Positions 1 to 64,000 of a stretch of DNA of 64,000 nt are shown in pieces (position 1 is the stretch's first letter; every line of letters starts with the position of its first letter). The notes below the pieces were generated by a model, which was not told the origin of the DNA, ran no database searches, and worked only from the letters and a program-made list of their open reading frames with translations. The position numbers and the translations under genes are program-made. Location: assembly GCF_010389155.1 (NCBI RefSeq), contig NC_057769.1, positions 25,544,735-25,608,734 of the forward strand. The letters are read 5' to 3'. This DNA is from Erigeron canadensis (taxonomy: Eukaryota; Streptophyta; Magnoliopsida; Asterales; Asteraceae).

Positions 1-13
1 GCACCAGCTCGTA

Positions 14-420
14 CCTGTCCTGGCTTGTACCTAGTGACCCTAGGGTGTATCCACTTTGATCTTGGCTTTGTGATCCTGGTACGGACTTGTCTTGATATTG
101 ACCTTGCGGTCCTATCGCAAACTCGCTTCGGTCTTTGCCTGGTGATCCTAGCACAGACTTGTCCCGATACTGACTTTGCGGTCCTATCACGAATTCGCAT
201 CGCTCTTTGCCTGGTGATCCTGGCATGGACTTGTCGTGATATTGACCTCGCAGTCCTATCGCGAAGTCACTTCGGTCTATGCCTGGTGATCCTGGCACGG
301 ACTTGTCCTGATATTGACCTCGCGGTCCTATCGCGAACTCGCTTCGGTCTTTGCCTATTGATCCTAGCACGGACTTGTCCTGATATTGACCTACTGGTAT
401 TTTCCATGTCTTCCCTAGGT
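14..420. repeat. 72-bp tandem repeat array
   Basis: The same 72-bp unit recurs with landmark CTTGTC at 86, 158, 230, 302 and 374, an exact 72-base spacing, with diverged flanking units. Because 72 is a multiple of three, one plus-strand frame stays open from 25 to 543 and encodes a 24-residue periodic peptide. I recognise no protein family in it. It is more likely a minisatellite inside a transposon than a gene. Confidence 0.8.
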
Positions 421-540
421 CGTTCATGTCCGCAGGGATTCTTCTGTGTCTTCTGTCTTTTGTCGAAGTGCCCTGAGAGTTTTGTGAGGTTAAAGGGTCG
501 TCATGCATCGAACCTGGCTTTTGGATCCGAGAGCAGGGAG

Positions 541-1600
541 TAGGAGTCATTCGCTCGCCCGGATCTTGGTCTCTTAATGCCAGCGCATGTTCATTTTTGG
601 ATCGTCCTCGTGCATCTAACGTTTTTTCTATTGTCACTATTGCATCATTGCAGTTATTTGAGGACCTAAACCTGGCATGGGCGGGTTAACGTGACTCCAT
701 CTCTCTACGTTTGACTCTTTTTGAGGCGCCTGCGGTCCCCTCCTACCTTGAACACCCAATGAGGGATTAACTCTTAGTTTGGCCATCGCAACTGATTATT
801 ATGATTGTATGTGGGTGTCGGGAAAATCAGTTTGAATGGTCCCACGGATAGCGCCAATTTGTTTGATCAAATAATTGCATTATGGCTAAACCGGAGGTGT
901 GAGCAGGGTTGGTGGTGTTTTGTTGGCGATTCCCTTCCGGACAAAGGGTCGAAGACCGCTTTACGCCAGTTGTTTTCTGATTCCAAGCTGTTTCGTGCGA
1001 CTTAGGGTTTGAAGGTTTAGTTTGAGATTTGTTCGGAGGTCGAATAAACTATGAATGATTGTAGGGTTTTAGTATATTGCATATTGTGTATATGATAGAT
1101 GTGCCATATGGCTTCTTCCTCTATTTATATAGAGGGTAGGAAACATGGAGAGGAGGGTAAGAGAATTAGAGTAGATCTCTTCCTCTTTTGAGAATACCTT
1201 GTTTCCTACTTGAGGAGATTTGTAGCGATCTCTTTAACAAGTCGCGTCCGATATGTTCGGAGCTTCAATATATGTTTTAATCGGATAATCATGGAAAGGA
1301 TCTATATCCGATGTTGTATATTTCTCCGGAGTTGGGTAGCTACCTTGAGTTCCGAATTGATTTGGACTGGACGGGGGTCAGGCTCCGTTTTGGCTAAGTA
1401 ACGAAGGTGGTTCTGCTTCGGGTACAGAGCTAGAGCTCCGTATGGGGTATATCATCAACTACTTTACTTATTTGCAGGGGTAGATCAATAAGATTCAAAT
1501 TGCTATGGAACAACTTGCTTGTGTGGCTACCACGTTGAACCATCTGATCATATAAGCGAAATCAATGAATAATTTCTGTTGTTAAACTGCTCTAAAACAT
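541..1600. other. Unassigned repeat-like sequence
   Basis: This stretch is less AT-rich than most of the window and has only short open frames (for example 805-1005 and 1210-1401) with no recognisable domain. It continues the compositional block of the 72-bp array and is probably the end of a larger mobile element cut by the window edge. I could not find its termini. Confidence 0.35.
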
Positions 1601-2317
1601 GCGAAAAATGTTGTAGGTTTCTCTTTAAGTTTGTAATATTTTTAAATTATGAATAAATTTTTATATAATATTTGTGTTTATTTTATGAATTATATTTCTG
1701 GTGTTATTTATTAAAAGTTTGAAAATAAATATGTTGGAGTGTATTGGAATATATCGGATCTATTGAGTATTGGGTGTGAATTAAGGTAAATGTATTGGAA
1801 AGAAATTTTGTTGATGTCACACTGTATTGGTTAGTATTAGACTAACCCATTAGAGGTGCTCTAATGTCATGGTCAATCCATAATAAATATTCCGTAAATA
1901 TATATATATATGATGAGTTATGAATAGTGACACGTTTAATCAATGAATAAAAAATGAATTGGAATGTCATTTGCCATGCAATACTTAACAAATAAAGTTG
2001 GTACATCTGTGTTGACTGACGAAGTGTTGGCTGGTTATACACGTTTGAGTATAAACCGAAAGGCAGGATACGAGGCAAATACTGAAGAAGGATTTATCAA
2101 TGCGGACTCTTTCACTTTACTCTTTAGAATGATGTCAATTTCATCGAAAGTTTCGCTGCATCAATATTAACATGAGATTGTTAAAGTAGTTGTGAGAGAT
2201 AAAATAAGAAAACGTACTTCAAGATACTACTAATAATATGAGATTTATAACTGCATCAAATTGAATCTAAAACTAGTGAGTTATAAGATAAAACTAAGAC
2301 AGTTGATGACACCGTAA

Positions 2318-2390
2318 ATACATTGTGTAGATCGAGAAAAAGAAACATACAAAAAATACATTATGTAGATCGAGAAAAAGAAACATATGC
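2318..2390. repeat. 38-bp direct repeat, two copies
   Basis: Two adjacent near-identical units start at 2318 and 2356; each contains GTAGATCGAGAAAAAGAAAC. This is a small local tandem duplication with no coding content. Confidence 0.75.
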
Positions 2391-2453
2391 TTACATGAAA
2401 ATAATGGTTTTTCAAAAAAAAAACTATAATCCGGGAATATAGGCATATAGCCC

Positions 2454-2719
2454 TTAGGATATTTCCAATGGGGTGTCTTTGAGTGCTCTTAGGTGTCTTT
2501 GGATATCTTTTGCCGTTGAAACTTGTTCAAATCTAAAGATGCCCCTACTTATCCTTACCTAATATATTTTTGTTTTTAGTTGGAGGTAAAAGGATATGTA
2601 AGGATGGAGATAAAGTTATAGGATTTGAAAGATTTATAAGGATGTATAAGGATTTGTAGAGATATGATATGGTAGCTCAAGGACGCCTAAGGACATCCTT
2701 ATCATTGGAGATAGCCTTA
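2454..2719. mobile_element. Foldback MITE relic
   Basis: The left edge reads TAGGATATTTCCAATG. The right edge, read in reverse, gives TAAGGCTATCTCCAATG, so the ends form imperfect terminal inverted repeats around a 230-bp non-coding core. No clear target duplication remains, so the superfamily is uncertain. Confidence 0.5.
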
Positions 2720-3308
2720 CAACTTGCAATGACGATCCGGTTGTGTTTGGATTAACAAGGTGTGGGTTAATATATGGGCGACTTCATATAACTTAAACCA
2801 AACCCAAACCATTGAACGTAAACACAATTCACTTAATAAACATTGACTTGTGCAACCCATATTCAATCAAATTCAACATGACAAAAATTAAAAGTAAATT
2901 TTCTAAATTTTAATTCCACATAATAAAAAATACGAGTATAAGCTAACTATAAAACAAACATATGGAGTGAAGTATTTGAATGATGCATAGTAAATATTAA
3001 GATGAATTAAGATAGATATATAGAAAAACCAGTAATAGTGTACGTACAAATAGCTGATGTCTTAAGTAAAGATTTAATTAGACGTTTTTTGGTTCATGTT
3101 CAAAATCGTTTCAAAGCTACGGTGCCTAACGTTTTTAAATGGTGAAGTTAATAATGGTCTTCTTCCTGCCTTCAATGAAATGGATGTTGAAAACTTCAGA
3201 TAAAATAAAATAAACAATATACGCGATGAGCCGATGACTGCCATAAATATTTCTCGAGTTTCCATTATAATAATACGAGTAATATATAAATTTTACTTAT
3301 GTGAACAT

Positions 3309-6300
3309 TTAATCAACTACATACCTGGGTCCAGGTTCTAATAAATAGGTTTCATTGTCGTCTAACAAATTGGAGTCGTCCTCCCTTATAAACTCCTGTA
3401 GGCTTGACATATGCTGGTCAAAGATAACGAAACATTAGGATAATTAAATTTGTATATGGGTTGAAATTCTTATAAGCTAAATTCTCAAATTTATTACATT
3501 AATTAAATCAATCAAAATGCATGGTGTAAATACGATTAAATGATCCACCTTCAATTTAAATAATAGCCTTTTTTTTATAAAAAAAAAAATATCAACCCAC
3601 AACTTGAGACCCGCAGGCCTCAATAGCTTACAAGATCCAATTTAGCTATCATAGTACATAATAATATTGGGGGAATGTTAAGTAAATCATGCGGTCTTAG
3701 GTAAAACATGGGAAATTATGTAAAATTTAGGGAGGGATTGTGTAAAATTCAGGAGGGTTTGTATGTTTATTAAATTCAAAGGTTTAATTTATATTTTTTT
3801 TAACTTGAAAGTACTTAGTAAAGCGGTATTTTCCCAATAATATTTTAATGAACTACTTAATCACAACTTTTTAGCAATAGAATAGAAAAAATTCACAATG
3901 TAACACTTACTTCATTTCTTGCCTCCTGAGAAAGGTCACACTCTTCTTCATATATGTCAAATAACTTATCCAAATGTTTCTGGGTCAAACACTGAAAAGC
4001 AATACAATGTGATCAAATCATGAGTACTATCACATAATTTGTAGGAATTTGGTGTAAGAAAGCAACTCGACGGTACTAGCTTGTTAAATTTGAGTGATAA
4101 TTCTAGGAAGTACTTAAGGGGTGTTTGGTAGGAGGGAATTATAGAGAATGAAAATGTAATAGATAATGGAAATAGTGAGAAAGAGAATGAGTATTTGAAA
4201 AGAAAATGGATTCCGTTGTTTGGTACCCACAGAGAATAAATATATATAAAAATAAAATTTTAAATAATAATATATTTATTACACATAACATCTTAAAAAA
4301 AAAAAAAAAGAATTTCCATTTTCACCCATTCTCTACAATTTGTAGAGAATGGAATAGATTCTCCTTTCCCATTCCCTTTCTTCGTTTCAAACAAACAAAG
4401 GAAGTCTTTCTCATTCCCTTTCTCCCCTTTCCATTTTATTATACCAAACACCCCTGAATGCCATCCACAAGACTATATATGGTCTTCTGGAGCCTAATTC
4501 CAAACCTATATCTATATCAGTGTATTAATTACTCGTAAAAGAGTAGTTACCAAACCTATTAAAGATCATCCCGAACATCACCAAACCACTATATATTTCT
4601 ATCCAAACCACCACGTTTGATTGAATTTTCATTAACTAAAAAACCTTAGAAGTGGGTAAAAGTAGAGACGGTATAATAGAAGCTTCACACTCAACACCCT
4701 TAATAGAGAAGGAAAAAAAAAAAAAAAAAAGAGCCTTACACGGAACTTTGATGGGGATTCATACTCTGACCATATTCCCAGCCTATGAACCATTAGATGC
4801 TGAAAGAAATGTAAACATCAATTGATATACTTTTACACGAACATGAAAAGCATATAAAGCAATGACTCCATGCTTCAACTATATGATTACTTTAGATTGA
4901 AACAAATAAGAACAACATAAAAAAGGTTTTCGTGATTGGCAAAAGGCGCAAACATGACAAGAACTTTTAATCATAAACCAAGTTGGAAGATAACGTACAT
5001 ACAACTCTATGAAGGAAGATGTATGTTCAAGTATTGGAGAATATCGAACTGCATCCTGTAAAATCAGAACCCATGACTCAACCAGCTAGGCTGGATCGGA
5101 TTAATGAGTAGATTAAGGTATAAAAAGATGGGGTTTACATGGAATGCTCCGAAAGATGTTGCGTGTGATTCCCACCACTCTTCCAATGTGAACGTTGTAT
5201 ATCTCATATTGAGATAACGAGAGAAGGTCAAACAATCCGGTTTCAAAAGCATACTATAGATTCAAATGGTTACAAAAGATAAAACTAAGGGAAGAACAGT
5301 ACGAAATTAACGTCAGAATTACTTAAAGTAGATTAAGCAGAGACTACCTATTAAAAAGACGGACATTGATATATTCGAAAAGTCTAGTAAATATCTCCAA
5401 AATGACACTGTGAGGCACCTGATCAAAACCCAATTTTTTGAGATTTTGAGATTAATCAAAAGAAAAAGATTTAGTCATCAATACTTAACATATCAATCAG
5501 GCACCCGTTCAGTGGTTTTCATAACGGGTTTTGCTAATGATAGTCATATAGGTTGTCGTTAACGTGCATAAATAGTTATATTGTCTATCATAATGTGAAA
5601 TATACAAATTTTTAATGTTTTACTAATTTTTTTATGCATGTTAATTAACGACAACCCATATGACATTAGTTAGCATTTTCCATTGATAATGGAAAACATG
5701 TGATCCCTTAAATGTGAATAAGCAAGCTACACATGTTGTCCAAATAGCCCTTAACATGTGCATCTAGAAGAATAGGAACATGATTTGTTTCCGATTCAAA
5801 GATACTAAACCTGAGTTCATCTTTGACGAAATCTGTAGGAATTAATCTTGACTTTAAGGTTACTAAATGGGTTGATTTAATTAGTGCATGGAATAAGAAG
5901 TAGAAGTGGTCAGTCGACATATTGAAGATTTGCATGGAGTTACTTCTATGATTTAATTAGTAGTAGATTTTATTGTTTAGTTTATGGGTAAGTCTATTTG
6001 TTTTAGAATGAGTCATTGTATTGACCGAATCTAGTGGAAATATCCGTTGGTTATTAGCACGTTAGGAAGATATGGTCATGTCCACCATTTCTTTAGGAAA
6101 GTCAGTTGAGTCAGTGGGCTATATATAGCCATCTATGTTTCATTTAGTAATTCGATAGTTGCAAGTTTCTACTGCATTTTTTCTTTACTTGTCCTTCTCT
6201 CCATAATATATTACTATATACACATATTTAGAGTGAGTTGTGAGTGAATCTTGGGCTTAATTTCCAACAAAATCAGTGTACTATTTTTCAATTGGATCGC

Positions 6301-9064
6301 AAATAGATGTAGGAACTGTTTTGTAATTTGTTATATTAATTTTCCTAGCAACTTGTAGAACAATAGAAGGTATAGACTAACTGATATTAACATGTAGAGC
6401 AGTAGAAGGTATAGACATACAAAATTTTCTTCGAGTTGGTTGAGATGATCAGTTAACCAAGTGCTAAGGTCATCAGAATCTTTCGATGCCATTATTGCCT
6501 GAATTTTACAGTTATAAGAAATATTATGGATCCAAGAATCTTCGGTAAATTTGAGAAATCTTGTACAGTCTAGGAATTTGAAAATACCAGAATATGCAAG
6601 TCCAACAGTGATCCAACCTCGTTCTTCAAGCGGTCACTTATGATGCCATACAACTTAACTACATATTCCATTAGTTCCACCTAGAAAAGAACAACGAACA
6701 ATAAAATCACAACCAAAAAGGACCATAAAAGACGAGTATCACACAAATTCTAAGATATTGAAAATAACAAAAGAGATTATAAATCATTACCCCATTATAC
6801 CATTCAAGTTTGGATCTGTAATCTAAATTGTTTAAGAAGTTCAATACCAAGACATTTGCTGACAAATACACCATATACTCTATAGTATGTTTCGTCTGCA
6901 AATAAGTGAACCTTCATTAGAAGTGAAATAACTTGGAAATTGTTTGCTGTTAGGGGTTTTCTAATCTTGAATCACAAATTGTTGCACATCATCCTCGTAA
7001 GGTCAATTATTTCACGTCATATCTAGATAAACTATATTATGCCTCCTTTCGATTTCAGGCTAGAATATGTCACGTCATATCAAAGAAAAGTATTGTCACG
7101 TCCAGTGTTGTAAAACTTGGCCAACTCGGCCGGGAACTTGGGATCAGAATCGGGGTTAAACGGGTCGAGTTGGCTAGAATCGGGTGAAAACTCGGTCAAT
7201 GACTTGGTCGCTTGTAAAACTCGGTCAAACTCGTCTGTATCGGTCAAAAATCGGCTGGATCGTCAAGAATCGGTCAGATCGGGTCAAAACTCGGGTCAAC
7301 ATTGGCCAATTTTTTTTTTTTAATGTACATCCTAAATTGGTTTAAGTTTATGTTTCTAATGAATAAAGTTTAAACTTTGAAGTATTATATTAAAGTTTCT
7401 AAACAAATTATATTTTAAGATTGAAGTATATTCCATATAATTTCAAAAACTATATATTTCCTATATATAAACCTAATCCGGGTTCTCCCCGATTCCGATC
7501 CGAGTTTTTAAAAACTCGTGACTCCCTCCCGCCGATCCGATCCTGAGTCACGAGTTCCCGAACCATGGTCACGTCAGAGACAAGATAATACTAAGTTGCT
7601 ATATTAGAAAAGTAACCCGCAGAAATGGAAGTGGACAAGTTTGCTTCTGAACTACCATAGTATGTGTTTGCATAGTACCTTGACTGCTACATAGAGAATC
7701 TGAATAAGCCGATCAAACAAATCATGACCAAAAGAATGGAAGTGGACAAGATCGTTGTATATGGTGAATGCCATAACAGGTTTGCCATAACTGAATCGAG
7801 TATCACCCATAACACACTTGATAAGGGGAGAATTCATCTGTACCCAACAAGATCTAACATTGACATTAACAATATATACATAATAAATTGATGATAAAGG
7901 GTTATGGCTATTTAACTCCTTAAATTCCAGTAATACCCTGTTCAATAAGTTAACAGCGCATTACAAGTTTCGTTCCTTTCTTTTAACTATACAACGAATG
8001 TCACAGTCTGTTTATAAACCACGTACTGGGACGAAACTTGTAATACTTAAGAAACCACAAAGATCATCTAATGTTCAAGGTAATCAAAAGGGAAGACTTA
8101 CTCGATTATCCAATGCTTTCTTTAATCTTCTGATAATCTCCTTCATTGTCGGGCGTTTCTTTATATCCAAGCTAATACACATATACGCGATGTCTATGAA
8201 TGTGTAAAACGAACTAATTTCAATATTATCTTCTATTTGGGGATCAAGATACGGAACTTCTTGTAATTGATCTCTAATATGGGGATCGATTAACTTCTCT
8301 ACTCCATTCTCACAGAAACGTCGGACCAGATTTAACAGAGGTCTTGGCTGACCATCTCCAATGTCCTTTGCCCGATATGCTAGCACCCCACTTACCATTT
8401 CAAATAGTACAACGCCAAAAGAGTATACATCAGATTCTTTCGTAAGGATGCTGCTTTCATTGTAAAGAGGATCCAGATATACGTTGGTCCCTGCAACGTT
8501 TGTATGGACTTGACTGGGTAGCCGATTATTAAAACCTGACTTTGACAAACCAAAATCACCAACTTTTGCTTCCATACCATCAGCTATCAATATGTTTCCA
8601 CTCTTTACGTCTCTGTGTATTATTCTAGATTGGTGAAGATAATCGAGTCCTCTCGCTGCCCCTAAGCAAATGTTGAGTCGTTCCTCCCATGTAAGGCAAC
8701 GACGCTTGTTGTCGTCTTGAAGGTGATAATCAAGACTTCCATAGGTAGCATACCTGAAAACAAATATCATCTCACCTTCTTCATCACAATAACCAATGAA
8801 AGGAATGATGTTTTTATGCTCCAACTTTGCAATCAACTCAAGCTCATTATAGAACTGCTCCTTTCGTTGGTCATTAACTTTAATGATGTGGCGTTTGATG
8901 GCAGCTGTCCAGCGGTTTTGCCACCTGTCAGAGATTTTTCCTTTGTAGACAATTGCAAATCCACCATATCCGATTTGAGTAGCTGGATCGAAGTCGTTGG
9001 TCTCCTTTTTTATCTCCTCTAGCGGAATTTGTAACTTTTTCAAGTCAACCACCGAGGAAGACAT
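3309..9064 (-). CDS. Chimeric RLK-type kinase fused to a myosin-XI-like DIL (dilute) domain
   Basis: Exon model (minus): 9064-8102, 7837-7679, 6895-6791, 6680-6588, 6498-6421, 5418-5348, 5253-5139, 5055-4999, 4799-4740, 3991-3911, 3413-3309; about 628 residues. All ten junctions are GT-AG and keep frame. Exon 1 is a full cytoplasmic RLK-type kinase: Gly loop GYGGFAIV (32-39), Lys57, HRD (150-152), DFG (170-172). It has no signal peptide or membrane segment. The APE/DPE glutamate is Leu (DPL, 198-200). Exons 2-11 follow the myosin XI globular tail in order: KPVMAFTIYNDL and FDRLIQ (exon 2), LMEYVVKLYGIISDRLKNEV (exon 4), FTRLFEYINVRLFN (exon 6), MLLKPDCLTFS (exon 7), CLTQKHLDKLFDIY (exon 10). 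The family tail binds cargo; a kinase on it would be a cargo-targeted kinase (inference). If intron 1 is retained, a 326-residue kinase ends five codons later at 8084. The start is chosen because MSSS followed by a short linker is usual for these kinases. The last exon and the exon at 5055-4999 are the least certain. Confidence 0.7.
4117..4455. mobile_element. MITE in intron 9 of the kinase-DIL gene
   Basis: Perfect 14-bp terminal inverted repeats AGGGGTGTTTGGTA (4117) and TACCAAACACCCCT (ending 4455) bound a 339-bp AT-rich non-coding element. No convincing target duplication is visible. It lies wholly in the intron between the exons at 4740-4799 and 3911-3991, so it should be spliced out. 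Confidence 0.8.
5526..5681. mobile_element. Foldback MITE in intron 5 of the kinase-DIL gene
   Basis: The outer arms GGTTTTGCTAATGATAGTC and, read from the right, GGAAAATGCTAACTAATG pair. The subterminal block GGTTGTCGTTAA with GCATAAA is also mirrored. The same end motif (GCTAA, then GTTAACGTGCAT) occurs in the elements near 46669 and 49430, so this is one MITE family. Confidence 0.65.
7103..7567. mobile_element. hAT-type MITE in intron 2 of the kinase-DIL gene
   Basis: A perfect 8-bp target duplication GTCACGTC (7095-7102 and 7568-7575) flanks a 465-bp element. Its ends read CAGTGTTGTAAAACTTGG and, from the right, CATGGTTCGGGAACTCG. The interior is a low-complexity run of AACTCGG/GATCGG-like words. 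The open frame at 7117-7323 is a by-product of that composition. Confidence 0.7.
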
Positions 9065-9600
9065 GGTTTTGTAATGTGATTGGTAATCAATTTTTTCTGT
9101 TATAACTGTACGTATTCTCTTAGCTCCACCGACATATTTTGCACATGACTTGTATAAAATATTACCCCATAAGATTTTGACCATAAATAAAAATGTCCAA
9201 GGGCATTTCTTTTACACTATCTTAATGTTATTGAGACGATGACAATGATAACTACAACAACAAAACTCAATATAGTCAAAGTCAACAACCAAGGATGACA
9301 TGGTTTACTTGATATTGGTAACTCAGGATGCTTGTTTGTACGTAACAGCAGCTGTGCTGTTCTGTACTTCTGTGAATATATGTATGACCATCATTTCTAA
9401 AATCCACAAGACCTATATTACCCATGACTCATATTAAAATATTACTCCATAATAATTGACCATAACTAACTCCTGACAGTGCCCATGACTCATATTCCAT
9501 AAGATTTAATCATAACCAACTCGTGACAGTAAAAAAATCTACGTGCGTCTCCATTGTGTAAAATAAACTGGAGTCTATATATCCTAATGCAAAAGAAAAA
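9065..9600. promoter_or_regulatory. Kinase upstream region with decayed duplicate start regions
   Basis: The motif GTCAAC..CC..GGA.GACATGGTT over the kinase start codon (9047-9068) recurs near 9283-9303. There it still encodes an ATG-TCATCC start remnant on the minus strand. A further block, seen as GTATAAAATATTACCCCATAAG near 9153, recurs at about 9426-9479 and 9486-9529. The promoter therefore appears to be built of two or three degenerate tandem copies. I cannot single out a TATA box. Confidence 0.5.
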
Positions 9601-9619
9601 TCTTTTGAAAAAAACACTT

Positions 9620-9800
9620 AGAACCAAACAAGGCTTGGGTCAAATTGTTAATATCCTTGCCTTTGGATACAAAAGTCTAGGGTGATGGAGATTTTTTTCT
9701 ATCTTAGGTATAGGTAAGGTTGTTTACATCCCAACCTCCCCATGGAACGTTGAAAGTATTAAGACACATAACCTCTAGAAAACAAGCATAGGGTGTTATT
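9620..9800. mobile_element. Decayed SINE relic
   Basis: The 3' part (GTAAGGTTGTTTACATCCCAACC near 9714-9740, then a GAAAGTATTAAGAC-like tail) resembles the SINE at 15781-16011, which has GTAAGGCTGTCTACATCTCAACC. The promoter boxes are degraded and no target duplication is visible. Confidence 0.5.
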
Positions 9801-9923
9801 TACTTAACTAATTAATAAACTAGATAGTAGTTATTTAACAAGGGGTTAACATTTATGCTGCCAGCAGAAGTACAGCTACTTTTGGTTGTTTTTTTTTTCT
9901 ACTCCATAATCTCTTAAATGTAT

Positions 9924-10224
9924 ATAGCATTGTACCCGCGCGATGCGACGGTGGTCGTGACGGTGATGGTGTGGTGGTGGATGCGACGTCGAGTGTCGTA
10001 GATAATTCATATAAAAGTAATTGATTTAAAAGGTTAATGAAGATATTTTAGAAAAATAAAGGATTGATAGTGTAATTTAATTATTAATGTTAAGAGAATA
10101 GTGTATATGAAAATATTTTAAAGGGTTGTAGCCTTGTAGGTGAAAATATTACATAGGAGGACATTTTAGACATTTTCCCATGTAACTTTCAACATGGGGT
10201 ATTTTCTTTAATATAGAGTATAGA
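9924..10224 (-). mobile_element. Non-autonomous Helitron relic
   Basis: The right end reads AGTATAGA followed by T, the reverse complement of the 5' terminus TCTATACT shared by other copies here. The left end has the GC-rich GTACCCGCGCGATGCG hairpin region just inside the 3' terminus. There is no coding content; the body has the repeated GATATTTTAGA and TGTAAAGGTAATTGAT-like words of this family. Confidence 0.65.
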
Positions 10225-10943
10225 TAATAGTATATCTTTTATTTAAGTTGCCTGTGAGAGGGGTAGCACCATACTTATCTACTTATCTCAGCCGAGCAGA
10301 TTTGATTTTTACAATTTAATATAATATTGACATATATCGGGACCTTATGAGTTATGAGTTTATGACCATGTGATGCATGAGAATAAGATCTTTTGTATAT
10401 GTTAAAGAGAACAATTATTTTGAATTAAGGGATGGCATTACAATTGAATATGTGACCAGTGATATAGAAAGAAAAAAAAAAGTCAACGCTAGAGCTACCA
10501 TAGAAACTGCTCAATTAAAACATCTATCCCAGGTAGAACAATTAGAAATAACAACAGTACGTAGTAATTTCAAATTTTGGCTACACAGAAATGTCTAAGT
10601 CAAACATTTGTGTGTGCTTATTGGTAGAAATGTCAAAAGTCAAATATTTACCGGAATATCGAGTGACTGTTTTCAATATATCAATGTCACTAACTCACTC
10701 ACATTTGTGTGTGCTTATTGGTAGCTTTTATGACACAATGTTGCAGTAGGCCGAATAGTGATACCATGCTCCAATAAACTTAAAACACATCAGAAAGTAT
10801 TAACATTATGTAAATGTAAATTAATTAGTTTTGATTGGATCACAATTTTGAATTACGAATTGTAATGAAAAAGAGAAAAACTTTTATATGTGTCAAGCTT
10901 AAATTTATATATCTACAAGCATTCTTAAATACCTAGTACATGC
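10225..10943. other. Intergenic, nothing recognised
   Basis: A 73-codon open frame at 10377-10598 has no recognisable features. A short GTCAAA..ATTT block and TTGTGTGTGCTTATTGGTAG repeat twice at about 10603-10625 and 10704-10726. No gene is called. Confidence 0.5.
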
Positions 10944-12403
10944 TCAGACACTATCATGCCCTGTGTTAGGTGACACACATCTACGCCTGTCCATATAAGT
11001 TCCATACAATGTGGTCGTAAATGATATTATGAACGGCAGAACGAACGAGATGGCCGTAGAAGCAAATAATATGAAGGAATTTGGAGCAATCGCAATCATG
11101 CTAGTAGCATAAGTTAAAGCTAGGGAAGATAATAAAAGATTAAATTCCAACCGCATAGGTAAACCTGCAGTGAGTTCACTGATCATGTGAATTGACAAGA
11201 AGAACCCCAAGGAATTCGCTAACAGAAACACAGTGTAGGCTACCGGGTTATAAGTACCCATTATAGCTTCTCCCGCAGTATGTTTTATAAGGGCAGTTGT
11301 ACCATTCTTGGGAGATGATAATGTGTAATTTCCTGCAGGTGGATCATAATCATCTTGCCAAGTGCCTCCAGGTGGACTAAGTGCAGGCTGATACGTTGCA
11401 GATGTGATAAGTACAAGTATCACGAGAAGGGTATTTCTTACTTTTCTTGGAGAATCTTGTATATTATAATATTTGAAGTAGTTTAAAAATCGTATAGCTG
11501 GAGATGGAGGGTTATCTTCTCGTGTTGTATTTGGTTGATTTGGTGTTTGTTCTAGTGTATATTCAGGATTTGGTAGATTTTCAGTCCTTAGAGCTCCGGC
11601 TTGGATGAGAAGCTCCTCAATTTCACGACCACCGGCTTCACTTCTAGAAGTTTGTAGCATATCAAGAGGAGTTAAACCACTATTGTTTAAGGAATTCATC
11701 TCCAGATATTCCTTGCTAATAGCTTGCCCATTTAGCAGAAAGTCAACCACCTATTAGTAAACATACACGTTACGCAAGAAATCCTTCAAGACAATTGTAT
11801 ATGTGCTTGAAAAAAAAAGTATTCACTTGCCTCATACTGCTTTCTGGAGACGGCAAGGTGCAAGATTGTATTACCATGAATATCCTTGGTATTCAGGAGA
11901 TCTTCTTTGTTAACTTGCTTTAGATGATGTACTAACACTTGTAAAGCTTTGAATTGGTAGTTCTTCACTGCCAGATGAAAGGAAGTCTCACCTTGAGCTG
12001 TCTTGCAGTCGATAGATACCAAACTTGACAGAATCAACTCTCTAATAACTTCAACTTTACCTTTAGCCACAGCCAAATGAAGAGGGACTTTTCTGTCTTT
12101 TCCTTCTATCAAACATAAATCAACATCAACTTTGAGAAACTCCTTTACAATGTTTACATGCCCATATCCAGCAGCTATGTGCAAAGGGCTAAAACCGTCT
12201 TGGTTAAGCTCACTTATGAAATTTTGCCTGAGCTTTACCACTGTTGCTGCAAATTCTAAATGTCCAGCCAAACAAGCAACGTGTAATGGATTTTCACCAC
12301 CCTCCAACGCTCCAGTATGAAGAATAGATGGATTAGATTTGATCTCTTTAAGCAGGTGATCGACATCTCCATTCCATGCAGCCTGTAACAACCTTCCATC
12401 CAT
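10944..12403 (-). CDS. Ankyrin repeat protein with PGG membrane domain (BDA1-like)
   Basis: Two exons, 12403-11831 and 11750-10944, give 459 residues. The N-terminal half carries ankyrin repeats: NPLHVACLAGHL (38-49), SPLHIAAGYGH (72-82), VPLHLAVAKG (107-116), TSFHLAVKN (140-148), TILHLAVSRKQY (179-190), with the last repeat continuing into exon 2 as VVDFLL. The C-terminal half has the PGG-domain start SPRKVRNTLLVI, the PPGG motif (317-320) and about four hydrophobic segments, indicating an integral membrane protein. Family members act in plant immunity and stress signalling; the role here is inferred only. The 80-base intron starts with GC (GAG|GCAAGT) and ends TAATAG. No GT donor nearby preserves frame. 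Without splicing the protein would end at 206 residues. A dead paralogue lies upstream at 13.3-13.9 kb. Confidence 0.88.
11751..11830 (-). other. GC-AG intron of the ankyrin gene
   Basis: The donor is GAG|GCAAGTG at 11831/11830 and the acceptor TAATAG|GTGGTT at 11751/11750. The donor otherwise matches the AG|GTAAGT consensus, as known GC-AG introns do. Joining it restores the ankyrin repeat motif KQYE-VVDFLL exactly. Confidence 0.85.
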
Positions 12404-13284
12404 GGCTCTGTAATAAATTAATCTGTATATACTGTCGAAAAGTTGAAGGTTGAGTTGTTTTTATAAGGAAATAGGTATACCAAATGTGGACCCGTCATCG
12501 TTAAGTCAACAAGTGTAAGTTACGAGGAAACATCAAAGAGTTTATTAACTATTGTTTCGTGTTTTACTATTGGAGGTATTTATGTTGTGATGTAGACGGA
12601 AAACGAGATAAATAATCAAACATGTTGAATTCACAAGAATTCCAAGAACAATTGTTCTAATTTTCGTTGATTCAAAAGAAATACCGATAATCAGGCAATT
12701 TCACACACTAAATACACACTTGTGTATATGAAAAAATGATTTCCATATATTTTATAAGATGGTCATTTCCGTAGGTTTTTAATCACATAAATAGTAGTGC
12801 AAAATTCGAATGGGCCTAAAAGAACAAAGGGACGAAAAGTTATGATGAAATGAAAATCAAAATAACCGAAATGATGCATAAAAACCCCAAAACCTCATAG
12901 AAAATGACGTTTTCCACCGGTCATGTGACTAGTCAAACGCTACTACGCTGAAAACGAAGCCATGTAGCTCGAGTTATGCCCATTTTAATGAGGCAACTTT
13001 AGTTACTCTATCTTTAGCTTCCAAATACACAAGTGCTTGTTCTTCCACACTTGGGCCCACATCATATTGTTACATCTAATCCTGTATAGCCAGAGATCAT
13101 GGTTTTCATGTCTTTGAGCAGGATATGTGGTTATTGTATTAACTTTATTTGTATAGTCTTTCGGCTTTGAAAGATGTATTGTGAGGTGGTTGTTTTAACT
13201 TGATAGATATCATCTGGATATAAAATATCAGTTCTGGTGATTTGAATAAAGGTATCTGAAAGTAAATCTGTAGATTAATATTCA
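12404..13284. other. Ankyrin gene upstream region and unassigned sequence
   Basis: This holds the promoter side of the ankyrin gene and AT-rich non-coding DNA. A stretch around 12590-12990 looks repeat-derived but I could not place its ends. No gene is seen. Confidence 0.4.
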
Positions 13285-13880
13285 AAAGTTTTCAGAATTC
13301 AAGTCCATATTTCCCTTGTTAACGACTTCCCCATTGAGTAGAAAGTCAATCACCTATAAGAAAAGAAATAAAATAACCAATTAATGCGTCAGATAAGTAG
13401 AGATGACTAGACTTACAATATAATTCAGGAGATCTTATTTGTTAGCCAGCTTTAGATGTTGTTTTAGGACTTGCAAAGCTTCGAATAATTGGTTGTTCTT
13501 ATTTATCACTGGATGACCGAAGGGACGTTTCTCCTTGAGCAGTCACGTATCCGACTAAACCCAAAGTCTGTGATTACCTTTGACCACAGTAAAAGAAAGA
13601 GGATTTTTTCTATCTTTTCATTTGATAAGACACAAACCAAAGTCAACTTTGAGAAGCTCCTTCACAATTATGGTATAAGTAGCTGCTATGCGCAAAGGGC
13701 TAAAACCGATCTGGTTAATATTAAGCTTCTGCTTTAAGAAAAACATATGTTTTAACTACGTTAAAAGGAGTTTCACTACGATCCAGTAACATGGCATATA
13801 TGCAACGTAGATGGATTAGTGTCGGTATCTTTGAGTAAACGATCAACATCCCCAATCCAAACTGCCTTAAACAGTCTGGT
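13285..13880 (-). pseudogene. Ankyrin-PGG gene fragment, decayed paralogue
   Basis: The stretch 13290-13357 matches the start of exon 2 of the intact ankyrin gene (shared AGAAAGTCAA.CACCTAT). Then 13425-13880 matches exon 1 in order, with shared blocks AGGAGATCTT.TTTGTTA, TCTCCTTGAGCAGTC (cf. TCACCTTGAGCTGTC) and GATCAACATCCCCAATCCA. The reading frame is broken by indels and the PGG half is missing. The piece is in the same orientation as the intact gene, consistent with an old tandem duplication. Confidence 0.8.
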
Positions 13881-14328
13881 GTCAGACTGGACAATCTGGT
13901 GCGACACTGGACATTTTCAAGCTGACATCATTGAACATATATATATATGTGTGTGTGTATATATATAAGGGTATGGTGTCAGACTCTGCTATTGTCAAAC
14001 TATACCCATTAAATGAATAGCAATATTTCATCGTTATGATGCAAGTTATACGACCTTTTATTGGTTCCTCACTTTCAAATGTGACAGATTGAAGCTAATG
14101 GATATCTTTAATAATTGGCTAAACATTGGAAAGTCCAATTTTGACATTTATAGGTCAAACCTTTAATGAGAAGTTTTTCAGAAATGCTACTACTTCGACA
14201 GAAAACTACAAATGAGTACTTAAGCACATATGTCAAGTCTTCATTTGTAGAACAATAATGGTGAACAATCATTGCAATGCTAAGCAATCTTTTAGCACAA
14301 AAATAATGTTCCAACTTATCATTATATA

Positions 14329-17300
14329 TTAGGATCTAGTAGTCCTTGGTAGGCTATCTAAAGTATAATGGCCAAGTCTACCAGTACGATACAGATTAAT
14401 AAGCTTGGCTGCAACTATGCTATCAGCATCTCTACATGAATCTGAAGTCAAATTGAAAACTTTTCGCATTGTTGAAAACTGTGTTTCAATCAATTCTTCC
14501 ATATCCTTCTCATCTTCTATTTTACCTTTGAAAGCTGATCCGTTCAAAAAGAGAGCTCGGCGAACAGCTTCCACCACAAAATCCTATATGACGGTGTGAG
14601 AAAAATCACAACGAAAAATGATATATTTCATAGTTAATGCTAGTCAATAGTAAACAATATATAAATGAAAATTAAGGTAAACTGTTTTCTTATACCTGTG
14701 TATGATCATTCATAACTTGGTTGTCTCTTTTGTCTAACTCGGGCATATAATCATTTATGGTGGAAAACTTAGCCCATTTCTGGTATTCATTACTGGAATT
14801 GAGTATAGAGAGAAAGTACCGAGCAAGATCTAATTGGTCAATTAGATGATCAGAAATAGCTCCTGCAATTAAGATATATAAATACCTGAATAAGAAAATT
14901 CACAAGAATCTTATGCAATCTGGGCCTCGCCTCACTTGAGCAAATATAAAATAAAACTTATACCAGTTAAAGCAAATTTAGAAGCAAGTTCAGCATCGAC
15001 AATCTCGGGAGGCAAAATTCCAGGCGTGTCCAAGATATATATATTAGGATTGCTTCCAATCTGAAATATGAGTCACCATTTCAAGCTATTTTAACTGAAG
15101 AAATATGCAAACAAAGAGTATACCTTTAAGCCAGTGATATTTTTTGTCTCCCCCGGATGTGGACTAACAATGGCATGTTTTAACTTTCCTTTCTCTTAAA
15201 GATAAATATATCAACTATTAGAGGCGAACAGAAGCACAATGAATAGCACTGTAGAGTGTACTAATGACATAAATTACCTGCAGCGCTAATTCGGCCTATT
15301 TGATGCAAGGAATTTGCCAAAGCAGATTTTCCCACATTTGGAATTCCAACGAGTAGAACAGTAGTTGTCAGAGTGTTACTAGAATGTGTGGCTCTTCTTA
15401 TGTCTCTAACTCTCGCTTGAATGAAGTTTAGAAACTACAAGAGGATGCTTTTAGGAAAAAAGTTGATAGTCTGAGCGTATAACAGAAACATTAAATTTCA
15501 ACCCTTTACTTATGCAAGGATTAATTTCAGTTGCCTTTGATGTGTATATGCGCAACCAGGTTGAAAGACACCTAAAGTGTACTTTCAATGCGTAAAACAT
15601 CCTAAATCATTTTATTCATTTAACTATTTCACTATTCAAATAATCTAGTTTATGTAATCATATTTGGCCCATAAATCCTTTATAAAATATAAATAAATAA
15701 ATAAAGAACAGTTTAAGAAAAAGGTTTCTTGGGTCAACCCACTCTACACCTATTTTAACAAATACTCTTTCACACTACCCAACCAACTGGGTTGGATCAA
15801 GTGATTCGAGCCCTTGCCTCTAGAGACAGAGGTCAAGGGTTCGATCCTCACGCCTAGCAAGGCTGGAGGTCTTTTTCTACCTTTGGTAGAACCTTAAAGC
15901 AGCCTCTCTACCTTTGGTAGGGTAAGGCTGTCTACATCTCAACCTCTCTCATACATCGTCGAAGACGGTATTGGGACCCAAAACCCGTGGAAGACGACAT
16001 TGGGGTTACTTTACTCTTTCACACTACCCGTTTTGACCCATTACGCAACCCACCCATCTTGCAACCTCAACAAAACATAAATATTCAAATGACAATTAAA
16101 GAATGAATTTGTACTTACTTACCTCCTTGATATTGTCCTTGTTATGTGAATTGATAGCATAAGGTATGTAATTTTGCTCCATAAAGTAAGTCATCCATTC
16201 CTAAAATTATAAATAAAGGAAGAGCTTCTGAATACCGGAGTGAGAAATACCACAAAACTGGTTATTAAGTACACATGTTGAAGCACATCAAACAAATAGG
16301 GTATTCGTAATTTCCATACTCAGCATCAATATCTGAAGTTCTGAACAATTAAGTTAATCATGATGAAGTATTCTTCTATTATTTGGAGCAATAGGAAGGT
16401 CGCTGAAAAGTTAGGTTATTATATGGAATCTTGATTGTTTAGTTGTCCAGTGACAACAATTTAAAAACGGCAGCAAAATTGTGCTATTTGAGTTTGCAAC
16501 AGCCAAAAATAATATTCATTTTTACAAGGAGTTCAATTACTTTTCATTTTTAACAGTCGCCAGTGCTTACTTTATGTCACTTGAAGATTCTTTCATTTTC
16601 AATGATTTTTCCATTACTCATAACAAAACCTAAGTATGACCAATACGACACAAGCTTTCTATGACGAAATGGGAGACACAGGCCTAACGAGTTGCTGGGT
16701 TCCCAATTCACAATTGTGGGACTTGGGGTGCTCAAAAGAAATAACAGGTGTTTTTTGGGAACTTAAAGGCAAAAGCTCTAGGAATTAGTAAGCATGGGGG
16801 CTGCGATCTATGTATATGTGATGGCCAAGAGGGTTGGACTGTTAATTTAGTAACATAATAAAAAAAACAACTAACACTGCAGGATATCCTATTGACCAAC
16901 CGCTTATCTTAGCTTAACCTCAGAACATACTGCACCGGCTAACACTGCAGGAAATCCTGTTGACCCTGGTGACTCAGAGGAGATTGAAGACCTACTGCCC
17001 AGTTCATTTGTGCAAATACTACTTAGACTAGCGAATTAATGCCATTTTATTCTTAGACTCCTATATGGTTAATGCTTTTCTTTTGTGTAGCTGAGGCCTA
17101 CTTTTACCGGGGCCCAAGCGTGCATGCCTTATGTAGCCGACTTGGGTATTCTGCCAAGTTGCCCAAACCTCATTTGACTTCATACAAATTACCGGGTGAA
17201 ACCCTTTACCCAAATTATTTTGGGCTGAGTGACCCCCGTATTTGTTCACTGGCGCCACCATTGTGTCTGTCCCATGCTAATCAAAGTGGGTCGTTGATTG

Positions 17301-18192
17301 GGCCTCTGTACGTGTTGATGTTGCTGTCTTGTTATGGTGCCCAGTGGATCATTGGTTTAACTCATGGGCTAGATTTGACATTACTCTCACTGTTGAGACT
17401 TGAGGCTCGGATCAATGTTGAATTAAATAGCAGCAAGTTTGGTTTAGGATGCATGGTTTTCTTAACACTTAACTGAACATAAATTTCAAATTGCTATTAA
17501 AGAGGCTGAAAATTAGCTTTAAATTCCCTAATTCTGGGCTTGTTATGCATCAAGTTGGTTGCTGATATCACTACTTGTTCAGATTCACTAATTTACTTCA
17601 GAAGTATATTTCTTATTAGTAAATTAATATGCCGATTAATCATATTGCAAAAAAGATAATAACTGATACAGAACCCAATCATTTAACTGACTAATAATCG
17701 TAATGGTATTATCCAAAATGCAATCAAAGAAAACAACCAAGTCTTTTGGAAGAACATATCACCTTAGTTTTCGAGTGATCAGCAAGATCCATTTTGTTCA
17801 GCACAATAATGTTCCTTGACGAAGACGGAAAGTATCTCAACTGTCCATATTCAGATGATATCGGCATCTGTAAGAAACACATGTTTATGTATAGAACCAT
17901 ACAAGTTAAATAAGAGTTAGCAAATAAAGCAATCAAACATTTAGCAAGTCAAAAGGAGCAGTCCAAGGTAGTTCTGTGAGACATTTTATCAAACAGTTGG
18001 CATACATAACGGAACGGAACGTACCCTTGCGTCTCGGACTTCGAGGACAATATCGACAAGAGGGATTCGATGAAAAATGGCACGAGATGCGGCACGCATG
18101 TGATGGTTGTACCACCAGCTTGAGGATTTGGCATCTGATATTTTCTTAACCGAATTACCTAAATTTTGAACTAAAACACCCCTTCCCGCCAT
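14329..18192 (-). CDS. SIN2: DAR GTPase 2-like, mitochondrial ribosome-assembly GTPase
   Basis: Eight exons (minus): 18192-18025, 17867-17763, 16200-16123, 15434-15278, 15194-15124, 15060-14964, 14862-14696, 14583-14329. All introns are GT-AG and in phase, giving 365 residues, close to the usual length. This is the YlqF/RbgA/Mtg1 circularly permuted GTPase family: the DAR motif (54-56) closes exon 1, then G4 NKMD (80-83), G1 GIPNVGKS (147-154), a PGET switch (183-186) and G3 DTPG (204-207). The G4-before-G1 order is diagnostic. The C-terminal block LYRTGRLGHYTL is typical of SIN2. Family proteins act in large-subunit ribosome maturation; SIN2 is mitochondrial and affects ovule development in Arabidopsis. 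The N terminus has several basic residues, but I cannot confirm a targeting peptide. Intron 2 (1.56 kb) contains repeat-like DNA and intron 3 contains a SINE. The frame is fully intact. Confidence 0.93.
15763..16029 (+). mobile_element. tRNA-derived SINE in SIN2 intron 3
   Basis: A perfect 18-bp direct repeat TACTCTTTCACACTACCC (15763-15780 and 16012-16029) flanks a 231-bp body. The body has an A-box-like TGGATCAAGTG and a B-box GGTTCGATCC near its 5' end, as in RNA polymerase III-driven SINEs. It lies between the exons at 16123-16200 and 15278-15434, in reverse orientation to the gene, and touches no splice site. Confidence 0.85.
16630..17480. repeat. Unclassified insertion-like block in SIN2 intron 2
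   Basis: This block is less AT-rich than its surroundings and includes a direct repeat CTAACACTGCAGGA.ATCCT at about 16870 and 16939. Chance open frames at 17072-17476 (plus) and 17061-17261 (minus) carry no recognisable domain. It enlarges the intron between exons 2 and 3 to 1.56 kb. It may be a transposon fragment; I could not find its termini. Confidence 0.4.
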
Positions 18193-18206
18193 TTTTATAT
18201 GTGATT

Positions 18207-18310
18207 ATTTATCTATATATATATATATATTAATGCTAAATATTGTTATAAAAATATATATAACACTAAATATTGTTATAAAAATATATATAACATATAT
18301 ATATATAAAG
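18207..18310. repeat. TA microsatellite and 30-bp direct repeat upstream of SIN2
   Basis: A (TA)n run is followed by two 30-bp units starting at 18237 and 18267, each containing TAAATATTGTTATAAAAATA. They sit just upstream of the SIN2 start and may include its core promoter, though no discrete TATA box can be singled out. Confidence 0.6.
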
Positions 18311-18818
18311 TATGTTAGCATGACAATTTTATTGCTTAAAATCTTAAATTGTTAAATGCATAAGGGCCGATTGCGTGGATTTAATAGATATGTTCAATAT
18401 ATAAAACAGGGCCTTAAACATGTCCTTAAAAGTTTGTCCATAAAGAACATCTAAAAACAGTTTTTTAATGAAACATAAAATATTTAACCAGTTTAGTTTA
18501 ATGATGCAGATGAACTCCTTCGAAATTAAAGTTAAAAACAACTGTAAAGTTAAAACTAAAGATCAAGATTATCTTTAGAACATTTTCGTCCCTCATTTTA
18601 TATGATGTACCTAATGACTCAATAATAGGGTGATCATGGGTCCATGTTTCACACTTTCACATATAACCATAAGTTATAATTTCATAATGGGCTAAAGTTT
18701 TTTTCCACATATAATAAAATTAATAGAGATGATTAAATGGGATAGTAGCCTATAAGTAATCTTAATTTACCTTTATTAAAAAACCTCCTTTCCATACTTC
18801 ATATGGCTTTTTAAATTT

Positions 18819-18968
18819 GGGAAAATTTCATATATATCCCATTTTAAAGACATAATTACATATATGCCTTAGGTGTAAGTTTTTAATGCATAAATACAAT
18901 GCTTTTAAAACATGCCTTAGACATATATGTAATTATGTCTTTAAAATAGGACATATATGAAAATCTCC
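18819..18968. mobile_element. Foldback MITE
   Basis: The left arm CCCATTTTAAAGACATAATT and the right arm AATTATGTCTTTAAAATAGG are near-perfect inverted repeats about 50 bp long with a short loop. The outer ends read GGGAAAATTTCAT and ATGAAAATCTCCC. The transcript would form a strong hairpin. There is no coding content. Confidence 0.8.
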
Positions 18969-18969
18969 C

Positions 18970-20480
18970 TTTAAATTTTATATTATAGGTTTGGACTTCA
19001 AACTGTATAGTTTGTAGGCTTGGACTTAAATTAAATATATACAAAGTTGGATTTAATTGGCCCCTGACCTGGTATGGGCCTGCTCAAGCGAGCAGCTTGC
19101 AAAGTTGCAAACTTGTATTTATACATAACTGGGCTTAAAATATTTGACGTTTTTATAATTCTATATCATTTAAATTTATATTACAAAACATTAAAAAGAT
19201 GTTTAAAAATTTGATTTTTTTAAGTACATACGAACAAAAAGTTTTATCCTTGTAGTTAATACTCTAATCAAATTTTATGTAAAATTTATTACCCAAAACA
19301 AAATTCTAATATACTAATAAAAATTAAAAAGTCAGGATTGTAAAGTTAAATAAAAAAAAATTAGATCAACTTCGTATAATAAATTCATAATATCTCTAAA
19401 TTCCTTCTTTTACCCAACTATCATGAACATTGGATGTCACCACCTTTAATCTTTTAACTATGTGTCCTTCCTAAACAATTTGAAACATCCGTGCATTTCA
19501 GGAAAACACTTCTAGTAAAATGGCGACTATTTGATTTAAACAACTTATTACCTAACAAATGGGTGGTAAGTTGGTAACACAAAATTTGATATATTTATTA
19601 CAACTGTGCATTAAACACTTAGTATGTTATATAACTTAATTATATTGTGTGGTAAACTTATTGATCTTTGTATTATTAACATCACCGCTTTAAACAAAAA
19701 CCTAAAAGGAACAAAGCTAGTATCATGTAACTAACGAATGTGTTTATTTCTCTTAATAATTGATTCATGGATAAAAAGTAATGCCGAATTTACTTGTTAC
19801 GAGAACATAGTTGAAAACAAAAGAAATGATATAGTTACTAACAAAATATACAAATCTATGTGGACCAATAAAAAATAGAGAGTGGATCAAGAAAAAGAAA
19901 AAAATATATAACTTTATTGGTGGTTATTGATGACACTTATGTTTATAAGTTTTGTTAGCAAATATTTGTTTGTGAGTGTAGCATTGCTCAACAAACTATT
20001 TAAGGTCTTATTTCTTTCCTACTTAATAAACTTAATAATTAAGAACTTAATCATTCAGTCAAATTTCATGTTTCCTTTTTGACTTGATACACAAAAATAA
20101 CCGTCAATTACTTATATTTTACTTAATATATACAGACATTCTTAATGCATTCAGTCACTTAATACACTCAGTACTTAATAACATAATACACTCAGTACTT
20201 AATAACAGGAAAAAAAAAACGAGGCCTAAGACACCATAATATCTAAAAAAGCCCTTTCATTTTAATTATATGCTTTGGGCTTTCTGGTCTACTAAAAAAA
20301 TAAACGGCCACATGCATTGATGGATCTGATGCATATATCTTTTTCTTTCAAAGAAATACGAGTACCTAAATAGCGATTAATCAACACTCTAAACGGATTT
20401 GGATCAATTAACCCTTTGTTAGTGTGCTACACTGCTTACTTTCGACATTACCAAACTAAACGCTTCTCTACTTTCAGTGT
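18970..20480. other. Gene-free AT-rich DNA
   Basis: I see no gene here. Small tandem repeats occur, including a 23-bp unit with CACTCAGTACTTAATAACA around 20166-20208. Confidence 0.5.
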
Positions 20481-20485
20481 TGAAT

Positions 20486-20995
20486 AATGGGAAACCCGTG
20501 CAAAGCGGTGTCCGGTGTGATGGTAGTGGTGTGGTGATAGTGACGACAACGACTGAAATTGAAGGTGACGATTAGTATAGGTTATTAGTGTATAAATTGG
20601 GTAAAGTAAATATTTTAGGAGTTGATAGATAAATTTATAGATTTTTTTCATTAAGGATATTTTTTAGATAAAACTTAAACAAGTAGCTGGAGTAGTACAA
20701 GTCATATGCAATTTAGACATTTCTGTTACAGCTTGTACTAAAAATGGGAGAGGAGGGATGGTTTGCTTTATTATATATACATGAGTAAAACAGGCGACGG
20801 GCGGTGTGGCGGCGACGGGTGGCGGTAGCTGTATAGTTTTTAATGTAAAGGTAAACGGTGTAATAGAGATGGTGGCAGCGGCGGCGACGGTTGACTATAG
20901 CTGTATGGTTATTAATGTAAAGGTGATTGATGTAATAAAAGGTAGTGTATTTCTATTTTAAAGACCAATATAATATTTATTGAGCATATTTTTTA
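20486..20995 (-). mobile_element. Two Helitron-family relics
   Basis: Two stretches begin with the GC-rich hairpin block of the family (ACCCGTGCAAAGCGG near 20490, and GCGACGGGCGGTGTGGCGG near 20795). Each is followed by the shared body words GTAAAGGTGATTGATGTAA and GATATTTTTTAGA. Termini are degraded. Confidence 0.5.
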
Positions 20996-23900
20996 ATTTT
21001 ATTTCTTTGTTGTCGTATTTTTGGTGTCCTATGAGGTCGACTATATATGACTTACAGTTTCGATATTTTCAGCTAAAGAAAAGAAACTAGGATGTCGATT
21101 GACATAAAGTATATTATAAAGTAAGTATATATTTATTTTTATTTTTAATTATGAAATTATTAAGAATTGTTGTATGATAAGTACTTAAACGGCTGCTTTA
21201 AGGTCTATGTTGCACAATGTTGACTAACAAGTGAAAAAGATACTTTGTCAAAATTAAGCTGGTAAATGTAATAAGATTTAGTGGGGTTGTCTACTTAACT
21301 TTTTGATCTTTCAATGAATACTCAGTAGCTTTTGTATTATGTTTCTTTGATATGTATGTTTACTTTTCCTGTGATTAAAACACCATTGGGTCATTATCCT
21401 CATATAATTCCTTGTGCTTATTAATTTGCTCGCATGACAAAAGCATTTTTAAAGGAGATGATATTCATACAACAGAATTTCATCATCTACAACAAATGTA
21501 TAAATTATAATGCACAAAATACAACTTAAGAAAAAAGGTATTGTTGTAAATGTCTAATTTTTAATATCATTTCTCCATTTTTATTGGAGTTTATAACAAT
21601 CAGAAACGGTTTTGGTTGTCTAGATGAGTTATATGTTGTTCCAAGTGCAAGAAGATGTGAAGTAGTGGTGGAAGAGTAATTTGAAGGCGATGATGGTGAA
21701 TCAGATGAAAAAAAATATGTTAAAAGATTGGTTGTTCATGATGGTGATATGGTGAATTATGAAGATGATTGTGGTTGAATTTGGATATGTGAAATCGTTG
21801 TGGCTTGAATGATTAATAAAAGTATCAATATTTTATGAAGTTTTTGAGGATGAAGACACAATAATAGAAGATTTAAAAAAACAGCCATTACCTTGATACT
21901 TTCTTCGGGCTTCTTTAAACGTAAGTATTAGTAGAACAAAATTTTTATTTTATGTTATTTATTAAACCAATCCAGCTATTAAACATTTATAAAACTATAT
22001 TTATAAAGAAACGAACCGAAATCACGACTTGCCACTCGCCGGCACGGCGACCTTGGAGACCATCTAAAATATAACAAAAATTATTAACTCTTTATGTAAG
22101 TTTGGCAACCATTCATTAAATTCTCAAAATTATACAAATTTCATAAAGGTGACTCAATTAAATATCGGAAGGATACATACTCTAAACATCTTTTATAAAC
22201 CATTGCATAAGTTCAAATTAATGAAACTACGAATTAATGTTTACTTCAACACTTGTTAATGAGATAAATCTTGAGTTTATACTGTGCATATTTTGTTATA
22301 ATATAATAATAGAAATCTTTGTATCCTCTATATAGTCATGTGTTTTTAGTTTATTAAGAATTTCACGTTTTTCGATCTTTATATAGTTATAAGATCAGAT
22401 TAAACGAATGAATGAATATATGTTAGTTCGAGTGTTCAACACTAGCATCATTTTCTGACTTTATCATAGAAAGTGGCAAGCATTATTATGATTTCATTGC
22501 CTAGTAAATACTTTAATCTTTTAATGAAAGTTCCTAGTAGTTATCCACCAGCAGTCAGCCAATGATTTTGACTGAATATTTACAACTTGACGATAGCGAT
22601 TTTGTTTTTGGTACTTTCTAGTGATAGTGAGCTGCTGATAAGCAGCCAGCCATAAGAAACTCACAATTAAACTCTTGATATTCATTTGTGCTTATTACCC
22701 AATGTATCAATATTCTCTTATAACGTAAAAGAATAAAATACTTATGATTTACTTTACACCGTTTATCTTTATAAGTGATATTTCAATTTATTTAACAAAA
22801 TAATTTATAAAATCTATCTTTCTAACTTAAAAAATAACTACATAGATTAATTCACTTTATAAGAATCACCTTTACAACAATATCCTATACTACTCGTCAT
22901 TGTCCACGACGTCATCGCCTATCGTCGCTGTCCACCATCAGTCGCCTCCGCCGTCACTTTATATTTGAACAATTCTTGTCTTATGTAATTTAAACATAGT
23001 AAAGATAGATAACCTTTTCTTTTAACTCTATTAATGTAAATATTATTTTTATGTTATCTCGATCTTATATTTAATCAAAAAGCCTCCATTGCCTTCATAA
23101 TATCAAACACTCAGGTAAGAAAGAAGGCTTGTTAAGACCCTATTTAACTTCTCACTCATGTATGAATGGGACTAAAAAGTCCAAATTCGATGAAAAATTC
23201 TAACATCAGGAAATTTTGATTTCGGATCGAAAAGAGGTTCAAGAGGCACGGGATGGATTTTGGACAATTAATATTTTAACCGGGTTGGTACTAGGAAGGG
23301 ACTTTTAATATGGTGAGACCTTTTGAAAAGAAGTGTCATCCATTTGATTTTATTAAACCACTGTTAGAATTAACGGACAGGTGAAAAATGGTAAAATCTG
23401 AATAACATGTAAAGGGCAAAATCTGAATCTCAAATCTCAATAACATAATAAAACATGTCCACACTCATTCAGTCATTCAGGCGAAAAAAACGTAGCTACA
23501 TTTCAAAATATTTATCCTTTTTACATAATAGCCTTTACTTTTAATGTAAAAAGTTTTTTTAAAAAATTCCAATAAGAAAATAACTTGAAAATTTTGGGGG
23601 AACTCGTCCCAATGGAAATGAGCCGTGCTAACTGCTAAGTATGAATCTGACACATTTGAATAAACAAATTTGTAATGGTATCAGATTAATTAACGGATAA
23701 TGACAAATCAACATAATTTGTTTGCCTAATTAATCAACCTAATAATAGAATAGTGACATGTGGAAAAAACAGAGGGCTGGATTAATAAAGAGAATTAGTG
23801 GAATCTACATGTCAAATTTTTAAGGTTTTAAGTTAATTTTTAAGCATATGGATTATGTTGATTAATATTTTTCCTAATTAACGGAAGTATAACTAAAGAG

Positions 23901-24435
23901 GAAAATAGCAACATGATTCTGCCGCTAATTATCTTTTTGTCTTTTACTTTGTTTTTTACCACCAAACATACACTATAAAACATGATTTTAATAACTTATA
24001 TTGATGAGATGAAACTTGAAGTATATACCCAAATTAAATTTTAGATATAAATTTTTGATGTTTCACTCGGACTATAGTCATATTACTATACCCATAAGTA
24101 TGACTAATGTAATTTTAAAAATTTATCATTTATATAGTAAATTATTCGGATTCAGATGATACTTTTGGGTATGATCTGAGTGCAAGTAGTTTGGTTTTGG
24201 TCTGAATGAAACTTTAAAAGTATATAAAAAATATATTATTTAAGGTATAATTCAAGTGTCTAATTTATTTTAAATTTACTTGTTTACTTAAGTTAGTAAA
24301 TGATTTTTTGTAAACTTATGTATGACTATATGAAGGTTCTTACATATTTTTACACATTATTATATAAAAAACTTTTTATAACTTATCTTGGGGATGCTTA
24401 TAATTATTGTTAGTAAATGATTTTTTGTAAACTTT
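20996..24435. other. Gene-free AT-rich DNA with repeat debris
   Basis: No gene is supportable. At 22880-22960 there is a GC-rich run of GTC/GCC words (GTCATCGCC, CCACCATCAGTCGCC) like the 3' part of the Helitron family in plus orientation. The area 21590-21900 has short broken frames rich in Asp/Glu codons but no identifiable domain. Confidence 0.4.
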
Positions 24436-24703
24436 TTATAACTCGCGCAATGCGACAGCAGAGCGGCGACAACAGGTGATGGTGACATTAACGTGTGGTT
24501 ATTAATGTAAAGGTAGTTGACGTAAAAGAATAACATAGGTAATGAAAAGTGAAACTTGTGAAATAGGAGATATGTGTGAAAAATTTCTGTTTTATGTAAA
24601 GATGTTTTAAGGATTAGGATATATGTGTTAATGTTAGGGGTAAAAAAAATAATTCAAAGTCTGAATTGTTTTAAGAATATAAATGATTTTTCTTTTTAAT
24701 AGA

Positions 24704-25158
24704 CGAGAGCAAGTACTCGTGCGTTGCGGCGGTGAGATGGTGGGGTGATACCTAGGTTAAAGAGTATGATAGGTTATAGGAGTTGATATGTCATAGAGTA
24801 TGATAGTCAAATGCCTTAGCCATACGGGCTCCGCCCTCGGATTTTAAAATTTGTCGAAAGTATATCGAATGACATCTCTAATGAAAGAGCATGAAATTTT
24901 AAAAACACCCATACAATTTTTATAATTTATCGATTTACGGTTTTTGAAATAAAAGATTTTGAATGAATTGGATGAATAAATGATTTATGGATGGCAGAGA
25001 CTAAAGATGATTGGTTGAGATTTGATGAGAGAGAAAGGGTATTATAGTTATTTTAGATAAATATAGAATAGATAGAAAGAACATTTTGAAGAAGTACTTA
25101 AAATCAATATTGAAAATTCTAAGTTTAATGTTGAAAATATAAATGTGAAAAACCTGTC
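24704..25158 (-). mobile_element. Helitron-family copy, minus orientation
   Basis: It starts with CGAG preceded by A, the reverse of the CTCG|T 3' terminus, then a hairpin region ACTCGTGCGTTGCGGCGG. It runs through blocks shared with the copy at 40377-40774: GGGCTCCGCCCTCGGA, CCATACAATTTTTATAATTT, TGAGAGAGAAAGGGTATTAT. The 5' end could not be found and may be truncated. A shorter related relic lies at about 24440-24700. Confidence 0.65.
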
Positions 25159-26071
25159 ACAAGAATATGCGGGCCTTTTCTACGACGCTTATAATATATT
25201 CTACAGACTGGATTGCGTTGCCAGGTTTTAACTTCGACTTTATCTCATTGTTCGTATTAGATGATTTTTACAATATTTCATATTTTATGTTACGAATTTT
25301 GTTCGAACTTCTAAGGTCTCACAAAGATCTAAATAAATTCATATTATAACCTTTAACTTATACTACCAACTTGGATTAGATAACTTTTATTTAGAGATCG
25401 ACTAACAAATATCGAATACAAAGCGATAAGCTTCTTTCCAGATTGCTTATCTAGTGTTTTCAGAAGATAAAACTGCTTAACATCAACTTCGAAGATATCT
25501 CTCTGGATGCACAGTATAGAAGCCCAACTTTTATTATTCTACCATTTTAATTATTTTACGTTAATTAATTAATATTAATTAATATCTATCAATATCTTAT
25601 CTTAATCTTAATTTTATCTTAATATATACTATAAAACAGTTGAACTAATGACTTATTAACCAATCACATTGTTCGATTTCATTAAATTGACTTTTGATGA
25701 TGTCATCATTTAGGTAAACTACAAATAAAAAATCCTAATAATCATTATCCAAATATATTATTATATTAGTATTTATATTAATTTGTAGAAAAAATCTCAT
25801 TAATTTACATATTTTTGTTTTCCATCAATTATTTACATTTTTTAGCTCTGAATACTTAATTTATATTTATTTTTAGCCATCAACTTGAGAGAATTTTTTA
25901 AAATTTACAATCATTTAATTAAGTAAAATTTTTTTCAACATATGAAATATTTTATACAAAAAATTATTTCAAAACCTAATAAATTATTAACAAATATTAG
26001 ATTAGATTTTTATAATTATAAATATTAATATGATTTACGGTGTACGGGTTTATTAACAAATTTATTTTATA

Positions 26072-26846
26072 CTAGGCCTAATACCCATACGATGTACGGA
26101 TTTATTAACGTATATATCATATGATTTCTTTATGAAAATTTAATTTTATGGCATAATTTATTCAATACATTATTTCACGACGGAACCCTAACAACATCAT
26201 AAAAATATTAATGATAATATGATTATTAATTTTGTTGTTAATAATGTTATGAACCTAAAGTCAAGATAGTGAAATATGGATCCATTAGTTTATAAAGTTT
26301 TGTAATTCTCTTTTCGACTAGATTAAACTTTTAATATATATTTCTTTTAGTAAATGATATTAATTTTTTTTAATTGTAAGCTTATTTGTATCTACTTATT
26401 TAAGAATATGGAAGTGATATTCGTACAATTTATTTTGATTTATGTACCACAACCGTGCATACCGGCTTGTACTGTCAGCTATACAATATGTACATTGTGG
26501 TACATTAATCAAAGATAGTGGTACGAATATCAATTTCCTTAAAAATAACATGAAAATTTATGTTAAAATAATAATAGAATACAATAAGATACACATATAT
26601 AAAAATATTTAATCTACAAAACCGATTATATTTTAATATCATTTAGTTTTATAATTGGTTTAAAATACAAAGTGTATATGCCAAATTTAATCTGTCGACT
26701 ATAAGTATTATAAAAAATAGTTATATGAAATTTTATTAGTAATAAGGTAACTTAAATTAAGAATTTATAAAGGACACATGTCGTATAGAAAATAAGTCAA
26801 GTGTTCATCAATAAAAGTCTTAATCCGGTTTTATTATATTGGTAGA
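26072..26846 (-). mobile_element. Helitron, 775 bp, minus orientation
   Basis: The left end is CTAG preceded by A, followed by a hairpin region CCCATACGATGTACGG. The right end is TATTGGTAGA followed by T, the reverse of 5' A|TCTACCAATA. This fits Helitron rules: 5' TC, 3' CTAG, insertion between A and T. The same termini bound the element at 52501-53889. It contains a foldback MITE at about 26409-26535. Confidence 0.72.
26409..26535. mobile_element. Foldback MITE nested in the Helitron
   Basis: Ends GGAAGTGATATTCGTAC and GTACGAATATCAATTTCC are inverted repeats, with a second mirrored pair GTACCACAA and TTGTGGTAC inside. It is non-coding and sits within the Helitron at 26072-26846, so it inserted later or was carried along. 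Confidence 0.7.
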
Positions 26847-27307
26847 TATTTTTAACTATAATCTTTAAGGTTTCACCCAGATCTTTTAAGAAAAAATAAC
26901 ATATGCGAGAATTGAATATTCTAACTAATTTTGATTATTAAATAAATATTCTACATTGATTAATTTGAAAATTGATAGATAATCGGGGTTGTTAATCATT
27001 TTTACTTCACTCACACAGTCACACAATACCACGTTAAAGTCAAAACTACTTTATCTTTGACCAATTTTGTTCAGTAGTCGATCATCATGCCAGCTCATTT
27101 ATACCTTTCATTCACATATCAATTAAAGTCTTCATGATGGGGAAATTTGATTTTGAAACTTACTAAAGAAAGGAGAAGTCCCATTGAATCAAGCCATTGG
27201 TCTTCTGGTTTTGCTAAACACAACATTTTGAGTTGGGTTGTTGTTATTTAATATTTCAAAACTTCATTACTTAAATTTGTTTTGGGAAACTTTATTACTT
27301 AGATATG

Positions 27308-27554
27308 TAAAATAATGTCCGCGCGTTGCGGCGGCTAGAAGGCGAGGGCAACATAAAAGGGAGACGGTGGAGAAATAGGGTGGCGCGGAGGGTGATAGAA
27401 GGTTGATAAGAGCGTGTAATGATTAGAAAGAATGGGGAAAATAGAGTATATAAGAGTTTTATGTTTAAGGGTGTAAGGGGTATTATGAGAATACTGAAAA
27501 AAATGCTTAATTTCTTAAAATAGATGTTCAATATGTTTTATAAGGGAGTATAGA
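27308..27554 (-). mobile_element. Helitron-family relic
   Basis: The hairpin block GTCCGCGCGTTGCGGCGG lies at the left. The right end is AGTATAGA followed by T, the reverse of the family 5' terminus. The short minus-strand open frame here (27295-27531) is incidental. Confidence 0.55.
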
Positions 27555-27688
27555 TATGTAAAATAACTTATTAATCGACGTAATACAGAGTGTAAACCTA
27601 TATAATTAATAACTTTTAATGTTTTATAATACTATAAAACATTACATTCATAACTATAAATAAAAGAATATGAAAAAGATAAATTAAT

Positions 27689-28258
27689 ATTATCTCTTAA
27701 ATTAAGACAATTAGAACCAAATCTTAATTAGGACAATTAGAATCAAATCTTAATCATTTCATTTTTTTTATCTCCGCAAAATCTCAAACCAAATATCAAA
27801 CATTTATTTATTTTTTTTCTAATCAAATCTCAACCATTCTTTTTTTTTTCTCACCCTCTCTCCTCCCTCCTTCTTCCTCTCTAGCCACCACCACCTTCAC
27901 CACCACCATCATCTCCGACCACCACCATGATCCTCCAGCGCCGGCGTCGGCGCAGGCAAAGGCATGGGCAGAGCTCGTATCGTATCAAACCACCACCATC
28001 TCTTGAATTGTCGACCATCAAATCCATACGATTCCCATATACGTCCAGTGACAATCCCTTTTAAAACAGATCAGTGCAACACCCGTATCGTATCCACCAG
28101 AAAACAGAACTGATTCTCGTCGGAAATGTCTCCGGAGATGTCGCCGTCTTCACCGGAGATGTCGCCGGATTTTGGAAAACGGGATTTGCGATTTGAGGAG
28201 AGAGAAAAAAATTTAATGTTCAGATTTGGTCCTAATGGTCCTATTTTAAGAGATGGTC
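27689..28258. mobile_element. TIR element carrying a GC-rich interior
   Basis: The left edge ATCTCTTAAATTAAGACAAT, with ACCAAATCTTAAT further in, pairs with the right edge read in reverse (ATCTCTTAAAATAGGACCAT, ACCAAATCTGAAC). Inside is a sharply GC-richer stretch (about 27880-28190) with CCACCACCACC runs and CCGGCGTCGGCG, unlike the surrounding DNA. It may be a captured gene fragment; no protein domain is recognisable. Confidence 0.5.
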
Positions 28259-28766
28259 CTAATTTAACCCACCCCTACAAGGATAATGATAAATCAACCT
28301 AATATTTTTTTAAAAAACAACTAAATAATAAAATGATTGCATGTTGAAGATTACACAACATTGAGACAATATCTAAAATACAAGTTCTTGTAAGAAGTTG
28401 ACCAATTACTTATAGGATTACATATTAAGGTTAATTTATAATCTGTTATCCTTTATTAAAATTATGAAAAATGATAATGACAATTACATGCTTATAAACT
28501 TGTACATTATATATTAAAAATGACTTCTTTGATTTTTCTAACAGCAAGGTACAAAATTTAATGCACCCAATTAATTCTTACTGACAACCCTAAAGGTTGT
28601 CATTAACAAAAATCTAAAATTATAAATGTTATTAAGTACTTTAACTTCTTTGAGATTATTTTTTTAACCCATACTACAAATCTATTACATTTGCCCGGTA
28701 AGTCAACTTTTGTTTGTTTTTTTTTTCCAAGAAAAAGTGGTCTACCTTATTGGTTTATAATATTTT

Positions 28767-29072
28767 GAGTTAATTGTAAAATTGGTCTTGTGGTTTACAC
28801 ACTTTAGCAATGAGGATCCCTATTTAAGTATCGTTGTAATAGGGGTCCCTGTTTTCAGAATTCTTTGCAAGATTGGTCCCTTTTTAACAGGACTGTTAGT
28901 GGGTGTCGTCAAGTCTTAACAGAAGGGATCATCATTGCTAGTAAACTCAAGAAGGACCCCTATTACTAAAATGAAAAAACCATAAGGACCAATCTTGCAA
29001 CTAACAACTTGATAGCTTTTTTGATTTAATTCAAGATATTGCAACATACAATTGTTAGTGCGTCAGATCTCT
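28767..29072. mobile_element. Small Mutator-like non-autonomous element, copy 1
   Basis: It starts GAGTTAATTGTAAAATTGG, close to the terminal repeat of the Mutator-like element at 33230 (GAGTTAATTGCAAAAATGG). It has the same alternating GGTCC/GGGGTCC rhythm. A second, inverted copy lies at 32829-33130. There is no coding content. Confidence 0.6.
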
Positions 29073-29135
29073 AAGTATACTTTTGAACTTTTCTATAATA
29101 AAAGAATGAAAATTAATAAATATTTAAGTTAAATA

Positions 29136-31136
29136 TCTATACTATATATAAAGCAGATTTACTCTAGAATTACAACATTGAACTTAAATTTTCAATATTA
29201 ATTTTAAGTCCTTTTCCAAAATGCCCCTCCTATCTATTCAATATTTACCTAAAATAACTATAATACCCTTTATCTTTTGTCACACCCCACCTTAGACGGA
29301 ATCGTAGCATATGACGAAAAGACATAACATAGCACATGGAATTTATAATAGAGTTATACTAAATGAAATCCATAAATGTAATTCTCATAAGCGTGATAAG
29401 ACGAGGCAACACGCCCAACAAATAGCAAATGATGTAGCAAATAGCAAATAGAATTCAATGTTCAAATGCAACTAGGAGTCTATGAAGGATCTCTTTATTA
29501 GTCTTCTTAAAGTCCTTATGCTCAATCTCCTTAAGCATTGTTATTCCTGAAAATGAATGCTCGAAAATGTCAACATAATGTTGGTGAGTTCGTAGGTTTA
29601 AAGTAATACAAATGTGTTTGATATGATATATGGAGTATGGACAATAGTGTAAATATAAACATGTAGTAGCATGTATGCATACCAATACTGATCAATGCCA
29701 TCATAGTTATCCAACAACTCAATCACATCACTTGCCAACAACTCAATCACACATTGTTATACAAACAAACTACCAGCTAGAGTATAAAGTTGGTTAATAG
29801 TTATCAAATAGTCTTCAATAGATATCGACAAACATCTATTGCCGTAAATAGTCTTCAATAGATATCGACAGACATCTATTGCATCATAGGAATCAACACA
29901 AGCAAGCTAATATACACATTTCATAATTACACGTATATGTCCAATAAAACAAACTAGTTTTGGCACAGCTAGTAAAAGAAATAAAAGTGTTTTGAGCATC
30001 ATTTTCCCCCAAAGAAATAATATAAAAAGGGTCCACGAAACTCACCTCAACAAGCAAGTAGTTGTGCAAAGTCCAACAAGGTCACTAGAATCTACACAAC
30101 ATATATATGAACAAGTTACAATGATGGACATGGTCAATAACCGTCCATTGTAACGTGTATTTGATGATATACATATATGACTACTTTCAAAGTATTCACA
30201 ACTGATTTTTCATGTATTATTAAGTTACAAGTCACATAATTTAATATAGTGTATTTGTTTTAATGATGTACCATTGGTTTCTACAAGTTCATATTCACTG
30301 AAATTTTTGGTAACTTTATCAATTTTTATTCTGGACCACACAAACTAACCAGGACCTTAATTTTTACCACTGTAACTTTTATATGTTAGATACTTACATG
30401 AATTTTTACAGAATTTATTTTGTACATTAACTATTTTTAAAAATTCGATATTTATAAACTAGTCAGAAAAGTTACTGTTTGCGCACAGAAAAGTTTTATA
30501 AAAGTCAAAGACCTTCAAAGCTTCAAAAAAATCCATTATTTTTTCTATCAACTCTTAACATCTTAAACATGTTCCTGGAAAAGCATAAACTTCCAGTTCT
30601 TAAAATCGACCAAGATATGACTATTTGAAGTCGACCCAAATCTGTTCGGAAAACTCATATTTGTGCAGTTTTCTTATAAAATTCTTTTGATGAACTTAAA
30701 CTTCATATTTTGACACGAAACCAATTCCACCAGAAACTACACTTCTTGAACTTATTTTTAGACACCAAAAACGTGGCTTAACCATCTTCCATGACCAAGA
30801 TATGACATTTCCAAGTTAACAAAATGAATCTGTCCAGATTCTGAAATAACTCAACTTACTGTTTTAAAGACTACTACACTAAATATTCATATATAAACTT
30901 TCAAATCTTTCCAACACCTATTTAAATATGTTATTATGATTTCCATGTCTTCATAATTGGATTTTCTTAGAGTACATTAATTATTACGCTACAATTAATA
31001 CGTAAACTTTTAAGATTAATGTGTTCTATACTTCAAGCTTTTGATTTAACCTTGAAAGTCTTTTATTAGTTCTTGTAAATTTTGCCATAATATATATTAA
31101 TCAAATAGGTTACTTATAACAAAAGATCAATAAGTA

Positions 31137-31175
<39 letters not shown>

Positions 31176-32336
31176 AAAAGATAAGTAATTTACCCCAAGA
31201 TTGATGATCACTCCTTAAAGTACTTTTACAAAATAAAATATAACTCTATAAGTATTTTTATTATAAATTGTATTTTGATCAAGACCTCATAAAAAAAAAA
31301 GTAGTAGCCTTACCAACAATTTCTTTGACAAAGTGATAATTAAAATCTAGCTTTTGATAATGGTATATGGGTCGACGGCAAGGAGAAGGAAAAGAGATTT
31401 GCACTTAATCTTTCTCTTTTCTTTTTTGTTTGGCCGTATATTTCCAAAGAGAACAAAAGGGTTTTATATTATTACTTGGAATTTGTTAAGTGTTTATGTA
31501 CAATTAGGACTTAGATGTTATCATAAATTAAATTTGAATGGGATATGAATCTTTTTTTTGGTGGCCGAACTAAGCTAATGATCAGGAGGGATATCTAATT
31601 TGTGATGTATTATGCAATTTTAAAATAGGATCTTATTAGTCTTAGATTAATTTAATATTCCATAACTTAATAGCTTTAGGTATTATTATTATTAACATTA
31701 TGATTTTTATATTAATACTATAAACTTTAGCTTACCATTAAGTAAAGTAGTGTATAGAGATTTAACAATATCTCAGATCGACTACACGTTTACAGATAAC
31801 CGGGAATAATTATAACCGTTTAAGTTTTAAAAAAAATAGAGTGACTAAATCCTAAACTATTAGAATTCAAGTAATAGGAATCTCATAGTGGATTGATCAC
31901 AACATCTCTGCGTATGTTATACTATGTAGGCAAATTGACTAGTCAAGATATCTAGAATTCAAGTTAAAGACTATAATAAATTATCCGTTTTGGTGACGGA
32001 TGTCACATCTCTCCTCAAATCTCAACCAATCATTTTTTTCTCTCTTCTATAAATCATTTTATCCTTCTAATTCATTCAAATCTTTTTTATCTCAAAAACT
32101 GTATATCGATAAATTATAAAAAACTATACGGGTGTTCTTAAAATTTCATGTTCTTTCATTAGAGTAGTCATTCAATATACTTTTAACGAATTTTTAAATC
32201 CGAGGGTGGAGCCCGTATGGCTAAAGGCGGAGACCGTCAGGTAGTTTACCCTATCACCCCCACCGCCACCGCCATTACATCATCACCCCGTCATCGATCA
32301 CCTCCATCACCCCACAACGCACGGGTACCGTTCTCG
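29136..32336 (+). mobile_element. Helitron-family copy split by an LTR-type insertion
   Basis: The 5' end TCTATACTATA preceded by A is at 29136. The 3' end is a hairpin region AACGCACGGGTACCG then CTCG|T at 32333-32336. Its body matches the copy at 40377-40774 in two blocks, 29136-29277 and 32008-32336. The gap falls inside a CTTTCTCTCTCCTC-like stretch that is continuous in the other copies. Confidence 0.7.
29278..32007. mobile_element. Probable solo LTR, 2.73 kb, nested in a Helitron
   Basis: The insert begins TGTCACACCCC and ends GGATGTCACA (TG...CA). It is flanked by 5-bp TCTTT (29273-29277) and TCTCT (32008-32012), a target duplication with one mismatch. Uninterrupted paralogous Helitrons show the empty site. 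Inside are a 40-bp tandem repeat (29806-29885), a (TA)n run (31140-31172) and no gag/pol coding capacity. The 64-codon frame at 31354-31548 is not a recognisable gene. Confidence 0.65.
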
Positions 32337-32828
32337 TAACTATTAACATACTTTAGCTTTTCATGATTATTGACAATTAAACTATTAAAAGCATATTTAT
32401 ACAAAAATATTTTAAAATTTGTAAATGCTTCAATTGTCGATGATAATCAAATCTACATAATAACTTATTTATTTTAACATCTTAAAATAACAAATTGTAT
32501 TACTCGATATATAAAAAACATATTAAAAAGTTTGTTATGATCTATATTAAAATAAACTATATATTTATTAATTAATATTTATTAATCCACCAACTCCATA
32601 GATGTTTAACATATTACATAGGGAACTAAAAAATCATATATGGTAATTATATTTTTTGAATAGGTTTACTTTTTGGTAATATCAAATTTCAAACATACAA
32701 CATCTAATTTCGTAACTATAAATAATTATAAAAGTTTATATATCAATTATTTTTCAAAGTAAAAAAGATTATACAAGGTACATCTCCATTATTAAAATTT
32801 TTGAGTATACATAAGTTTACTAATTAGG

Positions 32829-33130
32829 GATCTGACACACTGACAATTGTATGTTGCAATCTCTTGAGTTAAATCAAAAAAGATATCAAGTTGTTAATTG
32901 CAAGATTGGTCCATATGGTTTTTCTATTTAAGTAACGGGGGTCCTTTCTAAGTTTACTATCAAAGATGGTCCCTTCTGTTAAGATTTGACGACATTCGCT
33001 AACAGTTCTGTTAGAAAGGGACCAATCTTGAAAAATATTCTCAAAACAGGGACCCTCATTGCAACGATACTAAAAAGGGACCCCCATTGCTAAAGTGTGT
33101 AAACCACATGAACCAATTTTGCAATTAACT
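32829..33130. mobile_element. Small Mutator-like non-autonomous element, copy 2 (inverted)
   Basis: This is an inverted relative of 28767-29072 over its whole length, sharing for example ACAATTGTATGTTGCAAT and GTGTGTAAACCACATGAACC (reverse of copy 1). It ends GCAATTAACTT, about 100 bases before the autonomous-type element that starts at 33230. Confidence 0.65.
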
Positions 33131-33229
33131 TTAATCTTTTTTGAAAAATTATTATCTGAGAAATTAGCATAACAGGTGTTACATATGATGCGTTTTCTTT
33201 TTGTCAATTTCTATCCATTATAAATTTTA

Positions 33230-36200
33230 GAGTTAATTGCAAAAATGGTCCCTGTGGTTTGTACACTTTTGCAAGGGGGGTCCTTATTTGACTTTCTTCG
33301 CAATGGGGGTCCCTATTTTGACTATTTTTCGCAAAAATGGTCCCTTTTGGACGGCTCCGTTAGGAGGAGACGTTAAAGTCATCACGTGATCGGCATGTGC
33401 ATGGGCAGAAAAGTAATAAACCACTCCACTCAGCCTTTTTCACCCCTTTTTATATACCCAAAACCCTAACTTATAAAACAAAAAAATCAATTACCTCTCT
33501 AAAACTCTCTCAAAAATACGATTAACTCAAAAATACGATTTAACTCAAAAATGTCGTGAGTGCTTCGATCGACTGATAAAGAATGGAACGTTGCTTCGAT
33601 ATATGGTGAGTGATTTAGGTTTTCATTTTTTTCAATTATTTATTCAAGTTTTTAATTGACTTTGGATATATAATATATGTATGCGATTGTTTATACTAAA
33701 TTATACATAAATTTCATTTTTTTTTGTAGTTGGATGCACTACTACTTTTTCTTTGAAAATTCATCATGCTGGGTGGTTCACGACGGTTCCAGGGAGGAAA
33801 TACATCAATGGTAAGGTCAATTATGTAGACTCCGTAGATGGAGATGAGTTTTCTGTTCTCGAGCTAGAAGCTATGCTTAAAGAAATAGGCTATGCTTAAA
33901 AAAATTCCAATGTGGAACCAGATAATAATCTTGATTTTGGCCTGCATGCTTTAGCTAGTGACGAGGATGTTAGGAATTTGATTAGCTTTATTGGAAAATC
34001 CAAATCCAAGATTATAGAAGTATACATAGAAAGTTGGAAAACCAATGTGGAGATAACCCCTAGAGTTGTTGTGGATAAGGTACTCGATTGGTTAAGGGAA
34101 ATAGATGATGCCCTAACACAACCTTATGTGCCTGCAAAAAAGATGGGGGTTCGTAAAAGGAAGTTGTTTACTGAAACACTTCAAGGTGAAACACAAACGG
34201 GTATGGGTATTAATGAACTGCAAATTGAAACAACACAGGTTGGGGTAGGTGGAAATGAACCAATTGAATTTGAAACACAGGCTGGGGTGGGTGGAAATGA
34301 ACCAATTGAAGTTGAAACTGTTACAATTTCACCATATATACCAAAGTAGATTGAAACAACTCCCAGGATATGTACAAATGAGGTGAATGAAATACTTAAT
34401 GAAGGTGGTGGGAATGAAATGTTTAATGATGATGTATTCACTGATAATTTTGTCAATGTGGGAGTTCAGAAAGACATTGGTCAGGGTAGTAAAGAAATTG
34501 GGCAGGGTAGTAAAGAAATTGGGCAGGGTAGTGGGATTTATAAGGGGTATGATGCCAGTCATGAGCATGTAGGTAATACACATATTGATGAGCCTGATGA
34601 TGAGGAAGGAGACAATGATGGTGAGGATGATGGTGACAGTGATAACAAGAGTGAAGATTATGACTTTGTAGTTGATGATGAGCATAGAATGGATTTTTAA
34701 GAGATTGATATGACTGACTTTAGCGATAACATAGATGGTGATGTAGAGTGGATATGATCTAAAGAGAATCCAAAGGAGAAGGAGATAGTTGGTGATCCTG
34801 AAAACCTAAATGTTGAGAATCTGGAAAGTGGAACAGATGAGAAAGATGATGCAGTTAGAAAACAAGCCTTGAAAAATTTAAGAAGGGAGCATACCACAAA
34901 TCCTGAAAAAAAAAAGGCACATTTTTATCTTGGGCAAGTGTTTGGGACCAAGGAAGAAATGAAGGACATGGTTACCATGCATGCAATTGAAAGTAGGAGG
35001 CAACTGAAAATTTTAAAAATTGATAAAGCAAGATTCAGGGTGATATGTGAAGATACCATCCCAAAGTTTATTGAGCCCAATGTAGATGGGTTTGAAATGC
35101 AAGAGCAGCCCAACAATAGTGGGCCTAAAATGGAAGAGCAGCCCAATGTGGGTAAAAAAAAACAGACATGGACATTTAGAACTTACAAGCAAATCCACAA
35201 ATGTCGCCAAACAAGAAATTTGAGAAAATGTACTAATGAGTTTTTGGCAAAACAGATTCAAGAGAATTTAAACCCAAAGTCTAAGGTTAAAACAGGCTTT
35301 CTTAGAGATCAACTACAAAAAAAAGTTTGAAATAGGAGTCTCCAAACACAAGATCTACAGGGCTTTTGATAAGGCAAAGGCAAGAATAATGAGTGATTAC
35401 CCACAACAATATGGAATGTTGAAGGACTACATCCTTGAATTACAAGCAAGCAACCCAGACACAACTGTGAAGGTTAACTTTGAACCAAATCATGATCCTA
35501 ATTGTGAGACAAGACAATTTAGAAGAGTATATGTATGTTTGGGTCCATTGAAGGCTGGGTTTAAAGCAGGGAAGAGAGATCTGTTGGGGTTGGATGGTTC
35601 TTTTATGAAGTCTCCTGCTACAGGGATGTTGTTGACTGCAGTAGGTGTAGATCCTAACCATCAAACTGACCCACTTGCTTATGGCATTGTGGAGTCTGAG
35701 AACAGATCTTCATGGACTTGGTTGCATGAATGTCTTGGAGCTGATCTAGACTTGAATCACATGTCAAACTTTACATTCATGAGTGATAGGCAAAAGGTAA
35801 ACAAACTCTGTCTTTTTTAATAAAAACTCTATAATTAATCTTTTAGTTTCATAATGGCATTTAACTTGTATATATGTTTACTATATAGGAATAATACCTA
35901 CAATTGCACAACTATTTCCATGTGATGAGCATAGGTTTTGTGTGAAACACATTTATGACGATATGAAAGGCTCATTTAGGGGACAAGTTTACAAAGACTT
36001 TCTTTGGAAGGCTGCATCAGCACCCACAGTTGCTGAATTTACCAAGGTGATGGATGATTTGAAAAAAAGTCAAAAAAGAAGCTTATGATTGGTTAAAGAA
36101 AATACCACCAAGACATTGGACAAAGTCTCATTTTTCTGGTATGACTATTTACTTTATATTTTTTTGTTTCCTAATATGACTACTTTACTTATAACTATGA

Positions 36201-38565
36201 TTGTTTTCTGTCACTTTACTTTGTATGTTTACTTTGTTTTCTGGTATGACTACTTTACTTTGTATTGTTTTCTGTTACTTTAAAGTATATGTATGTTTTC
36301 TGTTACTTTACTTTGCAATTCTGTTTTCTGTTATGTGTATAGGAAGGGCAAATTGTGACATACTATTGAATAATATGTGTGAGGTATACAATAGGCAGTT
36401 AATTGATGATAGGGAGAAAACAATAATTCTTTGTTTGGAGTTCATTAGAGAGTACAATATGAAGAGACTGGCCAAAGTGCAAAAGGATATTGACAGGAGT
36501 TTTGGGCCTTTAACACCAAGGGCTACTGAAGTGTTTGATGAAATCAAGAAAGAAGCTTCAAAGTATAATGTATGAGTTTTCTTTACATATTACAGTCATT
36601 TACTCATGTAATAATGTCATGAGAAACAAATACTCTTAATTTAACAACTTTTGTTGTACAGGCAACCTTTAATGGAGATAGCAAGTTTGAAGTAGTTGGT
36701 CCATGGATGGATCAACATGTGGTTGATTTAGATAAGAAGACATGTTCATGCAGGAGGTGGGAGTTGACTGGGATGCCATGTAAGCATGTTGTGGCCTTTA
36801 TATTCAATACTGCAGACAATGAAGGTACCATACAAAGCCCAGAGTCATTTGTTAATCATGTTTATTGGCTGCAAACTTGGAAAAGAATGTATAGTTTTAA
36901 GATTAATCCAGTTAGAGGAAGACTGCATTGGCCTAAGTCTAAATGGCTCATAACAATTACACCACCCAAGCATAAGAATCCAATTGGAAGACCTAAGAAG
37001 AAGAGAAGGCAGAGTGCTGTTGATCTACAAATAATTAAGGAAGACAGGATATCAAGGGCCGGTGCAAAGCTTAAGTGTGGAATTTGCAAAACTGATGGTC
37101 ACAACAAGAGAACATGTCCTAAGAAGCCCATAACTTCAAAGAATGGTGGTTCCGGGTGGTGGTAAAAAGACAACTTCAACTTCCCAAGCTAGTGGGTCTC
37201 AAGCTGGTGGATCTCAAGCTGCTTCTCAAGCTGCTTCTTCTCAAGCTATTTAGTTTGTCACTTAAACTGTTATGCCACTTAAACATTAGATTGTGTTTTG
37301 CTGTTAAAAATGCTGCCTTTTTGATATTATGATTGTGTTAAGCAGCTATCTTTTGGCATGTATTTGCAATACTTCGAATATTATCTTTTGGTATGTAATA
37401 GCCAACAATCTTGGAAATTATCTTTTGGTATCTTTTGTGTTCAATTTTAATGCTTTTTTGTGTAAATCTTTGGTAGTTGAGTTTTAATTGCAGGAAATTT
37501 GTGTCAATGTTGGTACATTTCCTGCAGAAAATGTTACATATTTCATTCAATTCCTATGCAAAGTTGGTATATTCATTTCCTGTAGAAAATCTGTGTTGGC
37601 ATATTCATTGCATTTCATTCAATTCCTATGAAAGTTGGTAATGACACAAAACTGCATAAGCCATTCAATTCAATTGCAAGAACTTTTTCAAATGTCAAAG
37701 TAATGACATAAAACACCATTTTCCATTGTAATTTAATTCTCAAAACTGCACAAACCAGTCAATTGCCACAACAATGAGTAAACAAAACTACACAAACCAT
37801 TCTGTTTCCCATAACTTTTGAGTTTGTTACAACACTTACATAATTTTGCAAGCAAATCAACCTAAGAAAATAACCCATACAATAAAAAACACCCAACTTA
37901 TCACCAACATTTTCTTGTATCTTTTTGCTTGATTTTCATTTGTTAGAGCAATTTCTTCTTGCTTGTTCAAGATTGGCAACAGCCTAGGAATAATTGTAAT
38001 AGCTCTTGCACACATTGGTGGATCATGCCATGTAATAAACCCACAACTTGATCCCTATTACATGTCAAACTCTTACCTTTGAAAAAATTGAACAAAATTA
38101 TAAACTTGAACAAAATTAGATGTAAAACTCATATCTTTTTACCACAACAAAAAAACCTTCTTTCGCGATTATTACATGTCCAAGAGGTTCAAATAACAGA
38201 AGGAGAACCACATCTGCACATCACCATTCTTTGAATTTGAAGATTTTTATGTTAATTTTTGAATTAGGGTTAGAGGGAGAATATATTTTTAATTGGGGGA
38301 AGATAATATGTGTATTTTAGAGTTTATTAGGTATAAAAATGGGTGAAAAAGGCTGAGTGGGGCGGATGGGGTGGTTTATTACTTTTGTGCCCATGCACAT
38401 GCCGATCACGTGATGACTTTAACGTGTCCTCCTAACGGAGCCGTCCAAAAAGAACCATTTTTGCGAAAAATAGTCAAAATAGGGACCCCCATTGCGAAGA
38501 AAGTCAAATAGAGACCCCCCTTGCGAAAGTATACAAACCACAAGGACCATTTTTGCAATTAACTC
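33230..38565 (+). mobile_element. Mutator-like element (MULE), 5.3 kb, with long TIRs
   Basis: Terminal inverted repeats of about 220 bp (33230-33452 and 38333-38565) start GAGTTAATTGCAAAAATGG on both sides and differ at only a few positions. The 9-bp flanks TAAATTTTA (33221-33229) and TAAACTTTA (38566-38574) are a target duplication with one mismatch. The interior carries a transposase gene on the plus strand (33738-37265). A TATA-like TTTTTATATACCC and AAACCCTAA occur near the inner end of the left repeat (33448-33470), a likely transposase promoter. Confidence 0.93.
33738..37265 (+). pseudogene. MULE transposase, broken by stops and frameshifts
   Basis: In order: an N-terminal PB1-like region (about 33738-33990), an acidic linker (34383-34740), a MuDR-type DNA-binding region (34869-35330), the catalytic core (35389-36575), a SWIM zinc finger CSCRRWELTGMPCKH and a CCHC knuckle CGICKTDGHNKRTC (36707-37165). 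Catalytic candidates are Asp in LLGLDGSF, Asp in FMSDRQK and Glu in NNMCEVYNRQL, with EHRFCVKH between. Introns with GT-AG ends fit at 35797-35889, 36140-36342 and 36571-36660. Damage: in-frame stops at about 33897, 34347, 34698 and 34755; frameshifts at the A-runs near 35318 and 36062; and one near 37150 that separates a Ser/Gln/Ala-rich tail. As it stands it cannot make a full transposase. Confidence 0.88.
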
Positions 38566-38939
38566 TAAACTTTAAATTAAAATTTTGAATAAGAATTAAA
38601 AGTATTCAATAAATTTCTTTGAGTATTTTTCTTAGAAATACAAATATAACTATGTAAAGTATTATTATAGGATGTTAATATAAATGGAATAAACTAATAC
38701 GCTGGTACCACTATTGTCGGTGTATCACGCATGCATACGTCTATTTATATATGGCAAAAGACAATCTGAATGTAGGTTTTTATTTACTCAAACTAACCAC
38801 TTAAAGTTTTAAACCAACAGTTAATAAATGGATTGTTAGATAACTTGGTTTCTTTTCCAATATAAAATGAGTATATGTCAAAAGTTGTTCTAATATATAG
38901 ATATTAAAAAGTTAACCACTTAATGTTAACCAAGTATGA
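38566..38939. other. Intergenic, nothing recognised
   Basis: AT-rich DNA between the MULE and the next Helitron cluster; no gene or clear element seen. Confidence 0.5.
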
Positions 38940-39403
38940 CCAGCATCGTACCTGCGCAATGCGAGGTTGTTTGTGGCAGCGACGGTGTGGTGATGGAGAC
39001 GACTGTTGGTGGTAGAGGCAGTATTGAGTGGTGTAGATAATAAATGTAAAAATAATTGATGTAAAGTAAGGGTTAATGGAGATATTTTTAAAAAATAAAA
39101 AACTGATAGTGTAATATAATCATTAAGGAGATTTTAAATATTTTCCTCCAGTAACTTCTAACATAGGTGCTATTTTTTTCGTGTATAGACTAGCTTTGGT
39201 ACCCGCATGTTGTAGCGGATACCATTAATGGTTGCAAATGAAAGAAAGAGTGATAGATATTGAGAGAAGGTTGTGTGTGTGTGAATGACTACAAATGAAA
39301 AGGGGAGAGTTGTTTTTGTGAGAAAGGATATTTTAGACAATTCACTCTAAGTAACTTTTAATTGGGAGTGTATTTTATTTATTATGTAGTACTCGTATAT
39401 AGA
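38940..39403 (-). mobile_element. Two abutting Helitrons, head to tail
   Basis: The first runs from CCAG (38940) with hairpin GTACCTGCGCAATGCG to GTGTATAGA at 39189. The second starts at the next base with CTAG (39190), hairpin region GGTACCCGCATGTTG, and ends TATATAGA|T at 39403. Both have the family body. The second appears to have inserted exactly at the A|T boundary of the first element's 5' end. Confidence 0.65.
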
Positions 39404-39688
39404 TAAATAAAATACAGATCTACCATAATCAGTGTGTAAACCAGATCTAGCATAATCAGTACTTTGCCACGCATCTAATCGAATTTTACTTATTTGTTTA
39501 AAGCATCTTGCTACGTTCCTAGCAAACTCAAATTATTAATTAGAAGTAATATAATAATCTAATCTAAACATGACAATTATTTATTCAATTGTTTAAAGCT
39601 ATGATCCTAAGAAACTCTGATTATTCATTTGAAATACTATTAGTATCTAATCTAGGAAACTCTGATTATACAACTTAATTTTATATTA

Positions 39689-39950
39689 CAAGTATGGTAC
39701 CCACGCAATGCGGCGGCGGTAGTGGGTACGACGGTCTAGTATTGTTGGTGACAGTATTATTTATAGTGGTGGCGGTGTCAAGTCTCAAATAGTGTAGGTT
39801 GATGTAAAGGTGATAGTGGAATATTTAAAAAGATAAGGGCTTAAAGTGTTAATTACTAAAATAAATGTCAAGGACAATTTTGATAATTCAAAGACAAAAA
39901 TTACTAAAAATAAAAAAAGACCTTTTACTTTATAAGGGAGTAGAGATAGA
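39689..39950 (-). mobile_element. Helitron-family relic
   Basis: The hairpin block GGTACCCACGCAATGCGGCGG is at the left and the right end is AGAGATAGA, a diverged family 5' end. The body includes GATGTAAAGGTGATAG. A further relic with GCCTGCGGGATACAACGG lies at about 40213-40330. Confidence 0.5.
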
Positions 39951-40019
39951 GACTAATTAACACATCTTGTCTTGATATTTGATAAAAGAAAATTATACCT
40001 TAGTTTACCTAAGTAAATT

Positions 40020-40100
40020 TTCCTATCTTGGTCTAGTGGTAAAATCTTGATGCCCTAAAATGAAAATGCCTGGATCAACTTTAAATTTTGAGAACAAAAC
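40020..40100 (+). mobile_element. SINE-like relic
   Basis: TTGGTCTAGTGGTAAAATC resembles an A box and GCCTGGATCAACTTT a decayed B box at tRNA-like spacing. There is no cloverleaf and no target duplication, so this is a SINE remnant, not a tRNA gene. Confidence 0.4.
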
Positions 40101-40376
40101 TTATACCCGTTATGGTCATATTTGGAGGTTTATATGCGATGATTTTGAGTTACTTGCAAAGTGTGTATAAATTTTAGTATTAGTACGCTCATCAAACGAG
40201 TTAAATACATTAATCATACGCCTGCGGGATACAACGGTGTAGTGGCAACGGCGGTGGTGGCAATGGCAATGGGGGCGATGTAGTTATTAATGTAAAAGCC
40301 GTAATATAGTTATTCAAGAATTTTAAGTAAATGTTATAAATTAAGTTCATTAAGTGTATTATGAATACTTTAATTA

Positions 40377-40774
40377 TCTATACTATATACTATAAAACAG
40401 ATCTTCCCTGTTTACATTTTAAGTTTCAATATTACCTTCCCAAAATGCCCATATATCAATTCTATATTTACCTAACACTCTTTCTCTCTCCTCAAATATC
40501 AACCAATCATTTTTTTCTCTCTCCTCCATATATCATTTCTTCCTCCAATTCATTCAAAATCATTTATCTCAAAAACCGTACATCGATAAATTATAAAAAT
40601 TATATGGGTGTTCTTAAAATTTAATGATCTTTCATTAGAGATGTCATTCGATATACTTTCGACGAATTTTTAAATCCGAGGGCGGAGCCCGTATGGTTAA
40701 GGCATTTGGCTATCACACTCTATGACCTATCACCCCACCATCTCACCGCCGCAACGCGCGGGTACTTGCTCTCG
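40377..40774 (+). mobile_element. Helitron-family reference copy, 398 bp
   Basis: The 5' end A|TCTATACTATATACT and the 3' end, hairpin region GCAACGCGCGGGTACTTG then CTCG|T, are both intact. This is the clearest full-length copy and serves as the template for the copies at 24704 and 29136. The central block AAATCCGAGGGCGGAGCCCG is itself palindromic. The 87-codon frame at 40361-40624 is incidental. Confidence 0.72.
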
Positions 40775-40981
40775 TATATTATAAATATTTCAAGTTGAGA
40801 TATTTAAAACAGAGAATAAAAGGAAAAGATATTTTAAGGTTATCAATTGCTAAGTTAAAAAAAATGAAAGAAACAAATGTTCTATGATGTAGTATGGATA
40901 TAAATAAATTTATAATGTAGTATAGATATAAATAAATCAACTAAAAAGTGGACTTTCTTATCTTAACAATTAATATAATAT

Positions 40982-41022
<41 letters not shown>

Positions 41023-41043
41023 TATATTAATATAATAGTAATA

Positions 41044-41135
41044 CAAGCCAATGGGGTTGGTGACCCATTAGTAACGTATTTGATTTTGGAGGGATCTACC
41101 TGGATTTGAGTCTCACTCCCTATAACTTCACTAGA
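41044..41135 (+). mobile_element. SINE-like relic
   Basis: GGGGTTGGTGACCCATTAG and, further on, TGGATTTGAGTCTCACTCC are spaced like the A and B boxes of tRNA-derived SINEs. Its 3' side abuts another Helitron-family relic (41136-41400, hairpin block GGGGTACGGGCGACGGCGC). Confidence 0.45.
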
Positions 41136-41400
41136 GGGGTACGGGCGACGGCGCAGCGGTGGTGACAGGTGGCAGCGATAGGGGAGGTGGCGGTAACGAT
41201 GTGGTTACTAATGTAAAGTAATTGATGTAAAATGATATAATGTAATTATTTTAAGAATTGAGATATATATGTTGTCAATAATTAATTAAAAGTATTATGA
41301 ATATATTATGTGGAAAATTATAAATTAGTGAATAAATAAGAGAAATAGTTTGGTAAATAGAGATTGAAAAATATTTTGAGGGTATTTTGGATAGATATAG

Positions 41401-43329
41401 TGTGTGGATTGAGAAAAATGTTTATATCTAGAGATATTTTGAATTTTTTAAAGATAAAAAGTCAAAAAAAAAAAAAAACAAATGTAATTTATCCTATAAC
41501 TAAAAAAGGAGGTTGACTATACACTTGGCCCTACTAAGCCCTTTTTAGGCCTAAAACTCCCTGCTAATTACTCTAGGTGCTCTCTACTTTTTTCTAGATT
41601 TTTTTATTTATTAAATAAATAATTATATTTAAAACTATATCATAAATCTTTTCCTATCAAACCAAATCCTTTTAAATTTTAAGAATTCTATATTTAAAAC
41701 TCTTCTAAGAACTTATTATATACAACCTAAATTTTCATTAATCATTTTCATTTATATCATTCTCTTCTTTATATCTTTAAAAAAAATCACGGTCATATAT
41801 ATTTTCAATAAAAAAAACATACAGTTTTTTTTAATATCACTTTAATTTTATTTTAAGTATTTTGTTTATGTTTGTTCTTTTTATGTTATTGTTATTTTTT
41901 TTATATATTTTAATTTAACTTATTGTCAATTGTAGATTGGTTTTGACTTGTTCTTCTTCTACTACAAAATGTTTTATTCTTTTAAATTTATTTTGTTCAT
42001 GTTTGCTCATTAATTTCTTTTGCTCATTATTTACATCATTTTTTTTAAAAAATTTAAAATATGAAATATATTTTGTTATTTTTTGGATGAAAGAAGACCA
42101 CGTTGGTTCATGTTGAAAATCTGAACCCAACACATGTTAATTATCATCTAAGACTTCGTGTTATGCATGTATGAACTACGTCGATTTGGAACAACGCAAA
42201 GAAAATCAAAACACTTGATATAGTTTTTGTTGATGAGTTGGTATGTATTTTTCTAAACAAATTTTTTTGTTAATTTAATGACTATATTATATTATTGATG
42301 GTCTTTGTTTATTTGGATTCTTTTAAGTTTTTATTTAATGTATTTGAATTTTATTTTAACTTTTAACTTTTTTATTTTTGATATTGACATGTTTTGTTAT
42401 TTATTATTTTGATATTTACTTATAAAAATTACAATATGAAAATTTACATACACAGCTAAAAGCCTAAAATGAACTATAAATATTTTAACGTCATTGTTTT
42501 AGTGGAGACAAATATTTTTAATTGTCAATAAATAAATTAAAGCAATGTCATAATGGTTAAAACAGAAACGTGATATAATTGGATACATAAGATAATAGCA
42601 CCAATTGATCACCAAACTTTGGGTGTCACTTTCACCCTCTTTAAGTTCACCACTATCATGGATCAATTTGTTGTTGTGTGATTAAGCTGTCTTGATGTAG
42701 ACATTATCTTTGCTTAAAACAATGCAGGTTTTCGCTTTTACCTTTTCTCTTTTATGAGTGATTATGCATATATACGATACATTTACAAATTTTCTGATTA
42801 ATACAACTTCATATATTAGTAGACATAGAAGCCATGTGTTCCATATAACAAATATAATCAGGACTCAAAAAGATTAAATAACACACGTAAATACATAATT
42901 TTAAATTATAATATATGAATGTTGTTTTAATATTGTTCAGTGTAAACAACACAAAATGCCATCAAAGACACATATTCATCAAATTTTTTATTATGTCACA
43001 AAATAAATAGGTAATTATTATAGATGGACCGGGCTAGATATGTTCTAATTATATAGAACCGTGAACGTGGTTGGTATATGTACGTCACCAAATAATGGGA
43101 GGCCTTTTATTATAGGCGTATTTGTTTTTAACCATTAAGTGACTAAATTAATAAAGTGATCGAATTAATAATGTCTATATAAATTAAATAAATTCAAATA
43201 TTTTTTATTTGTTTTGTAAAAAAACAAACACCTTTAGTAACTTAATGAATTAAGTATTTTTAATTAAATCATGACTTTTAAATTAAGTATTTAAACAAAC
43301 AACACCTTAGTGTTTACTAAAAGAATATA
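41401..43329. other. Gene-free AT-rich DNA
   Basis: No gene or well-bounded element is recognised. The 72-codon minus frame at 41915-42133 lies in very AT-rich sequence and has no domain. Confidence 0.45.
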
Positions 43330-43670
43330 TCTATACTTCTATACTCCTTATTAAAGATTATACACCCCCCTCAAAATGAAAAGTGTTACCAAAATGTCAC
43401 ATGCGAAATTACCAAAGTGTCCTTAATAAACACCCCACCATGGAAGGGTTTTTATAAATTACTAAATTTGCCCTTAATGAATTAATTTACATCCTAAACT
43501 CTTATCTTGCTAATTTACATTTTAAGTCCTTATTTTATAAAATAGTTATATTATCTTAACATCAACTTATACCACTCGACATCAATTGTCGATGTCATCA
43601 CCACGCGTCACTAACCCCATTATACAGCCGTCGCCGTTACCGCCACCGCATTACGCGGGGACCATGCTCG
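43330..43670 (+). mobile_element. Helitron-family copy, 341 bp
   Basis: The 5' end is A|TCTATACTTCTATACTCC and the 3' end is a GCATTACGCGGGGACCATG hairpin region then CTCG|T at 43667-43670. The termini match 40377-40774 although the body is diverged. Confidence 0.65.
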
Positions 43671-46660
43671 TTATTCATTGTGTATGTAACTAACTATAAC
43701 TATAAATCTATCTTATGTAAAGATCTCGTAAGACTATGTCATGTAATAAATTTTCAAATCCTGATTAGAGATATATCTTATGTGAAAAGCATATAAGCCG
43801 TCAACTGTAAGTTTTTAATTAACCGAATACATAAATTTTGAAATTTCATTACATGACATAGACATTTGAATAGAATTTTACATAACATATACATTTGATC
43901 TTGGTTAATTACATCCATTTATAATAATCTCCTTAATAAACAGTAATACAGTTAGGCATGAAGGTTGTTTCCGTAGCTATTTGCATTTTTTTCACATGCT
44001 TTTTTTTTTCTTTGTACATTTCAATGTATAAAGTTTACTATGTTGGCTATATTTTCATTCGTTTTTTTTTTTATATAACTAAGAGATATTTTTTTTCCTA
44101 GGTGTTACTTATCTTTTTGTGTCAACTAGACTTTTCGCTTAGGATTACATTTTCCGGTAATTTTAGTGTTCTTTTTAATATATTGAAATTTCAATCTATA
44201 TTTTTTAGTGTACGTGTGACACTTCATTCACCACGTCATCATTTGCCTACCTGGCGTTCAAATGTGGACATTTATTTTTATAAATTTAAAATATCAGATA
44301 AAAAAGCCAAATATAAGAATAGAACTCATGATCTCTAACTTCTAATATTATGTACAAAAATATTTGGTTATTTTTTGTAAACTATATATGGTAGATATTC
44401 AATATTAAAACTAATTAAAAGACATTAATAAGATAATTGTCAATCTTTATAATTAATCTCTTTGTATCTAGTTATCTTTGTACGTAGAATATATTTTACT
44501 TTAATCTCTCTATATAACAAAGAGAATATATGTTTTTTTAGGTGACATTTTATAGTTTGATGTCACATTGAATTTTAATGAGTTGTCATTTTTTTCATTT
44601 AAATTGTTATATTTATGTTGGCATGTATGATCTTGATCATCAATTTTAATTATAATCATCATTCATAATTCTAATCATTAATATTTATTTTTTCTATTTT
44701 TATATGAGTACAAAGATATTTATATACATTATCCTATGTTTCTTATTTAATTCAATGATAATTATCTTTTTTCCAAATGAGATTGTTTATTATATAATAA
44801 ATACATGTAATAAAAAAGATTTATATGATTTATATATAAATATTTATGTTTCATTATTCATGTTTTAACATATTTGTCGTATATCATATATTCATAAACT
44901 ATAATTTTATTGTTTGAATCAGTCGTAATCTGATAATTTTTTTATATTATCATTAATTATGAATAATAATATAGCTATCAGTTATTGTATTTTTTTTATT
45001 TATGTTCTTAGTTAGTTCCACATAACATACTTGTTTAATCTAGCAATTTTTATAATTATTTATATAAAAGTACAATGATTTCATTAATTTTTTTTTCTTT
45101 TCTCTCTAATTATTTGTACAATTAATGGTTCATCTCATGCTGGTACATCAATATGTATGAAAAGTTAACACAAGGGTTATACAAATTATTGTTATGTATT
45201 AGACTATTACATTGGTATTTCGGTAGCTACCAACTTGGTTTTTTTGGGAGAGAATTCCTTCAAGTTTCCTTACATGACTAGTTATGTTAAAAAAAAAAAT
45301 CTCAACCCTTGAATTAAATCAAATGGTTAAAATTCAAAGATGATATTTGAATCTTGGTGTTTGAATTTAATCCAAGGATCGAGATGTTCTTAACTTGACT
45401 TCTCAAGTTAAAAACAACTTGAGGAAATCTCTTCCCGTTTTTTTCTTTATGTTATTAAGTAAAGCTAATACGTTTTCTTATAGCTTGCTACAACTTAGAT
45501 GATCATTGTTATATTTATGAAAGAGTTATTAATTTATTACTTCTTTCCCATTAAAAATGTTCTATTTAAATATTAAAAGTCATTATTCTTAAACTTTGGC
45601 CTTAAATATTATTTGCTAGCGGACGGCTATTGATGTAGCTCCAATTTAAATAAATTCGGACTTCCCCATAATTTGTTAATAAAAAAATTGATTTAACGTA
45701 AAAAAAAAAGTATAGAGAATGATGCAAAAAAAAATAATAAGGATGTTACCATGATGAAAATGTTTAATGACAATTATACAAAAAATTGAAGCTTTAAATT
45801 TAAATTGAGAGCGTAACATAGCCCCTGATAAGTATAAAGCCGGCTATGGTCGTCCCTAAGACGAAGTAAAGAGATTCGGCCCAGTGAAACTAAAAGACGA
45901 TTCGAAACCAAACGATTTGGGTCCTATTAAGTCTCAATACATATTAAGTCTCTAAACTTATAACTCTCAATCACTAAAATAAATGCTCAAACATACTTGA
46001 AAATCCATCGTGACTATTAGAGAGGCAGTTTATGTGCTACATATATTCGTTGTAACCAACATTTTTAAAATAAAGGTATTTGGACATTAGTGGGTCTTTT
46101 TTCTCCATATTTGGATATTTGAGCCTTTACAGTCCTTTTGTGCGACACAAAACACACACACACATATACACGAATATGTTGCAATAGCAACTTCAGAAAC
46201 CAAAACAGGACTTATTATATTATTATATTAATGTCTATGTCTAATTGCACACGTAACCACAACAAACTTAGAAAACATAAGATTGCTTGTTTATGATGTA
46301 AAAAAACCGGCCTTTTTGGGACTTTTGCGTAAACACACATTCAATGAACTAAGACTGACTCCTGAATCCACCATGAAGGCGCACGAGACAACAACTTGTA
46401 ACACGTGAACCTAAATTCTTCAACTTTTTGTGTATCTATCTTGCTTTCCATATCTAGCCAGTTGGCTTTTGTTATCTTTTATTTGTTTGTTTCTCAAGTG
46501 GGTTTCAAATGTGTTTCTCACTGTAACACACATAATTAAAGACTTAATTAAAAACTGCAATATTACATGCTAAAAAGATTTACTATATCTAAAAAGTTGC
46601 CATATTTTACCTTTTCTTGAAAAGCCTTTCTTTATATATCTCTCTATGCACACACATATT
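43671..46660. other. Gene-free AT-rich DNA with a foldback MITE
   Basis: No gene is supportable; the 78-codon frame at 44102-44338 shows no domain. A foldback element at about 45246-45436 has ends GGGAGAGAATTCCTTCAAGTT and AACTTGAGGAAATCTCTTCCC that are inverted repeats, with a mirrored inner pair around ATCTCAACCCTTGAATT and AATCCAAGGATCGAGAT. Confidence 0.55.
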
Positions 46661-46668
46661 TTTAATTA

Positions 46669-46824
46669 GGGAAATGCTAAATACAGCCCTAAAGGCTGTA
46701 TTTAACGTGCATAAAAAATCTTGTACCTTCCATATTAAAAGTCCGCCCCCTGATTTTCATGGTAAATGTACAAACAATTTATGTATTTTAAACAGAGACC
46801 TAAAAGCTGTATTTAGCAAACCCC
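46669..46824. mobile_element. MITE with AATTA target duplication
   Basis: Ends GGGAAATGCTAAATACAGCC and, from the right, GGGGTTTGCTAAATACAGCT are inverted repeats. AATTA flanks both sides (46664-46668, 46825-46829). It is related by its GCTAA...AACGTGCAT pattern to the elements at 5526 and about 49430. It lies 0.6 kb upstream of the NPF gene. Confidence 0.7.
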
Positions 46825-46898
46825 AATTAATTAACTTATTGGGCATCACTTTTTCTATTTTTATATAAAATGACTTGTTTCTAAATTACCTCTAACGC

Positions 46899-46983
46899 AT
46901 TACGTACATTTGATGCAAGTCACGTTTCAAAGTAGACTTTATTACGTACATTTGATACAAGTCACGTTTCAAAGTAGACTTTA
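46899..46983. repeat. 42-bp tandem repeat upstream of the NPF gene
   Basis: Two near-identical 42-bp units start at 46899 and 46941, each with ATTACGTACATTTGAT and AAGTCACGTTTCAAAG. They contain ACGTAC and CACGTT cores of the kind bound by bZIP/bHLH factors; a regulatory role is inference. Confidence 0.6.
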
Positions 46984-47294
46984 TTGTCTTAACCAGACCT
47001 ATGCTACCGTAACATGCCTCCCAACGGAAAATTCCAATAGACGTCACTCCTAAAATTTGAACCGGTAGAACCGATGTATATATCACTTGATCTAGTTCAT
47101 TATCTTATTATTGAGCATTACCTAATTATGCACATATGCACACTCAATTATTATATATAAAAAAAATATCTCAATTATTTTTGAGGATTTTCATGAGACC
47201 ACACACATCAATTTCACAGCCAACTTTCCTACGTAATCTCCTCTTTCACCAAACTATCTGATTTCCTTGAATATCTGAATCCTTCCAAAATTAT

Positions 47295-47470
47295 TCATCT
47301 CTATATATACTCACCCAACCCCCATCACCATTCTATCTAACTCTCTTTTCTCTCTTAGCTAGCTAGCTAGCTTCTTTCTCTCCTTTAACTTCTAAATTGA
47401 AATTTGATCATATATATCTACATATATCAATTCATATCATTCAAGAAGAGCTAGCAACAATCTATTAAAT
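47295..47470 (+). promoter_or_regulatory. NPF core promoter and 5' leader
   Basis: A TATA-like CTATATATAC at 47301-47310 is followed by a pyrimidine-rich leader (CTCTCTTTTCTCTC, then an AGCTAGCTAGCTAG run) up to the ATG at 47471. Spacing of about 160 bases suits a plant TATA promoter with a 5' UTR of roughly 130 bases. Confidence 0.55.
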
Positions 47471-50400
47471 ATGGCTTGTTTAAACATGCTTAAAATGGTT
47501 GGTTTTAGCTTTATTATTCATACACAATCTTTTAATAACTTGTCATTTTCTTTTTCCCAAAAATGGAAGTTATATAAGTTTCTAGCATGAAAACACGTTC
47601 TTTATCAAGTAGTGTACATTAGCACTATAATATATTGAATCCAACACTTTTAGATGGTTGGTTAAATTACTATATATATAAGAAAATTGGGAATGTAGTA
47701 GTCTTAGTTTTTTTGTTTATTTTACCTAGCTAACTCGATATTAATTAATCTTCGTTATTGTTGAACTCTAGAGAAAAGTCGACGAGAAGGTGGCTAAAAA
47801 GAACGAGGAGTGCACTCTTGATGGATCAGTCGATAGGAAAGGCCAACCAGCTATTCGTGCAAGAACTGGATCATGGTTTGCTGCGATCCTCATACTCGGT
47901 ATGCTTTGGTGTGTTAAACCGAAAGTTTTCTTAAAATGCAACGAATTCAACACGATAGAAATCAAAATGACAATAAACCTTTTATTGAAATATCTTTATT
48001 TTTGTCATGTGTTCACTCTTCCCACATAAATATCATATATGTAGTTCATGGCATGTTCTAACCTATTAATTAAAACCACAAGTACTTTAATTTATATATC
48101 ACTTTAATATATAAACATGTACATATGCATACCTAACATATGTTTTTGTAACGTGACGTGCCTATGATAACAGTGAACCAAGGGCTAGCCACACTAGCAT
48201 TTTTCGGAGTAGGTGTGAACTTGGTTCTGTTTCTGACTAGAGTCATGGGTCAAGACAATGCCGAAGCGGCAAACAACGTTAGTAAATGGACCGGAACTGT
48301 CTACCTCTTTTCGCTCTTAGGCGCCTTCCTCAGTGATTCATATTGGGGACGTTACAAAACATGTGCCATCTTCCAGGCTATTTTTGTTGTGGTAAGTGCT
48401 CAAGAATCTACACTATGAGTCTATGATCACACTCATATATTACAGATTACAGAGACGGTATCAGAAAAAATTTTAATAGAGGGCAAAAATAATAAAGTCC
48501 ATGGAAAAATATCCATATACTCGCTCGTGTGTATATATATAATTTTATAATATTATATTCTACAAAAATTTGATTGGTTTCTTTTACTATACTCTGCATG
48601 GATCTATATATTGCATGCTAAGTTAGAGTTTTATGGGCTGATTTTCTGTTTTAGATCAACCTTCATAAAAGTACACTATATGTTTTCCAATTAATTAATA
48701 TGGTTAAGTTTATTTTCCAGGGATTAATATCATTATCACTCTCAACATACATATTCTTGGTAAAACCCGAGGGATGCGGCGATGAAAGTACTCCATGTGG
48801 GAAGCACTCGAGCTTTGCGATGGCTATGTTTTATGTATCAATATATCTAATTGCTCTTGGAAATGGAGGATATCAACCAAATATAGCCACATTTGGTGCT
48901 GACCAGTTTGATGAGGATCACCCAAATGAAGGACATGGGAAAGTGTCATTCTTTAGCTACTTTTACTTGGCACTAAATCTTGGATCACTTTTTTCAAACA
49001 CTATATTGGGGTATTTTGAAGATAAAGGGGTGTGGGCATTGGGGTTTTGGGCATCTGCGGGTTCTGCAATTGTCGCGTTGATCTTGTTTCTTGTCGGTAC
49101 ACCACGGTATAGACATTTTGAACCCACTGGGAATCCTTTGTCTAGATTTTGCCAAGTTATGGTTGCTTCAATCAGGAAATGGAAAGTTGAGATCCCTTCT
49201 GATGGTGATGAGTTATATGAAACTGATGGTAAAGAAAATCCCAATAATGGCAGCAGAAATATTCTTCATACCAATGGATTCAAGTATGTCATTGTTTACT
49301 AATTAATTAAACCACTTAAATTAATTACTTAATTATTTAAAATGAACCTTAAAAGGGAATATCATTTAATCTAAATATAAAAATATCAAGTGTTCAGGTT
49401 TAGAATATATTATAAATTTTACAAAAAATTTTAATTACAGCCATAAGAGCTGTCATTAACGTGCATACAAATTGTATTTTTCGTATCAAAAGTTCACTTT
49501 TAAAGCAATTTATGCACCTAAGTGACAAGGCCCAAACTTTATAAATAATGATTCTTTTTCTTAATAACTTTCCTGCAATATATTAACGATTTTTATGAAA
49601 CCAGGTTCTTGGACAGAGCGGCCGTCATCACTTCAAAGGAGAACTCGGTTGAGATTAATGATATCGATAACAAAAGCCCATGGCGCCTTTGTACAGTGAC
49701 CCAAGTCGAAGAAGTAAAATGCATTCTAAGACTCCTTCCAATTTGGCTATGCACAATACTCTATTCCGTAGTATTCACCCAAATGGCGTCTTTGTTTGTC
49801 GAACAAGGAGCTGCCATGAAAACAAACATTGCAAACTTCCACATTCCTCCAGCAAGCATGTCAAGCTTTGACATCCTTAGTGTTGCAGCATTTATTTTCA
49901 TTTACAGACGAGTGCTTGACCCGTTAGTGGCCCGTGTCAAAAAATCACCTTGTCCAAAAGGACTAACCGAGCTTCAAAGAATGGGAGTTGGCCTTGTGAT
50001 AGCCATATTAGCAATGATAGTAGCAGGCACTGTAGAACACTTCAGATTAAAATATAAGGACAACGATTGCACCAATTGTGAAGGGTCGTCGAGCACTTTG
50101 AGTATTTTTTGGCAAGTACCACAATACGTGCTTATTGGAGCTTCAGAGGTTTTTATGTATGTCGGACAACTGGAGTTCTTTAATGGGCAAGCGCCCGACG
50201 GGCTAAAAAGCTTTGGAAGCGCGCTATGTATGACATCAATTTCGCTTGGGAACTATGTTAGTAGTCTGCTTGTGACAATTGTGATGAAGATTTCTAAAGG
50301 TGACAATATGCCTGGATGGATTCCTGGAAATCTGAACAAGGGTCATTTGGACAACTTTTATTACTTATTAGCTGTTTTGACAAGTGCTGATTTTGTGGTC

Positions 50401-50481
50401 TACTTGTTAGTGGCAAATTGGTATAAGTACATCAAGTTTGAAGGGAGAAGTGAAAAATTAGAAGGCTGCCAACATGTTTGA
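47471..50481 (+). CDS. NRT1/PTR FAMILY 7-type transporter (NPF7.3/NRT1.5-like)
   Basis: Five exons: 47471-47497, 47772-47898, 48174-48391, 48721-49283, 49605-50481. All junctions are GT-AG and in phase, giving 603 residues with about twelve membrane helices. Recognised blocks: GSVDRKGQPAIRA, NVSKWTGTVYLFSLLGAFL, SDSYWGRYKTCAIFQ, GGYQPNIATFGADQFDE, FSYFYLALNLGSLFSNT, GASEVFMYVGQLEFF, MPGWIPGNLNKGHLD. This is closest to NPF7 in my memory. Where most NPF members have an ExxE[R/K] proton-coupling motif in helix 1, this one has VNQGLATLAFFG (52-63), as in NPF7.3. NPF7.3 works in root xylem loading of nitrate and potassium at the plasma membrane, so that is the inferred role. The tiny first exon (MACLNMLKM) is chosen because family members start MACL. 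Intron 4 contains a partial MITE near 49430-49530. A copy of the 3' end lies at 61122. Confidence 0.92.
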
Positions 50482-51628
50482 TATGCAAGTTTGATGTGTT
50501 TGGATTGATTATTTTTGTGTAAAATATTAAATTAAAAAGATATTAATAATGTATATTGGTCCCTTTTTTTTCCCCTCATAACTTAATGTGTCAAAATGAA
50601 AAAGTTTCTGATTTATGATCTTATTCTTTTTTCCCCCATAATAATGGATAAATTATTATTTTTATTATTGTCCTTGAACATTTACTTAATTCCTCACCAT
50701 GTTTGTGGAACATAAACGGGTCCTATGTTAAAGATTATCAACCCAAACAAAAACGACATAATAAAATTTTACGGGATAACTTTTAAAAAAACACACCATA
50801 AAAAAAATATAATATATAGGTTAAAAAGTAGAACTGTTATCTTCTTGACCTTTGAAAGTTTGAATACTTTGTGCTTGTGTTACTGTTTTATCTATTTAAA
50901 AAATATAAAATGGCTTAGATTAAAAATTAACATGAGTTTTTGGTTTACTGGTGTAAAGGAGAGTGGAAGGTTTTGCCCATCTAAATATCATGGATTCATG
51001 GGTTCATATTATAAATCAATTAATGATTTTATGACTAAAGTTTTTATAAATAAAAGCACAAAATCACTAATTCTAACCGACTTTGCAAATAGGAAGATGG
51101 GAATCTTGGAATTAAACGACAATGTAAGGGGGGAGGGAGTGGTCGCGGGGTGGGTGTTTCCCGCTAGCAGCTCCCCACGGTAAAACCGCCGCTACTAGTT
51201 TACTCCATGAGAGAGACTAGCAAATTGGGGGGGGGGGGGGGTGTTCACTGATGGAGGGAAGGAAAGATGACGAGAATTTCCACCTTGTTGTTTTGAATTA
51301 TTTGCTGGTCTATCAATAGAAAATCGATTAAAAGAGGAATTCTCAACGAAAAAGTGCATTATGAACTGAACGTAAAACTCGTTTTTCATCAAACGGATCA
51401 TACTCATGTTGTTTTTCACGAATTTTGAATCTCAATAACATTTTTGACCGTGTATGTGTATATGTGAGAAGTAGATAAATGAGTATGTGTATTTGGAATT
51501 GGGCATAGTTGTCAGAGACTTGGAGTAACAAACTAGTTCATCCATTTAAAGCCCAATTATGTTAGGGTTGAGCCCATTATTACAAGGCTCCCTCTAAAGG
51601 GTAAGAAGTGAAGTATACTCGTATATAA
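50482..51628. other. NPF 3' flank and unassigned sequence
   Basis: The first 500 bases are the parent of the duplicate at 61122-63535, so the 3' UTR and polyadenylation region are probably included. At 51130-51240 there is a GC-richer patch (CCCGCTAGCAGCTCCCCACGG) and a run of 14 or more G starting near 51227, a likely assembly or slippage-prone site. The 152-codon frame at 50725-51183 has no domain and is not called. Confidence 0.5.
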
Positions 51629-52100
51629 CGAGCATAGTACCCGTGCATTACAGCGGAATTTCATAACCACATTTTCGGATGATACACTAATATAATAAAG
51701 CAAGAAACAAACCAATATAATATTTATACATGTTAACTATTAGAGAGATTAAAGAGATAGAAGAGATGAATATGAATTTTGTTATGATTTTCCGTTACAT
51801 TTGAGATGATATTTATACATGAATTTTTAAGATAAATATGAAAAGCTTTGAATACGTTTGACTTATTGATTTTGACTGATTGATTGATTGATTGACTTTG
51901 ACTATCTGACTTTAACTGATTAACTGTCTTGTGAGAAAGGGGAAAACATTTATTAGGGGAGTTACGAAATAAAAAATATCTAAGGGCAAATAAGATATTT
52001 CAAACACAAAATTATTTAACAGGGAAAAATATAAAAAATAAACTAACTTAATAGTGACTACTCTCTAGTCTCTACACAACCGCAACAGCTTCTTAAGACT
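51629..52100 (-). mobile_element. Helitron-family relic
   Basis: It begins A-CGAG (51629-51632) followed by CATAGTACCCGTGCATTACAG, the reversed 3' terminus of the family. The right end could not be placed. The interior has short GATTGATTGATTGA and TGACTTTGACT repeats near 51870-51920. Confidence 0.5.
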
Positions 52101-52902
52101 ATCCATATCAGTGAACCAATCCAACCCAATCTTTAATTAAAAAATAATTTCTCTCTTTTCCACCTATACAACCCAACCAAACTCTAATTTTCACTCACAT
52201 TCACAACTCAACCCAAACTGTTATAATATTATTTAATATATTTTGAAATAGATACGTATTTAATAAAATTTATGTCAAAATGTTCGTAAAAGAAAAATAA
52301 AAAATATCATGTCTTTATATTTATATAAAAATTATAAATTACAAAATATTAATGGAAAAAGAACGAAGGTGGAAAACTAAATATAGTAAAAAAAAATATC
52401 ATCTAATTAAAGAGTGACATGTGGCAAAGGAGAGACTCACGATCGGTTGACCAGCAGATCGTTGTGAACTCTTTTGGCATCTTCTATATCACTATATATA
52501 CTAGTACTAATATCTGTGCGTGTTGCACGGTCAAATCATAATTGTTTATATATATGTTCCATTTTATTTTTAATAAATATGTATTAATATCCACTACTTG
52601 TGACCAATGGTAACAAAAATTACAGTATATAATTAGGAAAAACATAGAAAAAAAGCCATATCAATTTACCTAAATCTAATGAATCTATCATATGCTTTTA
52701 GCTGAACGTATAACTTAAAACTTCATAAGGTAAATATGGAAAAATACATTTTCGTTATAAAAAATCAATTCATTAATCCCCTAAACCAATCGAAAAGTTC
52801 TACTTCCGTTTATTTTACGTATTTAAAACCCTAAAAAACAGTGATTTTCGAAATTGTTTGAAAAGTGTACCCCTTGAAAATATATATAGGCAATGGGAAG
52901 AA

Positions 52903-53126
52903 GTATTTAATACTTGTACGATGTAGGGATTGACTACATATGCTGCATTATCAATAATTTGTACCAAGTAGATTTTTTGTTTATGTGGTTTGATTAGAAA
53001 CCTTTTTGGTTTGTATTTAATACTTGTACGATATATGGATTGACTACATATGCTCCATTATCAATAATTTGTACCAACTAAGTAGATTTTTTGTTTATGT
53101 GGTTTGATTAGAAACCTTTTTGGTTT
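52903..53126. repeat. 110-bp tandem duplication inside the Helitron
   Basis: Units start at 52903 and 53013 (TATTTAATACTTGTACGAT) and are nearly identical except for a 4-base insertion in the second (ACTAAGTAG against AAGTAG). Confidence 0.85.
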
Positions 53127-53286
53127 GAAAGCTAGGTTTTTAGTTCGCAACTAATAAAATTTCATAATAAGCACATATCAATCTTTTAATTTTAAAAGAA
53201 ACTTGAAATACAACTAACTTTTAAAGAATAAGTTTTAAATATATATCAATAAACTAAAACATGATTACATGTTAGTATATTAAATA

Positions 53287-53745
53287 TGTGTTTTAATTGT
53301 ATATCTTTCAAATTATACATACATGCTTATCAAAGTGGAGTAAAAACATAACATACTGAAATTTATGAAAGGTCATACCTTAAACAATTTCATTGTCGAA
53401 AATTCCAACCCACCCCAACTTAAGGTGCCTTATTTTTTTCATCATGTAAATTAATGTTTATATTTATAGAGATTCTAGCGTAAAACAATAGCTAACATAA
53501 TAATATTAATATTAATGTGTTTTAATTGTATATCTTTCAAATTATACATACATGCTTATCAAAGTGGAGTAAAAACATAACATACTGAAATTTATGAAAA
53601 GTCATACCTTAAACAATTTCATTGTCGAAAATTCCAACCCACCCCAACTTAAGGTGCCTTATTTTTTCATCATGTAAATTAATGTTTATATTTATAGGGA
53701 TTCTAACGTAAAACAATAGCTAACATAATAATATTAATATTAATT
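53287..53745. repeat. 229-bp tandem duplication inside the Helitron
   Basis: Units start at 53287 and 53516 (TGTGTTTTAATTGTATATC) and run through CCAACCCACCCCAACTTAAG. Only a few differences separate them, so the duplication is young. Confidence 0.88.
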
Positions 53746-53912
53746 AGTTAATATATATAATAATAGATAAAGAAAATAAGAGTTTTAATTTGATTTAATT
53801 AAGGATACTAAAAAGGACACATGTCGTTCAAAAAATGCGCCACGTGTTGTTAAAAAAATGCTTTATTCCTGTTTTAGTTTATTGGTAGATAGATACGAGT
53901 ATTAATATAAAA

Positions 53913-55080
53913 CTAGTTTTTTGACCCCAGGCGTTGCCCCATTGTCCAGGATCGCCGTTGCATCATGCAAACATATATACATATAACATTACCTAAAAGT
54001 TTGGAAACTAAAAGTTCATTATAAGGGGTTGAAAATAAAAAAATAGGTGGCTAAAACCAAGAGTTTGGTGATAAAAGTTAGAAGCATTAAAATAAGAGAT
54101 AGAAAGTAAAAAAAAAATAAAATTGATGATTAAAGTTAAAAACCTAAAGTTAATTGGTAAAAATTAAGAACTTTAAAAGTAACTATACTTAAGTTTGTAT
54201 ATAAAAAGTTAAATTAAAATTAAAAAACCCAAAAGCTAAGTGGTAAAAATAAGTTGAAATTTAAAAGTAAATTATACTTGTATACAAAAAGTTAGACTAA
54301 AGTTAAGTGGTAAAAATAATAAACTCTAAAATTATACAACCTTAGAAAGTTTTATTATAGAAAAAGAAAAAAAAAAAACCTGACGTCAGTGTGATTAAAA
54401 GAATAAAAAGCTAAGGCACGCAAACCCGTAGTATATACGAGGTTTGTCACCCGAGCGTTGCTCCGGGAGACGTTACATATATTGTGTGAGGTTACCTGTA
54501 AAAAGTATAATTTGTTCCCAAAATAACCTATGTTCACATGTTCACCTCTATAACATAAAATGTCATTGTTCATAAACGGCATATACCTTTGAGGTTGGTT
54601 GAACGTCCTAGCCAAATACGACTCTTAAATAATTAAATTAGGCGGCCGATAACAATATTAAGTTAAAACAAATGTTATATACTCCTACGCCCGTTAGAGA
54701 AAATGGACATGATTTGGAGAACATTTTGTTACTCCCGTTAAACACTCAAATAACATTTAACAATTGTCAACGACCGTTAGACAAAGGATGTAACTCCCTA
54801 TTAGAGAAAAGAACCTGATTTACATCAGTTTTTTCAACTCCCGTCAAACACCCAAATAGTAATGATTGTTAGAGCTTTTGTAATATTTTTTAATGACATA
54901 GACCATTATTGCAAGAGTTTTAACGAAAGGGGTTAATGTTGCAAAAATAATTTTTATGACAGGGACCATTATTGCAAGAGTTTTAATGAAAGGGGTTAAT
55001 ATTGAAACAAAAACAAAAGAGTTAAATATTTGTAGCACACGTCTTTTCGTACACTTAGTTTTCATATATATATAGTAATA
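53913..55080 (-). mobile_element. Further Helitron-type termini and tandem-word DNA
   Basis: A|CTAG at 53913 with a hairpin region CCCCAGGCGTTGCCCC, and A-CGAG at about 54438 with CACCCGAGCGTTGCTCCGGG, look like two more reversed 3' ends. Between them are degenerate AAAGTTAAGTGGTAAAAAT-type words. At 54900-55010 a CCATTATTGCAAGAGTTTTAA unit is repeated. Right ends are not identified. Confidence 0.45.
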
Positions 55081-55129
55081 GTAATAATTGGACAATCCAC
55101 CGATAATGCTAGGCTTACTGCTCCGTACA

Positions 55130-55327
55130 AAACCCTAATTTTCGTAATCCGTACAAAACTCTCAAGGGTAATATATATATATATATATACACGACATAAA
55201 AATAAACAACTATCGAAATTTTCGTAATCTCTACACTGCAGCAGCTTCTTCTCCTCCTCCCCATCAAAAACGCTAGTTTTTTCTGCTTGAATAAATTCCC
55301 AAAAAAAGAAAAAAAACCTACAGAATC
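55130..55327 (+). promoter_or_regulatory. eIF3b promoter end and leader with telo-box
   Basis: AAACCCTAA at 55130-55138 matches the telo-box, which is common upstream of plant translation genes. A TA run (about 55170-55190) and a CT-rich leader (TTCTTCTCCTCCTCCCC, near 55245-55261) precede the ATG at 55328. Assignment as a regulatory element rests on motif and position only. Confidence 0.55.
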
Positions 55328-58300
55328 ATGGTTGACGTCATGTCGATGGAAGCTGCTCGTTTAAACATCGATCTGTCTTCAGTTGATTGGGATTCCATTC
55401 AACTGCCTCCCGGTGAAGATTTTGGCATCAAAAGGTATATTTTTTTATATCTAGTTATATTTTGTATCAAAAAAGAATAGATAATATATATATATATATG
55501 TGTCGCGTAAGATGTTTATACGGATATGAAAAAAGAACAGTAGCTGATGCTTTATGTGTATGTACGTGAGTGTGTGTATTTTTTTTTTACTTTCTGAGTT
55601 GGGGTTTTTGTTGTGAGTTGTATTTTAGTATATACAGTATATATGTATGTATGCATTTGGTTGTGAGCATATTTGTGTAAATCTTGGTTTTAAGCGCTAG
55701 GCAAAAGCCTTAGGCGCAGGGTGTACTTTTGGGCCTTTTTTGTGAGCCTAGGCGCTAAAAAGTGTGAGCTTTTTGTCCACAAGAGGATTTTTTTAATAAA
55801 CATAACTATTTTTTTTTTCTTACCTCGTCTTTCTCAACAAGATTGATCTCTCCTTTCTTTTTCCTCAACAAGAACAATAATCTTTTGAAAATTTTTTTAT
55901 AAATACCAAATTTGATCAAAGCTGGACTTAAACGAGTATCTTACTGATGTTGTTTTGGTATTTTATATGTTATAAATACTATATAAATAATTTATAAAAT
56001 TTCTTCATAAGTGTGCGCCTTGCGTACGAAAAGCTCCCCGCTTTTGCGCTTCCGAAATGGGCCCTATTGCTTTTGTGCGCCTATCCCTTTTAAAACCAAG
56101 GAGTATATATATACATGTGTTAATGGAGTATATAGTTGCTTAGGGGTGTTGTAGTTGAATGTGTATGTATATATTTATATATACATGATATTTCATATGA
56201 CCAAGTGTGAATCTTGTTTCTACCTAAAAAAGAGAAGAGTGTGATTATGTTGTATTTTAATCAGAAACTTAGATGTGTTTTGTGTGTTTGTATTTTAGTG
56301 ACGATGAGGATCTTAAGGAGGAGGATTCACTGGAATTCGATGCTGGATTTGGAAGTATAATTATTGTGGATAACTTGCCAGTCGTGCCTAAAGAGAAATT
56401 TGAGAAGTTTGAAGGCGGTGTGGTACGTAATATCTACAGTCAGATTGGTGTAATAAAAGAAAATGGTCTTTGGATGCCTGTTGAAGAAGACACTGGCAAA
56501 ACCCGGGGCTATTGTTTCATTGAGTACAACACCCCTCAGGTACCCTGGTCTTCTTTCTCGTTGCTAGGATTTGTTGTGCTTGTTTCTAACCAATCTGTGA
56601 ATAGTTTCAATATTCTTAACATTCTGTGGTTGTGCTTTGCTGTAGGAAGCTGAGCTTGCTAAGGAGAAGACCAATGGATACAAGCTAGGCAGAGCTCACA
56701 TCTTTGCTGTCAATATGTTTGACGAAATCGATAAATTCATGAATGTACCAGATGAGTGGGCCCCTCCAGAAATTAAGCCTTATGTACCAGGGGTAAGTAT
56801 TTGGGTTAGCTTATAACTTTATGCCTTGAATATCATGTCCTATTTTCCAAGTTTTTGTTGCTTTTCTGATTTTAAATGCTCTTTATGAAATACCTGTACT
56901 CGAATACTTCCTTTTAGCAACTTTTTAGAACTAGGTAAATGTTGTTTGACCGTAATTACTTTAAGTTGCAAATTATATGTTCAGATTTTGAATAATACGT
57001 TTAATAACATTCAAGAAAAATCATTTTTAAGCATGCTGTTCATGGAGTTTCAGTGGTAATTCATGTATTTTTATTGCAAAATAGCATGTATGCGAAGTTT
57101 TGAGTTTGGAGTTTTTGCATGGTTTTGAAATATATTGTTGCTATGTATCTCTGGTAGAGTATGTTGAAGTTTTAAGCTGGTTACTTTTCATCTTCTGATA
57201 AAGTATGTTAAAGTTAGGAGTGAGTTCTTATGGTATGAGAAGTGTATGATTGCCGCTACATAAAAAATTTGAATTGTGTAGCATAGTTTTCAGTATAGTT
57301 ATACCTCTATAATTCTGGATTTAAAAGCTGCTACGTTTCTACTTAAGTTCACTGACTTCAAAATCATTTGGTGTATCTTTGCACACATCATTCTGGAATT
57401 ATTGAAGCGTATGACATAAAGTCAATGTTATTGAAAAGTTTTGGGTTATTCTTGTTTATTTATATTTGGGTGATATGTGAAGTATATATATTATCAATAT
57501 CAGGTTATTTACAAAAGTTTTGGGTTATAAATGCAGGAAAATCTGCAACAGTGGCTTACTGATGAGAAAGGCAGAGACCAGTTTGTTATTCGTGCTGGAT
57601 CTGACATAGAGGTCCTTTGGAATGATGCGAGACAAGTGAAGGCTGACCCCGTTTATAAGCGCCCTGTAAATAAATTCTTTTCCTAACATTTGTAGTTTTT
57701 TTAGGTGAATAAATGTTACTTATATTGCAATTCATTTTCTTTCTGCAGTTTTGGACAGAGAGTTTTGTCCAGTGGTCTCCATTGGGGACCTACTTGGCCA
57801 CAGTTCATAGGCAGGGTGCTGCTGTATGGGGAGGTGCTGCTACATTTAATCGTCTGATGCGCTATGCACATCCACAGGTTGTGTATTGTTTGTTATTATT
57901 TTGTTTATTTTTTCTGATACATTACTGGGTCTATGGCATTAAATGTTAAAATTTTGTTGCTTTACGATAGGTTAAACTAATTGATTTTTCTCCCGGTGAG
58001 AAATATCTGGTTACATATAGCAGCCATGAGCCAAGCAACCCGCGAGATACTCATGTAAGAAAGTCTAATGTTTTGTCAGTTCTGTATATTCGTGGCAATT
58101 CTTCCCAGTTAACCGTGTAATGTTCTCATGTTCAGAGGGTAGTGCTCAACATATTTGATGTAAGAACTGGAAAAGTAATGAGAGATTTTAGGGGAAGTGC
58201 TGATGAGTATGCAGTTGGTGGAGCTGGTGGTTTCACTGGGGTATCTTGGCCTGTTTTCAGGTGATTTGTTACAACTAGAATTTCATTCATGGTATTTTAC

Positions 58301-61124
58301 TATTATTTATCTTGGCTTTGTCTTTGAATGTGGCCACTATTGGACTTTTGTAGATGGGGTGGCGGCAGGGAGGACAAGTACTTTGCGCGAATGGGCAAAA
58401 ATGTTATTTCAGTTTATGAGACAGAGACCTTCAGTCTTATTGACAAGAAGTCCATTAAAGTTGAGAATGTTATGGACTTCAGCTGGTCTCCGACTGATCC
58501 TATTTTTGCAATTTTTGTTCCTGAACTTGGTGGCGGAAATCAACCTGCTAGAGTAAGTTCAAATGTATTATTTAACCTGTATAACAAATCACATTTGCAA
58601 CATTTGTGTTGAATCAGTAATATAAAGGAACTAATAAACTTTTTTAGAAGTTTCAAACATTAGTATTCTTAGAATAATGCTTTACTTATATGTCTTGTAG
58701 GTGAGTCTTTTCCAAATCCCAAGCAAAGAAGAGCTGAGACAGAAAAATCTTTTTTCTGTCAGTGACTGCAAAATGTATTGGCAAAGCAGTGGAGAGTACC
58801 TTGCAGTTAAAGTTGACCGTTACACAAAAACCAAGAAAAGCACATATACCGGCTTTGAGCTTTTCAGAATTAAAGAGCGTGACATTCCTATCGAGGTTTT
58901 TGAACTTGATAACAAGAATGACAAGGTCATCTCATTTGCTTGGGAGCCAAAGGGACATAGGTTTGCAGTTATTCATGGTGATAATCCACGTCCAGATGTT
59001 AGTTTCTATTCTGTGAAGGGTGGGAAGGTGGCAAAGCTCACAACTCTCAAGCAAAAGCAAGCAAACGCTCTCTATTGGTCTCCGGATGGCCGTTTTGTTA
59101 TTCTGGCTGGATTGAAGGGATTTAATGGACAGTTGGAATTCTATAGTGTGGACGAGCTTGAAACTATGGCAACTGCTGAGCATTTCATGGCAACTGACAT
59201 AGAATGGGATCCTACCGGGAGGTATTTTAAACAAGTTTGATAACATCTTTGCTTATTAAAATACTTTTTAATGGGTAAATATTGAATGCATGTTTTAAGC
59301 CAATTTTTTTCATGCAATATGGAACTCGTTCCCGCCTATAATAGCAGTCGGTTTGTTCTATAATACGGGGTTCGGGAAGAGATGTTATACGTGGCAAAGT
59401 GGGCGGGTAGGGTCGTAAGAACTGGTCCTTTTTTAATCAGGTTACTTTTAGGTATGGGTCCCGTCTGCCCAACTTGAAACACTGTTTATCCAATGTTAGT
59501 TTAACTTATGATCATGGAACTAGAAAATCTTGAATGACAATCTATTTTTCAGACAACCAAGTCAAAGAGGTTTTATGCTTTATAAAACACACTGGGCATC
59601 TTTTGTATCGCTTGACCTTTTTATACTACGTTGAATATAGCAGCGTTGTAGGGGTTAGCGGGCCTCAGGCAAAATAGCGGTACCTCTATTATCGGTGCCA
59701 TTTTACCAATATCAGTTGGTGTTATAGCGGCCCAAATTGCGGTTGTATAGCTTATTTTTGGCCCAAACTCAAATACAACATAATAAACACTAATTTTTGC
59801 AAGTATTAACACTAGTGTTTCACATATTGACACTTTTATGCTTGACTTTTGATTTGTTATTAGATATATGTATAAGTTAGTGTATATCAGTATCTTACCG
59901 CTATCTCACCGATATCTCAAGTATCGCTTCATGACCGATATATGGTTCTGGACTGTGTGAAGATAAAACAGTACCCCAATCAGCCATGCATGAACAAATT
60001 CGTCGAATTATAGACCTTTAGAAATATAGAGCTTAGCCCCAGTACAGTTAGAATAAATGACTGGTTTCGTGTGAAAACATGTCTGTTGCCTTAGTAGATT
60101 AATTTTCTTTTGCCGTTTCTGTGAATAGGTTTGTTGCAACATCAGTCACCTCAGTGGATCAAATGGAAAATGGATTCCAGATATGGTCTTTCAATGGCAA
60201 GCAACTCTACCGAATTCTAAAGGATCATTTCTTCCAGGTACTCTGGCAAATTTTACATTAATTAGTTAGTTCTGCAAGTTCAGATCAGTTCATAAGCTGT
60301 CACACCTTCAGGATTAGTGCTTTCTTGGCTTATGTACAGAGTTCCTGAGCTCCAGTAAGATGGAGATATGTATTTCTATTTCTTGAAGTCGTTTTTTCGG
60401 TTGCGTTTTCTCATTTAAAGTTTGTTCCCATCATAGATACAGTGGAAACAATGTATATAAGCAACAATCTTTTACTGATTTACAGATTACAGATTTAAAT
60501 GTTTAGATACCATGGAAAAATACAGAATTTTAACTCTACACATGGATCTTCATGACATATGAATTCAACCCAAGACCCTGATACAGACTACAGATCAAGA
60601 CATTAGGAATTAATTTGGGTATAGTGGGTCTATGGTAACGGGTTAAAAGACAATCTGGTAGTGCAAGTCAACATTAGTTCGGTGTTAAAAGTTAAATTAT
60701 GTGTCAAATATGGTTGCAAAAACATATACTTGTTATAGATATTTAGTTTTATTGTATAAAATCACCAACCACTGATTAATTATTGCAGTTCTTGTGGAGG
60801 CCAAGACCACCATCTTTCTTGAGCCCCGAGAAAGAGGAAGAAATCGCAAAGAACCTGAAGAAGTACAGTAAAAAGTATGATGTCCAGGATCAAGATATCT
60901 CGGTATTGTTGAGTGAGCAGGATCGAGAAAAGAGGAAGCAGTTGAAGGACGAATGGGAGAGGTGGGTCAACGAATGGATAATATATCGTGGAGATGGGAA
61001 GATGGAGAGACAAATGTTGAGAGATGGTGAAGCCAGTGATGTGGAAGAAGAATACGAGGCTAAAGAAGTGGAAGCCGAAGAATTGTTGGACGTATCTGAA
61101 GAAATCATCCCAGATGCTGCCTAA
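55328..61124 (+). CDS. eIF3B: Eukaryotic translation initiation factor 3 subunit B
   Basis: Eleven exons: 55328-55434, 56299-56539, 56646-56792, 57537-57665, 57749-57877, 57971-58054, 58136-58260, 58354-58552, 58701-59221, 60129-60237, 60789-61124. All are GT-AG and in phase, giving 708 residues, the expected plant length. eIF3b is a core scaffold of eIF3 that helps recruit the 43S complex to mRNA in the cytoplasm. Visible: acidic N terminus, RRM beginning SIIIVDNLPVVPKEKF (about 55) with RGYCFIEY, then a WD40-type propeller (FVQWSPLGTYLATVHRQG, VMDFSWSPTDPIFAIF, ALYWSPDGRFVILAG, DIEWDPTGR), then FLWRPRPPSFLSPEKEEEI and a charged coiled-coil C terminus (LLSEQDREKRKQLKDEW). The frame is intact. 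The stop codon lies exactly at the junction with a duplicated NPF fragment, so the native 3' UTR has probably been replaced. Confidence 0.96.
55683..56100. mobile_element. MITE in eIF3B intron 1
   Basis: Inverted ends CTTGGTTTTAA (55683) and TTTTAAAACCAAG (ending 56100) bound 418 bp. Subterminal GCGCTAGGC/AGGCGC words and GCGCTTCC...GTGCGCC words mirror each other. It is wholly intronic. No target duplication is evident. Confidence 0.65.
59222..60128 (+). other. eIF3B intron 9, repeat-bearing
   Basis: This 907-base intron contains ATAATAGC/TATAGCGG words mirrored at about 59335-59370 and 59630-59760, perhaps a decayed foldback element. The 70-codon minus frame at 59621-59833 is not a gene. 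Confidence 0.4.
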
Positions 61125-61714
61125 AGAGCTTTGGAAGCGCGCTATGTATGACATCAATTTTGCTAGGGAACTATGTTAGTAGTCTACTTGTGACAATTGT
61201 GATGAAGATTTCTAAAGGTGACAATACGCCTGGATGGATTCCTGGAAATCTGAACAAGGGTCATTTGGACAACTTTTATTACTTATTAGCTGTTTTGACA
61301 AGTGCTGATTTTGTGGTCTACTTGTTAGTGGCAAACTGGTACAAGTAAATCAAGTTTGAAGGGAGAAGTGAAAAACTAGAGGGCTGCCAACATGTTTGAT
61401 TTGCTAGTCTGATTTGTTTGGATTGATTTTTTGTGTAAAATATATAAAAAATTATTAGTCTTTTTTCCTCATATAACTTAATATGTTGAAATGAACAAGT
61501 TTCTGATCTACGATCTTAATTATTTGTCCCCATGATAATAAATCAATTTATGTATTTTATTGTTCTCGAACATTTGCTTAACTGATTCATCATCATGTTT
61601 CATGTTTGTGGAGCATAAACGGGTCGGATGTTAAAGATTATCAACCCAACCAAAGAAACCGTATAAAATCGATTAAACCACGGTATTAAATTTTACCATG
61701 ATAACCCTTTAAAA

Positions 61715-63343
61715 CTAGATTAATACCCGGTCGGTGACCGGGTCAAAAGATAAATTGATATATGAACCGATCGGGTAAAAAGATAAATTGATATATGCAT
61801 CATACATTGCAAAAAATATTCGTCAAATTATTAGAAAATTTATTGTGAAAGAGAGAGAGAAAAACATATAGTTTAATTGTAAAGATTGTTTTATTGATAT
61901 TTTTATGAGTCTTATGATATTAATATTTTTTTTTTGGCATGTTTATCGATATATGAAGTTTAATATGATAGATTGAATATAACGTTCAGATAAAATTTTG
62001 CACACGTGTAATTTTGGGTGTATCATGTTAAGGTTGTCAATAGTCAATCTAACCCGATACTCAATTTGAAGAAAAACAGTTTTAGGTCAAGTATCTCAAC
62101 CTGCCAATCCAACAACTTGATTTTTTTTCGAGGTTAATTTGGGTTGGCTCCTTTGGTTGTCTGGTCCACCTAAAGGTGTACAAAAACGGTTTTTTACTCA
62201 ATTCGACCTGGTTTTTTGGTCAATGAGGCCAAAACCGGATTTGACCCAACCCAACCCGGTTTGATACCGGTTTTTGGTCAAACTTTGACTGGGTATTGAC
62301 CAGGTTTTACCAATTTTTTTTTACCAAAACTCGTGCCAGATCCGATCTCAACCCGATATAAAAACGAAAACCCAAACCGGTTAGTAACCGTCGGGTTGGG
62401 TCAGACCCGGTTGTTGACCAGTTTTGGGTTCAGGTTCGGGTTTCAACCCGGTTTTTTGTACACCTCTAGGTCTACCTCCCAACCTGAAATATTTTTATAT
62501 TAATCTGTTTATAATTAATACTGATCCGTTTAACAAAAAACCACACATTTGACATTTCAACCCGTCAACCAATTTGTATAGAAAACAACTAATTTGACAA
62601 AATTGATCCAATATCAACCCATTTAACTTAATAACCCACAAACCTACAGGTTGACACAAGTTGGGTTTTGGTTGTAATTTATGATATGAAACTTTAGTGG
62701 GTCTGATTAAGGTTAAAGATTTATAATCTGTCATCTCAATTGGGGTGGTTCTAACTAACAAACGTATATCATATATAAAACTTTCTATGAATCTTTATGT
62801 AGGCTAAAAAAAACTCTTATTGTTAAAAAAAATTTAATTATAAATTTGAGAAAAATTATACACTTATAACTCTTGCATGAACAATAATGGTGGAGTACAT
62901 AATCCCACTTCTTTTAAACGAACTTTAAAAAATCACATGTTTAAAAATATATAGTAATAATGTTGATAAACTACTATTTCTCATTATGTTTCACAATTGT
63001 GTTCTAGTTATATAGACTGCAGTCAATTTACCAACCCAGATATCAATTTGGCTTTTATTATGTTCAAATTAAAAATAAATAAAAACAATTATACTTCGTA
63101 TTTTTTTAAAATAATTTGTTTGTATCTAGTATTAAGCATCTTCTTTAAATTCCAAATATAATTACTAATATATTTGTTTTATATTTATGAAAAGATTCTT
63201 CTTAAATAAATTTTAAATCATTTTCAAAAATAAACTCAACCAATCAAAACACAAGAAAATAAAACCATCAACCAATCAAAAGCTAGAGAATTCAATCTTT
63301 TTTCTCTCAGCTCTACCATATATATATATATATATATAATAGA
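61715..63343 (-). mobile_element. Helitron, 1.63 kb, inside the NPF duplicate
   Basis: The left end A|CTAG has a hairpin region ATACCCGGTCGGTGACCGGG just inside; the right end is TATAATAGA followed by T. The parental NPF flank near 50790 lacks this DNA, giving an empty-site comparison (...CTTTTAAAA | TACAATATAAAA... in the copy). It is non-autonomous and contains a hAT-like MITE. Confidence 0.75.
62171..62468. mobile_element. hAT-like MITE nested in the Helitron
   Basis: Ends TAAAGGTGTACAAAAACGG and, from the right, TAGAGGTGTACAAAAAACC are inverted repeats. The flanks GGTCCACC (62163-62170) and GGTCTACC (62469-62476) form an 8-bp target duplication with one mismatch. The interior is made of repeated ACCCGGTTT and TGACC words. 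Confidence 0.72.
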
Positions 63344-63539
63344 TACAATATAAAAATAAAAATATATGATAAAAAGGTAGACCTTTTATCTTAAATTTTA
63401 CTTTGAATACTTTGTTCTTGTGAACTAGTTTATTGATCAACTTGTTTAAAAGTTTGCCAAAGGTTTTGAAGTTAGATAAAAATTAATGCGAGCTTATGGT
63501 CTAGTAATTCAAAAGGAAGTGGAAGACTTTATTCTTATA

Positions 63540-64000
63540 TATAAAATATAGGGAAAACTGCACAAAATAGAAAGCAACTTTGGTCCAATTCACGCAATTA
63601 GCAGTGACCTTTAAAACTTGTCGATATTAGAAACGACCTTTCAAAAATTACTCAATATAGCAATATTTTACCCCGTCAGCATGTGACATGGCATTTTTGG
63701 TGACATGACAATTCACCTCCTCTCCACCAAATCCAATTACATTCGCTGTCAAAGAATACATACAATATTCGCTGTCAAATAATTCATATGTATTTACAAA
63801 TAACAATCAACCTTTCACGGCTTATGAACGTGTGTATAATTTTTATGTATCAAGTTAGGGGCCAATGCGTGTTAAGGGTTGGCCACTGCCCAACCAATAA
63901 TTTATAGATGAATCTATGTATTGAATGGGGATTGAGATTCTCTAAAGTTAATATCAACTTTATAGGTAAAGTTGATGGACGTGGACCATTGGATTAAAAT
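63540..64000. other. Start of an unidentified repeat, cut by the window end
   Basis: From about 63552 the sequence shows alternating phrases (GCAACTTTGGTCC, AGCAGTGACC, GAAACGACC) like the arm of a terminal inverted repeat. The partner would lie beyond the window. No gene is seen. Confidence 0.35.

Follow-up and report, generated by a model that had tools for sequence, protein, structure and literature searches.

The window analysed herein is a stretch of 64,000 nucleotides of Erigeron canadensis (C9:25544735-25608734; positions below are those of the window unless a contig is named). On its minus strand lies a gene of 12 exons in which a protein kinase is joined to the tail of a myosin, the spliced model predicting a protein of 663 aa. 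Its parts are given below, where GTD denotes the globular tail, E values are those of a blind scan of the window, P0001 and P0046 are Erigeron proteins from the databases, L005 is an Erigeron myosin-6-like gene, and copy A is a tandem paralogue.

8102..9064, minus strand: exon 1, the complete kinase (321 aa), ending in a phase-0 donor (GTAAGT)
7838..8101, minus strand: intron 1 (264 nt), the fusion junction, common to P0001 and P0046
7679..7837, minus strand: exon 2, the first GTD block (53 aa); E 7.6e-14, also in P0001
6791..6895, minus strand: exon 3, tail; based on P0001 and copy A
6588..6680, minus strand: exon 4, tail, lacking the first part of the matching myosin exon; E 1.5e-6, also in P0001
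6421..6498, minus strand: exon 5, tail; based on P0001 and copy A
6257..6280, minus strand: predicted alternative short last exon (YTDFVGN and a stop), found after exon 5 in the public model P0001
5348..5418, minus strand: exon 6 (71 nt, phase 0 to 2), equal in length to its L005 counterpart; the Pfam DIL match begins here; E 5.3e-6
5139..5253, minus strand: exon 7, with a phase-2 start; E only 3.3; based on L005 phases and copy A
4999..5055, minus strand: exon 8 (57 nt), equal in length to its L005 counterpart; based on phases and copy A
4740..4799, minus strand: exon 9; based on exon lengths and phases relative to L005, and on copy A
3911..3991, minus strand: exon 10 (81 nt), equal in length to its L005 counterpart; based on phases and copy A
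3325..3413, minus strand: exon 11 (phase 0 to 2), with a corrected end at 3325 and the donor GTATGT
2035..2155, minus strand: exon 12, the terminal exon, ending in SVFASYPAFRFILKRV and a stop; E 0.3, with a paralogue exon 85% identical to it

Elsewhere in the window, the following features were noted.

10944-12460, minus strand: open frames with ankyrin repeats and a PGG domain, adjoining the kinase-tail gene and probably forming one gene
34758-37165, plus strand: a Mutator-like transposase in pieces, with MuDR DNA-binding, MULE and SWIM domains
48655-50481, plus strand: exons of a PTR2/POT family transporter
58701-59240, plus strand: an eIF2A domain in an open frame

A first-pass annotation, made from the letters of this DNA alone, had described a complete kinase exon that continues through a phase-0 donor and the next usable acceptor into ten tail exons, with an open frame and GT-AG at every junction. 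The kinase exon (9064-8102) is complete by profile (Pfam Pkinase, E 3.6e-42), the donor at 8102 and the acceptor at 7837 are both present in the DNA, and the open frame and the GT-AG boundaries hold throughout. The fusion junction and the tail exons of that chain therefore stand, but its 3' end had to be redrawn: exon 11 ends at 3325 rather than 3309, the last residues of the earlier model (RYVVD and a stop) being a read-through of the exon 11 donor, and exon 12 had been missed. The latter was first located by comparison with lettuce relatives; its phase fits, and it is backed by the paralogue exon. A phase-2 intron precedes the terminal exon in three of the four modelled Erigeron myosin genes (L005, L006 and L008), and the same exon-modelling script found no terminal exon in the fourth, L007. 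Intron 1 holds four in-frame stops, so that its retention would yield a protein ending as a kinase alone.

A profile of 394 positions, built from 13 Lactuca and Centaurea kinase-DIL tails, gave 142 bits for the 12-exon model and 146 bits for the tail alone, versus 4.3 bits for the best of 500 shuffles; the Erigeron model covers positions 7-80 and 138-393 of this profile. The blind scan, which took in every stop-to-stop fragment of 15 aa or more on both strands of the whole window (2,800 in total) and used no exon calls, returned exons 2, 4, 6 and 12 as its top four matches, in order and on one strand (E values as listed), followed by an unrelated plus-strand fragment with an E value of 0.4. 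Since exon 12 is hardly set apart from that fragment by the scan, its proof is the paralogue. Exons 3, 5 and 8-11 were not recovered by the blind scan of the window; exons 3 and 5 are supported by P0001, and exons 7-11 by their lengths, their phases and the paralogue. From its base composition, the tail should contain about 23 stops and none is present, a weak observation by itself because the exons were picked for openness.

P0001 (UniRef/nr), which is 100% identical to the window gene over the aligned part, is the public model of this gene. It begins inside the kinase (MIFVFRYATYG...), crosses the 8102/7837 junction, continues through exon 5 and ends in the short alternative exon, so that exons 6-12 lie outside the public model. 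The second Erigeron protein, P0046, has the kinase-tail join at the same point and shares 65% identity with P0001 across 311 residues. Exon 2 opens with an ATG that is not conserved as a start; it is ACG in copy A, and P0046 has no methionine there. A tail-only query recovered, among 684 candidates, only P0001 and missed P0046, and it was the full-length query that revealed the family. The in-frame fusion of a kinase to a myosin tail, as the first-pass annotation had proposed, is real: it is borne out by P0001, by a complete tandem paralogue, and by Lactuca and Centaurea proteins of the same build.

As judged from its sequence, the tail consists of GTD exons from a myosin-6-type myosin XI gene (XI-2 being the myosin-6 of Arabidopsis), without motor, neck or coiled coil. 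The 307-aa tail of the 11-exon model matches the Pfam DIL domain (PF01843) with an E value of 6.8e-10 and 39.5 bits, above the gathering score of 24, and matches 7kfl, the solved tail of Arabidopsis myosin-17, with an E value of 8.8e-20. Across the window and 200 kb beyond its low end, two motor-containing queries (P0173 and P0142) matched tail exons only, and no myosin motor was found. The tail exons of L005 measure 171, 144, 189, 126, 71, 100, 57, 57, 81 and 83 nt plus a terminal exon, and exons 2-11 of the fusion 159, 105, 93, 78, 71, 115, 57, 60, 81 and 89 nt, likewise with a terminal exon. Splice phases are equal at all 10 tail junctions, including the phase-2 introns before exons 7 and 12; exons 6, 8 and 10 have the same length in both genes, and the length differences of the remaining seven (exons 2-5, 7, 9 and 11) are multiples of 3. 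The L005 exon that matches exon 2 also follows a phase-0 intron. By the same script, L008 has this exon pattern with one exon of 80 instead of 83 nt, L006 has it except for one displaced junction, and L007 is less clean than the other Erigeron myosins. Because the tail retains the splice phases of a myosin gene, it would have been acquired as genomic DNA; a retrocopy would be intronless, and an intron-bearing tail fits a kinase gene that captured a genomic myosin segment. The fusion looks to have been made by exon capture at the phase-0 myosin intron preceding the GTD, and would represent a clear case of this process.

The tail has diverged strongly since. None of its exons exceeds about 55% identity to the tails of the resident myosins with which it was compared, and about 57 profile positions are absent around the exon 3/4 border. 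Conserved columns are kept at 24 of 40 positions in exon 2, 18 of 25 in exon 4 and 12 of 18 in exon 6, and at 8 of 28 in exon 7, 1 of 10 in exon 9 and 2 of 11 in exon 10. When a lettuce tail was used as the query against proteins of about 409-1300 aa, a Sesamum 'Myosin-17' at 44% identity ranked first among true myosins, after which came proteins at 55-57%, several of them named myosin-6.

The kinase in exon 1 is the only one in the protein, which thus falls outside the tandem kinases (at least two kinase domains). It retains G, G, K, E, H, R, D, N, D, F and G at the positions examined and is probably functional, to judge from these residues, so that the fusion protein appears to carry a single active kinase. 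Its closest relatives of solved structure are Pto and FERONIA, the best match by sequence being tomato Pto (2qkw and 3hgk, E 2e-57), solved in complexes with AvrPto and AvrPtoB. The predicted start of the protein, MSSSVVDLKKLQIPLEE, looks cytosolic by eye. The nearest kinases among the matches listed include many tandem kinases with two or three kinase domains. About 49 proteins among the matches listed have three kinases, nearly all of them from Asteraceae, with the catalytic residues usually retained in the third kinase and usually not in the first two.

The catalytic lysine, the HRD aspartate and the DFG aspartate were counted in 259 of 264 kinase pieces, gaps being scored as absent and P0001 and pieces of 200 residues or fewer being excluded. 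Each of the 15 tail-adjacent kinases has all three residues, as do the 3 kinases that precede a tail-adjacent one, and four of the 15 (P0020, P0025, P0039 and P0109) deviate at other motif positions. Among DIL-less proteins from the same search, those with three kinases have the three residues together in 6 of 49 of their first kinases, in 12 of 47 of their second and in 38 of 48 of their third; the figures are 7 of 42 and 29 of 41 for the first and second kinases of double-kinase proteins, and 10 of 14 for single-kinase proteins.

The first-pass annotation knew of no comparable plant protein, and among the papers listed by full-text literature searches no title or abstract start likewise described a kinase-myosin tail fusion. 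The uniqueness thereby implied does not hold, as the gene belongs to a multi-copy family, some members of which are annotated 'myosin-6'. A search of related plants had been proposed, and the architecture of a kinase and a DIL tail is indeed found in Lactuca and Centaurea. By profile, the DIL tail is present in 15 of the 120 matches listed (of 7,891), P0001 among them, although 13 of these 15 proteins had themselves been used to build the tail profile; the precomputed Pfam annotation places PF01843 in 11 of the 120 listed. Members among the matches listed come from Lactuca saligna, L. sativa, L. serriola and L. virosa, from Centaurea solstitialis, and from Erigeron (two proteins). Three of the 15 (P0020, P0025 and P0039) carry two kinases before the tail. 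The junction lies at the same place in the Lactuca, Centaurea and Erigeron proteins. Lettuce members bear database names such as 'myosin-6' and 'myosin-14-like', and records that give such kinases the name 'myosin-6' would be corrected. Erigeron belongs to the Asteroideae, and Lactuca and Centaurea to two other subfamilies of the Asteraceae; on this placement the fusion would be old within the family, as it looks to be.

In a tree of tails, a branch with support of 98/93 splits all fusions, together with P0154 of Cichorium, from 28 other myosins, and the window gene and P0046 pair at 100/100. The fusions stand beside myosins of Artemisia, Tanacetum and Ambrosia rather than beside 7kfl, with several long branches. 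Two label changes are needed on this tree, the tail-only P0154 nesting among the fusions. In a tree of kinases, the tail-adjacent kinases need 6 label changes, versus a mean of 17.6 when labels are shuffled. A single fusion event is not established by these trees (2 changes for the tail, 6 for the kinase), both of which are weakened by their long branches. P0154 (Cichorium intybus, 411 aa), which groups with the lettuce fusions, may be a split annotation of a fusion gene.

Kinase and tail do not diverge at the same pace in every pair. In 6 between-subgroup pairs out of 12 lettuce pairs compared, the kinases are 67-72% and the tails 44-54% identical, versus 86% for the myosin tails of cotton and Ambrosia, in keeping with the earlier remark that this tail is far more diverged than in true myosins. 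One more lettuce pair has 71% identity in the kinase and 62% in the tail, P0095 and P0096 have 93% and 76%, and P0097 and P0098 have 93% and 92%. On the contrary, the tails are more alike (74-78%) than the kinases (65-68%) in three pairs among P0109, P0025 and P0039, and the Erigeron pair is 66% identical in the kinase and 70% in the tail, the latter over exons 2-3 only.

Two further copies lie on the same strand as the window gene, in the 200 kb that adjoin the window at its low end.

C9:25505790-25504822, same strand as the window gene: kinase of copy A, whose terminal exon ends at 25479427
C9:25468772-25467801, same strand as the window gene: kinase of copy B, the gene of P0046

The kinases of these two paralogues are 63-68% identical to that of exon 1. 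Copy A has all 12 exons, 10 of them identical in length to those of the window gene, and its frame is complete at 666 aa. Its intron 10 spans 20 kb (C9:25500940-25480868), versus 0.5 kb in the window gene, perhaps because of an insertion. Copy B has an exon 3 that is four bases shorter and out of phase, where its public model stops; its exons 4, 6-8, 10 and 11 are still recognisable, and exons 5, 9 and 12 are ambiguous. Searching the genome in six frames with the tail as the query gave a list of 30 places, of which 23 lie in the cluster and 7 elsewhere. At five of these seven (C7, C9:6.03 Mb, C5, C9:28.3 Mb and C3:43.6 Mb) myosin exons lie upstream and no further fusion was found; the other two are weaker matches on C2 (E 0.02 and 0.04). 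As candidates for extra fusions, L001-L004 (extended as L005-L008) and L029-L032 were rejected, since myosin exons precede their tails.

The ratio dN/dS was estimated by a Nei-Gojobori script for the single pair of the window gene and copy A, with ranges from 500 bootstraps. It is 0.73 (0.51-1.09) for the kinase, 0.65 (0.45-0.98) for the whole tail, 0.99 (0.58-1.99) for exons 2-5, 0.50 (0.30-0.83) for exons 6-12, 0.84 (0.41-1.99) for exons 8-11 and 0.21 (0.05-0.67) for exon 12. These values thus indicate constraint for the tail overall and for exons 6-12; exons 2-5 and exons 8-11, taken by themselves, do not show it, and the estimates for the kinase and for exons 2-5 are compatible with relaxation.

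The structure model of P0001 was rejected as too poor (mean pLDDT 51). That of a lettuce relative, P0096, has a mean pLDDT of 69, with tail blocks mostly at 76-93 except for the linker, and with much of the kinase below 50. Its best structural match is the cargo-binding domain of MyoXIk (XI-K; 7kfl_A), with a Foldseek E value of 1.3e-23, a TM score of 0.73 by target length and an rmsd of 6.7, followed in order by FERONIA, myosin V tails and Pto.

What might such a protein do? We give about an even chance to the reading that it belongs, with its one kinase, to a family of kinase fusions of the Asteraceae, in which the tail serves as a bait or sensor of the immune type. A cytosolic kinase would carry the captured myosin XI tail as an integrated decoy; the tail would sense pathogen proteins, or the state of myosin-dependent traffic, and its engagement would alter the activity of the kinase and so trigger defence signalling. 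Myosins XI are said to matter for penetration resistance to fungi. The tandem cluster, the divergent lettuce tails, the match to Pto and the tandem-kinase relatives together suggest, by analogy, a protein of this type. The catalytic residues of the kinase are kept while the tail is strongly diverged, and the gene is tandemly duplicated; since this combination of a preserved kinase, a motor-less diverged tail and tandem duplication recurs in kinase fusion proteins, a bait or sensor is favoured over a kinase targeted to cargo. Counting against divergence of the immune type are the three closely related lettuce pairs and the Erigeron pair in which the tails are as alike as the kinases or more so. 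A narrower proposal, that these are dedicated intracellular immune kinases of the Asteraceae with a myosin XI tail as bait, is put forward tentatively. If it is true, the pathogens of Asteraceae have effectors that bind to the tails of myosin XI, and the differences among the tails of lettuce and horseweed copies are the trace of an arms race. The fusion would also mark myosin XI as a candidate target of pathogens, and might be a sign that they attack the transport system of the plant.

The tail might instead bind MyoB-type receptors or other partners of myosin XI and so place an active kinase on vesicles or organelles, as the first-pass annotation had supposed, where it would phosphorylate receptors, myosins or cargo. 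The fold predicted for P0096, which resembles the cargo-binding domain of XI-K, and the conserved columns kept in exons 2, 4 and 6 speak for this, as does the binding of cargo receptors by myosin GTDs reported in passages of PMC8153422; the missing 57 or so profile positions, the few conserved columns in exons 7, 9 and 10, and tail differences between copies too wide for a conserved adaptor speak against it. We regard this main rival as plausible, but less likely than a bait or sensor. It is quite improbable that the motor-less tail acts as a dominant-negative regulator, competing for cargo or docking on a motor, with the kinase tuning the competition. Overexpressed free GTDs of myosins XI do slow the movement of P-bodies, but the effect of the XI-2 GTD is the weakest (both from passages of PMC8153422), and the low per-exon identity of the window tail to resident myosins argues against efficient competition.

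Two further explanations deny the complete tail a function. The product could be limited to the kinase and the first part of the tail, exons 6-12 being relics; P0001 ends at the alternative exon (6280-6257) and P0046 at exon 3, as this would require, but exons 6-12 are open in both the window gene and copy A and have the low dN/dS given above, lowest in exon 12, and we regard a truncated product as the sole one as improbable. That gene prediction has joined chance neighbours, or a decaying pseudogene, is very improbable indeed. The broken frame of copy B and the lack of demonstrated selection on exons 2-5 might be taken that way, yet the junction lies at the same place in three genera, a complete paralogue stands in tandem with constrained exons 6-12, and none of the expected stops occurs in the tail, although its exons were chosen open.

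Several known systems bear on the favoured reading of a bait or sensor. Like a myosin XI (L005 or 7kfl), the window protein has a globular tail with a DIL domain and the same order of blocks, and its splice phases are those of L005; unlike a myosin, it has a strongly diverged tail, and a kinase where the motor and upstream exons, of which none were found, would stand. Pto is the best solved-structure match of its kinase by sequence; Pto is not known to carry a tail domain, and its guard is the NLR Prf. The Asteraceae tandem kinases are its closest relatives by sequence among the matches listed, the window protein differing in that it joins one kinase to a myosin tail. These tandem kinases probably belong to the CrRLK1L-1 expansion, as two match names and the similarity to FERONIA suggest; in sunflower, this subfamily is expanded to 335 members, of which 67 contain several kinase domains (from passages of PMC11646777). 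In wheat, kinase fusion proteins are resistance proteins with a proposed integrated-decoy model, and none of the Triticeae fusions in the passages of PMC10260397 from which this is taken carries a myosin tail, as the Asteraceae fusion does; Pm4 directly binds and phosphorylates an effector, according to part of PMC12830362. The likeness to the Triticeae proteins Sr43, Pm4, Lr9, Snn3 and Yr36, as the source passages present them, lies in an apparently active kinase and an unrelated domain within one gene, here in one open frame, and in repeated fusions. The Triticeae fusions differ in having proven disease phenotypes, and we know of no phenotype for the Asteraceae fusion. The number of resistance genes that encode kinase fusion proteins is growing, most of those known being from wheat and related species, and the multi-copy fusion of lettuce, Centaurea and horseweed would extend this class to the daisy family.
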